From Bacteroidales bacterium (GTDB lineage Bacteria; Bacteroidota; Bacteroidia; Bacteroidales; F082), in assembly GCA_017549805.1 (NCBI GenBank), contig JAFYNJ010000010.1, positions 92,437-156,436 on the forward strand: a stretch of 64,000 nt of DNA, written 5' to 3'. This document shows, in pieces, positions 1 to 64,000 of the stretch (position 1 is its first letter; the number at the start of each line of letters is the position of its first letter). The notes beneath the pieces are model-generated. The model did no database searches and was not told where the DNA came from. It was given only the letters and a program-made list of their open reading frames with translations. The translations under genes were made by a program, and so were the position numbers.

Positions 1-151
1 TCCACGTATGGAATGTGCGCTTGGGGATTTCGAGGCCCTCGCTCCTTTCGTCGTTGAGCCACAGTTCATTGATCTTCTCAAACGAGATGTATTTGTGTCT
101 GTAGATGGTATCGACCAGCCAGACGTATTTGTTCAAAAGACTCAGTGCCAT
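1..151 (-). CDS. WYL-domain transcriptional regulator, N-terminal part (cut by window edge)
   Basis: About 50 codons are visible, starting at the ATG at 151 and running off the left edge. The residues (MALSLLNKYVWLVDTIYR, then KYISFEKINELW and PKRTFHTW) match the N-terminal winged-helix part typical of Bacteroidales WYL-domain regulators; the WYL domain itself would lie outside the window. Such proteins are ligand-sensing DNA-binding regulators that often control defence islands (BrxR is an example). A perfect TATCTTTG -7 box lies at 169-176 and a palindrome shared with three other promoters of this island lies just upstream, so autoregulation is likely. The family assignment rests on the N-terminus only. 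Confidence 0.7.
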   Translation of the reverse strand, partial: MALSLLNKYVWLVDTIYRHKYISFEKINELWLNDERSEGLEIPKRTFHTW

Positions 152-188
152 AGTGATTGAGTTTTGTTGCTGCAAAGATAGCGAAAAC

Positions 189-212
189 ATGCGCCATACG
201 GAAGCACAAGTG
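189..212. promoter_or_regulatory. Shared palindromic operator, copy 1 (upstream of WYL regulator)
   Basis: Core gcgCCA-N6-AGCACAAG at 191-210, the most degenerate of four copies of the pattern cTTGTGCCA-N6-AGCACAAG. It sits 37 nt before the WYL start codon and immediately upstream of a TATCTTTG -7 box read on the minus strand. Same spacing (6 nt between CCA and AGC) as the other three copies. Confidence 0.65.
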
Positions 213-327
213 AAAAAAAGTGGTCAAAAAACCTTACTCCAATAGACCCAGCTCGTTTTGAATCAAAGGGACGTTATTGACAAACGACCGCATGTAGAGT
301 TTATAGTCCGATAACAAATAGAGAGTC

Positions 328-2553
328 TTAGAAGGATACACCAAAATAATCATCTATTTTGGGAACAATCTGATTGACAAGTCGTACGCCATATTCAACG
401 CGGTCTTCCATATCTATTCCATTTTCATCCATAAATGGTTTTTCAGATGGAAGAGGATATTCTTCGATGGCATATTCTTCATTATCTTCAACAGATCGCC
501 TATACAATACAAATTTGTCATTCAAGCAATCCAAGGACAACTCATCAGAAATATGTAGCTTGTCTCCATATTCTCCTAAAGTATAGGTGTTGTTGGTTGC
601 ATTGTGTATTGCCAAATTAAAGACGTTCCAATGGCGGCCGTTCAATCTTTCGGCGGTGTGCATTTTCAAAGTGTGGAAAATGCCATCTTTAAATGAGTAA
701 TACATGCCGTATGTATCAGATAGCATTTCAGGATACTTGACAAAATAATAACGCCAATTCAGCTCAACTTCAGGATTAGCAAGATAACCTTCTATTACCT
801 CTTCAAGAACATAGTCGCTGAAGACATCTATACTACTGAGCATAGCGTTTAGAACAGCTTTCGTATTTTCAAAGCCTTTACGCTTATTGGAGGGATGGAA
901 CAGGTCTTGCCAGGTAGATAAATTCCTTTCGTTAGAGGTGCCCATTTGCCAACGCCAATCCAGAGATTGAGAATAGTCACCATAAGACAGTAAAGCCCTA
1001 GAAATGGACTGCTTGCTGCAATTATTAAATAGCTCTCTGAATTTCTTGAAGTTCTCAGGATGTTCAAGACCCACCACGGACACACAACCATAAAGCAAAT
1101 TATGGTCCTCCAAATGGAACAACTCATCGCTGTATTGAGGGTTATAAATAAGCCAATCCTCTTTGGCCATCTCCTCCTCTCTTTGCTTTTGATTGTAAGC
1201 TCCAGTATGTGGAATTACGCCAGTAAGCATTATTTCCTTTGTTTCTTGAAGCAGCATCGGCATGTTATTGCGCTGCGCATCGGCACGAATCTCGTCACTA
1301 GAATTCATTATCAAGTTGCGGATGATACGAATCCTTCTTTGGAAACCAGTTTCCGTTATGCTTTCCTTGTTTTCCAAATAAACCAATACAGCATACAACA
1401 GCAAGGTCTTATACAATGGGAATTTTCTTCTTCTGCTATCCAAATACTCGCCATAATCATCACAGCATTGCTTGAAGAGGTTGATGGTGTCTTGAACAAT
1501 GTTTGGCGAAATCTTGGTTTTGCCAGATTGATAAACATTGCCTGAGAAATGTTTATCGAAAAACTCATCAATATCAAATCCGCACCAGCAATCAAAAGCA
1601 TTCTTCAAGAAAACAAGGTTGTCATGTGCTTCGGGATTTTCTTTTCCATAAAGGGACTTTGCCAGTTTAAATTCATCTGACTCAAGAGATTTTCCCTTTT
1701 GGTAGTACAACAAATCGCTAACGAAGCGAAAATAACGCATGAACTCTTCGTCGATGATGTTGTTGTCGCCTCGATATGGGAAAAGCATGTCGGTCCAGTT
1801 TAAGTCAAATTTCTTGTTGATTTCATTGGAAATATCGACATCATATTCCCTGATCATGCCTTCAAACTCTGCCTTGAAATGCTCGAAAGGGGTGAGTGGT
1901 TTGCCACGAGAGTTCATTTTGATATACAACTCATCTGTCAATCCCATTTCCGTTATGGGAAGGAAATAGAATGTCACACATTGGTCATCGACGAGCTTTT
2001 GCCAAAGATTTGTTACTGCGTTGAACTTTGCATGGATGGCATCTATCATCACCAACATACCGTTGATAGTTGGGTCATTCAGCCATTGATACTGAAACCA
2101 GGACTGATTGACGATTTCCTCTGAAATTGTACAATTGAATTCTGGTGAATGCTCAACAAATCTTTCACAGAAAACACGGGAGCTAGGCCGAGTGTAATAT
2201 GTGAATTTCTTAAGGAAGGCACATTTTTCCTCAGAGATGCACTCTTTTTTACTAGCATACCAATGAAGCAGGAACATAGTGGTTAGCCGCTGCTGACCAT
2301 CGAGAGGAATTAGTTTGCCGTTCTCAATTTCACCATAGACAAAATCAAGTGTAAGGTGGTGGTTATTATTAACGGCATCCAATATGGTGTCGAGAAAGCG
2401 TTCCCTTACACGAGAAACTGCATCGTTTTTGCGACCCTGGGCATAATCTCTCTGTATGATTGGGATTTCGATTTCCTTGATTTCAAATTGCTTTCCGTCA
2501 GAAGCAGTATGTTTCCCAAATAAGCTGCAAAATGAATATTCGTTAATGTTCAT
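328..2553 (-). CDS. DUF262-domain protein (GmrSD/ParB-Srx-like), second gene of a DUF262 pair
   Basis: A 741-residue protein with the DUF262 signature in the N-terminal part: IPIIQRDYAQGR near residue 35, then LIPLDGQQRLTTMFLLHW near residue 85, then IKMNSRGKPLTPFEHFK near 220. In GmrSD and BrxU type IV restriction enzymes this domain binds and hydrolyses nucleotides, with the DGQQR motif central to activity. The long C-terminal part has no clear DUF1524 nuclease motif; FHLEDHNLLYG near residue 505 is a possible degenerate one. The start at 2553 is preferred over 2571 because AAAGGAG lies just upstream of it. It overlaps the upstream DUF262 gene by 11 bp, so the two are translationally coupled. 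Probable antiphage function, substrate unknown. Confidence 0.75.
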   Translation of the reverse strand: MNINEYSFCSLFGKHTASDGKQFEIKEIEIPIIQRDYAQGRKNDAVSRVRERFLDTILDAVNNNHHLTLDFVYGEIENGKLIPLDGQQRLTTMFLLHWYASKKECISEEKCAFLKKFTYYTRPSSRVFCERFVEHSPEFNCTISEEIVNQSWFQYQWLNDPTINGMLVMIDAIHAKFNAVTNLWQKLVDDQCVTFYFLPITEMGLTDELYIKMNSRGKPLTPFEHFKAEFEGMIREYDVDISNEINKKFDLNWTDMLFPYRGDNNIIDEEFMRYFRFVSDLLYYQKGKSLESDEFKLAKSLYGKENPEAHDNLVFLKNAFDCWCGFDIDEFFDKHFSGNVYQSGKTKISPNIVQDTINLFKQCCDDYGEYLDSRRRKFPLYKTLLLYAVLVYLENKESITETGFQRRIRIIRNLIMNSSDEIRADAQRNNMPMLLQETKEIMLTGVIPHTGAYNQKQREEEMAKEDWLIYNPQYSDELFHLEDHNLLYGCVSVVGLEHPENFKKFRELFNNCSKQSISRALLSYGDYSQSLDWRWQMGTSNERNLSTWQDLFHPSNKRKGFENTKAVLNAMLSSIDVFSDYVLEEVIEGYLANPEVELNWRYYFVKYPEMLSDTYGMYYSFKDGIFHTLKMHTAERLNGRHWNVFNLAIHNATNNTYTLGEYGDKLHISDELSLDCLNDKFVLYRRSVEDNEEYAIEEYPLPSEKPFMDENGIDMEDRVEYGVRLVNQIVPKIDDYFGVSF

Positions 2554-4249
2554 CGTAAATCTCCTTTCCAATAATAGATAAATAAGGTTTCAGCACTTCA
2601 TTCATTGCCTTCATGTATGCTTTCCTATCTTCTTCACCCCAAAAATGCAATTGGTTCTTATCTGATGGCGTGTAATACTTCAGGAATACTCGCCTTGTAC
2701 AAATTGGGATATAGTCACCTTGCTTGTCCATCTCCAAGATTCTGTCCCGCTTGACATCAAACGTAGAATTATTCAAGGCTGAGTTGTCGAACTTGCCAAG
2801 TAAGGCCATATTTTCAATTGCATCGATGTAATCAAGGGTTTTCTCAAACTCCAAGGCTTCAATCACTTTTTTGAACAGCTCTTCAAATTGTTCACCAGTG
2901 ATTTTTTCATCACGCTGTTCGATTTCTGAAATAAGTTCAGCGTATTTCACAGCATCAATGTTTCGCAATGATGCAACGTGCAAGTCGAGCCATTCGTTCC
3001 ATTGCTCCTGTTTGTTCAAACCTTGCGATTGTTGAGCATGGATGTGTTCAAGAGACCAACCACCAGCTTGTTTCTTGTGCTTGTCAAATGGGAAACGCAT
3101 AGATTTGTCGCCGTTTTGTCTGACACTTTCCACATTGAAAAGCAGTAACAGCTTTTCAATATCGTTATAATCGTTAGTATAGGATAATTCTTGGAAGTCT
3201 TTCTTGAAGCTTATGCTGTCAGCAATGTATTTGTCTAATGTGCTTCTATAAGCCGTTTTACTCATCGATGAGGACTTGCTTTTCAATTCAAAAAGCGTTT
3301 CTTGACTTGAAGCGATGATATAGCCGATTTTATGATACAATTCTGGATCCTTGTACCATTCTTTCAGCCTTTGATAGTTTTCAATAACTTGTTCCCAGAG
3401 ATTGATTTTCTTATTCTTGAAATCTTCTGACTTGACCTTATCCATGAACCAGAAAAACGTGCAAAGCCTTTCTCTATCATCATCAGCTTTGTTGGCCATC
3501 AAATCGAAAAGCAGCTCGATTTTGGTAGGATATTTGTCAGCTTTCTTGTTAGTGATGAAATACCAAAAACCATCATCGTGCAACTCGTTTTCAATAGTGT
3601 CCCACTGGGTAGAGATTTCCAGCTGGTAACGTTCGTCCACTCCATTGTTACGACTTAGGAAGATAGCTTTCACAAGTTCGGCATTTGTCAATGGAATTTT
3701 ACCGATGTTGAGGCGGGTAAATAGAGAGATTGCATCTTCGTTGCTGTCAATCTCGTACCAAATAACACTAACCTTGTTGTTGAGCTTGTCAGCCATGAGG
3801 CTTGCAGCGTTGTCGGCATCTGATGTGTTTTCAAACCATGTTTTTATGGTTTTAGCAGCTTCATTTATGAAGTATTCATCAATGTTATCGGCTTTGTCAG
3901 ACACATTGTCGAAATCAATGTCGGAAAGGAATTGCTTACTGTCTTTCCTTATTTCATAATCTATTGTGTACTTGACTTTAAGTTTTGGACGATACGTTCT
4001 GATGTAACTTAATATCAAAAACAGGGTTGTAAGCCTTTGTTGACCGTCAATCAATTCAAACCTATTGTCGTCAAGTTTCTTGACAACAATAGGCTGCAGG
4101 CAATAATTGGTACCTTCGGGAATCTCCGACAAGTCATCAAGCAACATCTTTACTTCTTCATTCCAGCGATAGCCTCTTTGATAAGCTGGAATAATAAAGT
4201 CGCCTTCTAATTCGCCAACAAGTTTAGTGTCTAATTCAATGTTATTCAT
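2543..4249 (-). CDS. DUF262-DUF1524 protein (GmrSD-type nuclease)
   Basis: This 568-residue protein has both halves of a GmrSD-type enzyme. The N-terminal DUF262 part has FIIPAYQRGYRWNE (about residues 18-31) and FELIDGQQRLTTLFL (about 64-78). The C-terminal DUF1524 part has GGWSLEHIHAQQ (about residue 395), the His-Me/HNH-like motif, followed by LRNIDA where the family has a GNLTLL-like segment. Known relatives cut DNA carrying modified bases or phosphorothioates in an NTP-dependent way. It lies 34 bp downstream of the membrane/EVE-like gene and overlaps the second DUF262 gene, forming an operon. The modification sensed, if any, cannot be read from the sequence. Confidence 0.8.
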   Translation of the reverse strand: MNNIELDTKLVGELEGDFIIPAYQRGYRWNEEVKMLLDDLSEIPEGTNYCLQPIVVKKLDDNRFELIDGQQRLTTLFLILSYIRTYRPKLKVKYTIDYEIRKDSKQFLSDIDFDNVSDKADNIDEYFINEAAKTIKTWFENTSDADNAASLMADKLNNKVSVIWYEIDSNEDAISLFTRLNIGKIPLTNAELVKAIFLSRNNGVDERYQLEISTQWDTIENELHDDGFWYFITNKKADKYPTKIELLFDLMANKADDDRERLCTFFWFMDKVKSEDFKNKKINLWEQVIENYQRLKEWYKDPELYHKIGYIIASSQETLFELKSKSSSMSKTAYRSTLDKYIADSISFKKDFQELSYTNDYNDIEKLLLLFNVESVRQNGDKSMRFPFDKHKKQAGGWSLEHIHAQQSQGLNKQEQWNEWLDLHVASLRNIDAVKYAELISEIEQRDEKITGEQFEELFKKVIEALEFEKTLDYIDAIENMALLGKFDNSALNNSTFDVKRDRILEMDKQGDYIPICTRRVFLKYYTPSDKNQLHFWGEEDRKAYMKAMNEVLKPYLSIIGKEIYDEH

Positions 4250-4283
4250 AATGTTTTAGCTGCTAAAAACCAAGCATTCGTTG

Positions 4284-5600
4284 CTATTTCCAATTACCGT
4301 TCTCGTCTATTTCTGCAGGCTTTATGTCACCGCTCTTAAGCAATTCTATGAATTTCTTTTTATTGCAGCCCATTTTGACAGTCGTTTCACCATCAAAATG
4401 AACGTCATAATTATTAGGATCATTCATGATGGCCATGAATCTTGCCAATTGCATTAAACCATATCCATGATCATAGCGCGAAATGGTACGACGATATACA
4501 CCACCAGGATTGCCTATGCCATTTTTTGCAAACGCCAACGGCTCCACTATTAGACTTGAACAAAAATCTGCGCCATCTTCCCTTGAATGATAGATGTCAC
4601 TTCGTTTTAAGTCATTCAATATGCGCGTTTTATCTGTAATTGTTTCTTCATTTTTTCCAATTTTTATCGTCTCAACAACTTTGTCTCCTTCTAAAAATTG
4701 AAACACGCGCCAACCAAGGATACGATAAACGCCCATATAGCCAAATCCTCCAGAGCGAAATAAGAATACTAAATCATTCTCCTTTACTTGCTTTATTAGA
4801 TTCGTCCTCCATTCTTCTTCGTATTCTATAAGATTCAATTCATATACCCCGTTGCGTAAAGCTGCAATTTGTTCATTTGCACCCAACATGGCAAAATGCC
4901 AAAAACCGCAGTTCAGGGTTTGTGTTGTAGTTGATGCCGTCTCTGGATTAACTTTCTCTTCATTCATGGCAACTGTAGGTTTGTCAGGAATTGCTCCGTT
5001 TTCACGGGGTTGGACTCCAAAGTAATTCCACAGTCGGCTGATTTCTTGTTTGGCTTCAGTTTGCTCATTATTATTAACGTCAGCACGTAGCAATTCTGTA
5101 ATCTCTGAAAAGCATTCAATAATACTAGTGGTTTTCTTTGCTTTGTCAATGGCTTTATCTTCTCCATCGTTGTAACTATCTGAACTCTTTATACTTCTGA
5201 CTTTTTCGCCAAGTTTGATTATATCATCCTTTTTAAGATAAAAAATCAACTTATTGAAAATGTCGGAACGAATTCCACGAATTTCTTCGTCGGTAATTAC
5301 GTCGTCTTCCAAGGTTTTCCACATTTTGGATATGAATTCAGAATACACTTGTATCTTGTTCTCATAAACCTTGATGTTCTTTTCCTTGGCTTCTTCGGAT
5401 TCCTGCTGGTTTTTAAGCAATGTATTCGTAATAAAAGCAGTAGCACCAACGCCCAAAAAAGCACTTGTGATTATTGCCAATAGTTGTGACCAAAAATCAG
5501 GTAAATGAAACACGAAAAAACAAATCGCCAAGATAGCTGTGATGATACCTAAAACAAGAAAAATTGATGCGATATTGGATAGTAATTGCCTCTTCTTCAT
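4284..5600 (-). CDS. Membrane-anchored protein with C-terminal EVE/PUA-like domain
   Basis: Two hydrophobic segments (about residues 10-32 and 37-60) are followed by a charged helical region (65-195), a low-complexity linker (200-228) and a globular domain (231-390). That domain contains GFWHFAMLG, then DLVFLFRSGGFGYMGVYRIL, a pattern resembling EVE/PUA-like folds (EVE domains read modified bases), but the match is by eye only. A short basic C-terminal tail follows. It lies between the Asp-box gene (18 bp upstream) and the DUF262-DUF1524 gene (34 bp downstream), so it is probably the sensor or membrane anchor of the same system. The alternative is an unrelated beta-barrel domain. Confidence 0.5.
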   Translation of the reverse strand: MKKRQLLSNIASIFLVLGIITAILAICFFVFHLPDFWSQLLAIITSAFLGVGATAFITNTLLKNQQESEEAKEKNIKVYENKIQVYSEFISKMWKTLEDDVITDEEIRGIRSDIFNKLIFYLKKDDIIKLGEKVRSIKSSDSYNDGEDKAIDKAKKTTSIIECFSEITELLRADVNNNEQTEAKQEISRLWNYFGVQPRENGAIPDKPTVAMNEEKVNPETASTTTQTLNCGFWHFAMLGANEQIAALRNGVYELNLIEYEEEWRTNLIKQVKENDLVFLFRSGGFGYMGVYRILGWRVFQFLEGDKVVETIKIGKNEETITDKTRILNDLKRSDIYHSREDGADFCSSLIVEPLAFAKNGIGNPGGVYRRTISRYDHGYGLMQLARFMAIMNDPNNYDVHFDGETTVKMGCNKKKFIELLKSGDIKPAEIDENGNWK

Positions 5601-5618
5601 TGCATTAGTTTTTGCTGA

Positions 5619-5960
5619 TTATCTTCTCTTAAACCATGACCTTCCACTATCGGTCGAGTAATATAATCCTTTGCTGGTGTTGGCAAGGAGCTCTCTACCT
5701 CCATCAGCAAGGTTTTGAAACACGCCGCAATTTGTCCCAGTGTGTCTAGTAAACCATGAGCGGCCATTGTCGCGGGAATAATAAATGCCCTTTGTGGTTA
5801 CGGCAAGTAGCTCACTGCCGTATGGCAAAAGGTCAATGAATGTTCCGCAATTGGAAGTAGAGCAGCGCGTAAACCAAGAACGTCCGCCATCGGTGGAGTA
5901 CTGTATTCCTTTTGGAGAGATAGCAAGCATCTCTTTTCCGTAGTTAATTAGTTGTGGCAT
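5619..5960 (-). CDS. Small Asp-box (BNR) repeat protein
   Basis: This 113-residue protein is made almost wholly of three repeats of about 38 residues, each ending in an Asp box: YSTDGGRSWFTR, YSRDNGRSWFTR and YSTDSGRSWFKR, preceded by G-x-E-(L/M)-LA. Asp boxes normally cap beta-hairpins in sialidase-like and Vps10-like propellers; three are too few for a full propeller, so it may oligomerise or form part of a complex. There is no signal peptide. It is the first gene of the leftward four-gene cassette, 18 bp before the membrane/EVE-like gene. Function unknown. Confidence 0.7.
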   Translation of the reverse strand: MPQLINYGKEMLAISPKGIQYSTDGGRSWFTRCSTSNCGTFIDLLPYGSELLAVTTKGIYYSRDNGRSWFTRHTGTNCGVFQNLADGGRELLANTSKGLYYSTDSGRSWFKRR

Positions 5961-6002
5961 AATAATTCAATTTGTTATACAATTATTTTGGCTTTAGTAT
6001 TT

Positions 6003-6014
6003 GCTGCAAAGATA
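6003..6014 (-). promoter_or_regulatory. Promoter of the Asp-box/EVE/DUF262 operon
   Basis: Read on the minus strand this is CTATCTTTGCAGC, a perfect TAnnTTTG -7 box about 45 bp upstream of the start codon at 5960. The shared TTGTGCC palindrome of the neighbouring genes is absent here, so this operon appears to be controlled separately. Confidence 0.55.
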
Positions 6015-6051
6015 GTTAAAAATCATTCTAATTTGTTTCCGCAAAAAAACA

Positions 6052-6079
6052 GCAAGCCTATGCCGCGGCATAGGCTTGC
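6052..6079 (-). terminator. Rho-independent terminator of the WDW-repeat gene
   Basis: A perfect 28-bp palindrome (left arm GCAAGCCTATGCCG) lies 7 bp past the stop codon at 6086. Read on the minus strand it is followed by TGTTTTTTT. The stem is unusually long and has no loop. Confidence 0.8.
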
Positions 6080-6085
6080 GAATCG

Positions 6086-6619
6086 TTAAGCTTTCAGGAG
6101 CATTTCCTTTTTGATGGCATTGGCCTCTTCATCAATGATTTCGCTCCAAAGTGCGGATTCTTCCAATTCGTTTACCGGGATTCTGTCTTGGTAGCGTTTC
6201 AGAAAACCAAAAGAAAAAGCATTGTTGTCACTGTCCCAACGACGCCATTGTATGATAGCACTCCAGTCCCACCTGTCGATGTATTTATCCAACAGCTCGT
6301 AAGTGAGTTTCAAACTGCTGTTTCCACTCAATTCCGTCCAATCCCATTTGTCCTTGAATTGTTCGATGATTTCATCATACAATAGTTTTTCGTCAACGCT
6401 TCCTGAAAACACTTTCCAGTCAATGAGGTTGGCGAAATCCTTGATCAATTCGGGTGTCCAATTGATGCTGGAGTTCCTCGACACCTTTGACCAATCGAGT
6501 TCGTGATGGTGCAATTTCATCATTTCCCTGGTCAAAGGATAGTCTTCTGAGATACGCTCCATAGCTTCTTTGCGGATTTGCTTTTTCAGCAAAAAATCTT
6601 GCATGTTGTTCGTTTCCAT
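6086..6619 (-). CDS. WDW-repeat protein of unknown function
   Basis: This 177-residue soluble protein has degenerate repeats of the type LDWSKVSRNSSINWTPELI, IDWKVFSGS, WDWTELSGNSSLKLTYELL and WDWSAII. Such dW-x-x-(l/i)-S-x-N repeats occur in many Bacteroidales hypothetical proteins and probably form a helical solenoid; no catalytic motif is visible. It is preceded 65 nt upstream by the palindrome shared with the WYL, AAA+ and PLD units, and followed by a strong terminator, so it is monocistronic but co-regulated with them. Function unknown. Confidence 0.7.
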   Translation of the reverse strand: METNNMQDFLLKKQIRKEAMERISEDYPLTREMMKLHHHELDWSKVSRNSSINWTPELIKDFANLIDWKVFSGSVDEKLLYDEIIEQFKDKWDWTELSGNSSLKLTYELLDKYIDRWDWSAIIQWRRWDSDNNAFSFGFLKRYQDRIPVNELEESALWSEIIDEEANAIKKEMLLKA

Positions 6620-6684
6620 GATTGTTTTGTTTTAATTGTGAATACTCGGTTCATTTTGATTTCTGATGCAAAGAAAAAGTGATC

Positions 6685-6706
6685 CTGTGCCAAATTACAG
6701 CACAAG
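6685..6706. promoter_or_regulatory. Shared palindromic operator, copy 2 (upstream of WDW-repeat gene)
   Basis: cTGTGCCA-N6-AGCACAAG. On the minus strand it is followed by TTTTTCTTTG, a weak -7 box in the position that copy 1 has TATCTTTG. Nearly the same layout as copy 4. Confidence 0.75.
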
Positions 6707-6736
6707 CTTGATAATCTTTGCATTGTTCATTTAGCA

Positions 6737-8398
6737 TTATCTAAAACCAATGTTACGGCTTTCCTTCTGCTTCAACCGCTCATTGTCGCAATGTGCCATC
6801 AGTGTGTCGAGTGTAAGGCTGTCGTCGCCGTGCAGGATGCCATCGATGGCTTGGTGGCGGGCAACGTTCTCAATTTGGCCTCCGCTGAAGTCGTATTTCT
6901 CCGCCAAGGCGCGGATGTCGGTTTCGGTCAATGAGGGGAGCATCTCGTGCCAGATGCTCATGCGCGCCTCCAACGAGGGTTTGTTGAACTTGATCTTGTA
7001 AAGGAAACGGCGCTCAAAAGCCTTATCCATGTTTTGTGCAAGGTTGGTGGTGGCGATGAGGATGCCGTTAAGGGTCTCCATCTCTTGAAGGATGATGTTC
7101 TGTATGGAGTTCTCCATCTTGTCCACGGCACGCTCCGCACCTTCCTGGCGCTTACCGATGATGGCATCAGCTTCGTTGAAAAGCAGGATGGGCGTGATGG
7201 CCGCTTTTTCAACTATCGCGCGATACTTATCGAAGATCTCTTTGATGTTCTTTTCACTTTCGCCCACCCACATGCTCTTGATTTGCGAAATGTTGACCTG
7301 CATGATGTCACGCCCCGACTGACGGGCCAACTGTAGCACAGTCTCGGTCTTGCCCGTGCCGTGCGCGCCGTAGAACAAGCAGGTGAATCCCGTCCGATGG
7401 CCTTTTGATTCCAAACGGCTGCAAATGTCACGATAATGTGTTTTCTCCAACAATTGGCCCAAATCCTTTACCTGAGCGGCAACGCTTTCGTCATAATAGA
7501 GTTGTTTTGCAACAATCTCTTCGTGTTTGACGACATCTTTTCTGTCTTTTTCCCGGTCCATTGAAGCCAAATGAAGCTCTGAAAACAGTTCTTCTTTTGC
7601 TCTCCAAGTCATCCGAAACGAGTCGTTTCTTGCAAAACCGTCGTCGTTGTTGAATTCGATCATTTTCTCTTCCAGCAAAGTGTTGTAATTGTTGACAAGG
7701 CTTCTCTTGGTGAGGCTCCAATCAAATTGATCGTCATAGAAGAACTCCAAATCATAATAGCAGATGTTGTCGTCACCATTGTTTACGAAAAGATGAGAAA
7801 ACAGAAACAACAAAACCCAATCGTCTTCTTCATAATCCAAGCTTAAAAACTTTTGGACGAAGACCAAATGCTTGTTGTTGTCGAGCAACGCCTTTAACAT
7901 AATTACAACCGCCTCGGTACTTAATTCATCGTTTTTGCGCATTTCCATTATTTCGCATACGACACCAAACAGTTTTGAGCATGTCAAATCAAAATACTCT
8001 CGTGGAGTGTATTTTTCGTTGTGTTTGAATGCTTCCACCACATCCATCGGAACCCTGTATGAAACGTTGCGTCGTCTATTACGACTGCACAGGACAAACC
8101 CTTTGCGTACCAGTTCGTCCACGTCGTTCATGGAGCGAATGATTCTTGTTGTGCTGCACTGGAAATGCTTTGCAAAATCGCTAATAGTGATGCTTGAGTT
8201 TTCGCTGTTGTCGATGAAAAGTGCCAACATCAAGCTTTGCTCCTTGGTGAGTTCCATCTTTTCGGAGATAAACTTCAAGGGTTTGGCAGCTTTTTTGAAG
8301 AACTCTTCATCGAGATGAGATTCTTTTGAGAGTTCGACGACCTGCTCCACAGCGGTTAACAGATCCAGTTTGTGGGTTGTTCTTTTTTTCGTTTCCAT
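6737..8398 (-). CDS. AAA+ ATPase with N-terminal winged-helix region
   Basis: This 553-residue protein has a C-terminal AAA+ module: Walker A GAHGTGKT (344-351), Walker B LLFNEAD (405-411), sensor 1 ATTN (449-452), arginine finger FERRF (461-465) and sensor 2 GGQIEN (506-511). This resembles FtsH/Vps4-type ATPases, though the Walker B Asp is replaced by Asn, as seen in some Bacteroidota relatives. Residues 50-120 look like a winged helix (ITISDFAKHFQCSTTRIIRS, then an RNRRR basic patch); residues 130-330 are helical. A remodeller that binds DNA or another partner is plausible. It has its own promoter with palindrome copy 3. No protease or nuclease domain is attached, so partners are likely the co-regulated genes. 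Confidence 0.85.
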   Translation of the reverse strand: METKKRTTHKLDLLTAVEQVVELSKESHLDEEFFKKAAKPLKFISEKMELTKEQSLMLALFIDNSENSSITISDFAKHFQCSTTRIIRSMNDVDELVRKGFVLCSRNRRRNVSYRVPMDVVEAFKHNEKYTPREYFDLTCSKLFGVVCEIMEMRKNDELSTEAVVIMLKALLDNNKHLVFVQKFLSLDYEEDDWVLLFLFSHLFVNNGDDNICYYDLEFFYDDQFDWSLTKRSLVNNYNTLLEEKMIEFNNDDGFARNDSFRMTWRAKEELFSELHLASMDREKDRKDVVKHEEIVAKQLYYDESVAAQVKDLGQLLEKTHYRDICSRLESKGHRTGFTCLFYGAHGTGKTETVLQLARQSGRDIMQVNISQIKSMWVGESEKNIKEIFDKYRAIVEKAAITPILLFNEADAIIGKRQEGAERAVDKMENSIQNIILQEMETLNGILIATTNLAQNMDKAFERRFLYKIKFNKPSLEARMSIWHEMLPSLTETDIRALAEKYDFSGGQIENVARHQAIDGILHGDDSLTLDTLMAHCDNERLKQKESRNIGFR

Positions 8399-8442
8399 GA
8401 TGTTTTCCTTTTATGGTTGAATCATGCTGCGAAAAAAACAAT

Positions 8443-8469
8443 AACTTGTGCCATTTTGTAGCACAAGTT
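8443..8469. promoter_or_regulatory. Shared palindromic operator, copy 3 (upstream of AAA+ gene)
   Basis: The most symmetrical copy: AACTTGTGC(c) at the left, GCACAAGTT at the right, 9-bp perfect arms in a 27-bp site. It ends 44 nt before the AAA+ start codon at 8398 and 57 nt after the PLD gene stop. Confidence 0.85.
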
Positions 8470-8525
8470 AAAAAAGAATCAAAAAAATGTGCAAGTTTTT
8501 TGCAGAAGATGAAAAACAAAGGGGG

Positions 8526-9089
8526 TTATGCGACCGGATCGGAACAGAATTCTCTCCGTTTACAGGTTTTGCAATGCCGGCCAATCCACACATCATCGAA
8601 TTGGTTCATGGCTTGCTCAACCAATTCGAGATCGTCGGTAAGGATGCCCGTCTCAAAATTGCGAGTGTCCTCCCCTTTCATCCCGATGCCTGCACCAGTG
8701 AGATTGGCGCTGCCGATGTAAGCTACTTGACCATCGAAGACCAATATCTTGAAATGCACTCTCGGACAGAGCACTCGTTCAAGACCGTCAAACAAAGCTG
8801 GGTATTTGTCGAAGTCCTCACGAAAAGCGGGACCCGGTTCTTTGGCGTGGATAAGACGAACTTCCACTCCTTTCTTGATCAGCTGTGCCAAAACCGCAAG
8901 GAATGGCTTTGTCTCTGAGCCAACTTTGACATAAAGGTCTTTGATGTCGGCAGTGCCAATCCACAAGCTTCGCTTGACCTTGGGAACGCGGGCGAGGACT
9001 TCGGAATAATGGGCGGTATCAACGATGTATTTCAACATGCAAGCGGATTTATTCCAGTTTGATTGCAAAGATAAAACTTTCTTTTTCAT
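8526..9089 (-). CDS. Phospholipase D-like nuclease, single HKD motif
   Basis: This 187-residue protein has one complete HKD signature: VHFKILVFDGQVAYIGSANL (about residues 111-130), i.e. HxK-x4-D-x6-GSxN, followed by NFETGI. Single-HKD proteins of this size (Nuc/BfiI-like) act as dimers and cut DNA or RNA. A Cys-rich tail, CKTCKRREFC, could bind a metal. The gene starts directly after the stop of the upstream gene (adjacent codons), so the two are in one operon under palindrome copy 4. The start could also be the internal Met at about codon 18. Likely the effector nuclease of the co-regulated group; this role is inferred. Confidence 0.8.
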   Translation of the reverse strand: MKKKVLSLQSNWNKSACMLKYIVDTAHYSEVLARVPKVKRSLWIGTADIKDLYVKVGSETKPFLAVLAQLIKKGVEVRLIHAKEPGPAFREDFDKYPALFDGLERVLCPRVHFKILVFDGQVAYIGSANLTGAGIGMKGEDTRNFETGILTDDLELVEQAMNQFDDVWIGRHCKTCKRREFCSDPVA

Positions 9090-9647
9090 TCACCACAAAC
9101 TCCTCCCACACCTCCACCATATCTCAGATCTCCTGAAATACTGGCTCGGCGACTCCTGGGGATGAGTACGCCAATGGTGACGTTCAATGCGGTCGAGATA
9201 TACATCGCTCAGCCATTCGGTGTCAGATAGAAGTTCCCAATGCTCGCAAATGTTGTTGTGCTCATCAAAATGACAGCTTTGCACCACATCGCGTTTCAGT
9301 TCGGCGGTGAGCAGCCTTATCAATTCATCTTTGTTCAGGCACTTGATGCGATCAACCAAAGGCTCGGAGCCATACCATTGCAATCGGTTGCCAACCATGA
9401 GTTTCAGAATGTAGTACAACACGCAATATTGGATGCGGCAGTTGTAGCGTTCATCGTGGTCTTTGGCATAGCGGTTAATCACTTTCTTGAGGTTGCCACC
9501 TTGCTGGACAAATCCAGCCAACCGTCCCAGCTTTTTCTCTATCGTGCTCCAGCTCCATTCGGCACCAAGATCGTCCCAATACTCGCGGCTGTTCATCATT
9601 CCCTCGTAATCGCGCAGGGAAACTTTTAAAGGCACATTGTAAGTCAT
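9090..9647 (-). CDS. Conserved hypothetical protein, partner of PLD nuclease
   Basis: A 185-residue soluble protein rich in Trp, Arg and His, with no recognised motif (segments include YNCRIQYCVLYYILKLM and SEIWWRCGRSLW). An upstream in-frame ATG at 9764 is rejected because it would run through the operator; the start at 9647 lies 41 nt after the palindrome and starts MTYNVPLKV. It is immediately followed by the PLD gene, so it may be a regulator, specificity factor or inhibitor of that nuclease. I do not recognise the family. Confidence 0.65.
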   Translation of the reverse strand: MTYNVPLKVSLRDYEGMMNSREYWDDLGAEWSWSTIEKKLGRLAGFVQQGGNLKKVINRYAKDHDERYNCRIQYCVLYYILKLMVGNRLQWYGSEPLVDRIKCLNKDELIRLLTAELKRDVVQSCHFDEHNNICEHWELLSDTEWLSDVYLDRIERHHWRTHPQESPSQYFRRSEIWWRCGRSLW

Positions 9648-9688
9648 CTTTGTAACGTTTTTTTGGTTTGCGCTACAAAGAAAAAGAG

Positions 9689-9713
9689 AACTTGTGCCAA
9701 ATTGAAGCACAAG
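9689..9713. promoter_or_regulatory. Shared palindromic operator, copy 4 (upstream of PLD operon)
   Basis: aaCTTGTGCCA-N6-AGCACAAG, ending 41 nt before the start at 9647. The minus-strand sequence after it, TTTTTCTTTG, is the same as after copy 2. It also lies about 15 bp from the end of the toxin gene. Confidence 0.85.
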
Positions 9714-9726
9714 CTGCAAATTGGAT

Positions 9727-10035
9727 TTAATATGCCATCGTTTTTGAAGGTAGTATTCTGTCAATGATCACAAAATCTTCTTCTGTATGGAACACTACCG
9801 TCCAGCGACGATGGATAATAAGCATAGTCTTTGCCTGGGGATGAATTCTTTTGGCTGATCTTTTTTGGGAATAAGGGAAAACGTCAGCGCAATAGGACAA
9901 CGAATCCAACTTTTCCAATATCCGATCCACAAAGCCATGTCCACTTTCTGGTCGATAAATGGAAGCCACGTATTGAGCTATTTCCCTTAAATCAGTCAAT
10001 GCTTCACGAGCAACTATCACTTCGTAACTCCGCAT
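9727..10035 (-). CDS. ParE/RelE-family toxin
   Basis: This 102-residue protein has the ParE pattern: VIVAREALTDLREIAQYVAS at the N-terminus (helical hairpin) and a beta-rich C-terminus with YSQKRSAKRI, MLIIHRRWTVVFHTEED and IIDRILPSKT. ParE toxins inhibit gyrase, RelE toxins cut mRNA; the sequence alone does not say which. The start at 10035 (MRSYEV) is preferred to 10071; it leaves a 32-bp overlap with the antitoxin gene, the usual arrangement for such pairs. Confidence 0.8.
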   Translation of the reverse strand: MRSYEVIVAREALTDLREIAQYVASIYRPESGHGFVDRILEKLDSLSYCADVFPYSQKRSAKRIHPQAKTMLIIHRRWTVVFHTEEDFVIIDRILPSKTMAY

Positions 10036-10213
10036 AACACTCGTCGAGTTTTTGGTGAAACAATTCTCCAAATTGGCTAAGGGTCAAATAACCCTTCGGG
10101 ATTTCACTTGACGGTTCAATTTGTATCGCGGAAGATTGTTGCATTTCCCCATAGACAGCAACAGGCTCTGACACTATGCTATCAGTTTTCTCATGTTGGT
10201 CGTATGGTTTCAT
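10004..10213 (-). CDS. Antitoxin of the ParE-type pair
   Basis: A 69-residue acidic protein upstream of and overlapping the toxin gene. The N-terminal half is low complexity; the C-terminal half, GYLTLSQFGELFHQKLDECY, resembles the toxin-binding helices of Bacteroidales ParE antitoxins. No DNA-binding domain is evident at this length, so autoregulation may be absent or need the toxin. Identification rests on gene order and the C-terminal helix. Confidence 0.65.
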   Translation of the reverse strand: MKPYDQHEKTDSIVSEPVAVYGEMQQSSAIQIEPSSEIPKGYLTLSQFGELFHQKLDECYAELRSDSCS

Positions 10214-10235
10214 TGTTTTGATGGATTAACGGATG

Positions 10236-10266
10236 CAAAGATAACTAATTTTTTATATAATTGCAA
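10236..10266 (-). promoter_or_regulatory. Promoter of the toxin-antitoxin operon
   Basis: On the minus strand: TTGC at 10266-10263, 19 bp, then TATCTTTG at 10243-10236. A near-ideal Bacteroidota sigma-ABfr promoter about 22 bp upstream of the antitoxin start. Confidence 0.75.
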
Positions 10267-10309
10267 GAATTCTTTGTATTTTTAAAAAAACAAAACTTCC
10301 AGTTGGATA

Positions 10310-10999
10310 TCACAACTCCTTCGCTACATCCAATATTTCTCTCGCAACCTCTTTCAGCGCAGCCTTCAATGTCTGTCGGTCCAGTTCCTCATAATAATCA
10401 GGGGCTTTCTTTCTCAAGAAACGCTCCTTGAACCAAGAGCCATCTTCACCGAAATAATCTCTTGACAGTGTGCCCCACCGGAGCCATCTGTCTAAACATT
10501 GCAGGTATCCTTTCATGGAGATCTCAACGCGATAGTCTTCCAGTTTGAACTCTTTCAAGTTTTCAGGATGCTCTTTCGTTTCTTTGATGGAGTCCTCCAA
10601 TTTCTGTTTCTCTTGGTTAATTGTATCCTCCGTAAAGCCGAAGAATGTCATCTCGTAAAGACAATTCGCCACAATTTGGTTAGCCGAAAAGACTTCAAGC
10701 GTCTCTTTGCAAACAACCATTCCCAGCCACTCTGCCCAGGACGAAAACTCCATCGACCATCTGTTTTCATCCCCATCCTTTATTCCGAAAACATCAGGAT
10801 AAGTGTATTCTGGTTCAAGGATATCAGGCGTTCTCTCAATCCGTATCTGATACTCCGATTCTACGGGTTCTATCATCATTAACGTTTCAAATATGATTCT
10901 GTAACCATCCAAATTTTTCCTTTGGTATGGATGCTCAATGACCATAGCTATCGCCACATCTTGCCATTTTGTTTGACTAATAAGCTCTTTAAGTTTCAT
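10310..10999 (-). CDS. DUF6557-like protein
   Basis: This 229-residue cytoplasmic protein starts MKLKELISQTKWQDVAIAM and contains YRIIFETLMMIEPVES and a Trp-rich middle (WSMEFSSWAEWLGM). It matches my memory of the Bacteroidota family DUF6557, often found near toxin-antitoxin or restriction genes; no activity is known. The start at 10999 fits the conserved MKLKEL opening; an upstream ATG at 11050 would add an unlike tail. A large inverted repeat lies directly upstream (11041-11133). Confidence 0.55.
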   Translation of the reverse strand: MKLKELISQTKWQDVAIAMVIEHPYQRKNLDGYRIIFETLMMIEPVESEYQIRIERTPDILEPEYTYPDVFGIKDGDENRWSMEFSSWAEWLGMVVCKETLEVFSANQIVANCLYEMTFFGFTEDTINQEKQKLEDSIKETKEHPENLKEFKLEDYRVEISMKGYLQCLDRWLRWGTLSRDYFGEDGSWFKERFLRKKAPDYYEELDRQTLKAALKEVAREILDVAKEL

Positions 11000-11040
11000 T
11001 ATTATTCCTATTTTTCTTGATTTGAGATGTTTTTCATCCC

Positions 11041-11133
11041 TAAGTATCATTATTTCGAAAATGTTTCATTCAAAATGAAAATTTTTCAAATAATTCCGTT
11101 TTCAATGAAACATTCCCAGTTTTTTGATACTTA
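11041..11133. repeat. 93-bp interrupted palindrome
   Basis: Two 30-bp arms (11041-11070 and 11104-11133) are inverted copies matching at 9 outer bases (TAAGTATCA / TGATACTTA) and 11 inner bases (AATGTTTCATT / AATGAAACATT), with an equal 10-bp unmatched block between them in each arm. Weaker symmetry continues into the 33-bp centre. It lies between the divergent DUF6557-like gene and a small broken gene. Possible operator pair or MITE-like remnant. Confidence 0.75.
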
Positions 11134-11177
11134 ATGGGTAAAACAAAACCTCATTTTTAATTATAAAAAAACAAACT

Positions 11178-11337
11178 ATGACACCAACACGTGAACAATT
11201 CAAAGAATTCATTGCTGCTATACAGAGGGCGCAAGAAAAAGAAGAACAAGTCCTTTATTGACAAAGAAGAGCACAACATTAGTGACGTTGATGCCTTTTA
11301 TGATTATTTAATAGCATTATCAGAAGGGAAACTCTAA
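11178..11337 (+). pseudogene. Small accessory gene broken by a frameshift
   Basis: Frame 1 reads MTPTREQFKEFIAAIQRAQE and stops at TGA after 27 codons; the next frame continues without break from the AAAAGAAGAA stretch as KSFIDKEEHN, ISDVDAFYDYLIALSEGKL and a TAA at 11335-11337. Removing one base in the A/G-rich tract (about 11236-11250) would give a 52-residue protein. The fit of both pieces suggests a recent single-base change, a programmed slip or a sequencing error. Product unknown. Confidence 0.55.
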
Positions 11338-11360
11338 CGTCTCCTAAACGGCTCACTAAT

Positions 11361-12251
11361 TCACCTCTCTTTCACCCTCAGCGTCTGAATAACAACGGAA
11401 ATGACAATAAGTGCGATGCCCAGCCAGAAGGACCAGTTGAGCTCTTGCAGTTCGTTGAAGATAATGGCGGCGAAAGCAATGCTGTAAACGGGTTCCAAGT
11501 TGTAAACGAGGTTTACCGTGAAGGCTGAGACGCGACGGAAAGCATGCAATTGCAAAAGGAAGGGCAAAACCGTAAAGACAGAGCCCAAAAGCAATAGCCA
11601 GACGGCATCCGTCTTAGTAGGCAGGATGGCAGCATCCGGCATCAGTTTCAAGAACAAAGGGATACAGAGGGATAGGAAGGAGAACCCTCCCACAAGCTCA
11701 TAGAGCAGCATGGTGGCGCTGTCCTCCCCTACTTTCTCAGCCGTCTTGATATGCGTCAACGCAAAGACGGCGTAGGCTAACGAGCAAAGCAGGCCAAGGG
11801 CAATGCCAAGCCTGTAACGCACATCCAGACTGAAGATGAGCATGACGCCCACAATGGAGATGAAGCTGATCAAGAACTCCTTCCAAGATGCCTCCTTGCG
11901 ATTGAAAAACACATTCAAGAGGGCGGTGAAGAAACTGGTGGTGGCGATACAAGCCACCCCGACAGAGACATTCGACGCTTGGATGCTGGCATAAAACGCA
12001 ACCCAATGTGTGGCCAGAATACAGCCGCATGCAAAGATACGGACCAGATGCTTCCACTTGGGAATGTGAAACCTTCGCATAACAATCAGCGCCAAGGCCA
12101 GCGTAACGATGCTGATGGACATGCGATACCACACCAGCGGCAGACCGCTCAGCGAGATCAAACGCCCGAAGATGCCGGTCCACCCAGCCAGAAAAACGGC
12201 CAGATGCAACAAAATCAAGGTATGGACTTTCTTTTCTTCTCGCTTTGACAC
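11361..12251 (-). CDS. EamA-family (DMT) transporter
   Basis: A 296-residue inner-membrane protein with about ten hydrophobic helices in two repeats, the EamA layout. Typical elements are FGRLISLSGLPLVWYRMS near the N-terminus and a second-half segment VYNLEPVYSIAFAAIIFNE. Members export amino acids, nucleotides or other metabolites; the substrate cannot be told here. A TATCTTTG -7 box (minus strand, 12276-12269) lies just upstream. Monocistronic. Confidence 0.9.
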   Translation of the reverse strand: MSKREEKKVHTLILLHLAVFLAGWTGIFGRLISLSGLPLVWYRMSISIVTLALALIVMRRFHIPKWKHLVRIFACGCILATHWVAFYASIQASNVSVGVACIATTSFFTALLNVFFNRKEASWKEFLISFISIVGVMLIFSLDVRYRLGIALGLLCSLAYAVFALTHIKTAEKVGEDSATMLLYELVGGFSFLSLCIPLFLKLMPDAAILPTKTDAVWLLLLGSVFTVLPFLLQLHAFRRVSAFTVNLVYNLEPVYSIAFAAIIFNELQELNWSFWLGIALIVISVVIQTLRVKER

Positions 12252-12346
12252 GGATATTCAATTTTTTGCAAAGATAGCAAAACTTGCCCCGCTTTTTTCT
12301 ATTTTTGCTTTCGAGAACTGAAGTTCAACCTTTAACATTAATAAAC

Positions 12347-12526
12347 ATGGAAACAAAAGAACAAGTACTGAAAGCCATGCACGAGATTGGCGAACCCGTT
12401 AACGCTGGAAAAATCTCCGAAGTGACCGGCCTCGACCGCAAAGTGGTTGACAAGGCCTTTGACGCCTTGAAGAAAGAAGGTGCCATCGTGTCGCCCGTCC
12501 GCTGCAAATGGGAACCGGCAAAATAA
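12347..12526 (+). CDS. Small winged-helix-like protein
   Basis: A 59-residue protein, METKEQVLKAMHEIGEPVNA then GKISEVTGLDRKVVDKAFDA and LKKEGAIVSPVRCKW: a compact helix-turn-helix/winged helix as found in stand-alone archaeal and bacterial regulators. It starts the rightward operon and lies 1 bp before the DNA glycosylase-like gene, so it may regulate or assist it. The start at 12347 is preceded by an A-rich leader and a TATTTTTG -7 box at 12300-12307. Confidence 0.75.
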   Translation: METKEQVLKAMHEIGEPVNAGKISEVTGLDRKVVDKAFDALKKEGAIVSPVRCKWEPAK

Positions 12527-12527
12527 G

Positions 12528-13565
12528 ATGGACCCCGTCGCCATCCGTTTACTCAACCAACAACTGGTTGCGCCTCAATTCAGCGATCCCGCCGAAGTGG
12601 TCAGCCATCTGGGCGCCATGCAGGCCCAGGAGTATCGTCTGATGCGGTGGGCGGTGGCGATGCGCACCAAGAAACCGTCGGCAAAAGCTTTTAAGAAGGC
12701 CTTCGACACCGGTCGAATTATCCGCCTGCACCTGATGCGAGGAACCTGGCAACTGGTGTCCGCCGAAGACTATTGGCCCATGCTTGTGCTTTGTGGGGCT
12801 AAAGCTATCGCTGTGACCAAAGGCTGGATGAGCAGCAATAAGATCAGCATCCCCGACGAGGAGTTGATGTGCATCCGTGAGATATTGGCTCAAACGGCAT
12901 CCGACAAAGGAAGCGTCACCAAGGAGGATTTCGTTCAGGCATTGGCCGAGAAAGACATCCACATGGACGACCATCGGCTGTCGTATCATATCCGCATGGC
13001 CGAGCTCTCAGGAACGCTTTGCAGCGGCGACCTTCTACCCATGAAAGCATCTTACGCCCTTACCGCCAACAAGGTAAAACCCAAAGAAAAAACAGACCGT
13101 GACGAAGCCTTGATGCGCTTCACCCAAAAATACTTCCAAAGCCATCAGCCTGCAACGTTGGAGGACTTTGTGTGGTGGTCTGGACTGAACGTCAGCGACT
13201 GCCGCAAAGGCATCGGTCTCCTTGGCGATACCATCCACATCGAACGGTGGAGAGGTCGCGATTTCTACTTGACCGACGATTGCCGCACTCGGGGTTTCAG
13301 AAAAGACAAGTTCCTCTTGATTCCCCCTTACGACGAATACCTTATTGGCTACAAGAGTCGCGACATTGTATTGCCTCCCGAGCACCGTCACCGTGCCCAC
13401 AACAACAGCGGCATCTTCCAACCCATCATCACCCACGACGGCATCGTTTGCGGTAACTGGTCTCCCTTCAAGGAAGATTGTCAGGTGGAGTTTTTCAATG
13501 GTGATTGGAGCGCTGCAGACGTCCAAGAAGCTTGGAATCACTACAAAAAAGCAATGACGAACTAA
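12528..13565 (+). CDS. AlkZ-like winged-helix DNA glycosylase (HTH_42)
   Basis: A 345-residue protein of the HTH_42 superfamily. AlkZ of Streptomyces unhooks interstrand crosslinks using a QxQ motif; the present protein has MQAQEY with Q32 and Q34 in the right place after an LGAMQ beta-turn. Other landmarks are LHLMRGTWQLVSAEDYW (about 64-80), WWSGL (about 213) and LIPPYDEYLIGYKSR (about 264-278). It follows the small winged-helix gene by 1 bp and precedes the nitroreductase gene. The role in alkylation or crosslink repair is inferred from the QxQ motif. Confidence 0.75.
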   Translation: MDPVAIRLLNQQLVAPQFSDPAEVVSHLGAMQAQEYRLMRWAVAMRTKKPSAKAFKKAFDTGRIIRLHLMRGTWQLVSAEDYWPMLVLCGAKAIAVTKGWMSSNKISIPDEELMCIREILAQTASDKGSVTKEDFVQALAEKDIHMDDHRLSYHIRMAELSGTLCSGDLLPMKASYALTANKVKPKEKTDRDEALMRFTQKYFQSHQPATLEDFVWWSGLNVSDCRKGIGLLGDTIHIERWRGRDFYLTDDCRTRGFRKDKFLLIPPYDEYLIGYKSRDIVLPPEHRHRAHNNSGIFQPIITHDGIVCGNWSPFKEDCQVEFFNGDWSAADVQEAWNHYKKAMTN

Positions 13566-13579
13566 TAGCGAATAAAAAC

Positions 13580-14272
13580 ATGACCCTCGAAGAAGCCATC
13601 CGCACCCGACACAGCGTGCGACAATACACCGAAAAGCCCATTGAGGCAGAAAAGATCCAGCAGTTGCAGGACCTCATCAACGAATGCAATCGTGAAGGAG
13701 GAGTTCACATCCAATTAGTGATTGAAGAGCCGAAGGCCTTCGCCAGTGGCATAGCCCATTACAGCAAATTCCGCGGCGTGCGCAATTATATCGCCATGAT
13801 CGGCAAGAAAGGCGATGACATTAATCTCGGATTTTACGGCGAGAAGGTGGTGCTGTTGGCACAATGCCTCGGGCTGAACACTTGTTGGGTGGCGATGTCG
13901 TTTAGCAAGCAACCTGACCAGTACGAGGTGCTTCCCGACGAAAAGCTTGTTTGCGTGGTATCGCTTGGCTACGGCGAGAATCAAGGCAGACAACATCCTC
14001 AGCGGAAAACAATCGCGGATGTCACCGAAGACAAGCGTACTGCTGAAAACGGCAGCCCTCTTCCCGACTGGTTTACCCGTGGCATGGAAGCCGCCTTGTT
14101 GGCCCCTACGGCCATCAACCAGCAGAAGTTCGTGTTCATCCTTCATGACGACAACAAGGTGGAGGCTCGCACCCGTTTCACCCTGCTCAATGGCTACGCC
14201 CCCATCGATCTCGGCATCGCCAAATGCCATTTTGAGATCGGTGCCGGAAAAGAAAACTTTGAATGGATCTAA
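13580..14272 (+). CDS. Nitroreductase-family protein
   Basis: This 230-residue protein starts MTLEEAIRTRHSVRQYTEK, the N-terminal FMN-contact signature of the nitroreductase family (R-x-S-V-R). The C-terminal half has the substrate/FMN segment LLAPTAINQQKFVF. It is the nitroreductase subfamily common in anaerobes, possibly acting on nitroaromatics or quinones with NAD(P)H. The start at 13580, 14 bp after the previous stop, is chosen because it begins exactly at the family N-terminus; longer forms would overlap the glycosylase gene. Confidence 0.85.
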   Translation: MTLEEAIRTRHSVRQYTEKPIEAEKIQQLQDLINECNREGGVHIQLVIEEPKAFASGIAHYSKFRGVRNYIAMIGKKGDDINLGFYGEKVVLLAQCLGLNTCWVAMSFSKQPDQYEVLPDEKLVCVVSLGYGENQGRQHPQRKTIADVTEDKRTAENGSPLPDWFTRGMEAALLAPTAINQQKFVFILHDDNKVEARTRFTLLNGYAPIDLGIAKCHFEIGAGKENFEWI

Positions 14273-14298
14273 AACAAACGACTAAAACATCTTAAATC

Positions 14299-14508
14299 AT
14301 GATAAAAGAATACAAAACTGATGATCTGACCATCATTTGGCAACCAGAGAAATGCACACATGCAGGAATCTGCGTACGCACTCTACCAAAAGTTTTCAAT
14401 CTCCAAGCTAGACCTTGGTGCCAACCTGGAAACGCCACCACAGAAGAGTTGAAAGCAACCATTGAGGCTTGTCCCTCAGGCGCACTGACCTACAAACTGA
14501 ACAAATAA
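14299..14508 (+). CDS. yjdI: YjdI-like divergent 4Fe-4S mono-cluster protein
   Basis: A 69-residue protein with CTHAGICVRTLPKVF and a distal ACPSGAL, together giving the cysteines of the Fer4_19 (YjdI) family. It is predicted to carry a single 4Fe-4S cluster and transfer electrons or sense redox. The pair with the following YjdJ-like acetyltransferase is conserved in E. coli (yjdI-yjdJ) and supports the call. Confidence 0.85.
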   Translation: MIKEYKTDDLTIIWQPEKCTHAGICVRTLPKVFNLQARPWCQPGNATTEELKATIEACPSGALTYKLNK

Positions 14509-14519
14509 CGAACGTATCC

Positions 14520-14813
14520 ATGGAGATTGTTCATAAAAACAGCACCAAGAACGGTTTATTCATCGCACAGGAGGATGGCCAAAGAATTGGCTATATTTCA
14601 TACGACTGGTTTGAGCCCAACATTCTCGGACTGATGCATACCGTTGTAAACCCAGAACACCATGGACATGGCGTAGCCAAGGCGTTGCTTGATGCCACTG
14701 TCAATTACGCCCGCGAAAACGGAATCCTCATCCATGCCGTCTGCTCATACGCCGTCAAAGAATTCGAGAATCCAGAATACGATGATGTGAACTATTTCAA
14801 GCAAAAGCCTTAA
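14520..14813 (+). CDS. yjdJ: YjdJ-like GNAT N-acetyltransferase
   Basis: A 97-residue minimal GNAT domain (Gnat_YjdJ). The acetyl-CoA loop appears as VNPEHHGHGVAKALLD, a variant of the Q/RxxGxG/A motif, and HAVCSYAVKEF matches the C-terminal strand and helix of the family. The substrate is unknown. It lies 11 bp after the YjdI-like gene and its TAA overlaps the ATG of the next gene. Confidence 0.85.
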   Translation: MEIVHKNSTKNGLFIAQEDGQRIGYISYDWFEPNILGLMHTVVNPEHHGHGVAKALLDATVNYARENGILIHAVCSYAVKEFENPEYDDVNYFKQKP

Positions 14814-15634
14814 TGATGAAAAAATACAAAACCCCCATCATCCTGTTTACCGTATTTGAGGCCATTGCCATTTCTTTATGGCTGACAACGGGAAGCCTGT
14901 TCTATTTGCTTAACTTCACCTACATCGGTCTCTGCATTGGCGTTGGACTGGCCTTGTCAAGGGCGGGATGGAAGTATGCCAGGGAGTTCATCCAGTTTGG
15001 CGTGGGTGCCTACATGCTGGTGTTCCTCGGCTTGATCTGCCGGGAGAATATGCAGATTGAAGGATTCTGGTACTATCTTTTTTCAGGGGTGGTAGGCGCT
15101 GGTGTGTTGCATTATGCCATCGCCAAAATCTTCGGACCCTTGCTCTTCGGTCGCGGCTGGTGCGGCTATGCTTGCTGGACAGCTATGATCCTCGATTTGC
15201 TTCCCTATAAGCAGCCCCAAGGCCCGAGAAAGAAACTCGGCTTCATCCGTTACATCGTTTTTGCGCTGGCACTCATCCTCGTCCTCCTGCTGTTCCGTTT
15301 CGGCAAAGCCACCAAGCACACCATGTTCATGCTCTTCCTGATCGGCAACCTGGTCTATTATGTGGTGGGCATCCTCCTCGCCATCCTGTTCAAGGACAAC
15401 CGCGCTTTCTGCAAATATATCTGCCCCATCACGGTCTTCCTCAAACCGATGAGTTACTTCTCCCTTCTTCGCATCCATTGCGACGAGAGCAAGTGTATCC
15501 ACTGCGGCAAATGCCTGAAGGTCTGTCCGATGGATGTAGAAGTAAACAACAATTCTCGAAAACGCAAAAACGCCACAGAATGTATCCTATGCCACAAATG
15601 CACCAAAGAATGTCCAGTAAAAGCTCTTAAATAA
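14813..15634 (+). CDS. Membrane polyferredoxin (NapH/NosR-like 4Fe-4S protein)
   Basis: A 273-residue protein with about five membrane helices followed by two 4Fe-4S motifs at the C-terminus: CIHCGKCLKVCP and CILCHKCTKECP. Two membrane-proximal cysteine motifs, GRGWCGYACW and CKYICPITVF, are also typical of the NapH/CcoG-like Fer4_5 family. It probably moves electrons between the quinone pool and a periplasmic or cytoplasmic partner. It overlaps the acetyltransferase stop codon (ATGATG at 14813), so it belongs to the same operon. Confidence 0.85.
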   Translation: MMKKYKTPIILFTVFEAIAISLWLTTGSLFYLLNFTYIGLCIGVGLALSRAGWKYAREFIQFGVGAYMLVFLGLICRENMQIEGFWYYLFSGVVGAGVLHYAIAKIFGPLLFGRGWCGYACWTAMILDLLPYKQPQGPRKKLGFIRYIVFALALILVLLLFRFGKATKHTMFMLFLIGNLVYYVVGILLAILFKDNRAFCKYICPITVFLKPMSYFSLLRIHCDESKCIHCGKCLKVCPMDVEVNNNSRKRKNATECILCHKCTKECPVKALK

Positions 15635-15642
15635 CCAACTAT

Positions 15643-16683
15643 ATGAAAACAAAACTAGTATTATCTATTGCATTATCGCTACTGATTGGTCTGGGCGGAT
15701 GCCATTCCAATCGAAACCAATCTGATTACTGCACTGTCAAAGGTACCGTAAAAGGCCTGAAAGACGGTACCAAACTGGAACTGCAGGACGAGTTCCAGCA
15801 TTTCAAAGTGATAGCGAACACTACTGTGAAAGATGGAGCCTTCGAGTTTCATCCCAACATTTCGTCACCCACTCATGTTTATTTGTATGTAACGAACAAG
15901 AAGCAGTTGAAAGACTTCATCTTGGAGCCGGGAACCATTCTCGTGGAAGTGGATGCCGATGATGAAGAGGATTACCGTTATGGTGCCCAAGGCACTCCAT
16001 CCAACGATATAGAACGCAGATATAGAACACTTGCCGACAATGGAGATGATGAAGCCGCTAGAGCTATCATGGACTCTATTTTGAGCACCGAACAAACAGG
16101 AGCCTTGGCCTTGGATTTTGCCCATAACATTTGCGATTCAACAGCACAAGTGTTGGGTGTATTGGACCGCTTGACGCCTGAATTGGCCAATCTGGACTTT
16201 GTCGCCGAGTTTAGGGATGATTTGATGCGTCGCCTGAAAACTGAAGCTGGCGGAATGTATATCGATATGGTGTATCCCGACGTGAACGGCAACCCGATTC
16301 GCTTGAGTTCGGTCGTCAACAATCCCAACAACCGCTATGTCCTCGTTGATTTTTGGGCAACCTGGTGCAGTTCCTGCGTGGCCAAAATACCTGAATTGAC
16401 AGAGATTTATGCGAAATACCATGAGAAAGGACTGGAGTTATACGGCATCTCCTTAGATGTTTATCCCGAGGAATGGGAAAACTATGTAAAAGCTAGAAAC
16501 TTTGCTTGGGTCAATGTGTGCGAAGGTTGCGGAGGAGGAAAGAAAAACAGCAAGGTATGGTACGATTATTCCCTTTCAGGCATCCCGACAACAGTGCTGA
16601 TCGATTGTCAGACTGGAATCATCATCGCCCGCGACAAAAAAACCGATGAATTAGACGCCATGCTTACTGAACTGCTTCCATAA
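15643..16683 (+). CDS. TlpA-family thioredoxin-like lipoprotein with DUF4369 domain
   Basis: A 346-residue lipoprotein: signal peptide with lipobox LIGLGGC (Cys 20). A DUF4369-like N-terminal domain (CTVKGTVKGLKDGTKLEL) leads to a C-terminal thioredoxin fold with VDFWATWCSSCVAKIPEL, active site WCSSC. The cis-Pro loop is SGIPTTVL. Such proteins act in the periplasm on disulfides of cell-envelope or cytochrome proteins. It starts 8 bp after the polyferredoxin gene, so the two may form a redox chain. Confidence 0.9.
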   Translation: MKTKLVLSIALSLLIGLGGCHSNRNQSDYCTVKGTVKGLKDGTKLELQDEFQHFKVIANTTVKDGAFEFHPNISSPTHVYLYVTNKKQLKDFILEPGTILVEVDADDEEDYRYGAQGTPSNDIERRYRTLADNGDDEAARAIMDSILSTEQTGALALDFAHNICDSTAQVLGVLDRLTPELANLDFVAEFRDDLMRRLKTEAGGMYIDMVYPDVNGNPIRLSSVVNNPNNRYVLVDFWATWCSSCVAKIPELTEIYAKYHEKGLELYGISLDVYPEEWENYVKARNFAWVNVCEGCGGGKKNSKVWYDYSLSGIPTTVLIDCQTGIIIARDKKTDELDAMLTELLP

Positions 16684-16692
16684 AAAGTTATT

Positions 16693-17868
16693 ATGAAATC
16701 CTTCATCAAAACCATTACTTTCGCTCTTTGCGTACTATACCTGTCCTCTTGCGCCATCATCAGAGGCTATCGGGCAGACGGCTTGTACGGCCCGGATATC
16801 TTCAGCTTCGAGCATTGCGAACAAGACACGATTGCCAAAGGCGAAACAACTTTCCGTTTTCCCATCTCCACAAAGAGAGCCGACTGGATCGACACGCTGC
16901 ATTTCTACACTCATCCGCCTAAGTGCAATAACATGTCTTTCGTGGAGGCGATGAATCAGGAGAGCAAGACGCAAGGAGTAATAATCATCCATAACGACAG
17001 CATCGTTTATGAGCGCTACTGGGGCGACTTCTCTGCAGACCGTATGGCCACCATTTTCTCCGTGTCAAAATCCATCACCTCGTTACTATGTGGCATTGCC
17101 GTTGACGACGGCTACATTGAAAGCATCGATGATCCCGTCACCAAATACTTGCCCGAACTGAAGGGGAAAGACCCAAGGTGGGAGCGTCTCACCATACGTC
17201 ACCTGTTGGACATGCAGAGCGGGTTGGACTTCGACGATGAATACGAATTCAACATCAAGGAACTGAAAAAGGTGAACGCCATTGCACGGCTGAACTATGG
17301 GCACAACATCATGAAGCAGATTAAGGGAATGAAATTCCGCTGCGAGCCGGGCACCGAGTTCCGCTACGAAAGCATGACCTCAGCGATACTGGGCGTTGTC
17401 ATCGAGCGTGCTAGCGGCATTCGCTACGCCGACTATCTCAGCGAGAAGGTTTGGAAACCACTCGGTATGGAGTCGGATGCTTTGGTCAATATCGACAGCC
17501 ACAAGCACCATGTCGCCCACGCCTTCGGCGGCATTACCTGCACCCTGAAAGACCTGGCCAAAATCGGCCGTCTCTATCTGAACAAAGGCGTATGGGACGG
17601 AAAACGCATTGTCAGCGAGGAATGGATACGCCAGTCTTCCGAATACGACGACAGCAACCACGGCTACCATTTCAACTGGTATAACATACACTATGAGGGT
17701 TACGGCAAGTCGGATTATCCTGGCTTTTACGCCGTGGGCATCAAGGAACAGGTGCTTTATGTCAACCCCTACAAAAACCTGATTATGGTAAGAATCGGAA
17801 TGGACAACAACGGTTGGTCTGTCATTCCAGTACTATTTGAAACACTGAGCCATCGGTGGATGGAATAG
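16693..17868 (+). CDS. Serine hydrolase of the beta-lactamase (class C)/PBP4* family, lipoprotein
   Basis: This 391-residue protein has a lipobox (LYLSSC, Cys 20). The SxxK motif is SVSK (S123-K126) in TIFSVSKSITSLLCG, and LTIRHLLDMQSGLDF and EPGTEFRYESMTSAILGVVI are the usual conserved blocks with the Tyr motif. A peptidase/esterase role is likely; the substrate is unknown. It lies 9 bp after the TlpA gene. Confidence 0.9.
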   Translation: MKSFIKTITFALCVLYLSSCAIIRGYRADGLYGPDIFSFEHCEQDTIAKGETTFRFPISTKRADWIDTLHFYTHPPKCNNMSFVEAMNQESKTQGVIIIHNDSIVYERYWGDFSADRMATIFSVSKSITSLLCGIAVDDGYIESIDDPVTKYLPELKGKDPRWERLTIRHLLDMQSGLDFDDEYEFNIKELKKVNAIARLNYGHNIMKQIKGMKFRCEPGTEFRYESMTSAILGVVIERASGIRYADYLSEKVWKPLGMESDALVNIDSHKHHVAHAFGGITCTLKDLAKIGRLYLNKGVWDGKRIVSEEWIRQSSEYDDSNHGYHFNWYNIHYEGYGKSDYPGFYAVGIKEQVLYVNPYKNLIMVRIGMDNNGWSVIPVLFETLSHRWME

Positions 17869-17874
17869 CCTCTA

Positions 17875-18495
17875 ATGATAAAAAACAACATGAAACAACA
17901 CCTCATCTTCGCAGCCCTTGCCCTATTGCTTGCCACGGGCTGCAACCAACAGAAGCAAGAACAACCCATCATGAATAAAGAAAACAAAGCATTGACCGCC
18001 TTTGACGTTCAAAAGGAATTTGAAAAGAACGGATTTACCTGGTTTACCGAGAACCTTATCCTGTGCAGCGGCGATACCACACGCAGCAACGCCATGACCA
18101 TCGGCTGGGGCGGCATCGGCAATTATTTAGGCCACGATCGTCCAGCTGTGACAGTGTATGTGGCGCCAGGTCGCTATACTTGGGAGTTTATGGAAAAGTA
18201 TCCGCGATTCACCATCATGCAGTTCGATGACCCCAAAATCTGGATGTATATGGGCAGAAACAGCGGACGTGACGGCGACAAAGCCGCGGCTCTCGGCCTT
18301 CATGTGGCATACACCGAACACGGCACCCCCTATTACGAAGAGGCCAACCTGGTCATTGAATGCGAGACCATGTCGGCTTGGCACCAAACGGAACAGGACT
18401 TCCGCAACGACACGTCTAAAAAGTGGTACGATGGCTTTGATGCCGGCATTCACACTGTTTATGTCGGTGAAATCATTGGAGCTTGGAGGAAATGA
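17875..18495 (+). CDS. Flavin reductase-like (split-barrel FMN-binding) lipoprotein
   Basis: A 206-residue protein with lipobox LLATGC; an alternative start at codon 6 gives a cleaner signal peptide. The body (NAMTIGWGGIGNYLGHDRP, VTVYVAPGRYTWEFMEKYP) is the flavin-reductase-like split barrel common in Bacteroidales, usually cytoplasmic, so the export signal is notable. FMN binding is predicted. It is the fourth gene of an envelope/redox string and is followed 3 bp later by a small gene. Confidence 0.8.
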   Translation: MIKNNMKQHLIFAALALLLATGCNQQKQEQPIMNKENKALTAFDVQKEFEKNGFTWFTENLILCSGDTTRSNAMTIGWGGIGNYLGHDRPAVTVYVAPGRYTWEFMEKYPRFTIMQFDDPKIWMYMGRNSGRDGDKAAALGLHVAYTEHGTPYYEEANLVIECETMSAWHQTEQDFRNDTSKKWYDGFDAGIHTVYVGEIIGAWRK

Positions 18496-18498
18496 ACG

Positions 18499-18732
18499 AT
18501 GACCATTGACACCACCAATATGTGTTCACACCTGCAAAGGAAGCTGTTTGAAGAGGATGGCGAATACCATCGGCTTTGGCTAGCGATGCAGGATGACCCA
18601 GAACTGACGGCAGTGGTTCGGTCAAGGCAACTGCACATTTACCGTAATGGCAAGAAAGTGCTGGTGCTTGCAGGAAAGTCGGCACCGAAGATTATCAGGG
18701 AAGATAGGATCAGCGAGTTGTTTACGGTTTAA
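18499..18732 (+). CDS. Conserved small hypothetical protein
   Basis: A 77-residue cytoplasmic protein (HLQRKLFEEDGEYHRLWLAM, then RQLHIYRNGKKVLVLAGKS). The pattern looks like the N-terminal part of a longer Bacteroidales nuclease-like hypothetical protein, so it could be a truncated remnant. It lies 3 bp after the flavin-reductase-like gene and ends against the convergent abiF gene. Family not recognised with certainty. Confidence 0.5.
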   Translation: MTIDTTNMCSHLQRKLFEEDGEYHRLWLAMQDDPELTAVVRSRQLHIYRNGKKVLVLAGKSAPKIIREDRISELFTV

Positions 18733-18742
18733 AAACGAGCCC

Positions 18743-19642
18743 TTATTTCCAAAGAGGTTCCTTCTTCCATCCTTTCGGGAATCCCATAGCTGCGACATCT
18801 ACCGAAGGATACTCCTTCAAAAGCCGTTTTAGATCTTTCGAAAAGGTGTTTTGCGCATCAATGGCATTGAGCAGATAGGCAATGCAGCAAAGTTGGGGAT
18901 AGATTTTGTCTGGAGGGAACGAGAAGTCGGTTAACCACTTGCGACCGGCCAATGTTCTCGGCATTTGTGGCTTCACTGCATAACGGCGGTTCCAAATGCG
19001 AGAATGATGGGCACAGAAATTCCTAAGCGATGTCAAGCTTTCCATCCAACTATTCAAGAATTCATGCTGAGGAAGCCCAAAATCTTCAGCCACAGATTTC
19101 TTGTTGGCTTTATCATAGAAATTCTGGTAAAGCTTCGATAACGTTCCAAACGACACAGTTTCGAGCGTTTTCCAAGCCGGAGGGAAAGACGGCCTGTCGT
19201 ACCGATCGAAATGTTCTTTGATAAACTCCTCTTTACTCCTATGCAATTCACGATCAACACTGCTTAGATGTTCAGCAAAAAGATGGCCGTCGGTAGCCAT
19301 ATCCACTTGCGTAAACCAAAATGGCGTGTGGCTGCGTGAAAAATGATGGTTGACTCGGGAACGAAGTGCCACCTCAATTTGTCTTGTGGCACCAAATACC
19401 ATATCACGCAAAGTGGTGTCGAACTTATAGAGCGCCAAAGCTTGGTCTAATGTAGCGCCTTTTCGGAATTCATGAGTCTGCTTATCAATTTCCATGGGAC
19501 GGAAATAACAGGCAATACGGAAATAACTGACCGATGAAAGAGTGCGAAGAGCCTCCTGTTCGTCAGTAACTTGAAGGCCACGCTGTTTCAGCATGGCAAG
19601 TAAGTCGGATGTGTCGAGTGCAATCTTATTATAGTTTTCCAT
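18743..19642 (-). CDS. AbiF/Abi_2-family HEPN protein (abortive infection)
   Basis: This 299-residue protein has Abi_2 landmarks: SYFRIACYFRPME near residue 40, YKFDTTLRDMVF and IEVALRSRVNHHFS near 75-100, and the HEPN active site RNFCAHHSRIWNR near residue 215, which gives the R-x4-H of HEPN ribonucleases. AbiF-like proteins are phage-defence RNases and are considered close to the ancestors of Cas13. The start at 19642 (MENYNK) is chosen because the longer form would read through the structured leader. The leader holds an RNA resembling the abiF motif. Confidence 0.9.
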   Translation of the reverse strand: MENYNKIALDTSDLLAMLKQRGLQVTDEQEALRTLSSVSYFRIACYFRPMEIDKQTHEFRKGATLDQALALYKFDTTLRDMVFGATRQIEVALRSRVNHHFSRSHTPFWFTQVDMATDGHLFAEHLSSVDRELHRSKEEFIKEHFDRYDRPSFPPAWKTLETVSFGTLSKLYQNFYDKANKKSVAEDFGLPQHEFLNSWMESLTSLRNFCAHHSRIWNRRYAVKPQMPRTLAGRKWLTDFSFPPDKIYPQLCCIAYLLNAIDAQNTFSKDLKRLLKEYPSVDVAAMGFPKGWKKEPLWK

Positions 19643-19643
19643 A

Positions 19644-19738
19644 GGCAAATAAATATTACATGGCCTATTTGTACCTCGACTATAATAAAAAAGTCTCACC
19701 CTGGTACGCTGCTTTTCAGCTCGCGTGGTGAGAATGGT
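19644..19738 (-). ncRNA. abiF-type structured RNA upstream of the abi gene
   Basis: Read on the minus strand: transcript start near 19738, then a hairpin with stem TCTCACC/GGTGAGA (19733-19727 with 19700-19694), an inner stem GCTG/CAGC (19720-19717 with 19711-19708), then a CTTTTTT tract. Farther on, ATAGGC can pair with GCCTAT next to the abi start codon, which could mask initiation. The layout (promoter, hairpin, U-tract, then abi gene) fits the published abiF RNA motif, which consistently precedes abiF genes. An antitoxin role is proposed for related systems. Confidence 0.65.
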
Positions 19739-19743
19739 CGATG

Positions 19744-19773
19744 CAAAAATACAACATTATTTTAAATTGTCAA
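19744..19773 (-). promoter_or_regulatory. Promoter of abiF RNA/abi gene
   Basis: Minus strand: TTGAC from 19773, 19-bp spacer, TATTTTTG at 19751-19744. Both elements and the spacing are ideal. Confidence 0.75.
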
Positions 19774-19826
19774 GCGTTTTCGTAGTTTTTTTTCACTCCA
19801 GACTTGAGCAATAAAGTCTAATCTAA

Positions 19827-19858
19827 TTGAGATTATATGAGTTAAAATCGTAACTTTG
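19827..19858 (+). promoter_or_regulatory. Promoter of deiminase gene
   Basis: TTG at 19827-19829, 21 bp, then TAACTTTG at 19851-19858, about 28 bp before the start codon at 19887. Confidence 0.65.
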
Positions 19859-19886
19859 CATATCTTAATTCATAATAAGTAACTCA

Positions 19887-21080
19887 ATGAGTATTGAATC
19901 CATCATCGGTATTGTAAGCGGCTCCATAGCTATCATTGGTGCAGCCATTTCTATTTTTCGCTTCTTTCGGAATAAACATAAAACCATGGAAGAGCTATTC
20001 AAGCAGTTAGTGTACAAGGGCACAACTGATGCCGAACGTAAAAAAACACTTAAAAAGCTAAACAAAACACCGCTGATTGCCAATAGAATCAAGGATGACT
20101 ACATCAATAGTTTCGTTTTAGGAAAACGAGGTCCGGAATTAGTTTTGTTTGACCTATGTGACAGCAATGACATTGCGCCGACTGACGATATCTGTAGGGG
20201 ACTTATAGGTTCTCACATGCCATCACTAATGAAACGGTACGAAGAGAAGCGAAAGACACAAATCGTATATATGTCGGATTTGCTAAAAGCCAAATTCCCC
20301 AATACCTGTTACAGGCTTACACATATTCTTGACAAGCACAACGTTAAATACGCTTTCCTACAAGGGACGAAAGACATTTGGTGTCGCGATTACATGCCAG
20401 TTCAAACTCCATCAGGAAAGTTCATCCAGTTCAAATACGATCCAAGTTACCTGAAAGGAAACCCTGAATGGGAGGCATCTCGTTCTGACGTAAAGGAGGT
20501 TTGTCGGTTAAACGACATTAATGCTGAGTTTTCCAACATCAACATTGACGGAGGAAACGTTTTGATTTGTGATGGACGTGCCATCCTTTCCGACAGGATT
20601 TACTCAGAAAATCCCGAAATGGATAAAGAGAAATTGGTTGCCGAATTATCGAAACTGTTGGAGTGCGAAGTAATCATTATACCAGCACAAAACGGAGATA
20701 TGACTGGTCATGCCGACGGAATGGTGAGATTCGCAAACAAAAACACGATTCTTGGAAACAGACTGGACAATGAATACAAGTATTGGAGAGAAGGCATGTA
20801 CAAGGTAATCAAACAATACCACTTGAAATACATCAATGTTCCATTCCTTACAGACATGAAAGACCCAAAGCATCCGTTGAGTGCAATTGGCATCTATGTG
20901 AATTACTTGGAAGTTGACAACTTAATTGTAATGCCCATTTTTGGAAGAGAGGAAGACAAACAGGTTGAGAGCATCCTTAAGGAGGCCTTCCCTGACAAGA
21001 CCATTGAAACCATCGATTACAACGAGGTAGCTCAAGAAGGAGGATTGCTCAACTGCACAACATGGGTGATTAAGAAATAA
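19887..21080 (+). CDS. Membrane-anchored PAD/agmatine-deiminase-family protein
   Basis: This 397-residue protein has an N-terminal membrane helix (about residues 4-26), a charged region (30-130) and a C-terminal deiminase of the PAD_porph superfamily. Catalytic landmarks: WCRDYMP (D168), DGGN (221-224), GHADGM (H275, D277) and LLNCTTW (C390). Family enzymes convert guanidinium groups (agmatine, peptidyl-arginine) to ureido groups. The usual agmatine deiminase has no membrane anchor and no extra 130-residue region, so the substrate may differ. It sits between the abi gene and a GIY-YIG-like gene. Confidence 0.8.
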   Translation: MSIESIIGIVSGSIAIIGAAISIFRFFRNKHKTMEELFKQLVYKGTTDAERKKTLKKLNKTPLIANRIKDDYINSFVLGKRGPELVLFDLCDSNDIAPTDDICRGLIGSHMPSLMKRYEEKRKTQIVYMSDLLKAKFPNTCYRLTHILDKHNVKYAFLQGTKDIWCRDYMPVQTPSGKFIQFKYDPSYLKGNPEWEASRSDVKEVCRLNDINAEFSNINIDGGNVLICDGRAILSDRIYSENPEMDKEKLVAELSKLLECEVIIIPAQNGDMTGHADGMVRFANKNTILGNRLDNEYKYWREGMYKVIKQYHLKYINVPFLTDMKDPKHPLSAIGIYVNYLEVDNLIVMPIFGREEDKQVESILKEAFPDKTIETIDYNEVAQEGGLLNCTTWVIKK

Positions 21081-21099
21081 CAGGAATTTATTTTCAACG

Positions 21100-21645
21100 A
21101 TGGATACCATAAACAAAACATTCACCATTCAATGGGTTGGCCCATTTCATTCACTTGAAGAGCTGAACAATTATAAGTGGGACGATGAAACCAACGGATT
21201 GGACTGTTTCAATGTGTATTGCTTTGAGGCTCGCTATAGGAGCAATTCAAGATGGAGGAGCTATTTGGGCATTCATCAAAAGAATGATGGGATAGATAGA
21301 CGGCTCAACCAACGTCATGAGCATTTCAAGAAGTTCCTGAATTACCCAGAGAAAAACATTTGGATTGGCGCTTTTGGCAATGAGAAAGACCAAACGCCAG
21401 AGAATATCGACATAGTCGAAACCTTATTCATTAGCACCTACAAGGATGAATTAAAGGAAAACATAATGAAGAAGAAGTCATTGCCTTACGAGTCGATATG
21501 TGTAATCAACCTTTGGTACAATATTGATGAAAAGGTTAGGCATAACAGGAGAAACACGATCTCTTTCATGGACGATGCCATTGTTTATGACGAAGAGAAC
21601 GGACGGATACTACACGGCAGATTATCTGAGATTCCTTTAAAATAA
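21100..21645 (+). CDS. Possible GIY-YIG-like nuclease
   Basis: A 181-residue protein lying 19 bp after the deiminase gene, so likely co-transcribed. FNVYCFEARYRSN, SYLGIHQKND and IDRRLNQRHEHFKKF resemble the GIY, YIG and R-L blocks of GIY-YIG nucleases, and the later VETLFISTYKDEL has a Glu where the catalytic Glu is expected. The match is by eye, and the GIY and YIG motifs are not exact. If correct, it is a small stand-alone nuclease. Confidence 0.4.
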   Translation: MDTINKTFTIQWVGPFHSLEELNNYKWDDETNGLDCFNVYCFEARYRSNSRWRSYLGIHQKNDGIDRRLNQRHEHFKKFLNYPEKNIWIGAFGNEKDQTPENIDIVETLFISTYKDELKENIMKKKSLPYESICVINLWYNIDEKVRHNRRNTISFMDDAIVYDEENGRILHGRLSEIPLK

Positions 21646-21846
21646 AGAAAGAGTTGGCAGCTAGCAGGCGTTTGACCGGGGTGCACTATAGCAATATGGG
21701 CTGCGAAGTGATTGCCCTAATTTGAGCCCTACCCTATCGGATTCAGTTCATGATAAGGATCAAAAAACAAGGGGTGAATCATGCCATTATACCCCACCAT
21801 GAAGTAAACCCTGGCATTTCTTAAACCGTTGAGGCCAGATCAAAGC
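21646..21846. other. Intergenic stretch with eroded reading frame
   Basis: About 200 bp between convergent genes. One plus-strand frame reads LAASRRLTGVHYSNMGCEVI, stops, continues ALPYRIQFMIRIKKQGVNHA and stops again, suggesting a decayed gene fragment. No terminator or known element was seen. Confidence 0.3.
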
Positions 21847-22380
21847 TCATTCTACCTGCGAATGGTTTCGATCGTACCTTGCTTTATAATAACTGTACAT
21901 CGAATCAAGAGAGATGTCTCGCTGCGAATAATCGAAAGGCGACAAGCCCTTGCGTTGGTCAGCCCAAGGCGATTCGGCATGAGTCATGAAGATAAGCTGG
22001 TTCTGTGATTTGGAACCGTAAAGCATAATGACGGAATCAATACACTGAATTTCATCAGTGGTTAACTCCATCTCTTTGGCAAGTTTTCCAGCTTCTTCGG
22101 CCAAAGTATCATCAGAACAACCAAAATCCTTGGCATGAAGATGCTCACACATGTCACTTGTCTTATCCTTATACTCTTGGTAAATCACTGGATATACAGG
22201 ACCATTCACCCATGCCTGAGGATTCTCCGCAAACAAAGTGTTTCCCCTACCAAAGAATACCATATACCATGATTGAGTATAATAAAGCATCTTCTGAAGC
22301 TTCAACGGACTTACCGAAAGCCCCTTAGAGAGCATCGAAAGGCCTATGTATTTCACTATGTCTTTTATATTTCGTTTCAT
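21847..22380 (-). CDS. Panacea-domain (SocA/DUF4065) protein
   Basis: A 177-residue protein with the Panacea signature: LSVSPLKLQKMLYYTQSWYM near the N-terminus, then AWVNGPVYPVIYQEYKDK and a C-terminal AESPWADQRKG block. Panacea domains serve as antitoxins of many unrelated toxins (PanAT pairs) and as SocA-like proteolytic adaptors. No obvious toxin lies next to it on the same strand, since the nearest same-strand upstream gene is a coiled-coil 85-mer. The partner may be absent, decayed or unrecognised. Confidence 0.85.
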   Translation of the reverse strand: MKRNIKDIVKYIGLSMLSKGLSVSPLKLQKMLYYTQSWYMVFFGRGNTLFAENPQAWVNGPVYPVIYQEYKDKTSDMCEHLHAKDFGCSDDTLAEEAGKLAKEMELTTDEIQCIDSVIMLYGSKSQNQLIFMTHAESPWADQRKGLSPFDYSQRDISLDSMYSYYKARYDRNHSQVE

Positions 22381-22478
22381 GTCCGCAAAAATATATAAAA
22401 AACATATACGGAAAATGAAAAAAGTTCATCAATACCGAAATTTAGATTAAATATAAATAAAACTATGTAAAGAATTAA

Positions 22479-22736
22479 TTAGGAGTATTTCTTTATCCAC
22501 CCTTCTATCTCCTTCACCCTTTTCTCATACTTCTCGATTTGACCTTCAATGAAATCATCGCTGTATTTTCGGTCGCAAAAGCCGTTGCCGCGTGCCATGT
22601 AGTCGTCATCTTCCAATGAGCCCAACACCTCGGCGTAATTCTCCAGATAGCGACGGTTCTCCTCCAAAAGACGACGCAGGTCGTCAAGATCGGCTTCAAT
22701 GGTCTCGCCTGTGCTGAAGGTATAGCGCTTTTTCAT
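22479..22736 (-). CDS. Small coiled-coil hypothetical protein
   Basis: An 85-residue, highly charged protein beginning MKKRYTFSTGETIEADLDDL with predicted helices (RRLLEENRRYLENYAEVLG, QIEKYEKRVKEIEGWIKK). No motif recognised. It lies 98 bp upstream of the Panacea gene on the same strand, so it could be co-transcribed with it, but it also starts divergently from ybaK. Confidence 0.6.
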   Translation of the reverse strand: MKKRYTFSTGETIEADLDDLRRLLEENRRYLENYAEVLGSLEDDDYMARGNGFCDRKYSDDFIEGQIEKYEKRVKEIEGWIKKYS

Positions 22737-22754
22737 GGGTTTCTACAGTTTTCT

Positions 22755-22762
22755 TATATTTG
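22755..22762 (+). promoter_or_regulatory. -7 box of ybaK
   Basis: TATATTTG, 22 bp before the ybaK start; matches TAnnTTTG. Confidence 0.6.
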
Positions 22763-22784
22763 CACAAAAATAAAAAGAAAACAC

Positions 22785-23270
22785 ATGCCGAAAGAAAAAA
22801 TCAACAAAACCAATGCGTGCCGGCTTCTCGACCAAAAGAAGATCAACTATGAGCTGATTCCATACGAAGTGGATGAGAACGACCTCGGGGCACAGCATAT
22901 CGCGAACCAGCTGGGCGAAGATATAGACCAAGTCTTTAAAACACTGGTGCTGAAAGGCGACAAAACAGGACACTTCGTTTGCGTCATCCCAGGCAACGAG
23001 GAAGTGGACCTGAAAAAGACCGCCAAAGTCACGGGTAACAAGAGCTGCGACCTCATCCCGATGAAGGAACTACTGCCTTTGACAGGCTATATCCGTGGCG
23101 GCTGCTCCCCTATCGGCATGAAGAAACCCTTCCCCACCTTTATCCATGAGACCTGCGAGCTGTTCGACATCATCTATGTAAGTGCCGGCGTGCGCGGACT
23201 CCAATTCAAAATCAATCCACAAGATCTGATCAAGGCTGCTGAGATGACCGTTGCCGACCTATGTCCATGA
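22785..23270 (+). CDS. ybaK: YbaK/EbsC-type Cys-tRNA(Pro) deacylase
   Basis: A 161-residue single-domain protein of the YbaK family. Typical blocks are IDQVFKTLVLKGDK, FVCVIPGNEEVDLKKTAK (with the conserved Lys), YIRGGCSPIGMKKPFPTFI and YVSAGVRGLQFKINP. It hydrolyses Cys-tRNA(Pro) formed by mischarging in translation quality control. Its end overlaps the start of the hexosaminidase gene by 10 bp. Confidence 0.92.
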   Translation: MPKEKINKTNACRLLDQKKINYELIPYEVDENDLGAQHIANQLGEDIDQVFKTLVLKGDKTGHFVCVIPGNEEVDLKKTAKVTGNKSCDLIPMKELLPLTGYIRGGCSPIGMKKPFPTFIHETCELFDIIYVSAGVRGLQFKINPQDLIKAAEMTVADLCP

Positions 23271-25090
23271 TGCACAAATTAAGCATATTCATCCTTCTAT
23301 TGGCATTAGCAGCCTGCACTCCTCAACCTCCAACAGCTGAATGGACTGAAGGCGCTACCGAAGCCAACGGTCAGGCACTGCACACCTTGGTGCTGCACAA
23401 TGTGCCCGAGGGTTCAAGGGTGTGGTTCCAAGAGCTTTTTGACGGCAAGACCATGGTGGAGGGTCCGGCAATGCATCATTATCAAGGCTCATCTTGGTAT
23501 ATCGACATCCCCTCGAATGATTCATTAGGGCGGATACGCAAGTCCGCCCCTACGGTTACGCTGAAATACCATGGCCGCCCCCTGCCCCGCCAACGATGGG
23601 CTCCAGAGGCTTTCATCCTTCAACAGAAAGGGAAACCTGACATGCCAATGGAGGTACAATACCACTTTTTAGAATTGCCTCCTGAAGAAGCCATTTCAGA
23701 AGATTTCGCCTGCCGTTATGAAGTGCAACCCGCCGACATCATCCCGCAGATCAAACGCATCCAATATGGCATAGAGCCGATGGAGTCCACTGAAACGCAT
23801 CCCTATGGATGGTACCGTATCACGATCGACACCGATGGCAATCCCTCTGTGGAAGCCGATGACGAGGATGGCGCCTATTATGCCCAAGTCACGCTCAACA
23901 AACTTCCGAAGCCCCTGCAACCCATGACCCTCGAGGACTGGCCCGACTTCCCCTATCGCGGCTTCATGCTCGACGTGGCGCGCGACTTCCGGACCGTGGA
24001 CGAAGTGCTCGAAATCATCGACCTGATGGCATCATGGAAGATGAACGTCCTGCATTTCCATATCGCCGACGATGAGTCATGGTGCCTGGAAATCAAGGCC
24101 CTGCCCGAACTTACTGAATTCGGAGGTCGGCACGCCCTCCCGGACTGGGACCTTCAAGAGTCTATTGCCTTGAAACCCACCATCAACGGGCACATCGGCA
24201 ACGCCACCTTCTACACCGCTGAAGAATACCAACAAATCATCCGCTATGCTTGGGATCGCCGTATTTCAGTGATTCCCGAGTTCGACACCCCTGGCCACTC
24301 ACGTGCTTCCATCAAAGCCATGCAAGCCTACGAACGTCGCACTGGCAACAGCACTTATCGCCTGCAGGACCCTGCCGACACCTCTCATTACTGGTCAGCA
24401 CAAGATTTTACCGACAATGTGTTGAGCGTTGAGCTACCCAGTGTGTATCATTTTTATGGTTTGGTCTTCGATGAGGTCATCCAGCTCCATCAAGAAGCCA
24501 ATGTCCCCCTACCCGCCATCCATATCGGCGGCGACGAGGTCCCTGATGGTGCGTGGACAGGCAAGGACCGCCACGAAATGAAAGAGACCTTTATCAACGG
24601 CATGTTGGACCTCGCCGAACAGCGTAACATCCGTTTAGCCGGCTGGGAGGATATTGCCCGTGACCTGGAACCAGAAACCGAGGTACGGCTCAAACGCTCG
24701 CTCTACTTTATCAACGTGTGGAACACCGAGGGTATCGAGGGCTTCCCCGTAGTGCTCTCTCCTGCCTCCTATACCTACCTCGACTTGGCTTATAGTGCCG
24801 ACCCTCGCGAGATTGGCCTCCACTGGGCAGGTTATGTGGACGAACGCAAGACCTTCGACCTTGATCCAAACGACTACAAAGGCGACATCCTTGGCGTGCA
24901 AGCCCAGCTCTGGTCGTCACAGCTCCGCAGTTTCGACGATGCCACTTACCAGATGCTCCCTAAAGCCCTCGGCATAGCTGAACATGGCTGGAATAGCCAA
25001 ACCAATGACTTCAATCGGTTTTACAACATCATCGTCGACCGCGAAATGCCCGTTTGGGAGAAGAACGGATTTGCTTTTAAGAAAAGGTGA
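23261..25090 (+). CDS. Beta-N-acetylhexosaminidase, GH20 lipoprotein
   Basis: A 609-residue protein with lipobox LALAAC (start could also be Met3). A carbohydrate-binding-like N-terminal region (to about 225) precedes a GH20 TIM barrel: GFMLDVARDFRTVDEVLEII, LHFHIADDESW, IPEFDTPGHS, and the catalytic pair in HIGGDEVP (Asp-Glu) near residue 423. It removes terminal GlcNAc or GalNAc from glycans such as mucin or chitin. A REP-like palindrome is embedded in frame near codon 90, a sign of insertion into a surface-loop region. Confidence 0.92.
   Translation: MSMMHKLSIFILLLALAACTPQPPTAEWTEGATEANGQALHTLVLHNVPEGSRVWFQELFDGKTMVEGPAMHHYQGSSWYIDIPSNDSLGRIRKSAPTVTLKYHGRPLPRQRWAPEAFILQQKGKPDMPMEVQYHFLELPPEEAISEDFACRYEVQPADIIPQIKRIQYGIEPMESTETHPYGWYRITIDTDGNPSVEADDEDGAYYAQVTLNKLPKPLQPMTLEDWPDFPYRGFMLDVARDFRTVDEVLEIIDLMASWKMNVLHFHIADDESWCLEIKALPELTEFGGRHALPDWDLQESIALKPTINGHIGNATFYTAEEYQQIIRYAWDRRISVIPEFDTPGHSRASIKAMQAYERRTGNSTYRLQDPADTSHYWSAQDFTDNVLSVELPSVYHFYGLVFDEVIQLHQEANVPLPAIHIGGDEVPDGAWTGKDRHEMKETFINGMLDLAEQRNIRLAGWEDIARDLEPETEVRLKRSLYFINVWNTEGIEGFPVVLSPASYTYLDLAYSADPREIGLHWAGYVDERKTFDLDPNDYKGDILGVQAQLWSSQLRSFDDATYQMLPKALGIAEHGWNSQTNDFNRFYNIIVDREMPVWEKNGFAFKKR
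23528..23549. repeat. REP-like palindrome inside the GH20 coding sequence
   Basis: GGGCGGA-atacgcaag-type loop-TCCGCCC, followed by ccTACGG. Perfect 7-bp arms. The sequence resembles the abundant GTAGGGGCGGAC..GTCCGCCC family of intergenic palindromes in uncultured Bacteroidales. It is read in frame as part of LGRIRKSAPT. Confidence 0.7.
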
Positions 25091-25108
25091 TCCCTATACA
25101 TTTTTTCT

Positions 25109-25116
25109 TATCTTTG
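25109..25116 (+). promoter_or_regulatory. -7 box of hypothetical lipoprotein gene
   Basis: TATCTTTG, 19 bp before the start codon at 25136. Confidence 0.6.
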
Positions 25117-25135
25117 CTCACAAAACCATTTCATT

Positions 25136-26758
25136 ATGAAAAAACCACTACTGCTCATCATCGCCCCCCTTTGTGCTTTCATGCTCTTCTCATGCGGAGG
25201 AAAACAAAAGACCTATACCTATGTCGAACCTACTGAAAACATAGCCTTTAAGATTTGGAATCTCTTGATCCAAGAGAACCAAGAGGTGAAGTCCGTCGTC
25301 GAAGCCGCGATAGACTTTGATTATTACACCCAGGAAGAGGCAACCGACACCATTAACAGGACCGAACTGGAATATGATTATATCATACCGCAGGGTTTCG
25401 CCGAAGAGGACAATCTCCTTGCTGCCAACTACCATCTCAAGTGTTTTCAAAAGCTCGATGATACCTGGGTTGGCATTGTGACCAAATATGTGCATGGATA
25501 CGGACTGGAAGAGGCGGATTGTGGCAGAAAACTGTTTGCAGTCCATTACGACGGAACCAAGACGACGGGGCTCGATATCAACCAGCTTTTCCCTGAATGG
25601 TTCGGACTCATCCAAGACTATTATACTGAAAGTTATGACAACTGCTTCTATTTCAACAACGACGCCATGACGTTTTCAACGACCGGTTACTGGCCGATCA
25701 AATTAAACTGGAACGGCAATGGTTTTGAAAAAGACCCCGAATCGGTGATCATGACCAATTCCGTGCAAATGGCATCGGGAGAATTCTGCTATTATGAAAA
25801 GGGAAAGTTCCATTGGATCCATATTGGCGATAGTTTTTATGGCGAAGGCAACAACCTGCTGGATGAGAACGGAAATGTGCTGGCGCATTTTGAAATGAAC
25901 AACGGCATCGTGGAAGGCTACACTTTGGAATCTCCCACTTGCGGTGTTGTGCAGGATTTCGACTATGATTCCGACCTCAAAGTCTCCAAAATTACCAGCA
26001 AGCCCATCGCCTTAGGCTATCCCATCCAAAATGTGCTCGATTACGACAAAGGCTATTGGATGAAAGACACCGTCGTCAGCCAAGGCATGAAGGATGGCAA
26101 GTACGTCATCACCCAGCAGATCGCCCACGACAAGATTCTCAAGAAACGCGATATCTTCATCGACTTTACCGCCCAAGATGAGCACTTCAACATCGAACAG
26201 ATCCGTGTTTACAGCTATCCCATCACCATTACCTTGGAAGGAGAAGTAAACGAGTCGGAAACGCTTCAACCCCATGTCAAAGAGATCTTCAACGCCCTCG
26301 GTTATGATTTCAAGTCCCCTGAATTTGGCGATTTCGATCACTTTATTGGTCATCATGACGACAAAAACGGCTTTGATTTCTATTTCAATGGCGAGGTGAA
26401 AAACGTAAGGTTCCAGACCTACGACGCGGGCGACAAACAGCTTGTCGTCATTGCCAAATACGGAGAATACGAGAAACTCACGGACATCAATTCCTGGTAT
26501 TACCAAAACGGCAGCTTCAAGGAAACCATCCTTGATCTGCCCATCCCCTTGCCAGAGGAGTTTGAGGCATACACCCGCAACAACGACTACGATATCAGGC
26601 TTGAGAACTATGTCCTAAGCTTTAACGACAAAGGCATCGAATATTACGCTATTACTGAACGTAACGACGGAGCTTCGACGAAGGACGAAGACGGCATTTA
26701 TATCAACCCCGATTTCTACACTATCACATACCAGTGGAACGGGAAAAACTTTGAGTGA
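25136..26758 (+). CDS. Hypothetical lipoprotein, Bacteroidales-specific
   Basis: A 540-residue exported lipoprotein (lipobox FMLFSC, Cys 20), acidic and rich in Asp, Tyr and Phe, probably beta-rich. No motif was recognised. It is transcribed on its own from a TATCTTTG promoter and its stop codon abuts the stop of the convergent TIGR04076 gene with no space for a separate terminator. Function unknown; surface or periplasmic location inferred. Confidence 0.75.
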   Translation: MKKPLLLIIAPLCAFMLFSCGGKQKTYTYVEPTENIAFKIWNLLIQENQEVKSVVEAAIDFDYYTQEEATDTINRTELEYDYIIPQGFAEEDNLLAANYHLKCFQKLDDTWVGIVTKYVHGYGLEEADCGRKLFAVHYDGTKTTGLDINQLFPEWFGLIQDYYTESYDNCFYFNNDAMTFSTTGYWPIKLNWNGNGFEKDPESVIMTNSVQMASGEFCYYEKGKFHWIHIGDSFYGEGNNLLDENGNVLAHFEMNNGIVEGYTLESPTCGVVQDFDYDSDLKVSKITSKPIALGYPIQNVLDYDKGYWMKDTVVSQGMKDGKYVITQQIAHDKILKKRDIFIDFTAQDEHFNIEQIRVYSYPITITLEGEVNESETLQPHVKEIFNALGYDFKSPEFGDFDHFIGHHDDKNGFDFYFNGEVKNVRFQTYDAGDKQLVVIAKYGEYEKLTDINSWYYQNGSFKETILDLPIPLPEEFEAYTRNNDYDIRLENYVLSFNDKGIEYYAITERNDGASTKDEDGIYINPDFYTITYQWNGKNFE

Positions 26759-27058
26759 TCAAATCACCTCGATGTAAAAGCTGAAAGGCCTGAAACCGTC
26801 GTTGCAGCTGATCATGGCACTCATGGGATTGCGCATCCAACCGTCATAGAAGTTGCCTTCGCCTCGGGCCAGCGACACTACGAATTCCTTCATGGAATAC
26901 CAAGCGGATGGGCACATCCCCTCCGGACATTGGCCGTCAATGGAAATCCATTGTTGGCCTTCCCTTACCTCGCAGGCGTGCTCGATGGGGTTCTCAAATT
27001 GTGCCATCAAGTCGGGATAGACAGTCTGGCGGATTGCAGTGATACGTACTTTATTCAT
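26759..27058 (-). CDS. TIGR04076-family protein
   Basis: A 99-residue protein matching the TIGR04076 pattern: VRITAIRQTVYPDL at the start, CPEGMCPSAWYSM in the middle and SCNDGFRPFSFYIEVI at the end, with the conserved cysteines that suggest metal or redox chemistry. It overlaps the upstream EamA gene by 4 bp (ATGA), so the two are co-translated. Confidence 0.85.
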   Translation of the reverse strand: MNKVRITAIRQTVYPDLMAQFENPIEHACEVREGQQWISIDGQCPEGMCPSAWYSMKEFVVSLARGEGNFYDGWMRNPMSAMISCNDGFRPFSFYIEVI

Positions 27059-27939
27059 GGCTTCTTTTCCGATAATATCATAAACAGGATGGCGAACAGG
27101 ATCAGCACCACACCCAACGCGACATTCAAGGTGAACGCCTCGTGAAACACGATGGTGCCGATGAAGATGGCCGTCAAGGGTTCAAGAATACCCAAGACCG
27201 AGGTCTTGGTGGCGCCTACCGACTTCGTAGCCGCCGCCAAGGTGATGGTGGCCACCGCCGTAGGCAGCACCGCCAAACCCAACACATTCAGCCAACTGAC
27301 AGCATCGGGAACGGGATTCAGTTGAACACCGAAACCCGATAGACAGAACAACATCACTGAACCGACCAAAAAACAATAGAATGTCAAAGTTAGGTTGGGC
27401 AATGCTTTGACGGGCTTGCTTTGATTGACAATCACGATAAACAAAGTATAGCATAATCCCGATGCCACCACCAAGGCGATGCCTTTCCAATCGATGAAAC
27501 CGCCCCCACCCTTGATGGAAAGCAGCACGGCACCTGCCACACCGGCAAAGATGGAAATCCATGTCTTCCAACTCGGGAACTGGCCAAACAGCATCATAAT
27601 CAAAGCAACCATGATGGGATAGACATACAAAATACTAGTGGCCACACCAGAAGGGATGTATTTATAGGCTTCGAACAGTGTGATGCTACATCCCGTGAAC
27701 AAGACACCAAGAATGGTCATCAGCCCAAACTGCTTCCAAGTGATGCGGAGCTGTTTTCTCGCCACCAGCATATAGGCAAGCATCAACAAGGTGGCCACAC
27801 CATAACGGTAAAACAACAACGAGTTGACATCCAACCCCTTGTTGATGACCGGCACGCCGAACAACGGGTTCATACCGTATGTGATACCCGAGATGATACC
27901 AGCCAAATAGCCCCAATGCAGCTTTTTTTTCGTTTCCAT
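27055..27939 (-). CDS. EamA-family (DMT) transporter
   Basis: A 294-residue membrane protein with ten predicted helices in two EamA repeats (e.g. YRYGVATLLMLAYMLVA, GILEPLTAIFIGTIVFHE with the conserved EP-T motif of the second repeat). Probably a metabolite exporter. It is the first gene of a two-gene unit with the TIGR04076 gene and distinct from the other EamA protein at 11.4-12.3 kb. Confidence 0.9.
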   Translation of the reverse strand: METKKKLHWGYLAGIISGITYGMNPLFGVPVINKGLDVNSLLFYRYGVATLLMLAYMLVARKQLRITWKQFGLMTILGVLFTGCSITLFEAYKYIPSGVATSILYVYPIMVALIMMLFGQFPSWKTWISIFAGVAGAVLLSIKGGGGFIDWKGIALVVASGLCYTLFIVIVNQSKPVKALPNLTLTFYCFLVGSVMLFCLSGFGVQLNPVPDAVSWLNVLGLAVLPTAVATITLAAATKSVGATKTSVLGILEPLTAIFIGTIVFHEAFTLNVALGVVLILFAILFMILSEKKP

Positions 27940-27977
27940 GATTCAGGCTGCAAAATTAGTTTTTTTAGGCCAAACCC

Positions 27978-28007
27978 TTGCCAATCCAAGAAAAAGTTGT
28001 ACTTTTG
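27978..28007 (+). promoter_or_regulatory. Promoter of rpsP
   Basis: TTG at 27978-27980, 19-bp spacer, TACTTTTG at 28000-28007. The mRNA would have a leader of about 55 nt. Confidence 0.75.
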
Positions 28008-28068
28008 CCGCCGAAACCTCGGGTAGGTTTTAGTTAATTCATTCATAATCAACTTAAAACATTAAATT

Positions 28069-28635
28069 ATGCCAGCAAAAATCAGATTGCAAAGACATGG
28101 TAAGAAGGGTCAGCCTTTCTATCACATTGTAATTGCTGATGGCCGTTCACCACGTGACGGTAGATTCATTGAAAAGATCGGTACCTACAACCCCTTGACT
28201 GAGCCTGCTCAGATCAACCTGAAGTTCGACCGTGCCCTGTATTGGTACAGTGTCGGCGCTGTCCCGACGGACACCGTTCGTTCACTGCTCTCCAAAAAGG
28301 GTGTCATGTTGAAGTACCACCTCCTCCAAGGCGTGAAGAAAGGCGCCATGACCGAGGAACAAGCTGAAGTCAAGTTCCAGAACTGGATGAAGGAAAAGGA
28401 AGCTAAGATGGAACAGATCGCCAAGACCAAGGAAGAAAAGGCAAGAGGCGAAAAGAAAGTCCGTTTGGAAGCCGAGAAGAAAATCAATGAAGCCCGCGCT
28501 GAGGAACTTGCTAAGAAGAGACTCGCTGAACTCGAAGCCAAGAAGGCTGAGGAAGCTCCTGAGGCTCCTGCCGAAGAGGCAGCCGCCGAGGAAGCTCCTG
28601 CTGCTGAAGCTCCTGCCGAAAACACTGAGGCTTAA
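28069..28635 (+). CDS. rpsP: 30S ribosomal protein S16 with Ala/Glu-rich extension
   Basis: Residues 1-80 are a canonical S16 ([36 protein letters not shown]). Residues 100-188 form a lysine/glutamate helix then an Ala-Glu-Pro tail, giving 188 residues against about 80-90 in most bacteria; long tails are usual in Bacteroidota. It is followed by a strong terminator and so is monocistronic here. Confidence 0.97.
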
Positions 28636-28641
28636 TTATGA

Positions 28642-28669
28642 GGAGTTAGAAGTGAGGAGTGAGGAGTTG
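28642..28669 (+). repeat. Heptameric tandem repeat (unit GGAGTTA-like)
   Basis: Four imperfect 7-nt units: GGAGTTA, GAAGTGA, GGAGTGA, GGAGTTG. One of at least seven such intergenic heptad tracts in the window. Confidence 0.7.
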
Positions 28670-28685
28670 ATTCTACTCTGAAATA

Positions 28686-28714
28686 AAAAGCCGCTCGATC
28701 GAGCGGCTTTTTTG
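28686..28714 (+). terminator. Rho-independent terminator after rpsP
   Basis: Perfect GCCGCTCGATCGAGCGGC palindrome flanked by AAAAA and TTTTTT; probably bidirectional. Confidence 0.9.
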
Positions 28715-28725
28715 TTTTTCTTATT

Positions 28726-28733
28726 TATCTTTG
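28726..28733 (+). promoter_or_regulatory. -7 box of the hemerythrin/LuxR operon
   Basis: TATCTTTG, 20 bp before the start codon at 28754 and 12 bp after the rpsP terminator. Confidence 0.65.
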
Positions 28734-28753
28734 CTCCATCAAAACAAAGAAAC

Positions 28754-29452
28754 ATGAACAAGACCCAACCCATCTCCGGCAAGACCAAACTCGCCGAACT
28801 GATTGCCGGCAACAACCGCCTGCTGCAACTGCTGCCCCGCTTCGGCATCCAACTCGGCTTCGGCGACCGCAGCATCGAAGAGGTATGCCGCATCAACGAA
28901 GTAAGTACCGAGCTTTTCCTCATCATCTGCGGCATCTATTCCGACCGTAGCTTCAAGCCTAACCATACAGACCTACAGCATATCGAAATGCGAGGACTGC
29001 TCCCCTACCTGAAAGCCTCGCACCAATACTACCTTGATGAGCGCTTCCCCCATATCGAAGAGCATCTACAACGCATCATCGAGGCCAGCGGACCAAAATA
29101 CGGCCCCATGCTCAGCCACTTCTACGACGAATACAAGCAGGAGGTGATGCGGCATATCCAGTATTACGAAGAGGAAGTGGTGTTCCCCTACATCGAGGCG
29201 TTGCGCAAAGGCGAAAAGCCAACCTCCTACAACATCGACGAGTTCCGCCACAACCATACCAACATCCAGGACACGCTTGACGACATGATGAACATCCTTG
29301 TTAAATACCTGCCAGGCGACATCCTGCCAACGGAACGCATCGAGATTTCGCTCGACATCATGGAACTCTCGGCCGACCTCAGCTACCATTCACGCATTGA
29401 GGACGACGTGCTCATCCCCTACGTTGAATCCCTCGAAAACGCCCTGTCATGA
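28754..29452 (+). CDS. Hemerythrin-domain protein (RIC/ScdA-like)
   Basis: A 232-residue protein. Residues 1-70 resemble the DUF1858-like/N-terminal part of RIC proteins (KTKLAELIAGNNRLLQLLPR); residues 80-230 form a four-helix HHE bundle with conserved His and Glu pairs (HQYYLDERFPHIEEHLQRII, MRHIQYYEEEVVFPY, HNHTNIQDTL, YHSRIEDDVLIPYVE). It likely binds a di-iron centre and senses or repairs damage from NO or oxygen. The start at 28754 excludes the terminator. It overlaps the regulator gene by 4 bp. Confidence 0.85.
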   Translation: MNKTQPISGKTKLAELIAGNNRLLQLLPRFGIQLGFGDRSIEEVCRINEVSTELFLIICGIYSDRSFKPNHTDLQHIEMRGLLPYLKASHQYYLDERFPHIEEHLQRIIEASGPKYGPMLSHFYDEYKQEVMRHIQYYEEEVVFPYIEALRKGEKPTSYNIDEFRHNHTNIQDTLDDMMNILVKYLPGDILPTERIEISLDIMELSADLSYHSRIEDDVLIPYVESLENALS

Positions 29453-30030
29453 CCAACCGAGTCCTTATATGCGAACCGTCGGAGATCATCTCCATAGGTT
29501 TGACGGAGATCATACAGAAACTCATCGGATTCGATGTGGTTTCGAGGCTCGATACCACCGAGCACCTCAACGAGCGCATCCTCACCTCCGACATCAACGT
29601 CCTCATCCTCAACCCATCCTTGCTTGGCTACTCCGAACGAAGCCTGATCCCACAGTTGACCAAGGACCATCCCCATCTGACCGTCATTGCCTTGGTCACC
29701 ACCCTGATGGATCCTTCCTGGCTGAAAAGCTATCATGGCGTCATTGAGATCAACGATTCCAGGCTGTCCATCACCAACAAGCTCAACGAGATCGTCCAAC
29801 ACAGCGAAAAACAAGATAAAACCAACGACGATGTCGAACTCTCAAAACGCGAGATCGATGTGCTGGTGGCCGTGGCCAAGGGCATGATGAACAAGGAGAT
29901 TGCCGACAAGATGAACATCTCCATCCACACTGTGATCTCACATCGGAAGAACATCACCAAGAAAACCGGCATCAAATCCGTTGCGGGCTTGACGGTTTAT
30001 GCGATGATCAATGGACTGATTGAGAGTTGA
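29449..30030 (+). CDS. LuxR-family regulator with pseudo-receiver domain
   Basis: A 193-residue protein: receiver-like domain (1-115) and LuxR-type HTH (about 128-190; LSKREIDVLVAVAKGMMNKE, ISIHTVISHRKNITKK). The expected phospho-acceptor Asp is replaced by Asn (LILNPS, N55), and the acidic pocket at residues 8-10 is CEP rather than DD, so phosphorylation is unlikely. Coupling by 4-bp overlap to the hemerythrin gene suggests a non-canonical O2/NO switch. This is inference from gene order. Confidence 0.85.
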   Translation: MTNRVLICEPSEIISIGLTEIIQKLIGFDVVSRLDTTEHLNERILTSDINVLILNPSLLGYSERSLIPQLTKDHPHLTVIALVTTLMDPSWLKSYHGVIEINDSRLSITNKLNEIVQHSEKQDKTNDDVELSKREIDVLVAVAKGMMNKEIADKMNISIHTVISHRKNITKKTGIKSVAGLTVYAMINGLIES

Positions 30031-30058
30031 AAGTTGAAAGCTGAGAGTTGAGAGATGA
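30024..30058 (+). repeat. Heptameric tandem repeat overlapping a stop codon
   Basis: Five imperfect 7-nt units: GAGTTGA, AAGTTGA, AAGCTGA, GAGTTGA, GAGATGA. The first unit contains the LuxR gene stop codon. Confidence 0.75.
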
Positions 30059-30061
30059 AAA

Positions 30062-30388
30062 CTAGAGGGAGCGAAAAAACAGAAACGCCTCATTCTTGAT
30101 TCGATCACGTAATTCACGACAGGCTTGGATATCCTTGGGGCATGGGCAATCCGGGCATTCATAAATCACATCGAAAGACGAGACATCCAACGTGGCGAAG
30201 TCATAGGGCTGATAGCCGTCCATGTCGATCAGGCACTCGCGCATGGCCTCAACCATCAAGGGAGCCATCGCCTTCCCTGGATTTCTTCCAGCCGAAAACA
30301 CTTCCAACTTGGAGGAATAGTCACGAAGAAAAGCCGCGGCAATCGGACCGCAGCAGTCGTCGTGTTCGCTCAAAACCAGGACTTTCAT
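30062..30388 (-). CDS. Low-molecular-weight phosphatase/ArsC-like fold protein, active site lost
   Basis: A 108-residue protein that follows the LMW-PTP pattern (VLVLSEHDD, CCGPIAAAFL, VFSAGRNPGKAM, SFDVIYECPDCP), but the C-x5-R phosphate loop is altered: the catalytic Cys position is Ser and the Arg is not visible in the loop. It is therefore probably a non-catalytic binder or a divergent redox protein. It is divergent from yebC with a shared intergenic region. Confidence 0.55.
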   Translation of the reverse strand: MKVLVLSEHDDCCGPIAAAFLRDYSSKLEVFSAGRNPGKAMAPLMVEAMRECLIDMDGYQPYDFATLDVSSFDVIYECPDCPCPKDIQACRELRDRIKNEAFLFFRSL

Positions 30389-30426
30389 GTTTTCAAATTT
30401 CTTTGCGAAGATAAAAGAATTTTTCT

Positions 30427-30434
30427 TAATTTTG
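30427..30434 (+). promoter_or_regulatory. -7 box of yebC
   Basis: TAATTTTG, about 33 bp before the yebC start. Confidence 0.55.
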
Positions 30435-30467
30435 CGACTTCATTTTAAAACAAGAAAAACACACAAT

Positions 30468-31196
30468 ATGGGAAGAGCTTTTGAATACCGCAAAGCGGCC
30501 AAAATGAAAAGATGGGGACACATGTCAAGAGTGTTCCCGAAACTCGGAAAACTGATTACCATCGCTGCCAAGGAAGGCGGTCCCGATCCCGACATGAACC
30601 CCAAACTCCGCCAGGCCATCCTGAACGCCAAGGCTGAGAACATGCCAAAGGACAACATCGATGCCGCCATCAAGCGTGCCACCGACAAGGACGCCGCCAA
30701 CCTCGTGGAAGTCACCTACGAAGGCAAAGGCCCCTTCGGCATCCAGTGCATGGTGGAGTGCGCCACTGACAACACTACCCGTACCGTGGCCAACGTAAAG
30801 TCGTACTTCAACAAATGCGGAGGCTCCTTCCTCCCCATGGGTTCCCTCGAATTCATGTTCACCCGCAAGGCCGTGTTTGAGATCGGCATGCCCGAAGGCA
30901 TGGACAAGGACGAATTGGAACTTGAACTCATCGACTACGGCCTGGATGAGATCGTCACCGAGACCGACGAAGAAGAAGGCACCACCACGACCACCGTCTA
31001 TACCGCCTGGACCGACTACGGCACCATGCACGACGCCCTCGAAGAACGCAAAATCAACATCATCAAGGCCAACCTCCAGCGTTTCCCCAACAGCACCGTC
31101 AGCTTCACCGACGAGCAAATGGTGGAAATCGAAAAGTTCCTCGACAAGCTCGACGAAGACGAAGACGTGCAAGCCGTGTACACCAACATGGAGTAA
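30468..31196 (+). CDS. yebC: YebC/PmpR-family protein
   Basis: A 242-residue protein starting MGRAFEYRKAAKMKRWG, close to the family MAGHSKW opening, with KADNIDAAIKRAT-like and VECATDNTTRTVANVKSYF blocks. YebC proteins bind DNA or act on ribosomes to relieve polyproline stalling. The start at 30468 is chosen on the family opening; the longer frame has no relation. A clear terminator follows. Confidence 0.95.
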   Translation: MGRAFEYRKAAKMKRWGHMSRVFPKLGKLITIAAKEGGPDPDMNPKLRQAILNAKAENMPKDNIDAAIKRATDKDAANLVEVTYEGKGPFGIQCMVECATDNTTRTVANVKSYFNKCGGSFLPMGSLEFMFTRKAVFEIGMPEGMDKDELELELIDYGLDEIVTETDEEEGTTTTTVYTAWTDYGTMHDALEERKINIIKANLQRFPNSTVSFTDEQMVEIEKFLDKLDEDEDVQAVYTNME

Positions 31197-31226
31197 CCAG
31201 TTTGCAAAAACTTAAAAAATATTGGA

Positions 31227-31255
31227 AAATAGCGTCACACGACGCTATTTTTTTT
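31227..31255 (+). terminator. Rho-independent terminator after yebC
   Basis: AAATAGCGTC-acac-GACGCTATTT then a T tract. Confidence 0.9.
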
Positions 31256-31291
31256 GTATATTAGCGGCTTGAAACTGTTATTGTCATTACT

Positions 31292-32023
31292 ATGAGTATC
31301 GTACAAAACATTCTATCTAAGACTACTGCACTATCGGACGTTGAGTTTTCCTATTCAACCACCAGCGATTTCAATTTCATTGACACGATGGACTACGACT
31401 GCAGCGCCATCGTCATGGATGCCACAGTCATCTATTTCGAGATCAAGAACCTACAGGTCCTGTTGAAGACCGGAAAACGCCTCGCCGCAAGGGTTTACAA
31501 GATGTATTACCATGCCCTCATGGATGTGTGCAAAGAAACTGAAGGCATTCTCAACTGCTACTCCCCCGACAGTTTCCTGCTGATCTATCCCAAGGAAAAA
31601 CACGACATCTCCTATGTGGTCAGCACCGCTCTCAAAATTGCAGACCTCTTCAGCAACAAACTCAGGGAGCCCTTCGAGAAGCATTGCCACATCAATTTCT
31701 CCATGGGTATCGACAATGGCAACATCCTTGGCACCAAAGCCATCAGCGACAACAAATACCAACATGTTGCATGGTTCGGGTCCACCATCGACAAGGCCCA
31801 AACCATCTGCAAGAAATCAATCCGACCGTTCTTCGTTGGCGTTTCCGGCACGGTATTCCATCATTTGAACGAAGACCTTCTTACCACTACCAAACGCATC
31901 TTAGGCATCAAGAAACGCGTTGAGATCTGGGAAAGGGTGTCGTACGAATTTGAAAATGTCAAGAAACACTTTTATCAGACCAACTTCCACAAGGACTTTG
32001 ACGAAGAACAGCCAGACGCTTGA
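31292..32023 (+). CDS. Class III nucleotidyl cyclase-like protein
   Basis: A 243-residue cytoplasmic protein that resembles class III adenylate/guanylate cyclase domains: CSAIVMDATVIYFEI (metal-binding Asp near 43), GILNCYSPDSFLLIYP (second Asp near 93), INFSMGIDNGNILG and WFGSTIDKAQTIC. The transition-state Asn and Arg (V-N-x3-R) are not conserved (IDKAQT), so activity is uncertain. It stands alone, not beside an effector as in Pycsar systems, and is followed 3 bp later by rfbD. Confidence 0.6.
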   Translation: MSIVQNILSKTTALSDVEFSYSTTSDFNFIDTMDYDCSAIVMDATVIYFEIKNLQVLLKTGKRLAARVYKMYYHALMDVCKETEGILNCYSPDSFLLIYPKEKHDISYVVSTALKIADLFSNKLREPFEKHCHINFSMGIDNGNILGTKAISDNKYQHVAWFGSTIDKAQTICKKSIRPFFVGVSGTVFHHLNEDLLTTTKRILGIKKRVEIWERVSYEFENVKKHFYQTNFHKDFDEEQPDA

Positions 32024-32026
32024 ACC

Positions 32027-32887
32027 ATGAACGTTTTAGTGACAGGATGCTATGGACAGCTGGGGACGGAGATGCGCAAGCTCGCAGCATCCGACCAGTT
32101 GCATCGTTGGTATTTTACGGACATCGACACCTTGGACATCTGCGATAGCGATGCCGTTGAGTGCTATTTCACCGAAAACAACATCGACATTTGCGTCAAC
32201 TGCGCGGCCTATACTGCCGTGGATCGGGCTGAGGACGAGCCGGAGCTTGCCGAGAAAGTGAATGTTACGGCATCCAAGACCCTTGCCGAGAGCTGCAAGC
32301 GGCACCAAAGCCTGCTGGTCCATGTCTCCACAGACTATGTCTTCGACGGCCAGGGCGACCGCCCCTATCGCGAGGACGATTCCACAGGTCCTACTTCGGT
32401 GTATGGCAAGACGAAACTGGAAGGCGAAAAGGTCATTCAAGAAAGCGATTGCCGCTATTGCATCGTCCGCACTGCTTGGCTCTATTCCTCTACGGGAAAG
32501 AACTTCGTCAAGACCATGCTCAGCTTGGCCGACACCCGCGACAGCATCAATGTGGTATGCGACCAGAAGGGCACACCCACTTGGGCTGGCGACTTAGCGG
32601 ATGCCATCATGCACCTTATCAACCGTTACGCGACGGAACCCGTACAAGAAATCTTCCATTTCACCAATGAAGGTGTCACCACTTGGTACGACTTCACGGT
32701 GGCCATCCTCGACATCGCAGGGAAAACCTGTCAAGTCAACCCCATCACCACGGACCAGTATCCGACCAAGGCCACACGCCCTGCCTACAGCGTGCTCGAC
32801 AAAAGCAAGATCAAGCAGGCACTCGGCATCGAGATTCCCTTCTGGAAAGACAGCTTGGTCAAATGCATTGAAGAATTAAAAAACTAA
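32027..32887 (+). CDS. rfbD: dTDP-4-dehydrorhamnose reductase
   Basis: A 286-residue short-chain dehydrogenase: NAD(P)-binding GCYGQLGTEM at the N-terminus, CVNCAAYTAVDRAEDE, and the catalytic Y-x3-K in SVYGKTKLEGE with the Ser-Thr of HVSTDYVFDG. It makes dTDP-L-rhamnose. The other rml genes are not next to it. It lies 3 bp after the cyclase-like gene and 4 bp before the mutase gene. Confidence 0.92.
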   Translation: MNVLVTGCYGQLGTEMRKLAASDQLHRWYFTDIDTLDICDSDAVECYFTENNIDICVNCAAYTAVDRAEDEPELAEKVNVTASKTLAESCKRHQSLLVHVSTDYVFDGQGDRPYREDDSTGPTSVYGKTKLEGEKVIQESDCRYCIVRTAWLYSSTGKNFVKTMLSLADTRDSINVVCDQKGTPTWAGDLADAIMHLINRYATEPVQEIFHFTNEGVTTWYDFTVAILDIAGKTCQVNPITTDQYPTKATRPAYSVLDKSKIKQALGIEIPFWKDSLVKCIEELKN

Positions 32888-32891
32888 TAAT

Positions 32892-34610
32892 ATGGATCAA
32901 AAGATTTTGGAAAGAGCCCAGGCTTGGCTCACTGAACAATATGACGAAGAGACCCGCAAGAAGGTCCAGGAACTCATCGACAACGACCCGAACGAACTCA
33001 CCGAGAGCTTCTATCGTAATCTGGAGTTCGGCACCGGAGGCCTCCGTGGCATCATGGGTGTCGGCACCAACCGGATGAACGTCTATACCGTGGCCATGGC
33101 CACCCAAGGCTTCGCCAACTACATCAAGTTGATGAACCCCGGCGAGAAGGAGCTGCGCGTGGCCGTTGCCTACGACTGCCGCAACAACAGCCCTGCCTTT
33201 GCCAACATCACCGCCGATGTCATGTCGGCCAACGGCATCCATGTGTTTCTCTTCGACTGCCTCCGCCCCACTCCAGAGCTCTCCTTTGCCGTGCGTGAGC
33301 TGCATTGCCATGCCGGTGTGATGGTGACTGCCTCGCACAACCCCAAGGAATACAACGGCTACAAGGCCTATTGGAACGATGGCGGACAGCTTGTCAGTCC
33401 GCACGACAAGAACGTCATCGCCGAAGTGGAGAAGATCCTCGACCCCTCGATGGTCAACTTCAAGCGCAACCCCGAACTCATCACCATGCTGGATGAGAAG
33501 TTCGACGACATCTACCTGGACAAGGTGTTCGGCTTGTCGCTCTCTTTGGATCTCATCAAGAAGCACAAGGACCTGAAGATCGTCTATACTCCGATCCACG
33601 GCACGGGTCGCCGACTGGTTCCCGAGATCCTGAAGCGCAAAGGCTTCGAGAACGTCTATTGTGTGGAAGAGCAGATGGTGGTTGACGGTGACTTCCCGAC
33701 GGTGAAATCACCAAACCCCGAGGAGCCTGCTGCCATGGCCTTGGCCGTCAAGAAAGCCCAGGAGATCAATGCCGACTTGGTGTTGGCCACCGACCCCGAC
33801 GCCGACCGTGTGGGTTGCGCCGTCAAGAACGACAAGGGCGAGTTCATCCTTCTCAACGGCAACCAAGCCGCCAGCGTTTTCCTCTACTATCTGCTTACCA
33901 GATGGCATGAGCTGGGCAAGCTCACCGGCAAGGAATTCGTGGTGAAGACCATCGTCACCACGGAGCTGTTGTTTGAGATCGCCAAGAAATACCAAGTGGA
34001 GCGCTACGATGTGCTGACCGGGTTCAAGTACATTGCCAGCAAGATCTTGGAGCTTGAAGGCCAGAAGCAGTTCATCGGCGGCGGCGAGGAAAGCTACGGC
34101 TACCTCGCAGGCGACTTCGTCCGCGACAAGGACGCGGTCGTCGCCACAAGCCTTTTGGCCGAGGCCATGGCTTGGGCCGCCGAGCAAGGCAAGACCTTCT
34201 ACGAGATGCTGTGCGACATCTATCGCGAATTCGGACTTTACAAGGAAAAGTTAGTGTCCCTCACCAAGAAAGGCATAAGCGGCACCGAGGAAATCAAAGC
34301 CATGATGGCCCGCTTCCGCGAGACGCCTCCCACCGAGATTGGAGGTGAGAAAGTAGTTGAAATTAGAGACTACAAGACATTGGAAGCCAAGGATTTGACA
34401 ACCGGAAAAGTCACACCTATCAACCTTCCGAAGTCCGACGTGTTGCAGTTCTTTACTGAGACCGGATCCAAGATTAGCATCCGTCCCTCCGGCACCGAGC
34501 CGAAGATCAAGTTCTATTTCAGCATGAAAGGCAAGATTGAAGGCAGCATCGACGACTCGATGAACCGCCTCGACGAGAAACTCAATGCCGCAGCAGCACA
34601 ATTAAGCTGA
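32892..34610 (+). CDS. Phosphoglucomutase/phosphomannomutase
   Basis: A 572-residue alpha-D-phosphohexomutase with the phosphoserine loop VTASHNPKEYNGYKAYW (near residue 145), the metal loop ATDPDADRVGCA (near 300), the sugar-recognition loop GGEESYGYLAG (near 397) and the phosphate loop RPSGTEPKIKFY (near 535). It interconverts hexose 1- and 6-phosphates for glycan synthesis, which suits its place after rfbD. Confidence 0.95.
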   Translation: MDQKILERAQAWLTEQYDEETRKKVQELIDNDPNELTESFYRNLEFGTGGLRGIMGVGTNRMNVYTVAMATQGFANYIKLMNPGEKELRVAVAYDCRNNSPAFANITADVMSANGIHVFLFDCLRPTPELSFAVRELHCHAGVMVTASHNPKEYNGYKAYWNDGGQLVSPHDKNVIAEVEKILDPSMVNFKRNPELITMLDEKFDDIYLDKVFGLSLSLDLIKKHKDLKIVYTPIHGTGRRLVPEILKRKGFENVYCVEEQMVVDGDFPTVKSPNPEEPAAMALAVKKAQEINADLVLATDPDADRVGCAVKNDKGEFILLNGNQAASVFLYYLLTRWHELGKLTGKEFVVKTIVTTELLFEIAKKYQVERYDVLTGFKYIASKILELEGQKQFIGGGEESYGYLAGDFVRDKDAVVATSLLAEAMAWAAEQGKTFYEMLCDIYREFGLYKEKLVSLTKKGISGTEEIKAMMARFRETPPTEIGGEKVVEIRDYKTLEAKDLTTGKVTPINLPKSDVLQFFTETGSKISIRPSGTEPKIKFYFSMKGKIEGSIDDSMNRLDEKLNAAAAQLS

Positions 34611-34614
34611 GAAC

Positions 34615-35652
34615 TCAATTCGCCTGATTGGCTACCCTATTCATGCCTTCGATGGCAAGACGATAATTTGATTGCTGTTCCAACACTTGGGTATAGATGG
34701 ATTTGGCTTGCACATAGTCGCCCATCCGTTCCAACACATGGCCTTTGTTGTACAAGGCATCCAGATAACCCGGGTCGCTTTGCAAGGATTGGTCGAAATA
34801 GTCCAACGCCTTCTGGTTATCACCTAAGTACACGAAATAGACATAGCCTTTATTGAAAAGCAGACGGCTGTTATTGGGACTCAGCATCAACAAGGTATCG
34901 TAATGTTCCAGAGCCTCCTCAGGATGGCCGTTGTCTTGCAGGAACAACGCCAAATCGTAGCGTGCGACAGCCACATCCGGGAAGTTGGTTACCATGGAAC
35001 GCATGAAGTCTTCAACCAGGGGATTGTGCTGCGCCTTGTAGATATTGCAAATCTCACGCTGAGGATCATAGAAGCTGGCATCCTGCTCTCGGGCAATCAA
35101 GAAATTCTTCATGGCCGATGCCGTATCCTGTTTGGCCATGTACGTCATGCCCTTGACGAAATACGCCTTGGGGTTATAGGTACTGACTTTCAAGGCATTG
35201 TCGATATATCCAAAGGCCAAGTTGTAGTTCTGCTGCAACAAGTTGAGTTCCGCCAATTTAACCATCGGTCGGGTATCGTATGGATCGATCTCCAGCGCCT
35301 TGTTCAGCGTGGCCGTGATATTGGACTCATCGCCAAGCTGATAGTAAATGTCGGACAACAGCAGCAAGGCATCCACATTCTTAGGTTCCAACTGGATAGC
35401 CTTGTTAACATCCAACATCGCCATGCCTACCTGTTCCCTGCCCATCAAGATGCTGGCTCTTCTCAGATACAGGTCGGCGCGGTTTTCATCCATCGCAATG
35501 GAATCGTTCAACAAGTCGAGGGGATCCTTTGTGGGATCCACCTCTTCAACTTGTTGGTTATTGTTTCCTTGATTGTTAATCTTGCCGTTGTTGTCACAGG
35601 CAGCAAAGCTCAGGACCAAGCCCAAGCACAACCAAATCCATCTTTTCTTCAT
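34615..35652 (-). CDS. TPR-repeat lipoprotein
   Basis: A 345-residue protein with a lipobox (LGLVLSFAAC, Cys 20) and about seven tetratricopeptide repeats (for example ALLLLSDIYYQLGDESN and YLDALYNKGHVLERMGDY). It is probably a periplasmic scaffold for an envelope complex. The start at 35652 is chosen because it begins the signal peptide; the longer frame lacks one. It lies 7 bp downstream of recA. Confidence 0.85.
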   Translation of the reverse strand: MKKRWIWLCLGLVLSFAACDNNGKINNQGNNNQQVEEVDPTKDPLDLLNDSIAMDENRADLYLRRASILMGREQVGMAMLDVNKAIQLEPKNVDALLLLSDIYYQLGDESNITATLNKALEIDPYDTRPMVKLAELNLLQQNYNLAFGYIDNALKVSTYNPKAYFVKGMTYMAKQDTASAMKNFLIAREQDASFYDPQREICNIYKAQHNPLVEDFMRSMVTNFPDVAVARYDLALFLQDNGHPEEALEHYDTLLMLSPNNSRLLFNKGYVYFVYLGDNQKALDYFDQSLQSDPGYLDALYNKGHVLERMGDYVQAKSIYTQVLEQQSNYRLAIEGMNRVANQAN

Positions 35653-35659
35653 AGTTGCA

Positions 35660-36685
35660 TCATTCAGTCTTTGCAAGAGCCTCCAAGATCTTTTCAGAAA
35701 GCTCGTCGGCCAGTTCGGGATTGTCTTCAATCAGGCGCTTCACCGCGTCGCGGCCTTGGGCCAACTTGGAATCGCCATAGCTGAACCACGAGCCGCTCTT
35801 CTTGATGATGTTGGTTTCCACGCCCAAATCGACGATCTCACCCGAGCGCGAGATGCCCTCGCCGTAAAGGATGTCGAACTCTGCCTTGCGGAACGGCGGA
35901 GCCACCTTGTTCTTCACCACCTTGACCTTCACACGACTGCCCACGACATTCTCGCCATCCTTGATCTGGCTGACCTTGCGGATGTCGAGACGCACCGAGC
36001 TATAGAACTTCAAAGCGTTGCCGCCCGTTGTCGTCTCGGGATTGCCAAACAGCACGCCGAGCTTCTCACGCAGCTGGTTGATGAAGATGCAGATGCAACC
36101 CGTCTTGTTAATGGTGGCGGTGAGCTTGCGCATGGCCTGCGACATCAGTCGAGCCTGCAAACCCATCTTGCTGTCGCCCATCTCCCCTTCGAGCTCGCTC
36201 TTGGGCGTCAAGGCGGCAACGGAGTCCACCACGATGACGTCGATGGCACCCGAACGGATCAGGTTCTCGGCAATCTCCAAGGCCTGCTCACCATAGTCGG
36301 GCTGCGAAATCAGCAGGTTCTCCACATCGACACCGAGCTTGGCGGCATAGAACCTGTCGAAGGCGTGCTCCGCATCGATGAACGCCGCGATGCCGCCCTT
36401 CTTCTGGGCTTCGGCGATGACATGCAATGCCAAGGTGGTCTTTCCGGAGCTCTCGGGGCCATAGATCTCGATGATCCTGCCTTTCGGCAGACCGCCCACG
36501 CCCAACGCGTAGTCGAGACCCAACGATCCAGTAGAGATCGACTCCATCTTCTCGGCCTCGGCACCAAGGCGCATGATGCTTCCCTTGCCAAAATTCTTCT
36601 CAATGTTGCCCAAAGTCGCTTCCAATGCTTTCAGCTTTTCCTGCTTGATCTTTTGGGCATCTTCCTGTACTTTTTCCGTTGTCAT
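35660..36685 (-). CDS. recA: Recombinase RecA
   Basis: A 341-residue RecA: Walker [14 protein letters not shown], Walker [15 protein letters not shown]-like [11 protein letters not shown], and [20 protein letters not shown] (loop L2 region). Full length for the family. A TATCTTTG -7 box (minus strand, 36741-36734) lies upstream. It mediates strand exchange and the SOS response. Confidence 0.99.
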
Positions 36686-36776
36686 AACTGTTTATTTTTA
36701 ATTATTACTTATTTTCACGCTATTTATCCAATGCAAAGATAATAAAACTCTCCCAAGAAATAGCCAAAATGTTGAA

Positions 36777-37415
36777 TTATTTTCCTATTTCTTTTTTATA
36801 GTAATCGCAAATGCCTGTAATTCCGCATTTTTCGCACAATGGTTTACGGGCTTGGCAGACATAGCGGCCATGAAGGATCAACCAATGGTGGGCATCCGAA
36901 AGTACTTCCTTGGGGAAATGCTTCACCAAGGTCCGCTCCGTCTCCATCACATTCTTGGAATTCTTGGTCAGGCCGATCCTGTTTGCCACACGGAACACAT
37001 GGGTATCGACAGGCATGGCAGGCTGGTCAAAAGCCACTGCCAGCATCACATTGGCGGTCTTGCGCCCCACCCCGGGAAGCCGCTGCAAATCCTCCAAATT
37101 GTCGGGCACCACACCATCGAAGTCGTTCACCAAGGCTTGCGCCATACCCAGCAGATTCTTCGACTTGTTGTTGGGATACGAGATAGACTTGATATAGGAA
37201 TAGATCTCCTCCACCGTCGAATCGGCCATGGCTTCCGGCGTGGGAAAACGCTCGAAAAGCGCAGGTGTGGTCATGTTCACCCGCTTGTCGGTACATTGCG
37301 CCGAAAGGATGACCGAAACCAGCAGTTCATAAGGGTTACGGAAAACCAGTTCCGATTTCGCCATGGGGAGATGCTCCTCGAAATAATCCACAAAGGCTTT
37401 ATATTTCTTTTGCAT
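36777..37415 (-). CDS. nth: Endonuclease III
   Basis: A 212-residue DNA glycosylase/AP lyase: helix-hairpin-helix LQRLPGVGRKTANVML with the catalytic Lys, the catalytic Asp in VDTHVFRVANRIGL, and the C-terminal 4Fe-4S cysteines (VCQARKPLCEKCGITGICDY). It removes oxidised pyrimidines. Divergent from the ABC gene. Confidence 0.96.
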   Translation of the reverse strand: MQKKYKAFVDYFEEHLPMAKSELVFRNPYELLVSVILSAQCTDKRVNMTTPALFERFPTPEAMADSTVEEIYSYIKSISYPNNKSKNLLGMAQALVNDFDGVVPDNLEDLQRLPGVGRKTANVMLAVAFDQPAMPVDTHVFRVANRIGLTKNSKNVMETERTLVKHFPKEVLSDAHHWLILHGRYVCQARKPLCEKCGITGICDYYKKEIGK

Positions 37416-37439
37416 GTTGCAAAATTACAACTTTTCGCG

Positions 37440-37447
37440 TATTTTTG
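37440..37447 (+). promoter_or_regulatory. -7 box of LolD-like ABC gene
   Basis: TATTTTTG, 17 bp before the start codon at 37465. Confidence 0.55.
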
Positions 37448-37464
37448 CAAGCTAAAATAAAAGC

Positions 37465-38115
37465 ATGATACAAGCAACTGGAATACACAAATCGTTTGGC
37501 AGCCTTGAAGTCCTCAAGGGCATCGACCTGCACATCGCCCCCAAGGAGATTGTGAGTATCATGGGTGCTTCCGGAGCTGGCAAATCCACCCTGCTCCATA
37601 TCATCGGCACCTTGGATCGCCCCGACAAAGGCTTGCTGCAAATCGACAACACCGAGGTCAACAAACTAAACGACCGGGCGTTGGCCGATTTCAGGAACAA
37701 GAAGATCGGCTTCGTTTTCCAGTTCCATCATTTGCTTCCCGAGTTCACCGCCTTGGAAAACATCTGCATCCCCGCCTTCATCGGTGGAACACCCAAGGAC
37801 GAAGCCGTCAAGCATGCCATGCAACTTCTGGATTATCTGAATCTTACCGACAGGAAAGACCACAAGCCTTCGGAGCTTTCAGGCGGCGAGCAGCAACGCA
37901 TCGCCGTGGCCCGCGCCCTGATCAACAGGCCTGCCGTGGTCCTCGCCGACGAGCCTTCAGGCAACCTCGACTCCAATTCGGCACAAGAGTTGCATCAGCT
38001 GTTTTTCCAGCTTCGCGACGAGCTGGGACAGACCTTCATCATCGTGACCCACAATCCGACGTTGGCTGCGATGTCGGACAGGACCATTACAATAAAAGAC
38101 GGAAGGATTAGTTAA
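37465..38115 (+). CDS. ABC transporter ATP-binding protein, LolD/MacB-like
   Basis: A 216-residue ATPase: Walker [11 protein letters not shown]-loop [10 protein letters not shown], signature [15 protein letters not shown], Walker [13 protein letters not shown] and H-loop VTHN. The short length and the [13 protein letters not shown] segment fit LolD (lipoprotein release) in Bacteroidota; the permease is not adjacent. Specific substrate not proved. Confidence 0.88.
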
Positions 38116-38124
38116 GAGTTAAAT

Positions 38125-38152
38125 AGATAAAAGATAAAAGATAAAAGATAAG
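38125..38152 (+). repeat. Heptameric tandem repeat (AGATAAA)x4
   Basis: AGATAAA three times exact, then AGATAAG, ending 12 bp before the next start codon. Copy-number change here would alter spacing upstream of that gene. Confidence 0.85.
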
Positions 38153-38164
38153 AGTTAGATGCTC

Positions 38165-40258
38165 ATGAAAAGACATATCTTATTAGGAGTTTTATTGGGA
38201 GCAGCCGTGTTGTTCTCGACAGGCATTCAAGCACAAACCACCGAGACCTACGAATCGCTGATGCGAAGCGGCAACACAAAGTTTGCCTCCAAAGACTATA
38301 TCAGTGCCAAGACCTATTTCGAGATGGCACTCAAGCAAAGGCCAAAAGATGCCGAGGCTAAGAAAAAACTCGATGAGACCCTGGTGAAGATCCAGCAGGA
38401 CAGCCAGCGCCAGGAGATCTTCTATTCCCACCTCGATGCCGGCGACGCCCTTAACGCCCAAAACAAATACGAAGAGGCATTGGCCGAATACGAAAAGGCG
38501 TTGGAGGTCTTCCCAGAAGACAAATACACCGGGGCACAGGCCGACGCCATCCGTGCCATCCTGAAGGAACGCAAGGACAAGCAAGACGCCTACGACACCG
38601 CCATAGCGCAAGGCAACACATTGCTTGAAGAAGAGAACTTCGACGCGGCCATCATGCAGTTCGAAATCGCCAAGGAGATTTTCCCCAAGGACAACCTACC
38701 GAAAGAGCGCATCGCCGAGGCCAAACGCCTTCAATCCTTGTACAATGAGAAAGTAGCCCGTTTCGACAAGCTCATGGAAGAAGCCAACCAGCTTGCCTTG
38801 CGCAAGAACTACGACGGTGCCATCCAGAAACTGAACCAAGCACTGGAAATCTTCCCCAACGACGGTCAGGCGCTGAGCTTGCTGCAAACGATGCAAGGAT
38901 CCAAGGCCACCAACGACCGCTATAACGCCTATATCGCCGAGGCCGACCGCCTGTATGAAGCCAAGGCCTATAAAGAGGCCAAGACACAATACCAAGGTGC
39001 TTTGAGTGTCGTCGCCGGCGATTCCTACGCAACGGAGATGCTCTCCCGCCTCGATCCCCTCATCGCCCAGCAGGATGCCGAAGAGGCAGCACGTATCGCT
39101 GCGGAACAGGAAGCCGCTCGCTTGGCTGCCGAAGCTGAAGCTGCTCGTTTAGCCGCAGAAGCTGAAGCCGCTCGTCTCGCCGCCGAGGCCGAGGCAGCAC
39201 GTATCGCTGCCGAAGAGGAAGCCGCCAGGTTGGCTGCCGAGGAGGCCGCACGCATCGCAGCGGAACAGGAAGCTGCAAGATTGGCCGCTGAAGCCGAGGC
39301 AGCTCGTTTAGCCGCAGAAGCAGAAGCTGCTCGCATCGCAGCGGAAGAAGAAGCTGCCAGGTTGGCTGCTGAAGCCGCTGCCGCCGCAGAAGCGGAACGT
39401 CAGGCACGAATCCAAGCCATCCTCGACATAGCCGACGGACTCTTCGCAGATGAGAACTATGTGGAAGCCAAAAAGAAATACCAGGAAGTATTCGCCATTG
39501 ACGAGGGCAACGCCATCGCCACTGCCAAGATTGCACAAATCGACGGCATCTTCGCCCAAATCGCAGCAGAGGCCCAGCAACGCTACGATGCTGCCATGGC
39601 GGCAGCAAGTCGTTTCATGACCGAAGAAAACTACCATGAGGCCGTCGGACAATACAATTTGGCCCTCGTAGCCAAACCCGATGACCCGGAAGCCACTGCC
39701 AAGCTGGCCGAAGCCGAGCGTCTCGACAACCAAAAGATGGCTGCCTTGCGCGCCGATTATAACAAGTTCATCAAGGAAGGCGACAAGCAATATGCCGCCA
39801 AGGCGCTCGACAAGGCAGTTGAGAACTACGCCAAAGCCGCCGACCTTGGCTTGGGCGAGACCTACCCCATCGAGATGATCGACAAGATCAACCGCCTCAT
39901 CGAAGAAAACAAGCTGTATGAACTCAACGCCGAGGCCTTCACCATGACGGCCAACACGCCTCGCCGCTTCACCTTCAATCCCGTCGACGTGGCCTCACGC
40001 CGTTCCAACTATGTCGTCATCAAGGCCCGCAACATCACACCAGGCAAGAGCTTCCCGATGATCGTCTCCTTCGGCAGCGACAGCGGCAAGAACGGCGGCT
40101 TTGTGCTCGCCATCAGCGAAAACGAAGAGGAGAAGACCTACATCTTCCGCATCGGTGCCCAGTACAAGTGGTTCAGCGAGAACAACAACTGGATCGAGCT
40201 GATCTCCGAAAACGACGATGTGGAAGTGAGTTTGGTGATGATTTCGAGAAGCAATTAA
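38165..40258 (+). CDS. Exported TPR/coiled-coil protein with Ala-Glu-Arg-Leu heptad repeats
   Basis: A 697-residue protein with a cleavable signal peptide (LLGVLLGAAVLFSTGIQAQ). Tetratricopeptide-like segments (residues 25-290 and 430-580) flank a block of about 120 residues built of AARLAAEAE/AARIAAEEE repeats (39060-39400) that would form a long coiled coil. The C-terminal domain (about 590-697) is beta-rich. Probably a periplasmic envelope protein. The repeat block is also a possible recombination hot spot. Start at 38165 gives the better signal peptide; 38159 is two codons longer. Confidence 0.75.
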   Translation: MKRHILLGVLLGAAVLFSTGIQAQTTETYESLMRSGNTKFASKDYISAKTYFEMALKQRPKDAEAKKKLDETLVKIQQDSQRQEIFYSHLDAGDALNAQNKYEEALAEYEKALEVFPEDKYTGAQADAIRAILKERKDKQDAYDTAIAQGNTLLEEENFDAAIMQFEIAKEIFPKDNLPKERIAEAKRLQSLYNEKVARFDKLMEEANQLALRKNYDGAIQKLNQALEIFPNDGQALSLLQTMQGSKATNDRYNAYIAEADRLYEAKAYKEAKTQYQGALSVVAGDSYATEMLSRLDPLIAQQDAEEAARIAAEQEAARLAAEAEAARLAAEAEAARLAAEAEAARIAAEEEAARLAAEEAARIAAEQEAARLAAEAEAARLAAEAEAARIAAEEEAARLAAEAAAAAEAERQARIQAILDIADGLFADENYVEAKKKYQEVFAIDEGNAIATAKIAQIDGIFAQIAAEAQQRYDAAMAAASRFMTEENYHEAVGQYNLALVAKPDDPEATAKLAEAERLDNQKMAALRADYNKFIKEGDKQYAAKALDKAVENYAKAADLGLGETYPIEMIDKINRLIEENKLYELNAEAFTMTANTPRRFTFNPVDVASRRSNYVVIKARNITPGKSFPMIVSFGSDSGKNGGFVLAISENEEEKTYIFRIGAQYKWFSENNNWIELISENDDVEVSLVMISRSN
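39067..39400 (+). repeat. Internal coding repeat (Ala/Glu/Arg/Leu)
   Basis: Tandem 21-24 bp variants encoding AARLAAEAE or AARIAAEEE units, about 14 copies, in frame. Not a CRISPR: no spacers and the units are joined directly. Confidence 0.8.
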
Positions 40259-40307
40259 AAGCTGAGAGCTAAAAACTGAAAACTGCCAACTGAACAACTA
40301 CTAACTA
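40259..40307 (+). repeat. Heptameric tandem repeat between two genes
   Basis: Seven degenerate 7-nt units: AAGCTGA, GAGCTAA, AAACTGA, AAACTGC, CAACTGA, ACAACTA, CTAACTA. Confidence 0.65.
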
Positions 40308-40312
40308 AAGCC

Positions 40313-41584
40313 ATGGACAAATCTGATTGTTGTTACCAGTCTTATCTGGCCATCCTGAAAGAAGAACTCGTGCCCGCCATGGGCTGTACCGAACCCATTT
40401 GTCTGGCCTACGCCGCCGCCAAGGCGCGCGAGGTGTTAGGCAGCCTGCCCAAACGGGTGGAGATCAAGGCCAGCGGCAACATCATCAAGAACGTGAAGAG
40501 CGTCATCGTGCCCAACACCAAGGGCATGAAAGGCCTGAAAGCCTCCGTGGCAGCTGGCATCGTGGCTGGCAACCCCGACAAGGCTTTGGAAGTCATCGCC
40601 GAGGTGACCCCAGAACAAAAGAAAGCCATCTCCCAGTTCCTCGACGACACCCTGATGACCATCGTGCCGTTGAATGTCATCGCACAATTGGATGTCACCG
40701 TCACTTTGTATGACGGCAACCAGTCCGCAAGCGTGCGTATCGCTGGACACCATACCAACATCGTGAAGATCGAGAAGAACGAGGAAGTGCTCTTCGACTC
40801 AGGTTACGAGGCCGATGCCAACGCCAAACTCACTGACCGCAAGTGCCTCTGCATGAAGAAGATCTACGACTTCGCCAATACCGTCGACATCGAAGCGCTG
40901 AAGCCCATCATCTGCCCCCAAATTGAATGCAACAAGGCCATCTCCATGGAAGGACTTAAAAACAACTGGGGAGCCAATATCGGAAGCACCATCCTGAGCT
41001 TCGGCGACGACATCCGCATCAAAGCCAGGGCTTGGGCCGCGGCAGGCAGCGACGCCCGCATGAGCGGTTGCGAGATGCCTGTGATTATCAATTCGGGCAG
41101 CGGCAACCAAGGCATGACCGTGAGCCTTCCCATTCTCGCTTACGCCGAAGAATATCATATCGACGAGGAGCGCACCATCCGCGCCATCGCCCTGTCGAAT
41201 CTGGTGGCCATCCACCAAAAGACCGGCATTGGACGACTCTCCGCCTACTGTGGCGCCGTTAGTGCCGGATGTGCCTCAGGTTGCGGTATCGCCTACCTCA
41301 TGGGCGAAGACTTCGACGTCATCAGCCATACACTTGAGAACGCTCTTGGCATCGCCGCCGGCATCGTGTGCGACGGCGCCAAGCCTTCATGCGCCGGCAA
41401 GATCGCCGTCTCGGTCGAGTCAGGCATTCTCGGCTATGAGATGGCAAAGAAAGGCAACGAGCTCCTCGGCGGCGACGGCATCGTAGGCAACGACGTGGAA
41501 GAGACCATCGACCACATCGGCCGCCTCGGCCGCCTCGGCATGAAGGAGACCGACGTGGAAATCCTCAAAATCATGGTGGAATGA
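40313..41584 (+). CDS. cyuA: L-cysteine desulfidase-family protein (CyuA/UPF0597)
   Basis: A 423-residue protein of the UPF0597/CyuA family: VPAMGCTEPICLAYAAAKA, IIKNVKSVIVPNTKGMKG, INSGSGNQGMTVSLP and CASGCGIAYLMG, with CDGAKPSCAGKIAV giving further cysteines for a 4Fe-4S centre. The family degrades L-cysteine to H2S, pyruvate and ammonia in anaerobes; related enzymes are L-serine dehydratases. It overlaps the next gene by 4 bp. Confidence 0.88.
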   Translation: MDKSDCCYQSYLAILKEELVPAMGCTEPICLAYAAAKAREVLGSLPKRVEIKASGNIIKNVKSVIVPNTKGMKGLKASVAAGIVAGNPDKALEVIAEVTPEQKKAISQFLDDTLMTIVPLNVIAQLDVTVTLYDGNQSASVRIAGHHTNIVKIEKNEEVLFDSGYEADANAKLTDRKCLCMKKIYDFANTVDIEALKPIICPQIECNKAISMEGLKNNWGANIGSTILSFGDDIRIKARAWAAAGSDARMSGCEMPVIINSGSGNQGMTVSLPILAYAEEYHIDEERTIRAIALSNLVAIHQKTGIGRLSAYCGAVSAGCASGCGIAYLMGEDFDVISHTLENALGIAAGIVCDGAKPSCAGKIAVSVESGILGYEMAKKGNELLGGDGIVGNDVEETIDHIGRLGRLGMKETDVEILKIMVE

Positions 41585-42057
41585 ACCCCGACTACAGCAC
41601 CCTGGATGTCGAGGCACGTGCCGAACAGGCCGTAACCTATTTCAAGAGCGGCTTCAACTGTGCCCAATCGGTCTATATGGCATACGCCGACCTCTTCGGC
41701 ATGGATACTAAGACAGCAGCCGTGATTGCCGCCCCTATGGGTGCCGGCATCGGGCGAATGCGTGAAGTCTGTGGCACCGTGAGTGGCGCGGCCCTCGTCG
41801 CAGGATTGGCCATCCCCTGTGATGACCCTCATGACCTTGCCTCCAAGACACATTGCTATGCCCTAGTGCAACAAGTCGCCGAGCGTTTCCGCCAGGAGAA
41901 CGGCAGCATCATCTGCAGAGAACTGTTAGGCATCGCGCCAATTAAAGAATCGCCCGTCCCCTCGCCACGCACGGAGGCCTATTACAAAAAACGCCCCTGC
42001 GTGGAGTTGGTGAGGATGTCAGCCACTTTCATCGGTGAGGAACTCAAGAAACTGTGA
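41581..42057 (+). CDS. C_GCAxxG_C_C family protein
   Basis: A 158-residue protein with the redox-type cysteine pattern of the family: FNCAQSVYMAYADLFG, then GAGIGRMREVCGTVSGAALV (the GCAxxG-like block), SIICRELLG and KKRPCVELVRMSA. It is predicted to carry a metal or redox centre. The overlap with cyuA suggests sulfur or redox chemistry in the same pathway. Confidence 0.85.
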   Translation: MNPDYSTLDVEARAEQAVTYFKSGFNCAQSVYMAYADLFGMDTKTAAVIAAPMGAGIGRMREVCGTVSGAALVAGLAIPCDDPHDLASKTHCYALVQQVAERFRQENGSIICRELLGIAPIKESPVPSPRTEAYYKKRPCVELVRMSATFIGEELKKL

Positions 42058-42062
42058 TCCTC

Positions 42063-42866
42063 ATGAGCGAAGACCAGCACAACGACCCCAATGCCTTGAG
42101 TTTCGGCGAGCATCTCGAGGAGCTTCGCAAGATGCTGTTCCGCATCCTTGCCGTCGTGTCAGTTTTCGCTATCGCCATCTTCTGTTTCAAGGACTGGACG
42201 TTCCGCATGCTCATGGCTCCCAGTCAATGGGATTTCGTGACCTATCGCTACATCGAGAAATTTCTCCATTGGATCGGCTCCAGCTTCACCTTCAACGAAT
42301 ACCACGTCAACCTCATCGCCACCGAGCTTTCAAGCCAGTTCATGACCCATGTGACGGCAGCATTTTATCTTGGATTGTTGGGCGCTTCACCTTATATAAT
42401 CTATGAGCTGTTTCGCTTCGTCACGCCTGCCCTCTACGAAAACGAGCGGAAATACTCCGTTCGGGTGGCTGTCATCGTCTATATCCTCTTCATCGTCGGC
42501 GTGCTGATGTCATACTTCATCCTCTTCCCCATCGCGTTCAGGTTTTTAGGCACCTACAGCGTGTCCGACATGGTGGAAAGCAACATCACGCTGCGTTCCT
42601 ACATCGGCACCTTCACCTCCTTAACGCTCATCATGGGACTGGTGTTCCAACTGCCCGTGATTGCCTATTTCCTTGGCAAGATTGGTGTCGTGAAGTCCGA
42701 CTTCCTGAAGCGTTACCGCAAGCATGCCTTGGTCATCATCATGGTGGTGGCCGCCATCATCACCCCTCCTGACTTGATGACGCTCATCTTGGTCACCATA
42801 CCGTTGTATCTGCTATTTGAGGTGAGCATTGGAATCTTGAGACGGATGGAGAAAAACAACGGATAA
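42063..42866 (+). CDS. tatC: Twin-arginine translocase subunit TatC
   Basis: A 267-residue membrane protein with six helices and the TatC opening FGEHLEELRKML and FFYLGLLGASPYIIYELFRF-like second segment (AAFYLGLLGASPYIIYE). It forms the receptor of the Tat pathway that exports folded proteins. TatA is not next to it. GTG at 42054 (overlapping the previous stop) is an alternative start; ATG at 42063 begins MSED. Confidence 0.95.
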   Translation: MSEDQHNDPNALSFGEHLEELRKMLFRILAVVSVFAIAIFCFKDWTFRMLMAPSQWDFVTYRYIEKFLHWIGSSFTFNEYHVNLIATELSSQFMTHVTAAFYLGLLGASPYIIYELFRFVTPALYENERKYSVRVAVIVYILFIVGVLMSYFILFPIAFRFLGTYSVSDMVESNITLRSYIGTFTSLTLIMGLVFQLPVIAYFLGKIGVVKSDFLKRYRKHALVIIMVVAAIITPPDLMTLILVTIPLYLLFEVSIGILRRMEKNNG

Positions 42867-42950
42867 TCATTAACATCCAAATAATATAAATAACAAAAAT
42901 AAATTAATTAGATTTTTTAGGATAGATTTTATTGTTATATATTTGCATCC
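42865..42950 (+). repeat. 86-bp direct repeat, copy 1 (promoter region)
   Basis: Starts inside the tatC stop codon and ends at TTTGCATCC. It is 84/86 identical to the copy at 48074-48159 (the two differ at two positions in the ATTTTTTAGG and AGATTTTAT parts). It contains a TATATTTG -7 box (42938-42945) and lies 14 bp before a start codon. Confidence 0.9.
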
Positions 42951-42964
42951 TCGTTTTATAATAA

Positions 42965-43477
42965 ATGGATGCAAGACCAAGAATAGAAACTCATCATAGG
43001 CTTCGAACGCGAAACAAGTTCGAGAATGGCGGGGCATTGTTGGTAATGGAAGGTCTTGACAAAGAAGCCAGCGACTACAACGACATTATGGCCATAGGCA
43101 AATGGTTCGCCCAATCAGGGAACGTCGTCCAGTTGCTCGGCATCATCCATTATAAGAATCCAGACTATAACAAGTATTTTGGACCTCTCCTCGGGACAGA
43201 GTACTATAAGAAATGCCCAGATTTGAGGATTGGAGACAAGCTTTATGAATACGAAGGCTTTGTCGGAGCGTGGAGCAAGAAAAAACTGAGCCGAATGCTC
43301 TCGCATGGCGCCAAACAATCACCTTATATTATCATTAAGAATACCAAAGGGTGTTCCGATCGTTTCATATTAAAATGCATCCACGACAGAGTGAAAGACA
43401 AATCTTACAATCATCACATTGAAGAGGTATGGGTTTATGAAAAAGGAAATGTAAGGTTGGTCTTTAAAAAGCGATAG
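42965..43477 (+). CDS. Putative BECR-fold nuclease/toxin-like protein
   Basis: A 170-residue soluble basic protein. The C-terminal part (RIGDKLYEYEGF, SRMLSHGAKQSPYIIIKNTK, DRFILKCIHDRV, EEVWVYEKGNVRLVFKK) resembles nuclease domains of the BECR superfamily found as C-terminal toxins of CdiA and phage proteins; the N-terminal part is unlike a transporter. It is expressed from the 86-bp repeat promoter, and has no nearby immunity gene. Call is by pattern only; may be a non-toxic relative. Confidence 0.4.
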   Translation: MDARPRIETHHRLRTRNKFENGGALLVMEGLDKEASDYNDIMAIGKWFAQSGNVVQLLGIIHYKNPDYNKYFGPLLGTEYYKKCPDLRIGDKLYEYEGFVGAWSKKKLSRMLSHGAKQSPYIIIKNTKGCSDRFILKCIHDRVKDKSYNHHIEEVWVYEKGNVRLVFKKR

Positions 43478-43538
43478 GAGGGTCTCCCCTCCCTCGCGAG
43501 CGGCCACTCCGCAGAGCACCTCATTACTTTTGTGTAAC
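43466..43538 (-). ncRNA. Candidate small RNA on the minus strand
   Basis: A minus-strand promoter (TTG from 43575, 20 bp, TATATTTG 43552-43545) would start a transcript near 43538. Its end is a hairpin GGAGGG-gaga-CCCTCC (43492-43477) followed by TATCGCTTTTT, so the product is about 70 nt and overlaps only the last codons of the nuclease-like gene on the other strand. No ORF. The promoter is enclosed by a perfect 10-bp inverted repeat (43526-43535, 43575-43584). Confidence 0.4.
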
Positions 43539-43584
43539 GTGCTGCAAATATACAACTATTTTTTTAATACCGCAACACAAAAGT
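43526..43584. repeat. 10-bp inverted repeat around a minus-strand promoter
   Basis: ACTTTTGTGT at 43526-43535 and ACACAAAAGT at 43575-43584, perfect arms, enclosing TATATTTG. Confidence 0.7.
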
Positions 43585-43679
43585 GATATTTTTTTATCCC
43601 AACAAAGAGTAATTTTTACTTGAAAGCCAGTTTAAAGTAAAAAAAACATTTCAATAAACGATTTCTAACTAATTGTTTT

Positions 43680-43687
43680 TATCTTTG
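43680..43687 (+). promoter_or_regulatory. -7 box upstream of the 6S-like RNA
   Basis: TATCTTTG; a start near 43694 would give an RNA of about 240 nt up to the downstream gene leader. Confidence 0.5.
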
Positions 43688-43727
43688 TATCGTCATGCTA
43701 AAACCTATTAACGGTTGACAGCTTGAC

Positions 43728-43935
43728 TGACATATTGAAAGAAGGCGTTTGCCAACGCTTGTTTTTGGTTTCATTGAACCTAGGAAATTCAATAATCCTG
43801 ATCGAAAACAAAGCAACGGCAGATGCCCACGTACTAAAGCGTGGGTATCTGACCTGCTTGTTATCAGGAAAGGTTTCCTAGGACCTAATGAAACAACGAG
43901 CAGCGAAAGATACCCCGCTTTCTTTTTGTATGTAG
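43728..43935 (+). ncRNA. ssrS: 6S-like rod-shaped regulatory RNA
   Basis: About 205 nt folds into one long interrupted hairpin: ACATA/TATGT (43730-43734, 43929-43933), GAAAG/CTTTC (43737-43741, 43918-43922), GTTTCATT/AATGAAAC (43768-43775, 43887-43894), CCTAGGAAA/TTTCCTAGG (43779-43787, 43874-43882), CCTGAT/ATCAGG, AGCA/TGCT, CAGAT/ATCTG and the tip CCCACG/CGTGGG. An asymmetric internal bubble (43788-43796 against 43869-43873) recalls the central bubble of 6S RNA, which binds RNA polymerase. A side hairpin GCGTT/AACGC lies on the 5' arm. Open reading through it is rejected. Confidence 0.6.
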
Positions 43936-43973
43936 CAAAACTTGATGGAATGTTACAACAAAAACTCATCAAT

Positions 43974-44768
43974 ATGAACCGATTTTTACCATTAACACTA
44001 CTGCTGTTCCTATCGGTGGCGTGTTTCGGTCAGCAGGTGGAAACGGTATCGGACCGTTTTCATTACCAGTACCTGAAACAAGAGAAAAGACCAACGATTG
44101 AGCAAATCAAAAAGGACAACGAAGAACGCCAACGCAACTGGCAAGAAGAGTTCGAAGCCATGAAAGCAGACCTCAACGAGAGTGAACGCGTCTCCGACAA
44201 CGTCAAAGTGACGGTGACCACGGAAGTGAAGCACCCCGACCTCATCGTCGCCGTCGCCTACGAGACCATCTCTCTTTCGGAGACCGCCGACGACTACGCT
44301 TTGGGCAAATACACCATCGGAAGCTCCAATGCCTGCACTTTCATGTGCAACTTCCTTAAGGATAAGATGGAGAACGAACTCGCCGATTACATGAAGCCTG
44401 ACACCAAGGTGGATATCAAAGTGACAGGTGCTACCGACGGCACCCCTATCCGCTCGAAGATCGAATACAAGGGCGAATATGGCGACTTTACCAACAAGGA
44501 CATCACCTTAAATGGGAAGCCCTACAAGATGACCGTGACGCGCCAGACGGGCGTGAGGACCAACGGACAGCTGGCCTTCTTGCGCACCCAAGGTGTGGAA
44601 CAATTCCTGAAAGCCAATGTGGAGCCGTTGAAACAAACGCAAAACACCTTCCAGGAGTTCGCCATAGAGAACAAGGAAAAAGGCGGCGGCTACCGCAGAG
44701 TCTCGGTGGAGATGACCATCCGCGGCGCCTTCAACGATGTTGAACCTGCAAAAACCGAGAAGCCATGA
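43974..44768 (+). CDS. Exported protein of unknown function (envelope operon gene 1)
   Basis: A 264-residue protein with a signal peptide (LPLTLLLFLSVACFGQQ; the AC before FGQ could also be a lipobox variant). The body is charged and partly helical, with VSVEMTIRGAF near the end. Start at 43974 is chosen because the upstream in-frame extension runs through the 6S-like RNA. It overlaps the next gene by 4 bp. Not recognised. Confidence 0.65.
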   Translation: MNRFLPLTLLLFLSVACFGQQVETVSDRFHYQYLKQEKRPTIEQIKKDNEERQRNWQEEFEAMKADLNESERVSDNVKVTVTTEVKHPDLIVAVAYETISLSETADDYALGKYTIGSSNACTFMCNFLKDKMENELADYMKPDTKVDIKVTGATDGTPIRSKIEYKGEYGDFTNKDITLNGKPYKMTVTRQTGVRTNGQLAFLRTQGVEQFLKANVEPLKQTQNTFQEFAIENKEKGGGYRRVSVEMTIRGAFNDVEPAKTEKP

Positions 44769-45598
44769 AGAGGAGAAGACTATTAGCAGTAGCCCTATTA
44801 GTGATAGGTGCACAGGCAGCCATGGCCCAGGACCATGTGACCAACATCCGCGCCAAGCAGGAAGACAAGACCGTGACCATCAAATACGACCTCGCCGTCC
44901 GTTCCGAAGTGAAGCTTCTCATCTCGATCGATGATGGAAAGCATTTTACCGACACAATGAAAGTGACAGGCAACGTCAACAAGATCGTTCCAGCCGGAAA
45001 GAACAAGATCATCCGCTGGCAGGCCTTCAAGGACCTGGGCTACGGTGACTATCCAGAGATCCGATTCAAGTTCATGACAGAAGAGAAGCAACAGGTTCAG
45101 AAACCGAAACGCATCCCCAAGATCACCTTCATCACCTTGAACGGAGGCTATACCAACACGGAGAACCCCTCGCTGGGCTTCACGGTCGGACAGGTTGAGA
45201 AGTACGGTTGGTTCGCCTCGGTGATGACTGGCTTCAACTTTGCTGGCTTGGCTCCTGCAGCCGTCAGCGATGCCGAAGGCTTTGTGGGCGAGGATTTGCC
45301 CTTCTACAAGGACGAATACGCCAAGACCGTGCTGTCCATCATGGGCGGCGGCGTAATGCGATTGAACGACATGATGTTTGTGAAGGCAGGCTTGGGCTTC
45401 GGCAACCGTTCGTTGTCGTGGAAGACCTTGGACGACCGCTGGGTGCGTAACGGAGGCTATTCCGCCGTGGGCCTTGACCTCTCAGCGGGCATGATGTTCA
45501 CTTTTGGACAATTCGTACTCTCACTGGATGCCGTGACCACCAACTTCAGCATCTTTGAAGGTAGGATTGGATTGGGATATAGTTTTGAAAACCGTTAA
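44765..45598 (+). CDS. Outer-membrane or periplasmic protein (envelope operon gene 2)
   Basis: A 277-residue exported protein (signal peptide AVALLVIGAQAAMAQ). An N-terminal beta-sandwich-like region (to about 100) is followed by Gly/Phe/Tyr-rich strands (ITFITLNGGYTNTE, WFASVMTGFNFAGLAP, LGYSFENR ending in the aromatic residue pattern of outer-membrane barrels). It overlaps the previous gene by 4 bp (ATGA). A barrel is likely; function unknown. Confidence 0.65.
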   Translation: MKRRRLLAVALLVIGAQAAMAQDHVTNIRAKQEDKTVTIKYDLAVRSEVKLLISIDDGKHFTDTMKVTGNVNKIVPAGKNKIIRWQAFKDLGYGDYPEIRFKFMTEEKQQVQKPKRIPKITFITLNGGYTNTENPSLGFTVGQVEKYGWFASVMTGFNFAGLAPAAVSDAEGFVGEDLPFYKDEYAKTVLSIMGGGVMRLNDMMFVKAGLGFGNRSLSWKTLDDRWVRNGGYSAVGLDLSAGMMFTFGQFVLSLDAVTTNFSIFEGRIGLGYSFENR

Positions 45599-45605
45599 AA
45601 ACCGA

Positions 45606-47858
45606 ATGATCATGAAAAAGATAAGCATATTGTTTCTTGTTGTTGTGGCAGCATTATCTGCCTGCAAGAAAACCCCCGAGGTAAACCTGAAATACGTGGA
45701 CGTGGAGCGCGACCTGATTACCGTAGGAACGACAACGGCCACGGTGCAGTGCGATTACGCGTATATCACTACCTTGAAGAAAGCCTTCTTCTATTATGGC
45801 GAAGGCACAGAAGAGGTTGACATGAACACCGCCGAGATGCGCGTGATACAAAACACCCTGTATGTTGACCTTGCAGGCTTGCGTGAAAACACCACCTACT
45901 GCTATTACTACGAGTTTGTCAACGGCTTCAACTCCATGCGGTCGGCAGCGAAGACCTTCAAGACAGAGGCAGGTAACGGTGGAGGCGATGAACCTCCAAC
46001 ACCTCCTGAAATCATGTTGCCCACCGTGATAACAGCATCGGTTACAGGGATTACCAATAACTCTGCTCGTTGCGGAGGCGAAGTGACCAACGACGGCGGT
46101 GCCGAAGTGACCGAACGAGGCATCTGCTGGAGTACTAACGAGAATCCCACCACAAACAACAGCCATGTTGCCTCAGGTTCTGGAACGGGCGCCTTCACTG
46201 CCATGATGAACGGGTTGGAAGCCAATACTACTTATCATGTACGTGCATACGCCATCAATGAAAAAGGCACAGCGTATGGTTTAAATAGGGAGTTAAAGAC
46301 GCTTTCAAATGGTGGCGGAGGAAGTGGCGAACATGAATACGTTGATCTTGGCTTGCCAAGTGGAACTCTTTGGGCTACTTGTAATTTGGGAGCTAATTCA
46401 CCCGAGGAATACGGAGATTACTTTGCTTGGGGTGAGACTACTCCAAAGATGACCTATAACTTTAGTAACTACCAACATTGCCACGATGGCAAATTCACTA
46501 AATATTGTAACGATTCTTTTGGGGGATATGATAATTATCTAGACACTCTTATTGTTTTGTTACCAGAAGATGATGCTGCTACAATTAATTGGGGACCCGA
46601 ATGGTGTATGCCAACCGATGGACAGTTTGGCGAATTATTTGCTTTCACCAATAAAAGAGTGACCTACCAAAATGATATACGAGGATTACTCTTCACCTCA
46701 AATAACGGCAATAGTCTTTTTCTGCCCTTTGCTGGATACCATGTTGATGAGAACTGTTATGATATTGGTGCATACTTCAGTTATTGGTCTAGTGTGCTTG
46801 ACTACACCGATTCCGACCTATTTGACATAGGTATTGCTCCAAATATGGCTCTTAATGTCAGTGCAGGAGATCCAGAAGGCTGTACTATTGCCCCAATGAC
46901 TCGCACCGTGGGAAATACCGTACGTCCAGTTCGCTCTGGGTCTTTCCAGTTACCTGTAGTCATTACAACTGAAGTGGATAAAATCACTTCTAATTCAGCC
47001 GTATGTAGAGGGAGTTTGATCAATGATGGCGGAAATCCAATAATAATTAGTGGCTTTTGCTGGAGCACAAATCCCAATCCAACAATTGGTGACTGCCGTA
47101 TATTTGAAGGATGGGATCTATCATCTTTATCTGCCCCAATGAGCGGCTTGCAAGCTTCTACCACATATCATGTCCGTGCCTTCGCTACTAATGTAGCGGG
47201 GACAGCATACGGTTCTGAAAAAACATTTACCACACTTCCAAGTAGTAGCAATGGTAATCACAATTATGTTGACTTCGGCTTGCCGAGTGGGACTCTTTGG
47301 GCCACCTGTAATTTAGGAGCGGATACACCAGAAGGCTACGGCGACTTCTTTGCTTGGGGTGAGACTACTCCAAAGATTACCTATAACTGGAGTAACTACC
47401 AATACTGTGAAGGAAATATAAATTCCTTCACCAAGTACTGCAACAACACTAACTATGGTTTTAATGGTTTCACCGACAACCTGTTCTCCCTATTACCTGA
47501 AGATGATGCCGCCACAGCAAACTGGGGAAGTGAGTGGTATATACCCTCTGAAGCCCAATGGAGAGAATTGATAAACAATACCGTCATAACTCAAAGTATT
47601 CAGAATGGTGTACAAGGTATACGCTTAACAGCAATAAATGGATCAAAATCCATCTTCCTACCTGCCGCTGGATTCCATTGGGACAACGAGCTCTGCTATT
47701 GCGGAACCAATTATTTTGGATTATGTTGTTACTGGTCAAAATCACTCACCACAAATTACCCGTACCATGCAGGAGGTTTCCACGGTGCGGAATTGGGGGG
47801 AGTGGAAGGTTCTTACCGAGGTTGTGGTTACCCCATCCGTCCAGTACGCAACAGGTAA
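45606..47858 (+). CDS. Lipoprotein with fibronectin III-like repeats and two FISUMP domains
   Basis: A 750-residue protein with lipobox (VVVAALSAC). Fibronectin-like segments (e.g. TASVTGITNNSARCGGEVTN near 160 and a second near 460) alternate with two FISUMP-type domains: LPSGTLWATCNLGANSPEEY near 262 and LPSGTLWATCNLGADTPEGY near 577, each followed by DFFAWGETTPK and a YNxSNYQ block. FISUMP (Fib_succ_major) repeats occur in surface proteins of fibre-associated bacteria. The repeats match at DNA level too, so domain duplication is recent. Surface adhesion or binding is inferred. Confidence 0.85.
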   Translation: MIMKKISILFLVVVAALSACKKTPEVNLKYVDVERDLITVGTTTATVQCDYAYITTLKKAFFYYGEGTEEVDMNTAEMRVIQNTLYVDLAGLRENTTYCYYYEFVNGFNSMRSAAKTFKTEAGNGGGDEPPTPPEIMLPTVITASVTGITNNSARCGGEVTNDGGAEVTERGICWSTNENPTTNNSHVASGSGTGAFTAMMNGLEANTTYHVRAYAINEKGTAYGLNRELKTLSNGGGGSGEHEYVDLGLPSGTLWATCNLGANSPEEYGDYFAWGETTPKMTYNFSNYQHCHDGKFTKYCNDSFGGYDNYLDTLIVLLPEDDAATINWGPEWCMPTDGQFGELFAFTNKRVTYQNDIRGLLFTSNNGNSLFLPFAGYHVDENCYDIGAYFSYWSSVLDYTDSDLFDIGIAPNMALNVSAGDPEGCTIAPMTRTVGNTVRPVRSGSFQLPVVITTEVDKITSNSAVCRGSLINDGGNPIIISGFCWSTNPNPTIGDCRIFEGWDLSSLSAPMSGLQASTTYHVRAFATNVAGTAYGSEKTFTTLPSSSNGNHNYVDFGLPSGTLWATCNLGADTPEGYGDFFAWGETTPKITYNWSNYQYCEGNINSFTKYCNNTNYGFNGFTDNLFSLLPEDDAATANWGSEWYIPSEAQWRELINNTVITQSIQNGVQGIRLTAINGSKSIFLPAAGFHWDNELCYCGTNYFGLCCYWSKSLTTNYPYHAGGFHGAELGGVEGSYRGCGYPIRPVRNR

Positions 47859-47885
47859 GGATTAATAATCTTATTATCAGAGAAT

Positions 47886-47987
47886 ATGAAAAAGTTTTCA
47901 ATCATAATCATTTTTGCCTTGGCTGCTATGACAGCTTGCACCAAGAGCAAGGAAGTCCATCCAGAAATTGGGGATAGTGATTCATGA
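47886..47987 (+). CDS. Very short lipoprotein (33 residues), probable relic
   Basis: MKKFSIIIIFALAAMTACTK then 13 residues and a stop. It has the signal sequence and lipobox (AMTAC) of the neighbouring FISUMP lipoprotein class but no body, so it may be a truncated remnant, or a genuine small lipopeptide. It is followed by a strong terminator. Confidence 0.5.
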   Translation: MKKFSIIIIFALAAMTACTKSKEVHPEIGDSDS

Positions 47988-48020
47988 TTCAAACGAATTA
48001 CAATAACAAATAAGAACAAA

Positions 48021-48068
48021 CTCCCCCTCGCCCTCCGTGTTTTCTCGGATCGCGAGGGGGAGTTGTTT
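48021..48068 (+). terminator. Rho-independent terminator after the FISUMP region
   Basis: CTCCCCCTCGC and GCGAGGGGGAG (48021-48031, 48052-48062) form an 11-bp stem with a 20-nt loop, followed by TTGTTTTT. Confidence 0.8.
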
Positions 48069-48073
48069 TTACG

Positions 48074-48159
48074 AATCATTAACATCCAAATAATATAAAT
48101 AACAAAAATAAATTAATTAGATTATTTAGGATAGAGTTTATTGTTATATATTTGCATCC
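48074..48159 (+). repeat. 86-bp direct repeat, copy 2 (promoter region)
   Basis: 84/86 identical to the copy at 42865-42950. It starts 5 bp after the terminator, contains TATATTTG (48147-48154) and lies 16 bp before the ORF6N gene start. Confidence 0.9.
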
Positions 48160-48175
48160 ATAAAACATTTGTATT

Positions 48176-48811
48176 ATGGATAAAAAAGGAATCGAAATCT
48201 CCTCAGATTTGAAAATTGACAATATCAAGAATACATTTTTTGACATACGAGGAAAGAAAGTTTTGTTAGACAGGGATTTGGCAGCTATCTATGGGGTTGA
48301 GACAAGGGCACTGAATCAAGCAGTTAAACGTAATATTGATAGATTTCTTGCTGATTTTATGTTTCAACTTACGCCTGAAGAATGGAAATCCATTGAGAAC
48401 AGATCAAATATGTCGTCACAATCTGTGATGACATTGCCGAGTCGACGTCCGAAATCATCCCTTCCATTTGCTTTCACAGAATACGGAGCTGTTATGTTGG
48501 CATCCGTTCTGAAAAGTCAAAGCGCCGTTCTGATGAGCGTGATGGTCACTAGGGCTTTCATTGCCATGAGGCAAGCTATTATAGCAATGCACTCCATGGA
48601 TTTCCGTTTCGAACAGTTGAATCATAAGGTGGATCAACTCAATAGCTATATAGAGGAGATTTTACACGACCAAAACGATGTCAATGAACAACAAGAAATA
48701 ACCAATAATGAAATCGCTATTCAAATAGAAGCAATCAACGATGCTCTTGACAAACTTCTCAACAATCAGTCAAAGCCGAGGAGAATGATAGGCTTCAAAA
48801 CCGAAGATTGA
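48176..48811 (+). CDS. ORF6N-domain (phage antirepressor-like) protein
   Basis: A 211-residue protein with an N-terminal ORF6N domain: IRGKKVLLDRDLAAIYGV then RALNQAVKRNIDRF and LPFAFTEYGAVMLASVL. The C-terminal half is a coiled coil (FEQLNHKVDQLNSYIEEIL). Such proteins come from prophages and mobile elements, where they bind DNA and relieve repression. Expression is from the 86-bp repeat promoter it shares with the nuclease-like gene 5 kb away. Confidence 0.9.
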   Translation: MDKKGIEISSDLKIDNIKNTFFDIRGKKVLLDRDLAAIYGVETRALNQAVKRNIDRFLADFMFQLTPEEWKSIENRSNMSSQSVMTLPSRRPKSSLPFAFTEYGAVMLASVLKSQSAVLMSVMVTRAFIAMRQAIIAMHSMDFRFEQLNHKVDQLNSYIEEILHDQNDVNEQQEITNNEIAIQIEAINDALDKLLNNQSKPRRMIGFKTED

Positions 48812-48893
48812 AAGCATTCAAAAAACATGTTGGAACAATAGTCTATCTGTAAAAATCTTGACTTCAAACTGAACAACCTTTCGAAAACTTCCG

Positions 48894-48901
48894 TATCTTT
48901 G
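48894..48901 (+). promoter_or_regulatory. -7 box of small lipoprotein gene
   Basis: TATCTTTG, 52 bp before the start codon at 48954. Confidence 0.55.
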
Positions 48902-48953
48902 TATTTTCAAAACCAACTAATAACAATTACTAACCAACAAAATCTATTATCCA

Positions 48954-49334
48954 ATGAAAAAAGTATTTGTATTGGCCACATTAGCCATCATGATGGTGGC
49001 CTGTGGAGGCGGAGGCAACAAGCCTTACGATGCCAAGAAAGTGAACGATCTTACCAGCAGAATGTTCAGCCTCACCGCTGCCGATTATCCCGAAGTGGTA
49101 AAGCAAGCCGACGGCATTCTGACTTACTTTGAGCAGAACTTCCCCGCTGAGGAACTCCGTGAAAAAGGCCATGGACTCGTTACCGATGGTCTGTTTGGCA
49201 AAGACACCGAGCTTTTCAAACAGATGAACCAGCTCAGCAACGTCCTCTACGGCATGGAAGACCAAATGGATGCTGCCACCCAGGAAGCCTACAAAAAATA
49301 CCAGGAACATCAAGAGAAGGTCTTTGGATACTAA
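48954..49334 (+). CDS. Hypothetical lipoprotein
   Basis: A 126-residue exported lipoprotein (lipobox IMMVAC then Gly-rich GGGGN) with an all-helical acidic body (YDAKKVNDLTSRMFSLT, KKYQEHQEKVF). Monocistronic with its own promoter and terminator. Function unknown. Confidence 0.75.
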   Translation: MKKVFVLATLAIMMVACGGGGNKPYDAKKVNDLTSRMFSLTAADYPEVVKQADGILTYFEQNFPAEELREKGHGLVTDGLFGKDTELFKQMNQLSNVLYGMEDQMDAATQEAYKKYQEHQEKVFGY

Positions 49335-49357
49335 TTCCACGATCATCTCAAAACCTT

Positions 49358-49386
49358 GAGAGCGGCCTTTCGGCCGCTCTCTTTTT
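49358..49386 (+). terminator. Rho-independent terminator
   Basis: GAGAGCGGCC-tttc-GGCCGCTCTC followed by TTTTT; lies between convergent genes and may serve both. Confidence 0.9.
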
Positions 49387-49412
49387 ATATTTCTTCTACC
49401 GAGCTTTAACCC

Positions 49413-49805
49413 CTACGGGGTAACACTTATTTTCGCCATAAACTTCTGGCTATCCACCACAAAGCGTTCGTGGATGCCCTCGCCTATCAAGGTATCGCCT
49501 TCGAAACACTTGACTTCGAAGACCAAACGCTTGCGATCCACCTCGATGAGCTTGGCGTCACAACGGATTACGGCACCCACTGGACTGGCCTTGAGATGCT
49601 TGATGTTGACGGCAATGCCCACGGTGGTATTGCCTTCACCGATCTTTGCGTTGACACCTTCCAGACAGGTCTTTTCCATCAAGGCAATCATGGCGGGGGT
49701 GGCAAACACCTCCAACGAGCCGGAGCCATATACGGCAGCGGTGTCCTTATGCTCCACCACGAGCGTCTCGCTGTGGCAGAGTCCCTTCAGCATGTCGTAC
49801 TCCAT
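49413..49805 (-). CDS. Hot-dog thioesterase, fluoroacetyl-CoA thioesterase-like
   Basis: A 130-residue hot-dog protein: VFATPAMIALMEKTCLEGVN (helix) and GEGNTTVGIAVNIKHLKASPVG, as in FlK-like thioesterases. Probably acts on a CoA thioester; the substrate is unknown. The start at 49805 (MEYDML) is preferred to the longer frame. It touches the stop of the OsmC gene, so the two form an operon. Confidence 0.85.
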   Translation of the reverse strand: MEYDMLKGLCHSETLVVEHKDTAAVYGSGSLEVFATPAMIALMEKTCLEGVNAKIGEGNTTVGIAVNIKHLKASPVGAVIRCDAKLIEVDRKRLVFEVKCFEGDTLIGEGIHERFVVDSQKFMAKISVTP

Positions 49806-50215
49806 CAGAATTGGAAATTCATTGTGATGTTGACGATGACATCGGGATGCAGCGAGCGACCCACGGGACAGCTCTCGGCGGCAGCCCACAACAGCTTCTG
49901 CTGCGCCTGGGTGTAGTCCCTCGGTGGGAAGTTAAACACGATGTCGATCTGACCGATACGACGCGGATCGGCATTCATGGTCTTCTTCACCTCGTAGGTG
50001 GTGCCATCGATATTAAACTTGTGTCCCTGCGCACTGATGCCCATGATGGTCATCATGCAACCAGCCAGAGCAGCGCATGCCAAATCAGTAGGCGAAAAAG
50101 CTTCGCCTTTGCCGTGATTGTCGGTAGGTGCGTCGGTGATGATGGTGTTGCCCGACTGCACATGGGTCATCTCGTTACGGAGATTGCCCTTGTAGATTCC
50201 TTTGATTGTAGCCAT
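49805..50215 (-). CDS. OsmC-family peroxiredoxin-like protein
   Basis: A 136-residue OsmC/Ohr-type protein: FSPTDLACAALAGCMMTIM with the peroxidatic Cys, and WAAAESCPVGRSLHPDV with the second Cys. Length and motifs fit YhfA/OsmC-like hydroperoxide-reducing proteins. It is the first gene of the operon with the thioesterase. Confidence 0.9.
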   Translation of the reverse strand: MATIKGIYKGNLRNEMTHVQSGNTIITDAPTDNHGKGEAFSPTDLACAALAGCMMTIMGISAQGHKFNIDGTTYEVKKTMNADPRRIGQIDIVFNFPPRDYTQAQQKLLWAAAESCPVGRSLHPDVIVNITMNFQF

Positions 50216-50219
50216 TCTT

Positions 50220-50254
50220 TTTAGAATTTAGAAGACAGAAGTAAGAAGCAAGAA
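50220..50254. repeat. Heptameric tandem repeat
   Basis: Five 7-nt units: TTTAGAA, TTTAGAA, GACAGAA, GTAAGAA, GCAAGAA, filling the whole gap between the OsmC start and the CotH stop. Confidence 0.75.
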
Positions 50255-51742
50255 TTATTGAATAATAACTCGTTTAGTGAATTGGTTTTCTTTTTGTTGG
50301 ATGAGGACGGTATAGATGCCGCTGCGGAAGCCATGGGTGGGGATGGCGAAGGCCTGGGAATTGCCATGGGTTGAATAGACCAATCGTCCCGTCATGTCAT
50401 AGAGTTGAACAACAGCCTCTCCTGCCTCAGCAAACCGGATGTTAACCCGATCCTTGGCGGGATTGGGGAACACCTCTACCCTGCCGGTCTCAGTGATTTC
50501 CTCGCTATCCCAGGTGCCACAGGCGGAGTTGATCTCGGCATCCAAATAGGCGAAGCGGGCATCCAGCCAGTCGCTCATATAGTCGAGCTGGCTTTCGTCC
50601 ACGGTAAACTCCGGCCAAGCCTCATGCTCACGCTCATAGGCGCCTTTTGCCACCAAAGTATCGTATTGAACTCGGACAAGTTCCATGATATGCTCACGGT
50701 TCAAGACTGTTTCCCTCAAGGCGTTGTAACGGGCCTGAGTCGTAGCCACAAAGCCATTCGTGCTGCAGTCGCTCAACAAGCGATCGTAGAAGCCATTGGT
50801 CATGAAGCCCGTGGCATCGTTGGTCTGGCTGCCGTCGGTATCCAACCCCCAGATGGCATCGAGATCCCAAGGCATGTACAAATACTCGCTTGACTTCTTG
50901 TAACGCGCCACGAAGAGGTTGCGGCCCATGTTGTCCATGGCCTTCAGCACATTGATGAACAGGAAATAATCGATGGCATTGAAGGCATCGAACATGGTGC
51001 TGTATTGCGAATAGAAAGCATTGTCGGTGGCATTCATCACGAAATTGGTGAAGCTGTACAGACCACTCCAGTCAATCACAGTATCGCTCTCGTTCGGATA
51101 AACCCATTCGTAATTGTCCCAAGTATCCAAGGTATTGTCATAGTCCGGCAAAGTGTCGAAAGTCGGGGCTCCGGGACCGTTCCCCTTGAAGAGCACACCT
51201 CGGAGGTTGCCATTGTATTTCCTCAATCCCAGCTGCTTGCGGTCCATGCGTTCGGTAAGCGCATACACGCCCACATACGCACCATTGACATATAGGTCCA
51301 CATATTCCATGCGGATGCCCGGTAAAGCATCGGGTTCGTTCTCTTGATAAGGCAACCGGTACATCTCCATCCAAAGCTCGTTGGCCACCTTGTCGCGAAG
51401 ACGCAACGGCTGCGCCCACATGGCTTCCAGGTTCCAGTCGTCATCGCTACGCAGGCCCAGGAAAGTGGTGTCGATCATCGCGGCTCCCGTCTCATCAGCC
51501 CACAGTTCCACTCGGTACGACTTCTTTTCGTACTGCTGTGATGACGTACCCCTGATCTTGAAGCCCGCATGCATCACAATCACGGTGCCATTGTGGTCGT
51601 CCACGGTAATGGTGCCATGCACGGCAGGGGTGTTCACAATGGGGCCATCCGTAACGATGGTCACGGTGGGCATGGTTGATTGTGCCAAGATCGCCCCAGC
51701 CAAACTCAGAACAATTATCAAACAAATAAAAACTCTTTTCAT
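50255..51742 (-). CDS. CotH-kinase family protein with T9SS sorting domain
   Basis: A 495-residue exported protein (signal peptide from VFICLIIVLSLAGAILAQ). The middle is a CotH-like kinase domain (KIRGTSSQQYEKKSYRVEL, YALTERMDRKQLG, WDLDAIWGLD). The C-terminus (GRVEVFPNPAKDRVNI to VIIQ) is a type A type IX secretion signal. The protein is therefore probably secreted to the cell surface; the phosphorylated target is unknown. The start at 51742 begins the signal peptide. Confidence 0.88.
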   Translation of the reverse strand: MKRVFICLIIVLSLAGAILAQSTMPTVTIVTDGPIVNTPAVHGTITVDDHNGTVIVMHAGFKIRGTSSQQYEKKSYRVELWADETGAAMIDTTFLGLRSDDDWNLEAMWAQPLRLRDKVANELWMEMYRLPYQENEPDALPGIRMEYVDLYVNGAYVGVYALTERMDRKQLGLRKYNGNLRGVLFKGNGPGAPTFDTLPDYDNTLDTWDNYEWVYPNESDTVIDWSGLYSFTNFVMNATDNAFYSQYSTMFDAFNAIDYFLFINVLKAMDNMGRNLFVARYKKSSEYLYMPWDLDAIWGLDTDGSQTNDATGFMTNGFYDRLLSDCSTNGFVATTQARYNALRETVLNREHIMELVRVQYDTLVAKGAYEREHEAWPEFTVDESQLDYMSDWLDARFAYLDAEINSACGTWDSEEITETGRVEVFPNPAKDRVNIRFAEAGEAVVQLYDMTGRLVYSTHGNSQAFAIPTHGFRSGIYTVLIQQKENQFTKRVIIQ

Positions 51743-51746
51743 ATTC

Positions 51747-51781
51747 TTTCTTCTTTCTTCTTTCTTCTGTCTTCTCCCTCT
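51747..51781. repeat. Heptameric tandem repeat (TTTCTTC)
   Basis: TTTCTTC three times, then TGTCTTC and TCCCTCT; unit of 7 nt, immediately upstream of the CotH start and touching the relA stop. Confidence 0.85.
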
Positions 51782-53988
51782 CATTCATCTATGCGTACCA
51801 CTTCCAAAATGCCTTCAATGGCACGAATACGGTCCATCAATTGTTCAAGAGATTCAATATCAGCTATTTGTAAAACAACTTTTCCTTCAAAAAAGCCTTC
51901 CTTGTCGGTGTTGAACATCACGTTCTTCATATCCACCTGCATATCTTCCGAAACCACCTTCGTAATCTTCCCGAGCAGTCCGTGGAGGTTGTTGCCGTAA
52001 ATCCTGATGGTGGCTTGCGAAACGCCGTTCTCAATGCCGTTCCACTTCACCTTGATGATGCGGTAGCCGTAACGCTCCTGCAAGCTCTTGGCATTGGGGC
52101 AATTCACACGATGGATAGTGATGTTGCCCTCGTTGGTCACGAAGCCGAACACACGGTCGCCAGGGATGGGGTTGCAGCACTTGGCCAGCTTGTAGTTCAC
52201 GTTCTTGATGTCCTCACCGATCGACAGGCATTCGTCGTTCTCGTAGCTTGTCTCTTTCTTGTTCGTCTCAACAATCTCCTGCTCCACCTTCCCCACTTTC
52301 ACGCCCTTCTTCTCAAACTCCTCATCGAGGAAGTGCTTGATGGCTTGGATATCGATTTTCTCAGTGGCGATCTTATGGTAGAGCTGCAAGGAGTTCTCCA
52401 ACTTGAATTCCTTCACCAGGATCTCGATCGTATCTTCCGTGGTGGGGATCTTCCAGTTCTTCAAGCGACGGTGCAACAAGCCTTTGCCCAACTCCGACTC
52501 CTTCAGCTCCTGTTCTTTCAGGAAACGGCGGATCTTGTTACGCGACTTCTCGGTGGCCACCCAATTCAGCCAGTCGGCATTGGGCGACTGCTTCTTGTTG
52601 GTAATAATCTCCACCCTGTCGCCATTGCTGAGCACCTGCCGGATGGGCACCACGCGACCATTGATTTTGGCACCATTGCATGTCTCGCCCACACGCGTAT
52701 GGATTTCGTAGGCAAAGTCGAGCACGGTAGAGCCTTGAGGTAGCTGTTTCAAATCGCCTTCAGGCGTGAAAATGAAGATCTTGTCAGACTTATAGTTCTT
52801 CTTATAGGAGTTCTCGAGCGACACCAGCTCGGGGTTCTCAAGCACTTGCCTAACCCCGACAAGCCAATCCTCCGAGCTCTGTTTGTCACCTTTATAAAGA
52901 TAGTGCGCCGCTTGTCCCATCTCAGCAACCTCGTCCATCCTTGTCGTACGGATCTGGACTTCGAAAAACACCTTTTCGTCGAATTTCACGGTGGCATGCA
53001 GCGACTCATAACCTGAGGCCTTGGGCTTGGTGATCCAGTCGCGCATCCTTTCCGGCACAGGCTCATAGAGGTTGGTAATGTCGGCATAGACGCACCAGCA
53101 ATACTCGATCTCATCCTTGGGAGCGCAGTCGATGATGACACGGGCGGCCAATAGGTCGTAAACCTTCTCGAAAGGCACGTTTTGGGCTTTCATCTTGGCA
53201 TAAATGGAAGGAATGGACTTGACACGCCATTTGATGCTATAGGTAAACTTGTACTTCCCATTCCTGACTTCTGAATCCATGCGGTTTCTAATGGGGGCAA
53301 GGAAACGCTCCGCGATATGCCTGTGGCTTTCCTCGGTGGCCTCGATCTTGGCCTTGATCTCCTGAAACACCTCCGGATTCTCGAACAACATCAGCTTCTC
53401 CTCAAGCTCCGCCTTGATCTTGTAAAGTCCAAGGCGATGCACAATTGGGATGTAGATGTATTTGATCTCGTGAAAATACTTCCCAAGACGGTCGGCGTCG
53501 ATATCCTGTTGATTGCGCACATCATACACGCGATGGGCCACTTTCAACAAAACCGAACGCATATCCTCCGCCAAGGAGAGAAAGAGGTCGCGGAAGTTAT
53601 CGGAGTTGTAGGCCACCCTCTCGGTCTGAAGCGCCGAGATTTTGTCGAATCCCCTCAAAACAGTGGCTATTCGCTTGCCGAAGCGCTCCTCAAGATAGTC
53701 TATGTCAACCTGTTCCTTGTAGGTGATGCCATGCAGAAACGCCGCCACCACCGACATATAGCCCAAGCCCACCTCCAGCACGGCAATACGGGCCAATTCG
53801 ATGAGGTGGAACATATAGGCTTTGCCCGAGACCATGTACTTGCCGTCATACTTCTCCAAACTGAATTGATAGGCATCCTCAACGACCTGAAGTTTTTGAG
53901 GATCATACACATTGGGCCGAATATCCTCCAGCATCGCCTCGTAGGCCTGCTGAATCAGTTCCCGTTCTTCCTTACTGTAAGTGGACAT
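51781..53988 (-). CDS. relA: RelA/SpoT-family (p)ppGpp synthetase with degenerate hydrolase
   Basis: A 735-residue protein in RelA layout: HD-like region (to about 190), synthetase domain (about 230-370; DWITKPKASGYESLHATV, FFEVQIRTTRMDEVAEMGQA), TGS (about 405-465; IFTPEGDLKQLPQGSTVLDF), helical and zinc-finger-type linker (ANC-type CCNPIPGDRVFGF near 615) and ACT domain at the C-terminus. The HD motif of the hydrolase is LHGITY, not LHD, so hydrolysis is probably lost. It makes the stringent-response alarmone. Heptad repeats flank both ends. Confidence 0.92.
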   Translation of the reverse strand: MSTYSKEERELIQQAYEAMLEDIRPNVYDPQKLQVVEDAYQFSLEKYDGKYMVSGKAYMFHLIELARIAVLEVGLGYMSVVAAFLHGITYKEQVDIDYLEERFGKRIATVLRGFDKISALQTERVAYNSDNFRDLFLSLAEDMRSVLLKVAHRVYDVRNQQDIDADRLGKYFHEIKYIYIPIVHRLGLYKIKAELEEKLMLFENPEVFQEIKAKIEATEESHRHIAERFLAPIRNRMDSEVRNGKYKFTYSIKWRVKSIPSIYAKMKAQNVPFEKVYDLLAARVIIDCAPKDEIEYCWCVYADITNLYEPVPERMRDWITKPKASGYESLHATVKFDEKVFFEVQIRTTRMDEVAEMGQAAHYLYKGDKQSSEDWLVGVRQVLENPELVSLENSYKKNYKSDKIFIFTPEGDLKQLPQGSTVLDFAYEIHTRVGETCNGAKINGRVVPIRQVLSNGDRVEIITNKKQSPNADWLNWVATEKSRNKIRRFLKEQELKESELGKGLLHRRLKNWKIPTTEDTIEILVKEFKLENSLQLYHKIATEKIDIQAIKHFLDEEFEKKGVKVGKVEQEIVETNKKETSYENDECLSIGEDIKNVNYKLAKCCNPIPGDRVFGFVTNEGNITIHRVNCPNAKSLQERYGYRIIKVKWNGIENGVSQATIRIYGNNLHGLLGKITKVVSEDMQVDMKNVMFNTDKEGFFEGKVVLQIADIESLEQLMDRIRAIEGILEVVRIDE

Positions 53989-54003
53989 GTTTTTTCAGTT
54001 TTT

Positions 54004-54033
54004 CCGTTCTCCGTTCTCCGTTTTCCGTTTTCC
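54004..54033. repeat. Heptameric tandem repeat (CCGTTCT/CCGTTTT)
   Basis: CCGTTCT, CCGTTCT, CCGTTTT, CCGTTTT, then CC; upstream of relA and next to the clpS stop. Confidence 0.85.
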
Positions 54034-54035
54034 AC

Positions 54036-54308
54036 TTATTGGATGCTGACATACAGCTGGCGGTTCAGCATGGCGTCATAGTAAGGCTTCAATTCATCGA
54101 AGGTACCGTGCTTGATGGCACATTTTCCCTTGTAATGGGTGATCCAGGCGCAGGTCTCGGCCTGTTCGTAGGTGTGGTCGCAGACCTCCACCAGAGATTG
54201 TATCACATATTCGAATGTATTGTGGTCGTCGTTATGCAGCAACAAGCTTTTTTCTTCTTCAATCAACTCTTCCGTCATTACATCGACGGCTTCCTGTTCC
54301 TTATTCAT
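54036..54308 (-). CDS. clpS: ATP-dependent Clp protease adaptor ClpS
   Basis: A 90-residue ClpS: SLLLHNDDHNTFEYVIQSL (the D-N-D-D-type N-end-rule pocket), then TYEQAETCAWITHYKGKCA and GTFDELKPYYDAMLNRQL. It delivers N-degron substrates to ClpAP. The start at 54308 fits the family; the longer frame lacks a family match upstream. Confidence 0.92.
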   Translation of the reverse strand: MNKEQEAVDVMTEELIEEEKSLLLHNDDHNTFEYVIQSLVEVCDHTYEQAETCAWITHYKGKCAIKHGTFDELKPYYDAMLNRQLYVSIQ

Positions 54309-54352
54309 CTCAACAAATAATAAATCGTGGTAAAGATACAACTATTTTTTAC

Positions 54353-54360
54353 TATCTTTG
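54353..54360 (+). promoter_or_regulatory. -7 box of flippase gene
   Basis: TATCTTTG, 17 bp before the start codon at 54378; divergent from clpS. Confidence 0.6.
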
Positions 54361-54377
54361 CCATTTAAAACAAAAAA

Positions 54378-55865
54378 ATGCAGAACCGCTTCGTCAAGAA
54401 TATCATCTTCCTGCTATTTCTCAACCTCTTGGTGAAGCCTTTCTGGATATTGGGCATCGACCGTGAGGTGCAGAACATGCTCGGCGACGCGCTTTATGGC
54501 CAATACCTCTCCATTTTCAACTTCTCCTACCTTTTCTATATCCTGCTCGACCTCGGCATCACCAACTTCAACAGCCGCAACATCGCTTGCGACAACAAGA
54601 TGCTTTCGAAACACTTTGCCGGGTTGAGCGAGATGAAACTGCTCCTCGGCTTGCTCTATGCCGTGGTCATCTTCGTGGTGGGCTATCTCAGCGGATTCCG
54701 TGAAGGTTTCCAGCTGAAGATGCTGTTTTGGTGCGGCTTGAACCAGATCCTGCTGTCGTTCGTGCTATTCCTCCGGTCCAACATGCAAGGGCTCCTGCTC
54801 TTCAAGGCCGATAGCTTCCTCTCGGTGTTCGACCGTGTGCTCTCCATCTTGCTAATGGGCTTCATCCTATGGTCGGGATGGTTCCCGCTCGACCGTTTCA
54901 ATGTGGTGTGGTTCTTGCAAGTGCAGACACTGGCTTACATCTGCACCATCGCCATGGCCTTGTATCTCGTGCTGAAACACGTCGATCATCTCCATTTCAA
55001 TATCAACTTCAGGTTTATCAAGGAGATCTTGAAGCAAAGCCTTCCTTTCGCCCTCCTCGTGCTCCTGATGAGCGTTTACAGCCGCATCGAGCCGTTCCTG
55101 TTGGAGCGCATGCTCGACGACGGAGGCGTGCAAGCGGGCATCTATAGCCGCTCCTACCGTCTTTTCGACGCAGGCAACAACATCTCCAACCTCTTTGCCA
55201 TCATGCTTCTGCCCATGTTTGCCAATGCCATCTCGCAGAAGACCGACTTGCGCGACCTGACCAAGACCTCGTTCAACACCATGGTAGCCTTGACGGGCAT
55301 CGTGATGGTGATGTGCATTTTCTACCGACAAGAGATCATGACGCTGATGTACCATCCCGAGAGCAATGAGACTGACGCCGCCTACCTGCTGCGCATGGAG
55401 CAATACGCCAGGGTCTTCCCCATCCTCATGGGCAGCTTCTTCTGCCTCTCCACGACCTACGTCTTTGGCACCCTGCTCACGGCCAATGGCAGCTTGAAAC
55501 AACTCAACATCGTGGCCGCTTCGGGCGTTGCCGTCAACATCCTGCTCAACCTCCTCGTCATCCCCAGGTTCCAGTCAGTAGGCGCCGCTTGCACCAGTCT
55601 CAGCGTACAGTTTCTCACCGCTTTCGCCCAGTATATCATCTCCGAAAAAATCTTCAAGCTGAAGCTGGGAGCAGGCTATTGGTTCCATTTGCTGCTCTTC
55701 CTGGGCAGCATCGTCCTGTGCACCTGGTTGACCAAGATGCTGCACCTGAGCTGGTATTACGCATTCGCCATAGGGTTTGTCATCAATGTTGGATTGATCT
55801 TCCTCACCAAGTTGCTCAGCCTAAAAGAAATCGTCGCCCTTGTCCTGCCTGTCGAAAAAAGATGA
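54378..55865 (+). CDS. Polysaccharide flippase, Wzx/MATE-like
   Basis: A 495-residue protein with 12-14 predicted helices of the MVF/Wzx type (RNIACDNKMLSKHFAGLSEM, LLSFVLFLRSNMQGLLLF, ASGVAVNILLNLLVIPRF). It probably flips lipid-linked repeat units across the inner membrane, and starts a polysaccharide locus with two Wzz-like proteins and a Wzy-like polymerase or ligase. Confidence 0.85.
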   Translation: MQNRFVKNIIFLLFLNLLVKPFWILGIDREVQNMLGDALYGQYLSIFNFSYLFYILLDLGITNFNSRNIACDNKMLSKHFAGLSEMKLLLGLLYAVVIFVVGYLSGFREGFQLKMLFWCGLNQILLSFVLFLRSNMQGLLLFKADSFLSVFDRVLSILLMGFILWSGWFPLDRFNVVWFLQVQTLAYICTIAMALYLVLKHVDHLHFNINFRFIKEILKQSLPFALLVLLMSVYSRIEPFLLERMLDDGGVQAGIYSRSYRLFDAGNNISNLFAIMLLPMFANAISQKTDLRDLTKTSFNTMVALTGIVMVMCIFYRQEIMTLMYHPESNETDAAYLLRMEQYARVFPILMGSFFCLSTTYVFGTLLTANGSLKQLNIVAASGVAVNILLNLLVIPRFQSVGAACTSLSVQFLTAFAQYIISEKIFKLKLGAGYWFHLLLFLGSIVLCTWLTKMLHLSWYYAFAIGFVINVGLIFLTKLLSLKEIVALVLPVEKR

Positions 55866-55883
55866 ACCAAGTGCGTTTTTTTA

Positions 55884-55913
55884 TTGCCCGTTCAATGATT
55901 TTTTGTATTTTTG
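55884..55913 (+). promoter_or_regulatory. Promoter of the Wzz/Wzy genes
   Basis: TTG at 55884-55886, 19-bp spacer, TATTTTTG at 55906-55913. Ideal spacing. Confidence 0.7.
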
Positions 55914-55940
55914 GCATCTTATTCGAAAATTGGTATTGAT

Positions 55941-57008
55941 ATGAATGATAACCAAAAGGATACTTCTTTTAGCTCCAAATACTTATGTAGGCTTTTGGTG
56001 GAATATAGAAAAAGCGTCCTGATCATTTTAATTGCTGCTGCGCTGCTTGCCGTTTTGTTCAGCTCCCCACTCTTCATCACACCGCTCTACAAATCCACGG
56101 CAATCCTCTATCCTACTTCGAGCAACTCCATTTCGAAAGTATTGATCAGCACGACTTTCCAATCCAACAACGATATCATGAATTTCGGCGAGAGCGAGCA
56201 AACCGAACAAATGCTTCAGGTGCTCAACTCCAACAGAATTCGTGACAAAGTCATGGAGCGCTATCATTTGATGGAGCATTACGGCATCAAGCCGGATTCA
56301 AGATACCCCTACACCAAGCTCAACAGGCTGTATGACAGCCGCATCAAGTTCCGCAGAACGGAATACAATGCCGTAAAAATCACTGTTTTGGACTCGGATG
56401 CAGAACTGGCCGCCACCATGGCCAACGACATTGCCGAACTATTCGACACGACCATGAACGCCATGCAAAAGGAAGTGGCCGTCAAGGCTTTCAAGCTGGT
56501 GGAGACCGAATACAACAGCCTGTGCGCCGAGATGGCCGCCTTGGAAGACTCGCTCAACACCCTTCGCAAACTTGGCGTCTTTGACTACGAAGCCCAAGCG
56601 GAGATGCTGAGCCAGCAGCTGGCCGTGGAATTGGGAAAAAGCAACACCCAAGGTGTGAAGAACATCCAAAACCAACTCGACATATTGGCGGAATACGGCG
56701 GTGCCTATTACGCCATCAGCGAGAAGTTGGATCACGACCGACTCCAGCTGTCTTTGGTCAAGACCAAATATGAGGAAGCCAAGGTGGACGCCACCGAGGA
56801 CATCCCCCACAAGTTTGTTGTCACCTCCGCTTTCAAGGCGGAACACAAGTCCTACCCCATCCGTTGGATCATTGTGACCGTCACTGTTGTTGCCACATTC
56901 CTTCTTTTGCTGCTGCTTTTGGCCGTTTTCGACCGATACGGCAGCTTTTTTCGGAGAAAGGCCGCCGGTGCCCAAGAAAAAACCCAGGAAACCCAAAACG
57001 ACCAATGA
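55941..57008 (+). CDS. Wzz-like chain-length determinant, copy 1
   Basis: A 355-residue protein with two terminal membrane helices (about residues 29-51 and 302-325) and a long periplasmic coiled-coil region, the Wzz/PCP layout. LITPLYKSTAILYP after TM1 is the usual opening of the periplasmic domain. It controls the chain length of a surface polysaccharide. The start at 55941 (MNDNQ) is preferred over 55911. Confidence 0.88.
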   Translation: MNDNQKDTSFSSKYLCRLLVEYRKSVLIILIAAALLAVLFSSPLFITPLYKSTAILYPTSSNSISKVLISTTFQSNNDIMNFGESEQTEQMLQVLNSNRIRDKVMERYHLMEHYGIKPDSRYPYTKLNRLYDSRIKFRRTEYNAVKITVLDSDAELAATMANDIAELFDTTMNAMQKEVAVKAFKLVETEYNSLCAEMAALEDSLNTLRKLGVFDYEAQAEMLSQQLAVELGKSNTQGVKNIQNQLDILAEYGGAYYAISEKLDHDRLQLSLVKTKYEEAKVDATEDIPHKFVVTSAFKAEHKSYPIRWIIVTVTVVATFLLLLLLLAVFDRYGSFFRRKAAGAQEKTQETQNDQ

Positions 57009-57072
57009 AAACAAGGAAGTCGCAAACAACTCACTGAAAAGCACACCCAAGGAAGAAATAAAACTAAATATC

Positions 57073-58008
57073 ATGGATAACAACTTCAACAATCTCTCAC
57101 TCGTCCAACTGATTTTCAAATGGAAATGGCACATCCTCATCATCACGTTGGTGGCAGCCCTCTGCGGAGCCATTTTCTCGAGCTCGAAATTCATCACGCC
57201 GCTGTACAAGTCGGAAGCCATCGCCTATCCGGCCAACATCAGTCCCTATTCCGATGAAAGCGAGACGGAACAGATGCTCCAGATCATCAATTCCCAGTCC
57301 ATCGTCGATTCCATCATCGAGAAATACGACCTCTGGACCGACTACAAGATCGACCGCAACTACCAGTATGCCAAGACCTACATGATGCTGGAATACCACG
57401 ACAAGATCAAGATCTCGAAGACACCCTACGAAGCCGTCTCCATCGTAGTCAATGACAAGGATCCCTTCGTGGCATGCAACATCGCCAAGGACATCCTCAA
57501 GTTCTATGACAAGAAAGTCGCCCAGCTGCACCGCGACAAAGTTGCGGAAGTGGTGAACATGTATGCTCGCCAACTCGAGATGAAGCAACAGGACATCGAC
57601 AACCTGAAGCAGCAACTGGCCAATCTGGGAACCAACTACGGCATGGCCAACTATGTGGGACAAAGCCGTGAAATCACCAGGGCTTATCTCAGCGGTTCCA
57701 CAAGAGCCAACGAACTCATGCAAAACCTGGAGCAATACGGCCCCGAAGCCATCGACTTGGAGAACAAGATCATCGCCGAAGCCACCACATACGTCGATGT
57801 CAAATTGGACTACGAACAAAACCTGAGATTCTACTACTCGGACCTCACCTATTCCAACATCGTTACGGAGCCCTATCCCGCCGACAAGAAGTCGTATCCC
57901 GTCAGGTGGGTAGTCGTGGCACTTTGCGGACTTGGCGCGTTTTTACTTACCATCCTCGTCCTTTTCATCATCGAAAACAGAAAGAGATTCGTTCCTGCTG
58001 AAAAATGA
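57073..58008 (+). CDS. Wzz-like chain-length determinant, copy 2
   Basis: A 311-residue protein of the same layout as copy 1: TM1 near residue 20, FITPLYKSEAIAYPANISPY, a coiled-coil periplasmic region, TM2 near 280. It is 64 bp after copy 1 and is clearly a paralogue. Start at 57073 is chosen since the longer frame reads opposite the copy 1 tail. Possibly a hetero-oligomer with copy 1. Confidence 0.88.
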   Translation: MDNNFNNLSLVQLIFKWKWHILIITLVAALCGAIFSSSKFITPLYKSEAIAYPANISPYSDESETEQMLQIINSQSIVDSIIEKYDLWTDYKIDRNYQYAKTYMMLEYHDKIKISKTPYEAVSIVVNDKDPFVACNIAKDILKFYDKKVAQLHRDKVAEVVNMYARQLEMKQQDIDNLKQQLANLGTNYGMANYVGQSREITRAYLSGSTRANELMQNLEQYGPEAIDLENKIIAEATTYVDVKLDYEQNLRFYYSDLTYSNIVTEPYPADKKSYPVRWVVVALCGLGAFLLTILVLFIIENRKRFVPAEK

Positions 58009-59441
58009 GCAAGAAGGCTAAAATAGGATGGCTCTACATTATTGCGGCAATCTTCGTCGCAGTGGCATTGTATCTGCTGGTCAACAAGAACAACTACCTG
58101 TTCTTTGCCGTTCCAGTGGTATTGGGCGTCCTGTTGCTTTATATCTTCTCACTCGACAAAGTGATGATGCTCATCAGCTTCTCGGTACCGCTATCCATTG
58201 TACTGGAAGAACTGGAGCAACTGGCTGTGTCGTTGCCCGCAGAGCCCTTGTTGGCAGGTGTGCTCATCCTATTCATCGCCAAACTGCTGTACGAAGGAAA
58301 ATATGACCAAAACATTGCCCGACACCCGGTATCGATAGTCATATACTGCATGTTCATCTGGATGATTGTCACCACTATCACCAGTGAGATGCCGGTGGTA
58401 TCCATCAAGTTCTTTGTATCCAGGCTTTGGTTCATTGTCCCTTCCTTCTTCTTCTGCGCGCTGGTATTCAAGAAGCCCAAAAACATCGACTGGTTTATCT
58501 GGCTTTATATGGCCAGCCTTTGCATCGTGGTGATTTATACCACCATCAACCACGCAAAATACGGTTTCGACAACGATTCCGCCCACTGGGTCATGTCGCC
58601 ATTCTACAACGACCACACCGCCTACGGCGCGGCTTTGGCCATCTATCTGATCTATGCCATCACCTACGCACTACTCCCAGGCATCAAGACCTCACGCAGA
58701 ATCGTCATCTTGGGCGTGGTCGCCCTGTTGAGCCTCGCCATGGTACTTTCCAGCTGCCGTGCCGCCTGGGTCAGCTTGGCCGCAGCCCTTGCCGTACTGA
58801 TCTGCGTCTTGTTGAGAATCAAGTTCCGGTGGATCTTCACCACCGTGGTCATTCTCACGGGACTCTTCTTCGCTTTCCAGCATCAGATCATCGATGCGTT
58901 GGAGCATAACAGCCAAGATGCCTCCGGCGACGTTGTTGAGAACATCCAATCCATTACCAACATCTCAACCGACGCCTCCAACCTGGAGCGCATCAACCGT
59001 TGGCAATCCGCTTTCCGCTTGTTTGCCGAACGGCCCGTATTTGGCTGGGGTCCGGGAACCTACCAATTCGTCTATGCCCCCTACCAGATGTCGAAGGAGA
59101 AGACCATCATCAGCACCAATGCCGGCGACAAGGGTAATGCCCATAGCGAATACATCGGTCCTTTGTCCGAGCAAGGCTTTATCGGTTCCCTCTTGGTGTT
59201 CATCTTGGTGATTACGGTCGTCTATACGGGTTTGAAAGCTTACCGCAGGGCAAAAAACAAGAAAGCCAAGGTGCTCGTTCTTGGAGCCACCCTGGCCTTC
59301 TTCAGTTATTTTGTCCATGGTTTCCTGAACAACTTCCTCGACACCGACAAGCTGGCTGTTCCCGTTTGGAGTTGCGCCGCGCTTATCGTGGTCATTGACC
59401 TGTATTACGCAGACCAGGAAGAATTCAAGGAAATCATTTGA
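58005..59441 (+). CDS. O-antigen ligase/polymerase (Wzy_C) family protein
   Basis: A 478-residue protein with about 12 helices. The Wzy_C/O-antigen ligase periplasmic loop is RINRWQSAFRLFAERPVFG with WGPGTYQFVY, and AHSEYIGPLSEQGFIG carries the conserved His. It either polymerises repeat units or ligates them to a lipid anchor. It overlaps the Wzz-2 gene by 4 bp (ATGA). Confidence 0.88.
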   Translation: MSKKAKIGWLYIIAAIFVAVALYLLVNKNNYLFFAVPVVLGVLLLYIFSLDKVMMLISFSVPLSIVLEELEQLAVSLPAEPLLAGVLILFIAKLLYEGKYDQNIARHPVSIVIYCMFIWMIVTTITSEMPVVSIKFFVSRLWFIVPSFFFCALVFKKPKNIDWFIWLYMASLCIVVIYTTINHAKYGFDNDSAHWVMSPFYNDHTAYGAALAIYLIYAITYALLPGIKTSRRIVILGVVALLSLAMVLSSCRAAWVSLAAALAVLICVLLRIKFRWIFTTVVILTGLFFAFQHQIIDALEHNSQDASGDVVENIQSITNISTDASNLERINRWQSAFRLFAERPVFGWGPGTYQFVYAPYQMSKEKTIISTNAGDKGNAHSEYIGPLSEQGFIGSLLVFILVITVVYTGLKAYRRAKNKKAKVLVLGATLAFFSYFVHGFLNNFLDTDKLAVPVWSCAALIVVIDLYYADQEEFKEII

Positions 59442-60303
59442 AATCAACCAATTCCACTTCAAAGATCAGGTTCGAGTATGCCGGAATGGGACCGGCGGCA
59501 CGCGGACCATACGCAAGTTGGTAAGGAATGTAAAGGATACCCTTCTCTCCCTTTGACATCAATCCGATACCTTCATCCCAACCAGGAATCACCTGATGGG
59601 CTCCCAAAGTGAATTCAATGGGTTCACCACGCTCCACCGAGGAATCGAAAACCGTACCGTCCAGCAATTTTCCAGTGTAATGAACCTTCACATTCTGGTT
59701 GGCAGCCGGCTTGGGACCTTTGCCCTTCGCTGTGCAAACATACACCAAACCACTCTCCAAAGGCTGGGCGTTAACGCCATTGGCAGTGAGATAGGCATTG
59801 AACTCATCTTGCGCTTTCTGTTGGAGCGCAGCAATTTCGGCCTGCTTCATCTGTTGGAAAGCCTCTTCCGTCATGGCTTCATCAACTTTGACCTCCCAAC
59901 GAAGGAAGACATCAGGACTGACGAACTTAGGAAGGATAGGTGTATGGAACTGCTTTCTGAAAGTCGAATCCGAGTTGATCATGAACGACATGGAATCGCC
60001 CACATGCATCATTCTGAAACCTTCATAAACGTCGCCTTGGAACAGCGATTCACGAACCATGTCGTAAGCTGGCTCGGGAAGGCTGTCGGTAGTGAACAGC
60101 AAGGAGTCGTTGACATAATAGGCAAGTCTCACCTTAATGATATCACCCATCTTGAGCTCTTCACCGGTACCTTTTGCAATCTCTTTATAATACAATCCAC
60201 TTTCCGTTTGCTTGTAGCCCGGGAATGGAGATTTCGGTCCGCAAGAAATCAACGTTGCGGAGAACAGGAGGCTGAAAGCCACCAAAACGATACTTCTTTT
60301 CAT
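59434..60303 (-). CDS. FKBP-type peptidyl-prolyl isomerase, tandem-domain lipoprotein
   Basis: A 289-residue lipoprotein (lipobox ATLISC). The C-terminal half is a full FKBP (VKVHYTGKLLDGTVFDSS, VIPGWDEGIGLMSKGEKGIL, YGPRAAGPIPAYSNLIFEVEL); the N-terminal half looks like a diverged FKBP (GDIIKVRLAYYVNDSLLF). Periplasmic folding factor. Stops convergent with and overlapping the polysaccharide gene end. Confidence 0.9.
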   Translation of the reverse strand: MKRSIVLVAFSLLFSATLISCGPKSPFPGYKQTESGLYYKEIAKGTGEELKMGDIIKVRLAYYVNDSLLFTTDSLPEPAYDMVRESLFQGDVYEGFRMMHVGDSMSFMINSDSTFRKQFHTPILPKFVSPDVFLRWEVKVDEAMTEEAFQQMKQAEIAALQQKAQDEFNAYLTANGVNAQPLESGLVYVCTAKGKGPKPAANQNVKVHYTGKLLDGTVFDSSVERGEPIEFTLGAHQVIPGWDEGIGLMSKGEKGILYIPYQLAYGPRAAGPIPAYSNLIFEVELVDFK

Positions 60304-60338
60304 TTAATAAACGTATTAAGTTATTGTTATTTAATCTA

Positions 60339-60878
60339 TTACCATTTTACATCCAAGATTCTAACTGCATAAATCAAGGTAGATCGCTCAGGAATGCTTT
60401 TCTGATCGCCTAAGAGGCCGTATCCCAAATGGGATGGGATGATCACTTTGGCCACATCGCCATGATGAAGATGGCGCATTGCCTCGTCAAGGCCTGAAAC
60501 CACATCGCCACAACCCACCACAAACTTCATAAGACCATCGTTTTCAGACGAATAAACCACATCCCCCATGACATTGTACAACACATATTCCATCGTCACG
60601 GTCTGTCCCGGCTGAATCAGCTCACCATCGCCTTCCTGAAGGATCTGGTATCGCAACCCTGTCCCTGTGGAAACCATGTCCAATTGATGGCGTTCCATAT
60701 AATTGCGGATATCCTCCTCTTCGTCGTTGGTGAGATAACGATTGGCCTTCTCGAGACTCTCTTTCAACTGCGAATTATCCACTTTTACTGGCTTTTGAGG
60801 TGGTTCATTGCAGGAGAAACACCCAATTGCCAACAGCATCGCAACCAATATGTACCAACAACTTTTCACGGGATTCAT
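60339..60878 (-). CDS. gldI: FKBP lipoprotein, GldI-like
   Basis: A 179-residue lipoprotein with lipobox AIGCFSC. One FKBP domain (VTMEYVLYNVMGDVVYSS, VVSGLDEAMRHLHHGDVAKV, SHLGYGLLGDQKSIPERSTL). It resembles GldI-type PPIases of gliding Bacteroidota, but gliding has not been shown here; it may simply be a folding catalyst. It overlaps the NrnA gene by 4 bp. Confidence 0.8.
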   Translation of the reverse strand: MNPVKSCWYILVAMLLAIGCFSCNEPPQKPVKVDNSQLKESLEKANRYLTNDEEEDIRNYMERHQLDMVSTGTGLRYQILQEGDGELIQPGQTVTMEYVLYNVMGDVVYSSENDGLMKFVVGCGDVVSGLDEAMRHLHHGDVAKVIIPSHLGYGLLGDQKSIPERSTLIYAVRILDVKW

Positions 60879-61894
60879 TCTTGATTGAGCAATTCCTTAT
60901 ATTCAGGCAAGATTTGATGCAGCTTCTCCATGGCGTCTTCCATCGAACAGGTCAGTGTGCCACCCGCCGCATTGGTATGGCCGCCTCCATTGAAGTGCTT
61001 TTGCGCCACTTCGTGAACCGAGAAGTCGCCTTTCGATCTGAACGAGAAGCGGATAACCCCTTGACGTTCCGTCACCAACACTGACATCCTGATCTTTTTC
61101 ATCGACAAAGGATAATTCACAATTCCTTCAGTATCACCAACTTGATAGTCAAAACCGGCCAATTCTTCTTTGGTCAGGGAAATGATGGCCGTAGCATACT
61201 CATCCAACACCTCCATTTTGTTGCTGATGGAAAAGCCTAACAAACGCAGCCTGTTTTCGGAAAAAGTATCATAAACCAACCGATGGATTTGGTTGTAAGG
61301 CATCGATTTCTCAATCATCTTGGCGCAAATGGAGAATGTCTCCGGATGGAAGATGGAATGTGAAAAGGAGCCTGTATCGGTGACAATGCCGACCAAGATA
61401 TTCGTTGCAATGGCTTCATCCACATAGTGTTCACCAAAATGGAGAATGGTTTCTGCCACCAGTTCGGCGGTACTGGAGACCTGGGTATCCGACAAGGAAC
61501 AATAGAATTCCCCAAAATCGGTGTCACGATGGTGGTCTATCAATATCTTATTGACATTCAGCGATTTGATTTTATCCTGAATTAACCCAGCACGGGAAAG
61601 ATGGTTGAAGTCCAGAATGGCCAACACATCGGATGCATCCAGGATTTGGTCGCATAATTCCGCTTCTTTGTCATAAATATGAATCTTGCATGCATCGGGC
61701 ATCCATGCCAAAAAACCTGGAAAGTCGTTGGAAACCATCACTTCCACTTGGTGTCCGAGTTTTTGGAGAAACTGTGAAAATGCCAACGATGAGCCGATGG
61801 CATCCCCATCCGGATTGACATGAGTTAAAACCGTGATTCTCTTAGGAGATTGAATCACAGTATTTAAGGCATGGAAAAACTCTTCTTTTTGCAT
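60875..61894 (-). CDS. nrnA: NrnA-type DHH phosphoesterase
   Basis: A 339-residue DHH-DHHA1 protein: VLTHVNPDGDAIGSSLAFS (metal-binding motif), VLAILDFNHLSRAG, ILIDHHRDTDFG, and FNGGGHTNAAGG in the DHHA1 part. Degrades nanoRNA and pAp. Start at 61894 fits the family (MQKEEF). Confidence 0.92.
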   Translation of the reverse strand: MQKEEFFHALNTVIQSPKRITVLTHVNPDGDAIGSSLAFSQFLQKLGHQVEVMVSNDFPGFLAWMPDACKIHIYDKEAELCDQILDASDVLAILDFNHLSRAGLIQDKIKSLNVNKILIDHHRDTDFGEFYCSLSDTQVSSTAELVAETILHFGEHYVDEAIATNILVGIVTDTGSFSHSIFHPETFSICAKMIEKSMPYNQIHRLVYDTFSENRLRLLGFSISNKMEVLDEYATAIISLTKEELAGFDYQVGDTEGIVNYPLSMKKIRMSVLVTERQGVIRFSFRSKGDFSVHEVAQKHFNGGGHTNAAGGTLTCSMEDAMEKLHQILPEYKELLNQE

Positions 61895-61972
61895 TTTCGC
61901 CGAAAATAATTGGCAAAAGTACACATTATTCTTGAAAAGCTGGCACCTTATTTAATTAAAAGCGGAAAAAGT

Positions 61973-62368
61973 TCAGCGAGGCGAGTAGGTTTCGAAGGTA
62001 CCGTCTTCATACAAGATGACCATCGACTTGATTCCAGGCGCCAGCAACACGTCTTCGATAGGTTTGTCATCAGTTTCAGCTACTCCTGAAGGTAGGGGAT
62101 CCGTTTCAAAAGGCAACAATCCTGTGGTCGATTCCTTGAAAGCTTCCTTATAAGGTTCGGAGGTCGTCATCGGTCCCGTTCCAAAAACAATCCAGTCCAA
62201 ATTATATTCCGGAAACGTCTCCTTGATCTTCTTCACGAACTCGAGGCTGGGTTTGTTTCTTCCAGCCAAGATATGTGACACACCGGAAGGTTGGATACCC
62301 AACAAAGCGGCAAAATCGGTTGCCTTTAAATTTTTCGATCTCATGATATGAGCGATTCTGTCTTTCAT
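61973..62368 (-). CDS. XRE-family transcriptional regulator
   Basis: A 131-residue protein with an N-terminal HTH (MRSKNLKATDFAALLGIQPS, GVSHILAGRNKPSLEFVKKI) and an extra C-terminal region (VLLAPGIKSMVILYEDGTF). It probably represses its own gene; the upstream palindrome cluster (62429-62466) is a candidate operator. Targets unknown. Confidence 0.88.
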   Translation of the reverse strand: MKDRIAHIMRSKNLKATDFAALLGIQPSGVSHILAGRNKPSLEFVKKIKETFPEYNLDWIVFGTGPMTTSEPYKEAFKESTTGLLPFETDPLPSGVAETDDKPIEDVLLAPGIKSMVILYEDGTFETYSPR

Positions 62369-62401
62369 GCTGTCCTGATTTTTTTCGATTTTACAACTCA
62401 A

Positions 62402-62957
62402 TGACTTTACAAAAGTAAAAAACTATTATTTACAAATTACAAAAATTTGTGATTTAAATTTGTAAATTTATTTGATTTCTCTAAAATAAAGAAGCTTTGC
62501 ATTAAATTAGTATTTATATATGATTTATTTTCAATATTTTACACATAAATAATATGGTTGCCGATAATAGGTACCGAATTACTCAAATCTTTTATATTTT
62601 TCTTTAATTAATACTATATAATTTGCTGATATTTAATATATTAATTAATATTTCATGGATTATTGCCAATTATTTACATCAAAGAATTTATTTACATTTG
62701 TTGTTCATAATTTAGTTTTGTAAAACTATAATTTATCTTATTGATTTTTAGTTGATTATAAATTTTCGGTTACATCTGTGAATTTTTACATGTTCGAAAG
62801 AATTGATTTGTGAAAATCGCCTCTCGTCCACGATTCGCACCGTTTTGGTGTCCTGTTAGGGTCAAAAAAACAGCGTCGCTCAGAGGGCTTAAAAAGCGCC
62901 AAAATAAGTCTCCCCTATTTTCGACCGTTTGGATAAAAAATGTAATTTTGCTTTGTG
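62402..62957. other. AT-rich intergenic region
   Basis: About 550 bp, strongly AT-rich to about 62800, then a more balanced 150 bp before the AlbA_2 gene, with a TAATTTTG -7 box at 62943-62950. Apart from the operator candidate no gene or structured RNA is apparent. It may include a long leader or an eroded element. Confidence 0.4.
62429..62466. promoter_or_regulatory. Candidate operator of the XRE regulator
   Basis: TTTACAAAT at 62429-62437 and ATTTGTAAA at 62458-62466 are perfect inverted copies, with a nested ACAAA/TTTGT pair between them. It sits about 60-100 bp upstream of the regulator start. Confidence 0.5.
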
Positions 62958-63605
62958 ATGAAGCGTCCGGAAAAACATATTCAAAAGTTGATTGAGGAAG
63001 GCGAGCATCAGCAGTTGGATTTCAAGTTTGAAATTTCCGACAGCCGGAGGATCGCCCGTTCATTGGCAGCTTTTGCCAACACCGATGGAGGTCGTCTTTT
63101 GGTGGGCGTGAAAGACAACGGTGCCATTGCCGGGGTAAGATCCGACGAAGAGATCCACATGATCCAGGCTGCAGCCGAGATGTATTGCCAACCCGAAGTC
63201 CACTACTCGACCGAGGAATGGGTAATCAACGGGAAGACAGTATTGGAAGTCATCATTCCCAAAGACGAGACGGACAAGCACAAAGCTCCCGACAACCAAG
63301 GCAAATACAAGGTATATGTTCGAGTGAAGGATGAGAATCTGGTGGCCGACCCCATCCTTCTCAAGGTTTGGAAATACCAAAAGAACAAGAAATTCACCAA
63401 AATCAGCTTCACAGAACCCGAAATGGCACTACTCCACTACCTTTCGGAGCATCCGTCCATCACTTTTGATGAGTTTTTGGAACTTACACCTATTATTAAT
63501 AAGCGACGCGCCGAAAACATCCTAATCAATTTCATCCTGATTGGCACCATCAAGATGACCATGACCAGCCAAGGCACTTTTTACCAATTGACGAATACAG
63601 AATAA
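62958..63605 (+). CDS. AlbA_2 (Schlafen-like) domain protein
   Basis: A 215-residue protein with the AlbA_2/SLFN N-terminal pattern: EGEHQQLDFKFEISDSRRIA, SLAAFANTDGGRLLVGVKDN and RVKDENLVADP. The C-terminal part (about 150-215) looks like a winged helix (FDEFLELTPIINKRRAENIL). AlbA_2 proteins are often regulators or RNases near tRNA and phage-defence genes. GTG at 62955 is an alternative start. Next to the rRNA promoter. Confidence 0.85.
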   Translation: MKRPEKHIQKLIEEGEHQQLDFKFEISDSRRIARSLAAFANTDGGRLLVGVKDNGAIAGVRSDEEIHMIQAAAEMYCQPEVHYSTEEWVINGKTVLEVIIPKDETDKHKAPDNQGKYKVYVRVKDENLVADPILLKVWKYQKNKKFTKISFTEPEMALLHYLSEHPSITFDEFLELTPIINKRRAENILINFILIGTIKMTMTSQGTFYQLTNTE

Positions 63606-63957
63606 CGGCATTCCTGATTTTCCCGTATTTCCGACTTCCCTCCGAGTGACGAGCAAATATGCGATTCTCGCGGGGTTATTGTTTGAAAAAAATATTTGTT
63701 TGGATTTCAATTGATTAGATTTTTTTTTGAAAAAAAAGCAAAAAAAAGCTTGCAGGGAAAGTTTTTTGCTGTATTTTTGCCATCCCAAACGAAAAGAGAA
63801 GGGTTGAGAAGTTGAAGTGTTTGGAAAGTTCTTTGAAAACTTGAGGCCAGCATAAGTCCGAGACGGTAGCCGAGAGGCTAATCCGTTTCGAAGTAAGGAA
63901 CAGCAAAAGAATCATAGCGGAGCCCTAAAACAGGAAAAGATTAAGTACAACAATACT
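63606..63957 (+). other. rRNA operon promoter and leader region
   Basis: About 350 bp between the AlbA_2 gene and the 16S rRNA. It contains the promoter at 63750-63779 and a leader with antitermination/processing-type sequence up to the 16S start. No ORF is supported. Confidence 0.7.
63750..63779 (+). promoter_or_regulatory. rRNA operon promoter
   Basis: TTG at 63750-63752, 19-bp spacer, TATTTTTG at 63772-63779, preceded by an A/T-rich UP-element-like tract. Strong form of the Bacteroidota consensus. Confidence 0.75.
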
Positions 63958-64000
63958 ACAATGAAGCGTTTGATCCTGGCTCAGGATGAACGCTAGCGGC
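63958..64000 (+). rRNA. rrs: 16S ribosomal RNA, 5' end (cut by window edge)
   Basis: The last 43 bp contain GTTTGATCCTGGCTCAG and GATGAACGCTAGCGGC, the standard 5' end of bacterial 16S. The first base is placed by comparison with the E. coli 5' end. A C replaces the usual A in GAAGAGTTTG. Confidence 0.97.

What the first reader, a model, noticed from the sequence alone, without database searches (positions are those of the whole stretch)
1..9713. Undescribed regulon: one palindrome before four transcription units, including the WYL regulator gene
Sites at 189-212, 6685-6706, 8443-8469 and 9689-9713 share cTTGTGCCA-N6-AGCACAAG with constant spacing, and each lies 37-65 nt before a start codon on the minus strand: WYL regulator, WDW-repeat protein, winged-helix AAA+ ATPase, and an unknown protein plus PLD nuclease. 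The WYL gene carries the most degenerate copy, as expected for autoregulation. The genes are unlinked by function otherwise, so a shared regulator implies one programme, likely defence or stress. The intervening DUF262 cassette lacks the site.
Basis: partly seen in the sequence, partly recalled or inferred. Interest (0 to 1): 0.85.

Follow-up and report, generated by a model that had tools for sequence, protein, structure and literature searches.

The report
WYL-controlled array of defence gene cassettes
Beside one regulator gene, some gut Bacteroidales keep a changing row of defence-like genes, and most units in the row begin with the same DNA switch, so a single regulator probably controls a whole swappable arsenal.

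Summary
The four palindromes are real: CTTGTGC-N9-GCACAAG with 2, 1, 0 and 0 mismatches. The genome's three best matches all lie within 3.1 kb here. Each sits at a gene junction, at a fixed distance from a -7-box position.

The window is a small case of something larger. Palindrome plus promoter occurs in 56 of 99 same-genus genomes, up to ten times each, with no reversed-control hits. Copies form same-strand arrays next to a WYL gene. All four window units recur behind such sites in other species. WYL and sites co-occur: 49 of 57 against 7 of 42 genomes. In Prevotella-type genomes the site before WYL and sites before some of the same target families carry a shared, different sequence. That is the best evidence that WYL is the binder.

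Best reading: a WYL regulon over exchangeable defence-like cassettes, more likely activated (DriD-like) than repressed. The site also resembles a terminator for the preceding cassette. A sister species lacks a cassette block, with the junction inside a palindrome. Binding, sign, signal and defence remain inferred.

The parts
1..151 (-). 5' end of the WYL-WCX regulator gene (304 aa; continues outside the window as L016:15674-16437), followed there by an overlapping RNase_T/DEDDh 3'-5' exonuclease gene (L016:15183-15677)
   Evidence: Pfam WYL 2.5e-13, WCX 1.1e-11, RNase_T 2.9e-17
188..210 (-). Site 1, operator-like palindrome before WYL (2 mismatches), then TATCTTTG as -7 box
   Evidence: same place in other WYL genes
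328..2553 (-). DUF262/GmrSD_N protein (second of pair), no site of its own
   Evidence: Pfam GmrSD_N 2.6e-22
2543..4249 (-). DUF262/GmrSD protein (first of pair), PADLOC HEC-06-like
   Evidence: GmrSD_N 6.2e-33; HEC-06 1.5e-26
4284..5600 (-). Membrane-anchored 438-aa protein, weakly 8xMP-like
   Evidence: 8xMP 8.3e-4, below curated cut-off; 25% identical to L088:9338-10747
5619..5960 (-). BNR/Asp-box repeat protein; no palindrome before it in the window; its homologue in L088 has a 1-mismatch site
6052..6079 (-). Terminator-like hairpin behind the WDW gene (separate from the sites)
6086..6619 (-). WDW-repeat protein, unknown function (family F12)
   Evidence: No Pfam or NCBIfam hit; F12 members stand behind a site in 5 other array stretches
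6684..6706 (-). Site 2 (1 mismatch), then TTTCTTTG
6737..8398 (-). AAA+ ATPase, IetA/TRIP13-like C-terminal half (family F4)
   Evidence: Pfam AAA 1.1e-23; PADLOC IetA 7.2e-29; F4 behind a site in 8 other stretches
8445..8467 (-). Site 3 (0 mismatches), then TTTTTTCG
8526..9089 (-). PLD-family nuclease-like protein (family F5), DrmC-like
   Evidence: PLDc_2 2.1e-14; DrmC 2.6e-8
9090..9647 (-). Unknown protein heading the PLD unit (family F8)
   Evidence: No Pfam, PADLOC or NCBIfam hit; F8 behind a site in 6 other stretches
9691..9713 (-). Site 4 (0 mismatches), then TTTCTTTG

Best explanation
The palindromes are operators of the neighbouring WYL-WCX regulator. It controls its own gene and a row of defence-like cassettes, each carrying its own operator-promoter module: palindrome, 7 nt, -7 box. 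I think the regulator most likely acts like Caulobacter DriD: a dimer binds the palindrome, which covers the -33 region at a fixed distance from the -7 box, and recruits RNA polymerase when its WYL domain senses a nucleic-acid signal of damage or infection. As RNA, the palindrome with its T run would also end the transcript of the preceding cassette, so every cassette is insulated and separately switched. Cassettes are gained and lost as units. Shown: sites, spacing, arrays, association with WYL, recurrence of the same cassettes behind sites, parallel sequence change in Prevotella-type genomes. Inferred: binding by WYL, activation rather than repression, the signal, terminator activity, and phage defence.
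For: (1) 56 of 99 genus genomes carry TGTGC-N9-GCACA-N9/10-TWNNTTTG, 0 reversed-control hits. (2) WYL homologue present: 49 of 57 have sites; absent: 7 of 42. (3) Around 80 WYL genes, 40 sites on the WYL strand, 0 on the other, 39 of 40 upstream of WYL, 0 control. (4) In 20 selected array stretches, 72 of 91 sites have a start codon 50-171 nt behind them; all four window units recur. (5) A matrix trained only on the 39-nt module before WYL in 28 Prevotella-type loci finds 10 further copies in 9 of those loci (scores 12.7-29.6, shuffle maximum -3.1); members of families F2, F12 and F4 follow such copies. (6) Nearest solved structures by profile: PafBC 4.6e-13 and DriD 1.4e-12; CapW 0.05 and BrxR 0.58. 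(7) DriD sites all lie the same distance from -10, overlap -35, and include driD itself and the recJ exonuclease gene (passages, PMC12340889). (8) Hairpin -18.3 kcal/mol for the consensus, z -5.6; the eight top-ranked terminator-like hits of L083 are array sites.
Against: No binding or expression data. BrxR and CapW, the WYL regulators known from defence loci, are repressors. Of the arginines used for ssDNA in PafB/SiwR/DriD, the middle one of R-x-x-R-L-x-R is Ala or Ser here (alignments), so the ligand may differ. 8 of 57 genomes with WYL lack the strict site and 7 of 42 without a detected homologue have one. Terminator-like sites in total are not clearly above shuffles: 23 against 17.1 +/- 3.6 in L083, 9 against 8.5 +/- 3.6 in the window; window site 1 folds weakly (z -1.7). 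The module spacing is partly built into the search patterns.
Confidence: 0.62

Rival explanations
1. Same regulon, opposite sign: the WYL protein is a BrxR/CapW-type repressor. It sits on the palindrome, blocks RNA polymerase at every cassette and at its own gene, and is released by an infection or damage signal.
For: The palindrome overlaps the -33 region, a classic repressor position. Defence-linked WYL regulators BrxR and CapW repress; BrxR binds two inverted-repeat boxes in one island (passages, PMC9122601). Toxic cassettes would need silencing.
Against: Profile similarity is to DriD/PafBC activators and not to BrxR/CapW. The operator keeps a fixed phase to the -7 box and no -33 TTTG is apparent at the expected place, but the -33 motif is not found in all Bacteroidota (passage, PMC7366714).
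Confidence: 0.28
2. The palindromes are bound by another factor, or serve only as intercassette terminators; the WYL gene is merely one cassette of the array.
For: Strong hairpin with T run; top terminator hits in L083 are the sites. Seven genomes without a detected WYL homologue have sites, for example G021 with three, although its array contig ends 0.9 kb after the last site.
Against: Conservation continues through the -7 box. Prevotella-type WYL genes carry the module alone and as poor hairpins, yet at constant length (28 of 28 modules are 39 nt, the pattern allowed about +/-1). The target sites there share the altered left half CCTCTGCC with the WYL site.
Confidence: 0.08
3. Chance resemblance or a dispersed repeat without regulatory meaning.
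For: At up to 3 mismatches the motif is near background in the window and genome. Exact arms occur inside genes in five other genus genomes (L018-L022).
Against: Zero reversed-control hits in 99 genomes against 193 sites; clustering, strand and downstream families.
Confidence: 0.02

Closest known systems
DriD regulon of Caulobacter (WYL activator)
   Same: WYL-WCX protein, pseudo-palindromic site of about 20 bp at a constant distance from the -10 box and overlapping -35, several promoters including its own, an exonuclease gene in the regulon (passages, PMC12340889)
   Different: DriD targets are repair and division genes and the paper describes no cassette array; here targets are a changing row of defence-like cassettes beside the regulator
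BrxR / CapW regulators of defence islands
   Same: WYL regulator encoded in a defence locus, inverted-repeat boxes (two in the BrxR island; passages, PMC9122601)
   Different: Only weak profile similarity (CapW 0.05, BrxR 0.58); one operator per cassette and up to ten per genome here
RptR-controlled defence island
   Same: One small regulator and repeated binding sites for a defence island (abstract and outline, PMC12255303)
   Different: Sites are repeats within one promoter; RptR is described as a novel repressor binding TAGCTA
Integron cassette arrays
   Same: Same-strand array of exchangeable cassettes bounded by short palindromic repeats next to an anchor gene
   Different: Integron cassettes are mostly promoterless and move by an integrase (abstract in listing, PMC11014356); here each cassette carries a promoter and no integrase was seen among the 25 Pfam families shown of 42

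Membership tests
WYL-domain transcription regulators | WYL domain with WCX extension | tested here: met
   PF13280 2.5e-13 and PF25583 1.1e-11, both above the curated cut-off
WYL-domain transcription regulators | N-terminal winged HTH DNA-binding domain | tested here: inconclusive
DriD/PafBC-type activators | Sequence similarity across WYL and WCX | tested here: met
   Profile hits over positions 118-294, 1.4e-12 to DriD chain 7u02
DriD/PafBC-type activators | ssDNA-binding arginines | tested here: inconclusive
   First and last arginine of R-I-Y-x-L-D-R invariant in 15 sequences, middle one Ala/Ser
DriD/PafBC-type activators | Activation of transcription on ssDNA binding | not testable with these tools
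   Needs protein and RNA polymerase
BrxR/CapW repressors | Sequence membership in the BrxR/CapW group | tested here: not met
   CapW 0.051 and 0.12, BrxR 0.58, WYL domain only
BrxR/CapW repressors | Repression of the defence operon | not testable with these tools
   No expression data
Integron | Integron integrase beside the array | tested here: inconclusive
   None among the 25 of 42 Pfam families shown for 52 array protein families; 17 families were not shown and no intI search was run
Integron | Promoterless cassettes | tested here: not met
   Each site is followed by a -7-like box before the first gene

The most novel reading that the evidence does not exclude
An integron-like cassette platform without an integrase: one 43-nt module works at once as operator, promoter, terminator of the preceding cassette and recombination junction, so any defence cassette that enters by crossing over in the module is automatically insulated and placed under the resident WYL regulator. 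The co-encoded 3'-5' exonuclease may trim or remove the single-stranded ligand, or take part in the exchange.
Probability: 0.3. Interest if true: 0.88.

Novelty: new variant of a known kind. Interest (0 to 1): 0.78.

Why it matters
How a defence island keeps many different, partly toxic systems under one control while its content turns over is an open question. Here control is carried by the cassette itself: a newcomer brings or acquires the common operator and joins the regulon on arrival. If the operator is also the exchange point, gene acquisition and regulation are one step. The arrays also give a direct list of candidate defence genes (families F2, F4, F8, F12, F18 and others, mostly unnamed) that can be found simply by their operator, and a natural test of regulator-operator co-evolution across genera.

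Tried and rejected
Exact CTTGTGC-N9-GCACAAG as a genus-wide probe failed to show the regulon: 7 of 99 genomes had it, and outside G000 and G026 the five hits lie inside genes. The genus uses mostly CCTGTGC-N9-GCACAGG, so the looser module pattern was used.

Arrays in viruses: an exact, rather strict module pattern gave 0 in viral contigs. Arrays outside the genus: 7 of 295 order genomes, own genome included, with one hit each except the own (pattern slightly stricter).

Automatic per-locus probes often chose the wrong TTTG and were replaced by a trained matrix for the Prevotella-type clade. That matrix also gave three weak hits that I do not count (L164 twice, -0.2 and 2.9; L166 minus strand, -1.0).

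Alignment-block ends: 84 of 230 left ends lie within 30 nt of a site in both sequences against 0.3 expected. The control weakens this: blocks also break at siteless gene junctions (135 ends, 68 crossings) though less than at sites (218 ends, 57 crossings); distinct junctions 31 of 91 against 61 of 95. So sites are favoured boundaries, not the only ones.

The co-occurrence table was first made without the 64%-identical WYL fragment of G043 and corrected. Setting eight genomes with an atypical palindrome centre to zero leaves 43 of 57 against 5 of 42.

Literature: the ten searches listed no WYL-controlled cassette array; the library lacks most subscription papers.

Full report
1. Observation. 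The four sites are present on the minus strand at 188-210, 6684-6706, 8445-8467 and 9691-9713. Two are perfect CTTGTGC-N9-GCACAAG, one has 1 mismatch, and the WYL site has 2. In the own genome (2,730,596 bases, 33 contigs) there are only three places with at most 1 mismatch, all here, against 0.44 expected. With up to 3 mismatches the motif is close to background, so the case rests on the good copies, on position and on comparison.

2. Anatomy. Each site lies in a gene junction and 36-64 nt before an ATG. The distance from the palindrome to an 8-nt -7-box position is the same in all four (7 nt after the 23-nt core). The consensus TAnnTTTG is from a passage of PMC7366714. Site 1 has a perfect box, sites 2 and 4 TTTCTTTG, site 3 a poor one. 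The WYL gene runs out of the window; its full form is 304 aa with WYL and WCX domains and is followed, overlapping, by an RNase_T-type 3'-5' exonuclease gene. The exonuclease is directly downstream of WYL in 52 of 80 loci examined; some of the other 28 loci end soon after WYL.

3. The window is a small case of a larger array. Some WYL homologues of about 55% identity carry TGTGC-N9-GCACA 62-64 nt before their start, followed by TATCTTTG or a near form (L028, L030, L033, L039, L041, L048, L050 of 30 loci). The derived pattern TGTGC-N9-GCACA-N9/10-TWNNTTTG is found in 56 of 99 same-genus genomes, 193 times by the row counts, with no match of the reversed control. The largest count is 10 in G070, all on one 20-kb stretch ending at a WYL gene. 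Around 80 WYL genes from named genomes there are 40 such sites in 19 loci: all 40 on the WYL strand, 39 upstream of WYL (the exception is L150), 0 control. Across the order only 7 of 295 genomes, the own included, have the pattern. The genus is probably that of bacterium F082, now Candidatus Alcium: G004 contig C65 has the length and WYL position of LPNG01000003.1.

4. What the arrays hold. I fetched 20 stretches from 17 genomes, chosen because they had sites, so they are not a random sample. They hold 91 sites with at most 1 mismatch; 72 have a start codon 50-171 nt behind them. The families right behind a site include every unit of the window: WYL (7), WDW protein F12 (5), AAA+ F4 (8), unknown F8 (6), PLD F5 (3). 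Modules in front of the same family in different genomes are more alike (0.854, 125 pairs) than modules of different families in different genomes (0.761, 2284 pairs) or in the same genome (0.770, 145 pairs), so the module travels with its cassette. The 160 array proteins of 100 aa or more fall into 52 families. Of these, 10 have GmrSD_N (DUF262), 4 PDDEXK_4, 4 GmrSD_C, and single ones match Nmad2, Nmad3, bpMoxR, RhuM plus Fic, a tubulin/FtsZ GTPase domain, FtsK, HAD_SAK_2 and others (25 of 42 Pfam families shown). PADLOC models hit include HEC-06, Orf5, SspE, PDC-S26, PDC-S23, IetA and DrmC. Many cassette proteins, among them F2, F8, F12 and F18, have no Pfam hit. This is defence-like content by similarity only.

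5. Why WYL. First, co-occurrence: 49 of 57 genomes with a WYL homologue of at least 53% identity (fragments included) have sites, against 7 of 42 others, p = 2e-12, not corrected for kinship. Second, WYL genes of other clades carry a diverged palindrome at the same place even when alone. Third, parallel change: in 28 Prevotella-type loci the module before WYL reads about ACCTCTGCCACAGTTTGGCGTACCCTTGTCATACTTTTG. A matrix trained on these 28 alone finds 10 more copies in 9 of the 28 loci, downstream of WYL, reading about ACCTCTGCCACCAGTTGGCGGAGGTCTTTGTTTTCTTTG. In 23 of those genomes that second form occurs 9 times in 8 genomes, 0 control. Of the nine, five stand before F2 or F12 homologues, one before a weak F29 match and three before no matching gene; the AAA+ family F4 follows one further copy, in L165, at 58-59% identity. 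Two copies precede a DnaE-like gene (L142, L170; identity judged by eye). So the same target families are addressed by a different operator where the WYL site is different. The right halves of WYL and target sites differ in Prevotella-type genomes (GGCGTACC against GGCGGAGG), so the match is of half-site and frame, not letter for letter.

6. Sign of control. The profile of 36 WYL proteins hits PafBC (4.6e-13) and DriD (1.4e-12) far better than CapW (0.05) or BrxR (0.58). DriD is an ssDNA-activated activator whose sites lie at one fixed distance from -10 and overlap -35; recJ, an exonuclease gene, is a target, and driD has a site too (passages of PMC12340889). PafBC replaces the -35 contact of sigma (passages of PMC11804915). 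In the array stretches, 73 of the 162 palindrome orientations (81 palindromes) have a TWNNTTTG box 9 or 10 nt behind the inner arm, and other distances occur once each; the loci were chosen with a pattern that favours this. A fixed phase fits an activator somewhat better than a repressor. The middle arginine of the ssDNA patch is not kept, which counts against the same ligand (residue matching is mine).

7. The site as terminator and junction. As RNA the consensus folds into a 12-bp hairpin at -18.3 kcal/mol, z -5.6; window sites 4, 3, 2 and 1 give -13.0, -15.0, -10.9 and -7.9 with z -5.0, -4.9, -2.4 and -1.7. In L083 the eight top-ranked terminator-like hits are array sites, although the total, 23, is only somewhat above shuffles, 17.1 +/- 3.6. 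Alignment blocks between arrays start within 30 nt of a site in both sequences in 84 of 230 cases against 0.3 expected, but siteless junctions also break. The sharpest case is the sister genome G026 (WYL 97% identical). There the AAA+, WDW and BNR-to-DUF262 units are missing between PLD and WYL. The 50 nt before its WYL palindrome match the window's site 3 flank (39 of 50 ungapped; 25-28 for the other sites), and the 50 nt after it match site 1 (49 of 50; 27 for the others). So one junction lies inside the palindrome. G026 (93% complete) has no close AAA+ copy elsewhere: its best is 35% identical. Gain in one or loss in the other cannot be told, and this is a single event.

8. Verdict. A real, conserved WYL-linked regulon over an exchangeable cassette array. 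It works like DriD by inference and like an integron in layout, but is a member of neither on present tests. Regulated promoters, WYL control of defence islands and cassette arrays are known kinds; an operator carried by each cassette of a WYL-anchored defence array was not found in the ten literature searches made.

Noticed in passing
L018-L022, position 1501 in each: In five other same-genus genomes exact CTTGTGC-N9-GCACAAG lies inside genes, read through in frame (for example as LCQIMAQ or LVQYFGTS); whether this is chance or a coding repeat is unexplained.
   Followed up: partly
G007:C75, G061:C45, G063:C7, G072:C3 (loci L054, L081, L082 and one search list): A second palindrome type, TGTGCAA-N5-TTGCACA-like before TAnnTTTG, occurs in pairs in several genomes and may mark another regulon.
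   Followed up: no
L190, L191, L193-L196, L198: In another group of the genus, WYL and exonuclease close an operon behind one CATGTGC...GCACATG-like site; the genes between a constant first gene (238 aa) and WYL differ from genome to genome (Nmad2 plus Nmad3, or single unknown genes), a swappable slot inside an operon.
   Followed up: partly
L100:2771-3460 and related (family F20): A cassette encodes a tubulin/FtsZ GTPase domain of 230 aa (Pfam 1e-29), shorter than FtsZ and below the ftsZ equivalog cut-off.
   Followed up: no
L097:3270-4235 (family F9): A RhuM plus Fic protein (PADLOC PDC-S23, 4e-142) stands directly before WYL behind one shared site in several genomes.
   Followed up: no
L083:3036, 11122, 14896: The 73-aa DUF6140-like gene (family F6) occurs three times in one array, in three different cassettes.
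   Followed up: no
window 9727-10071: An ORF upstream of site 4 looks like a RelE/ParE-type toxin by eye; not tested.
   Followed up: no
L142 +8330 and L170 +4452 relative to WYL: Prevotella-type operator copies stand before a DnaE-like PHP-domain gene (identified by eye), suggesting a polymerase in the regulon.
   Followed up: no
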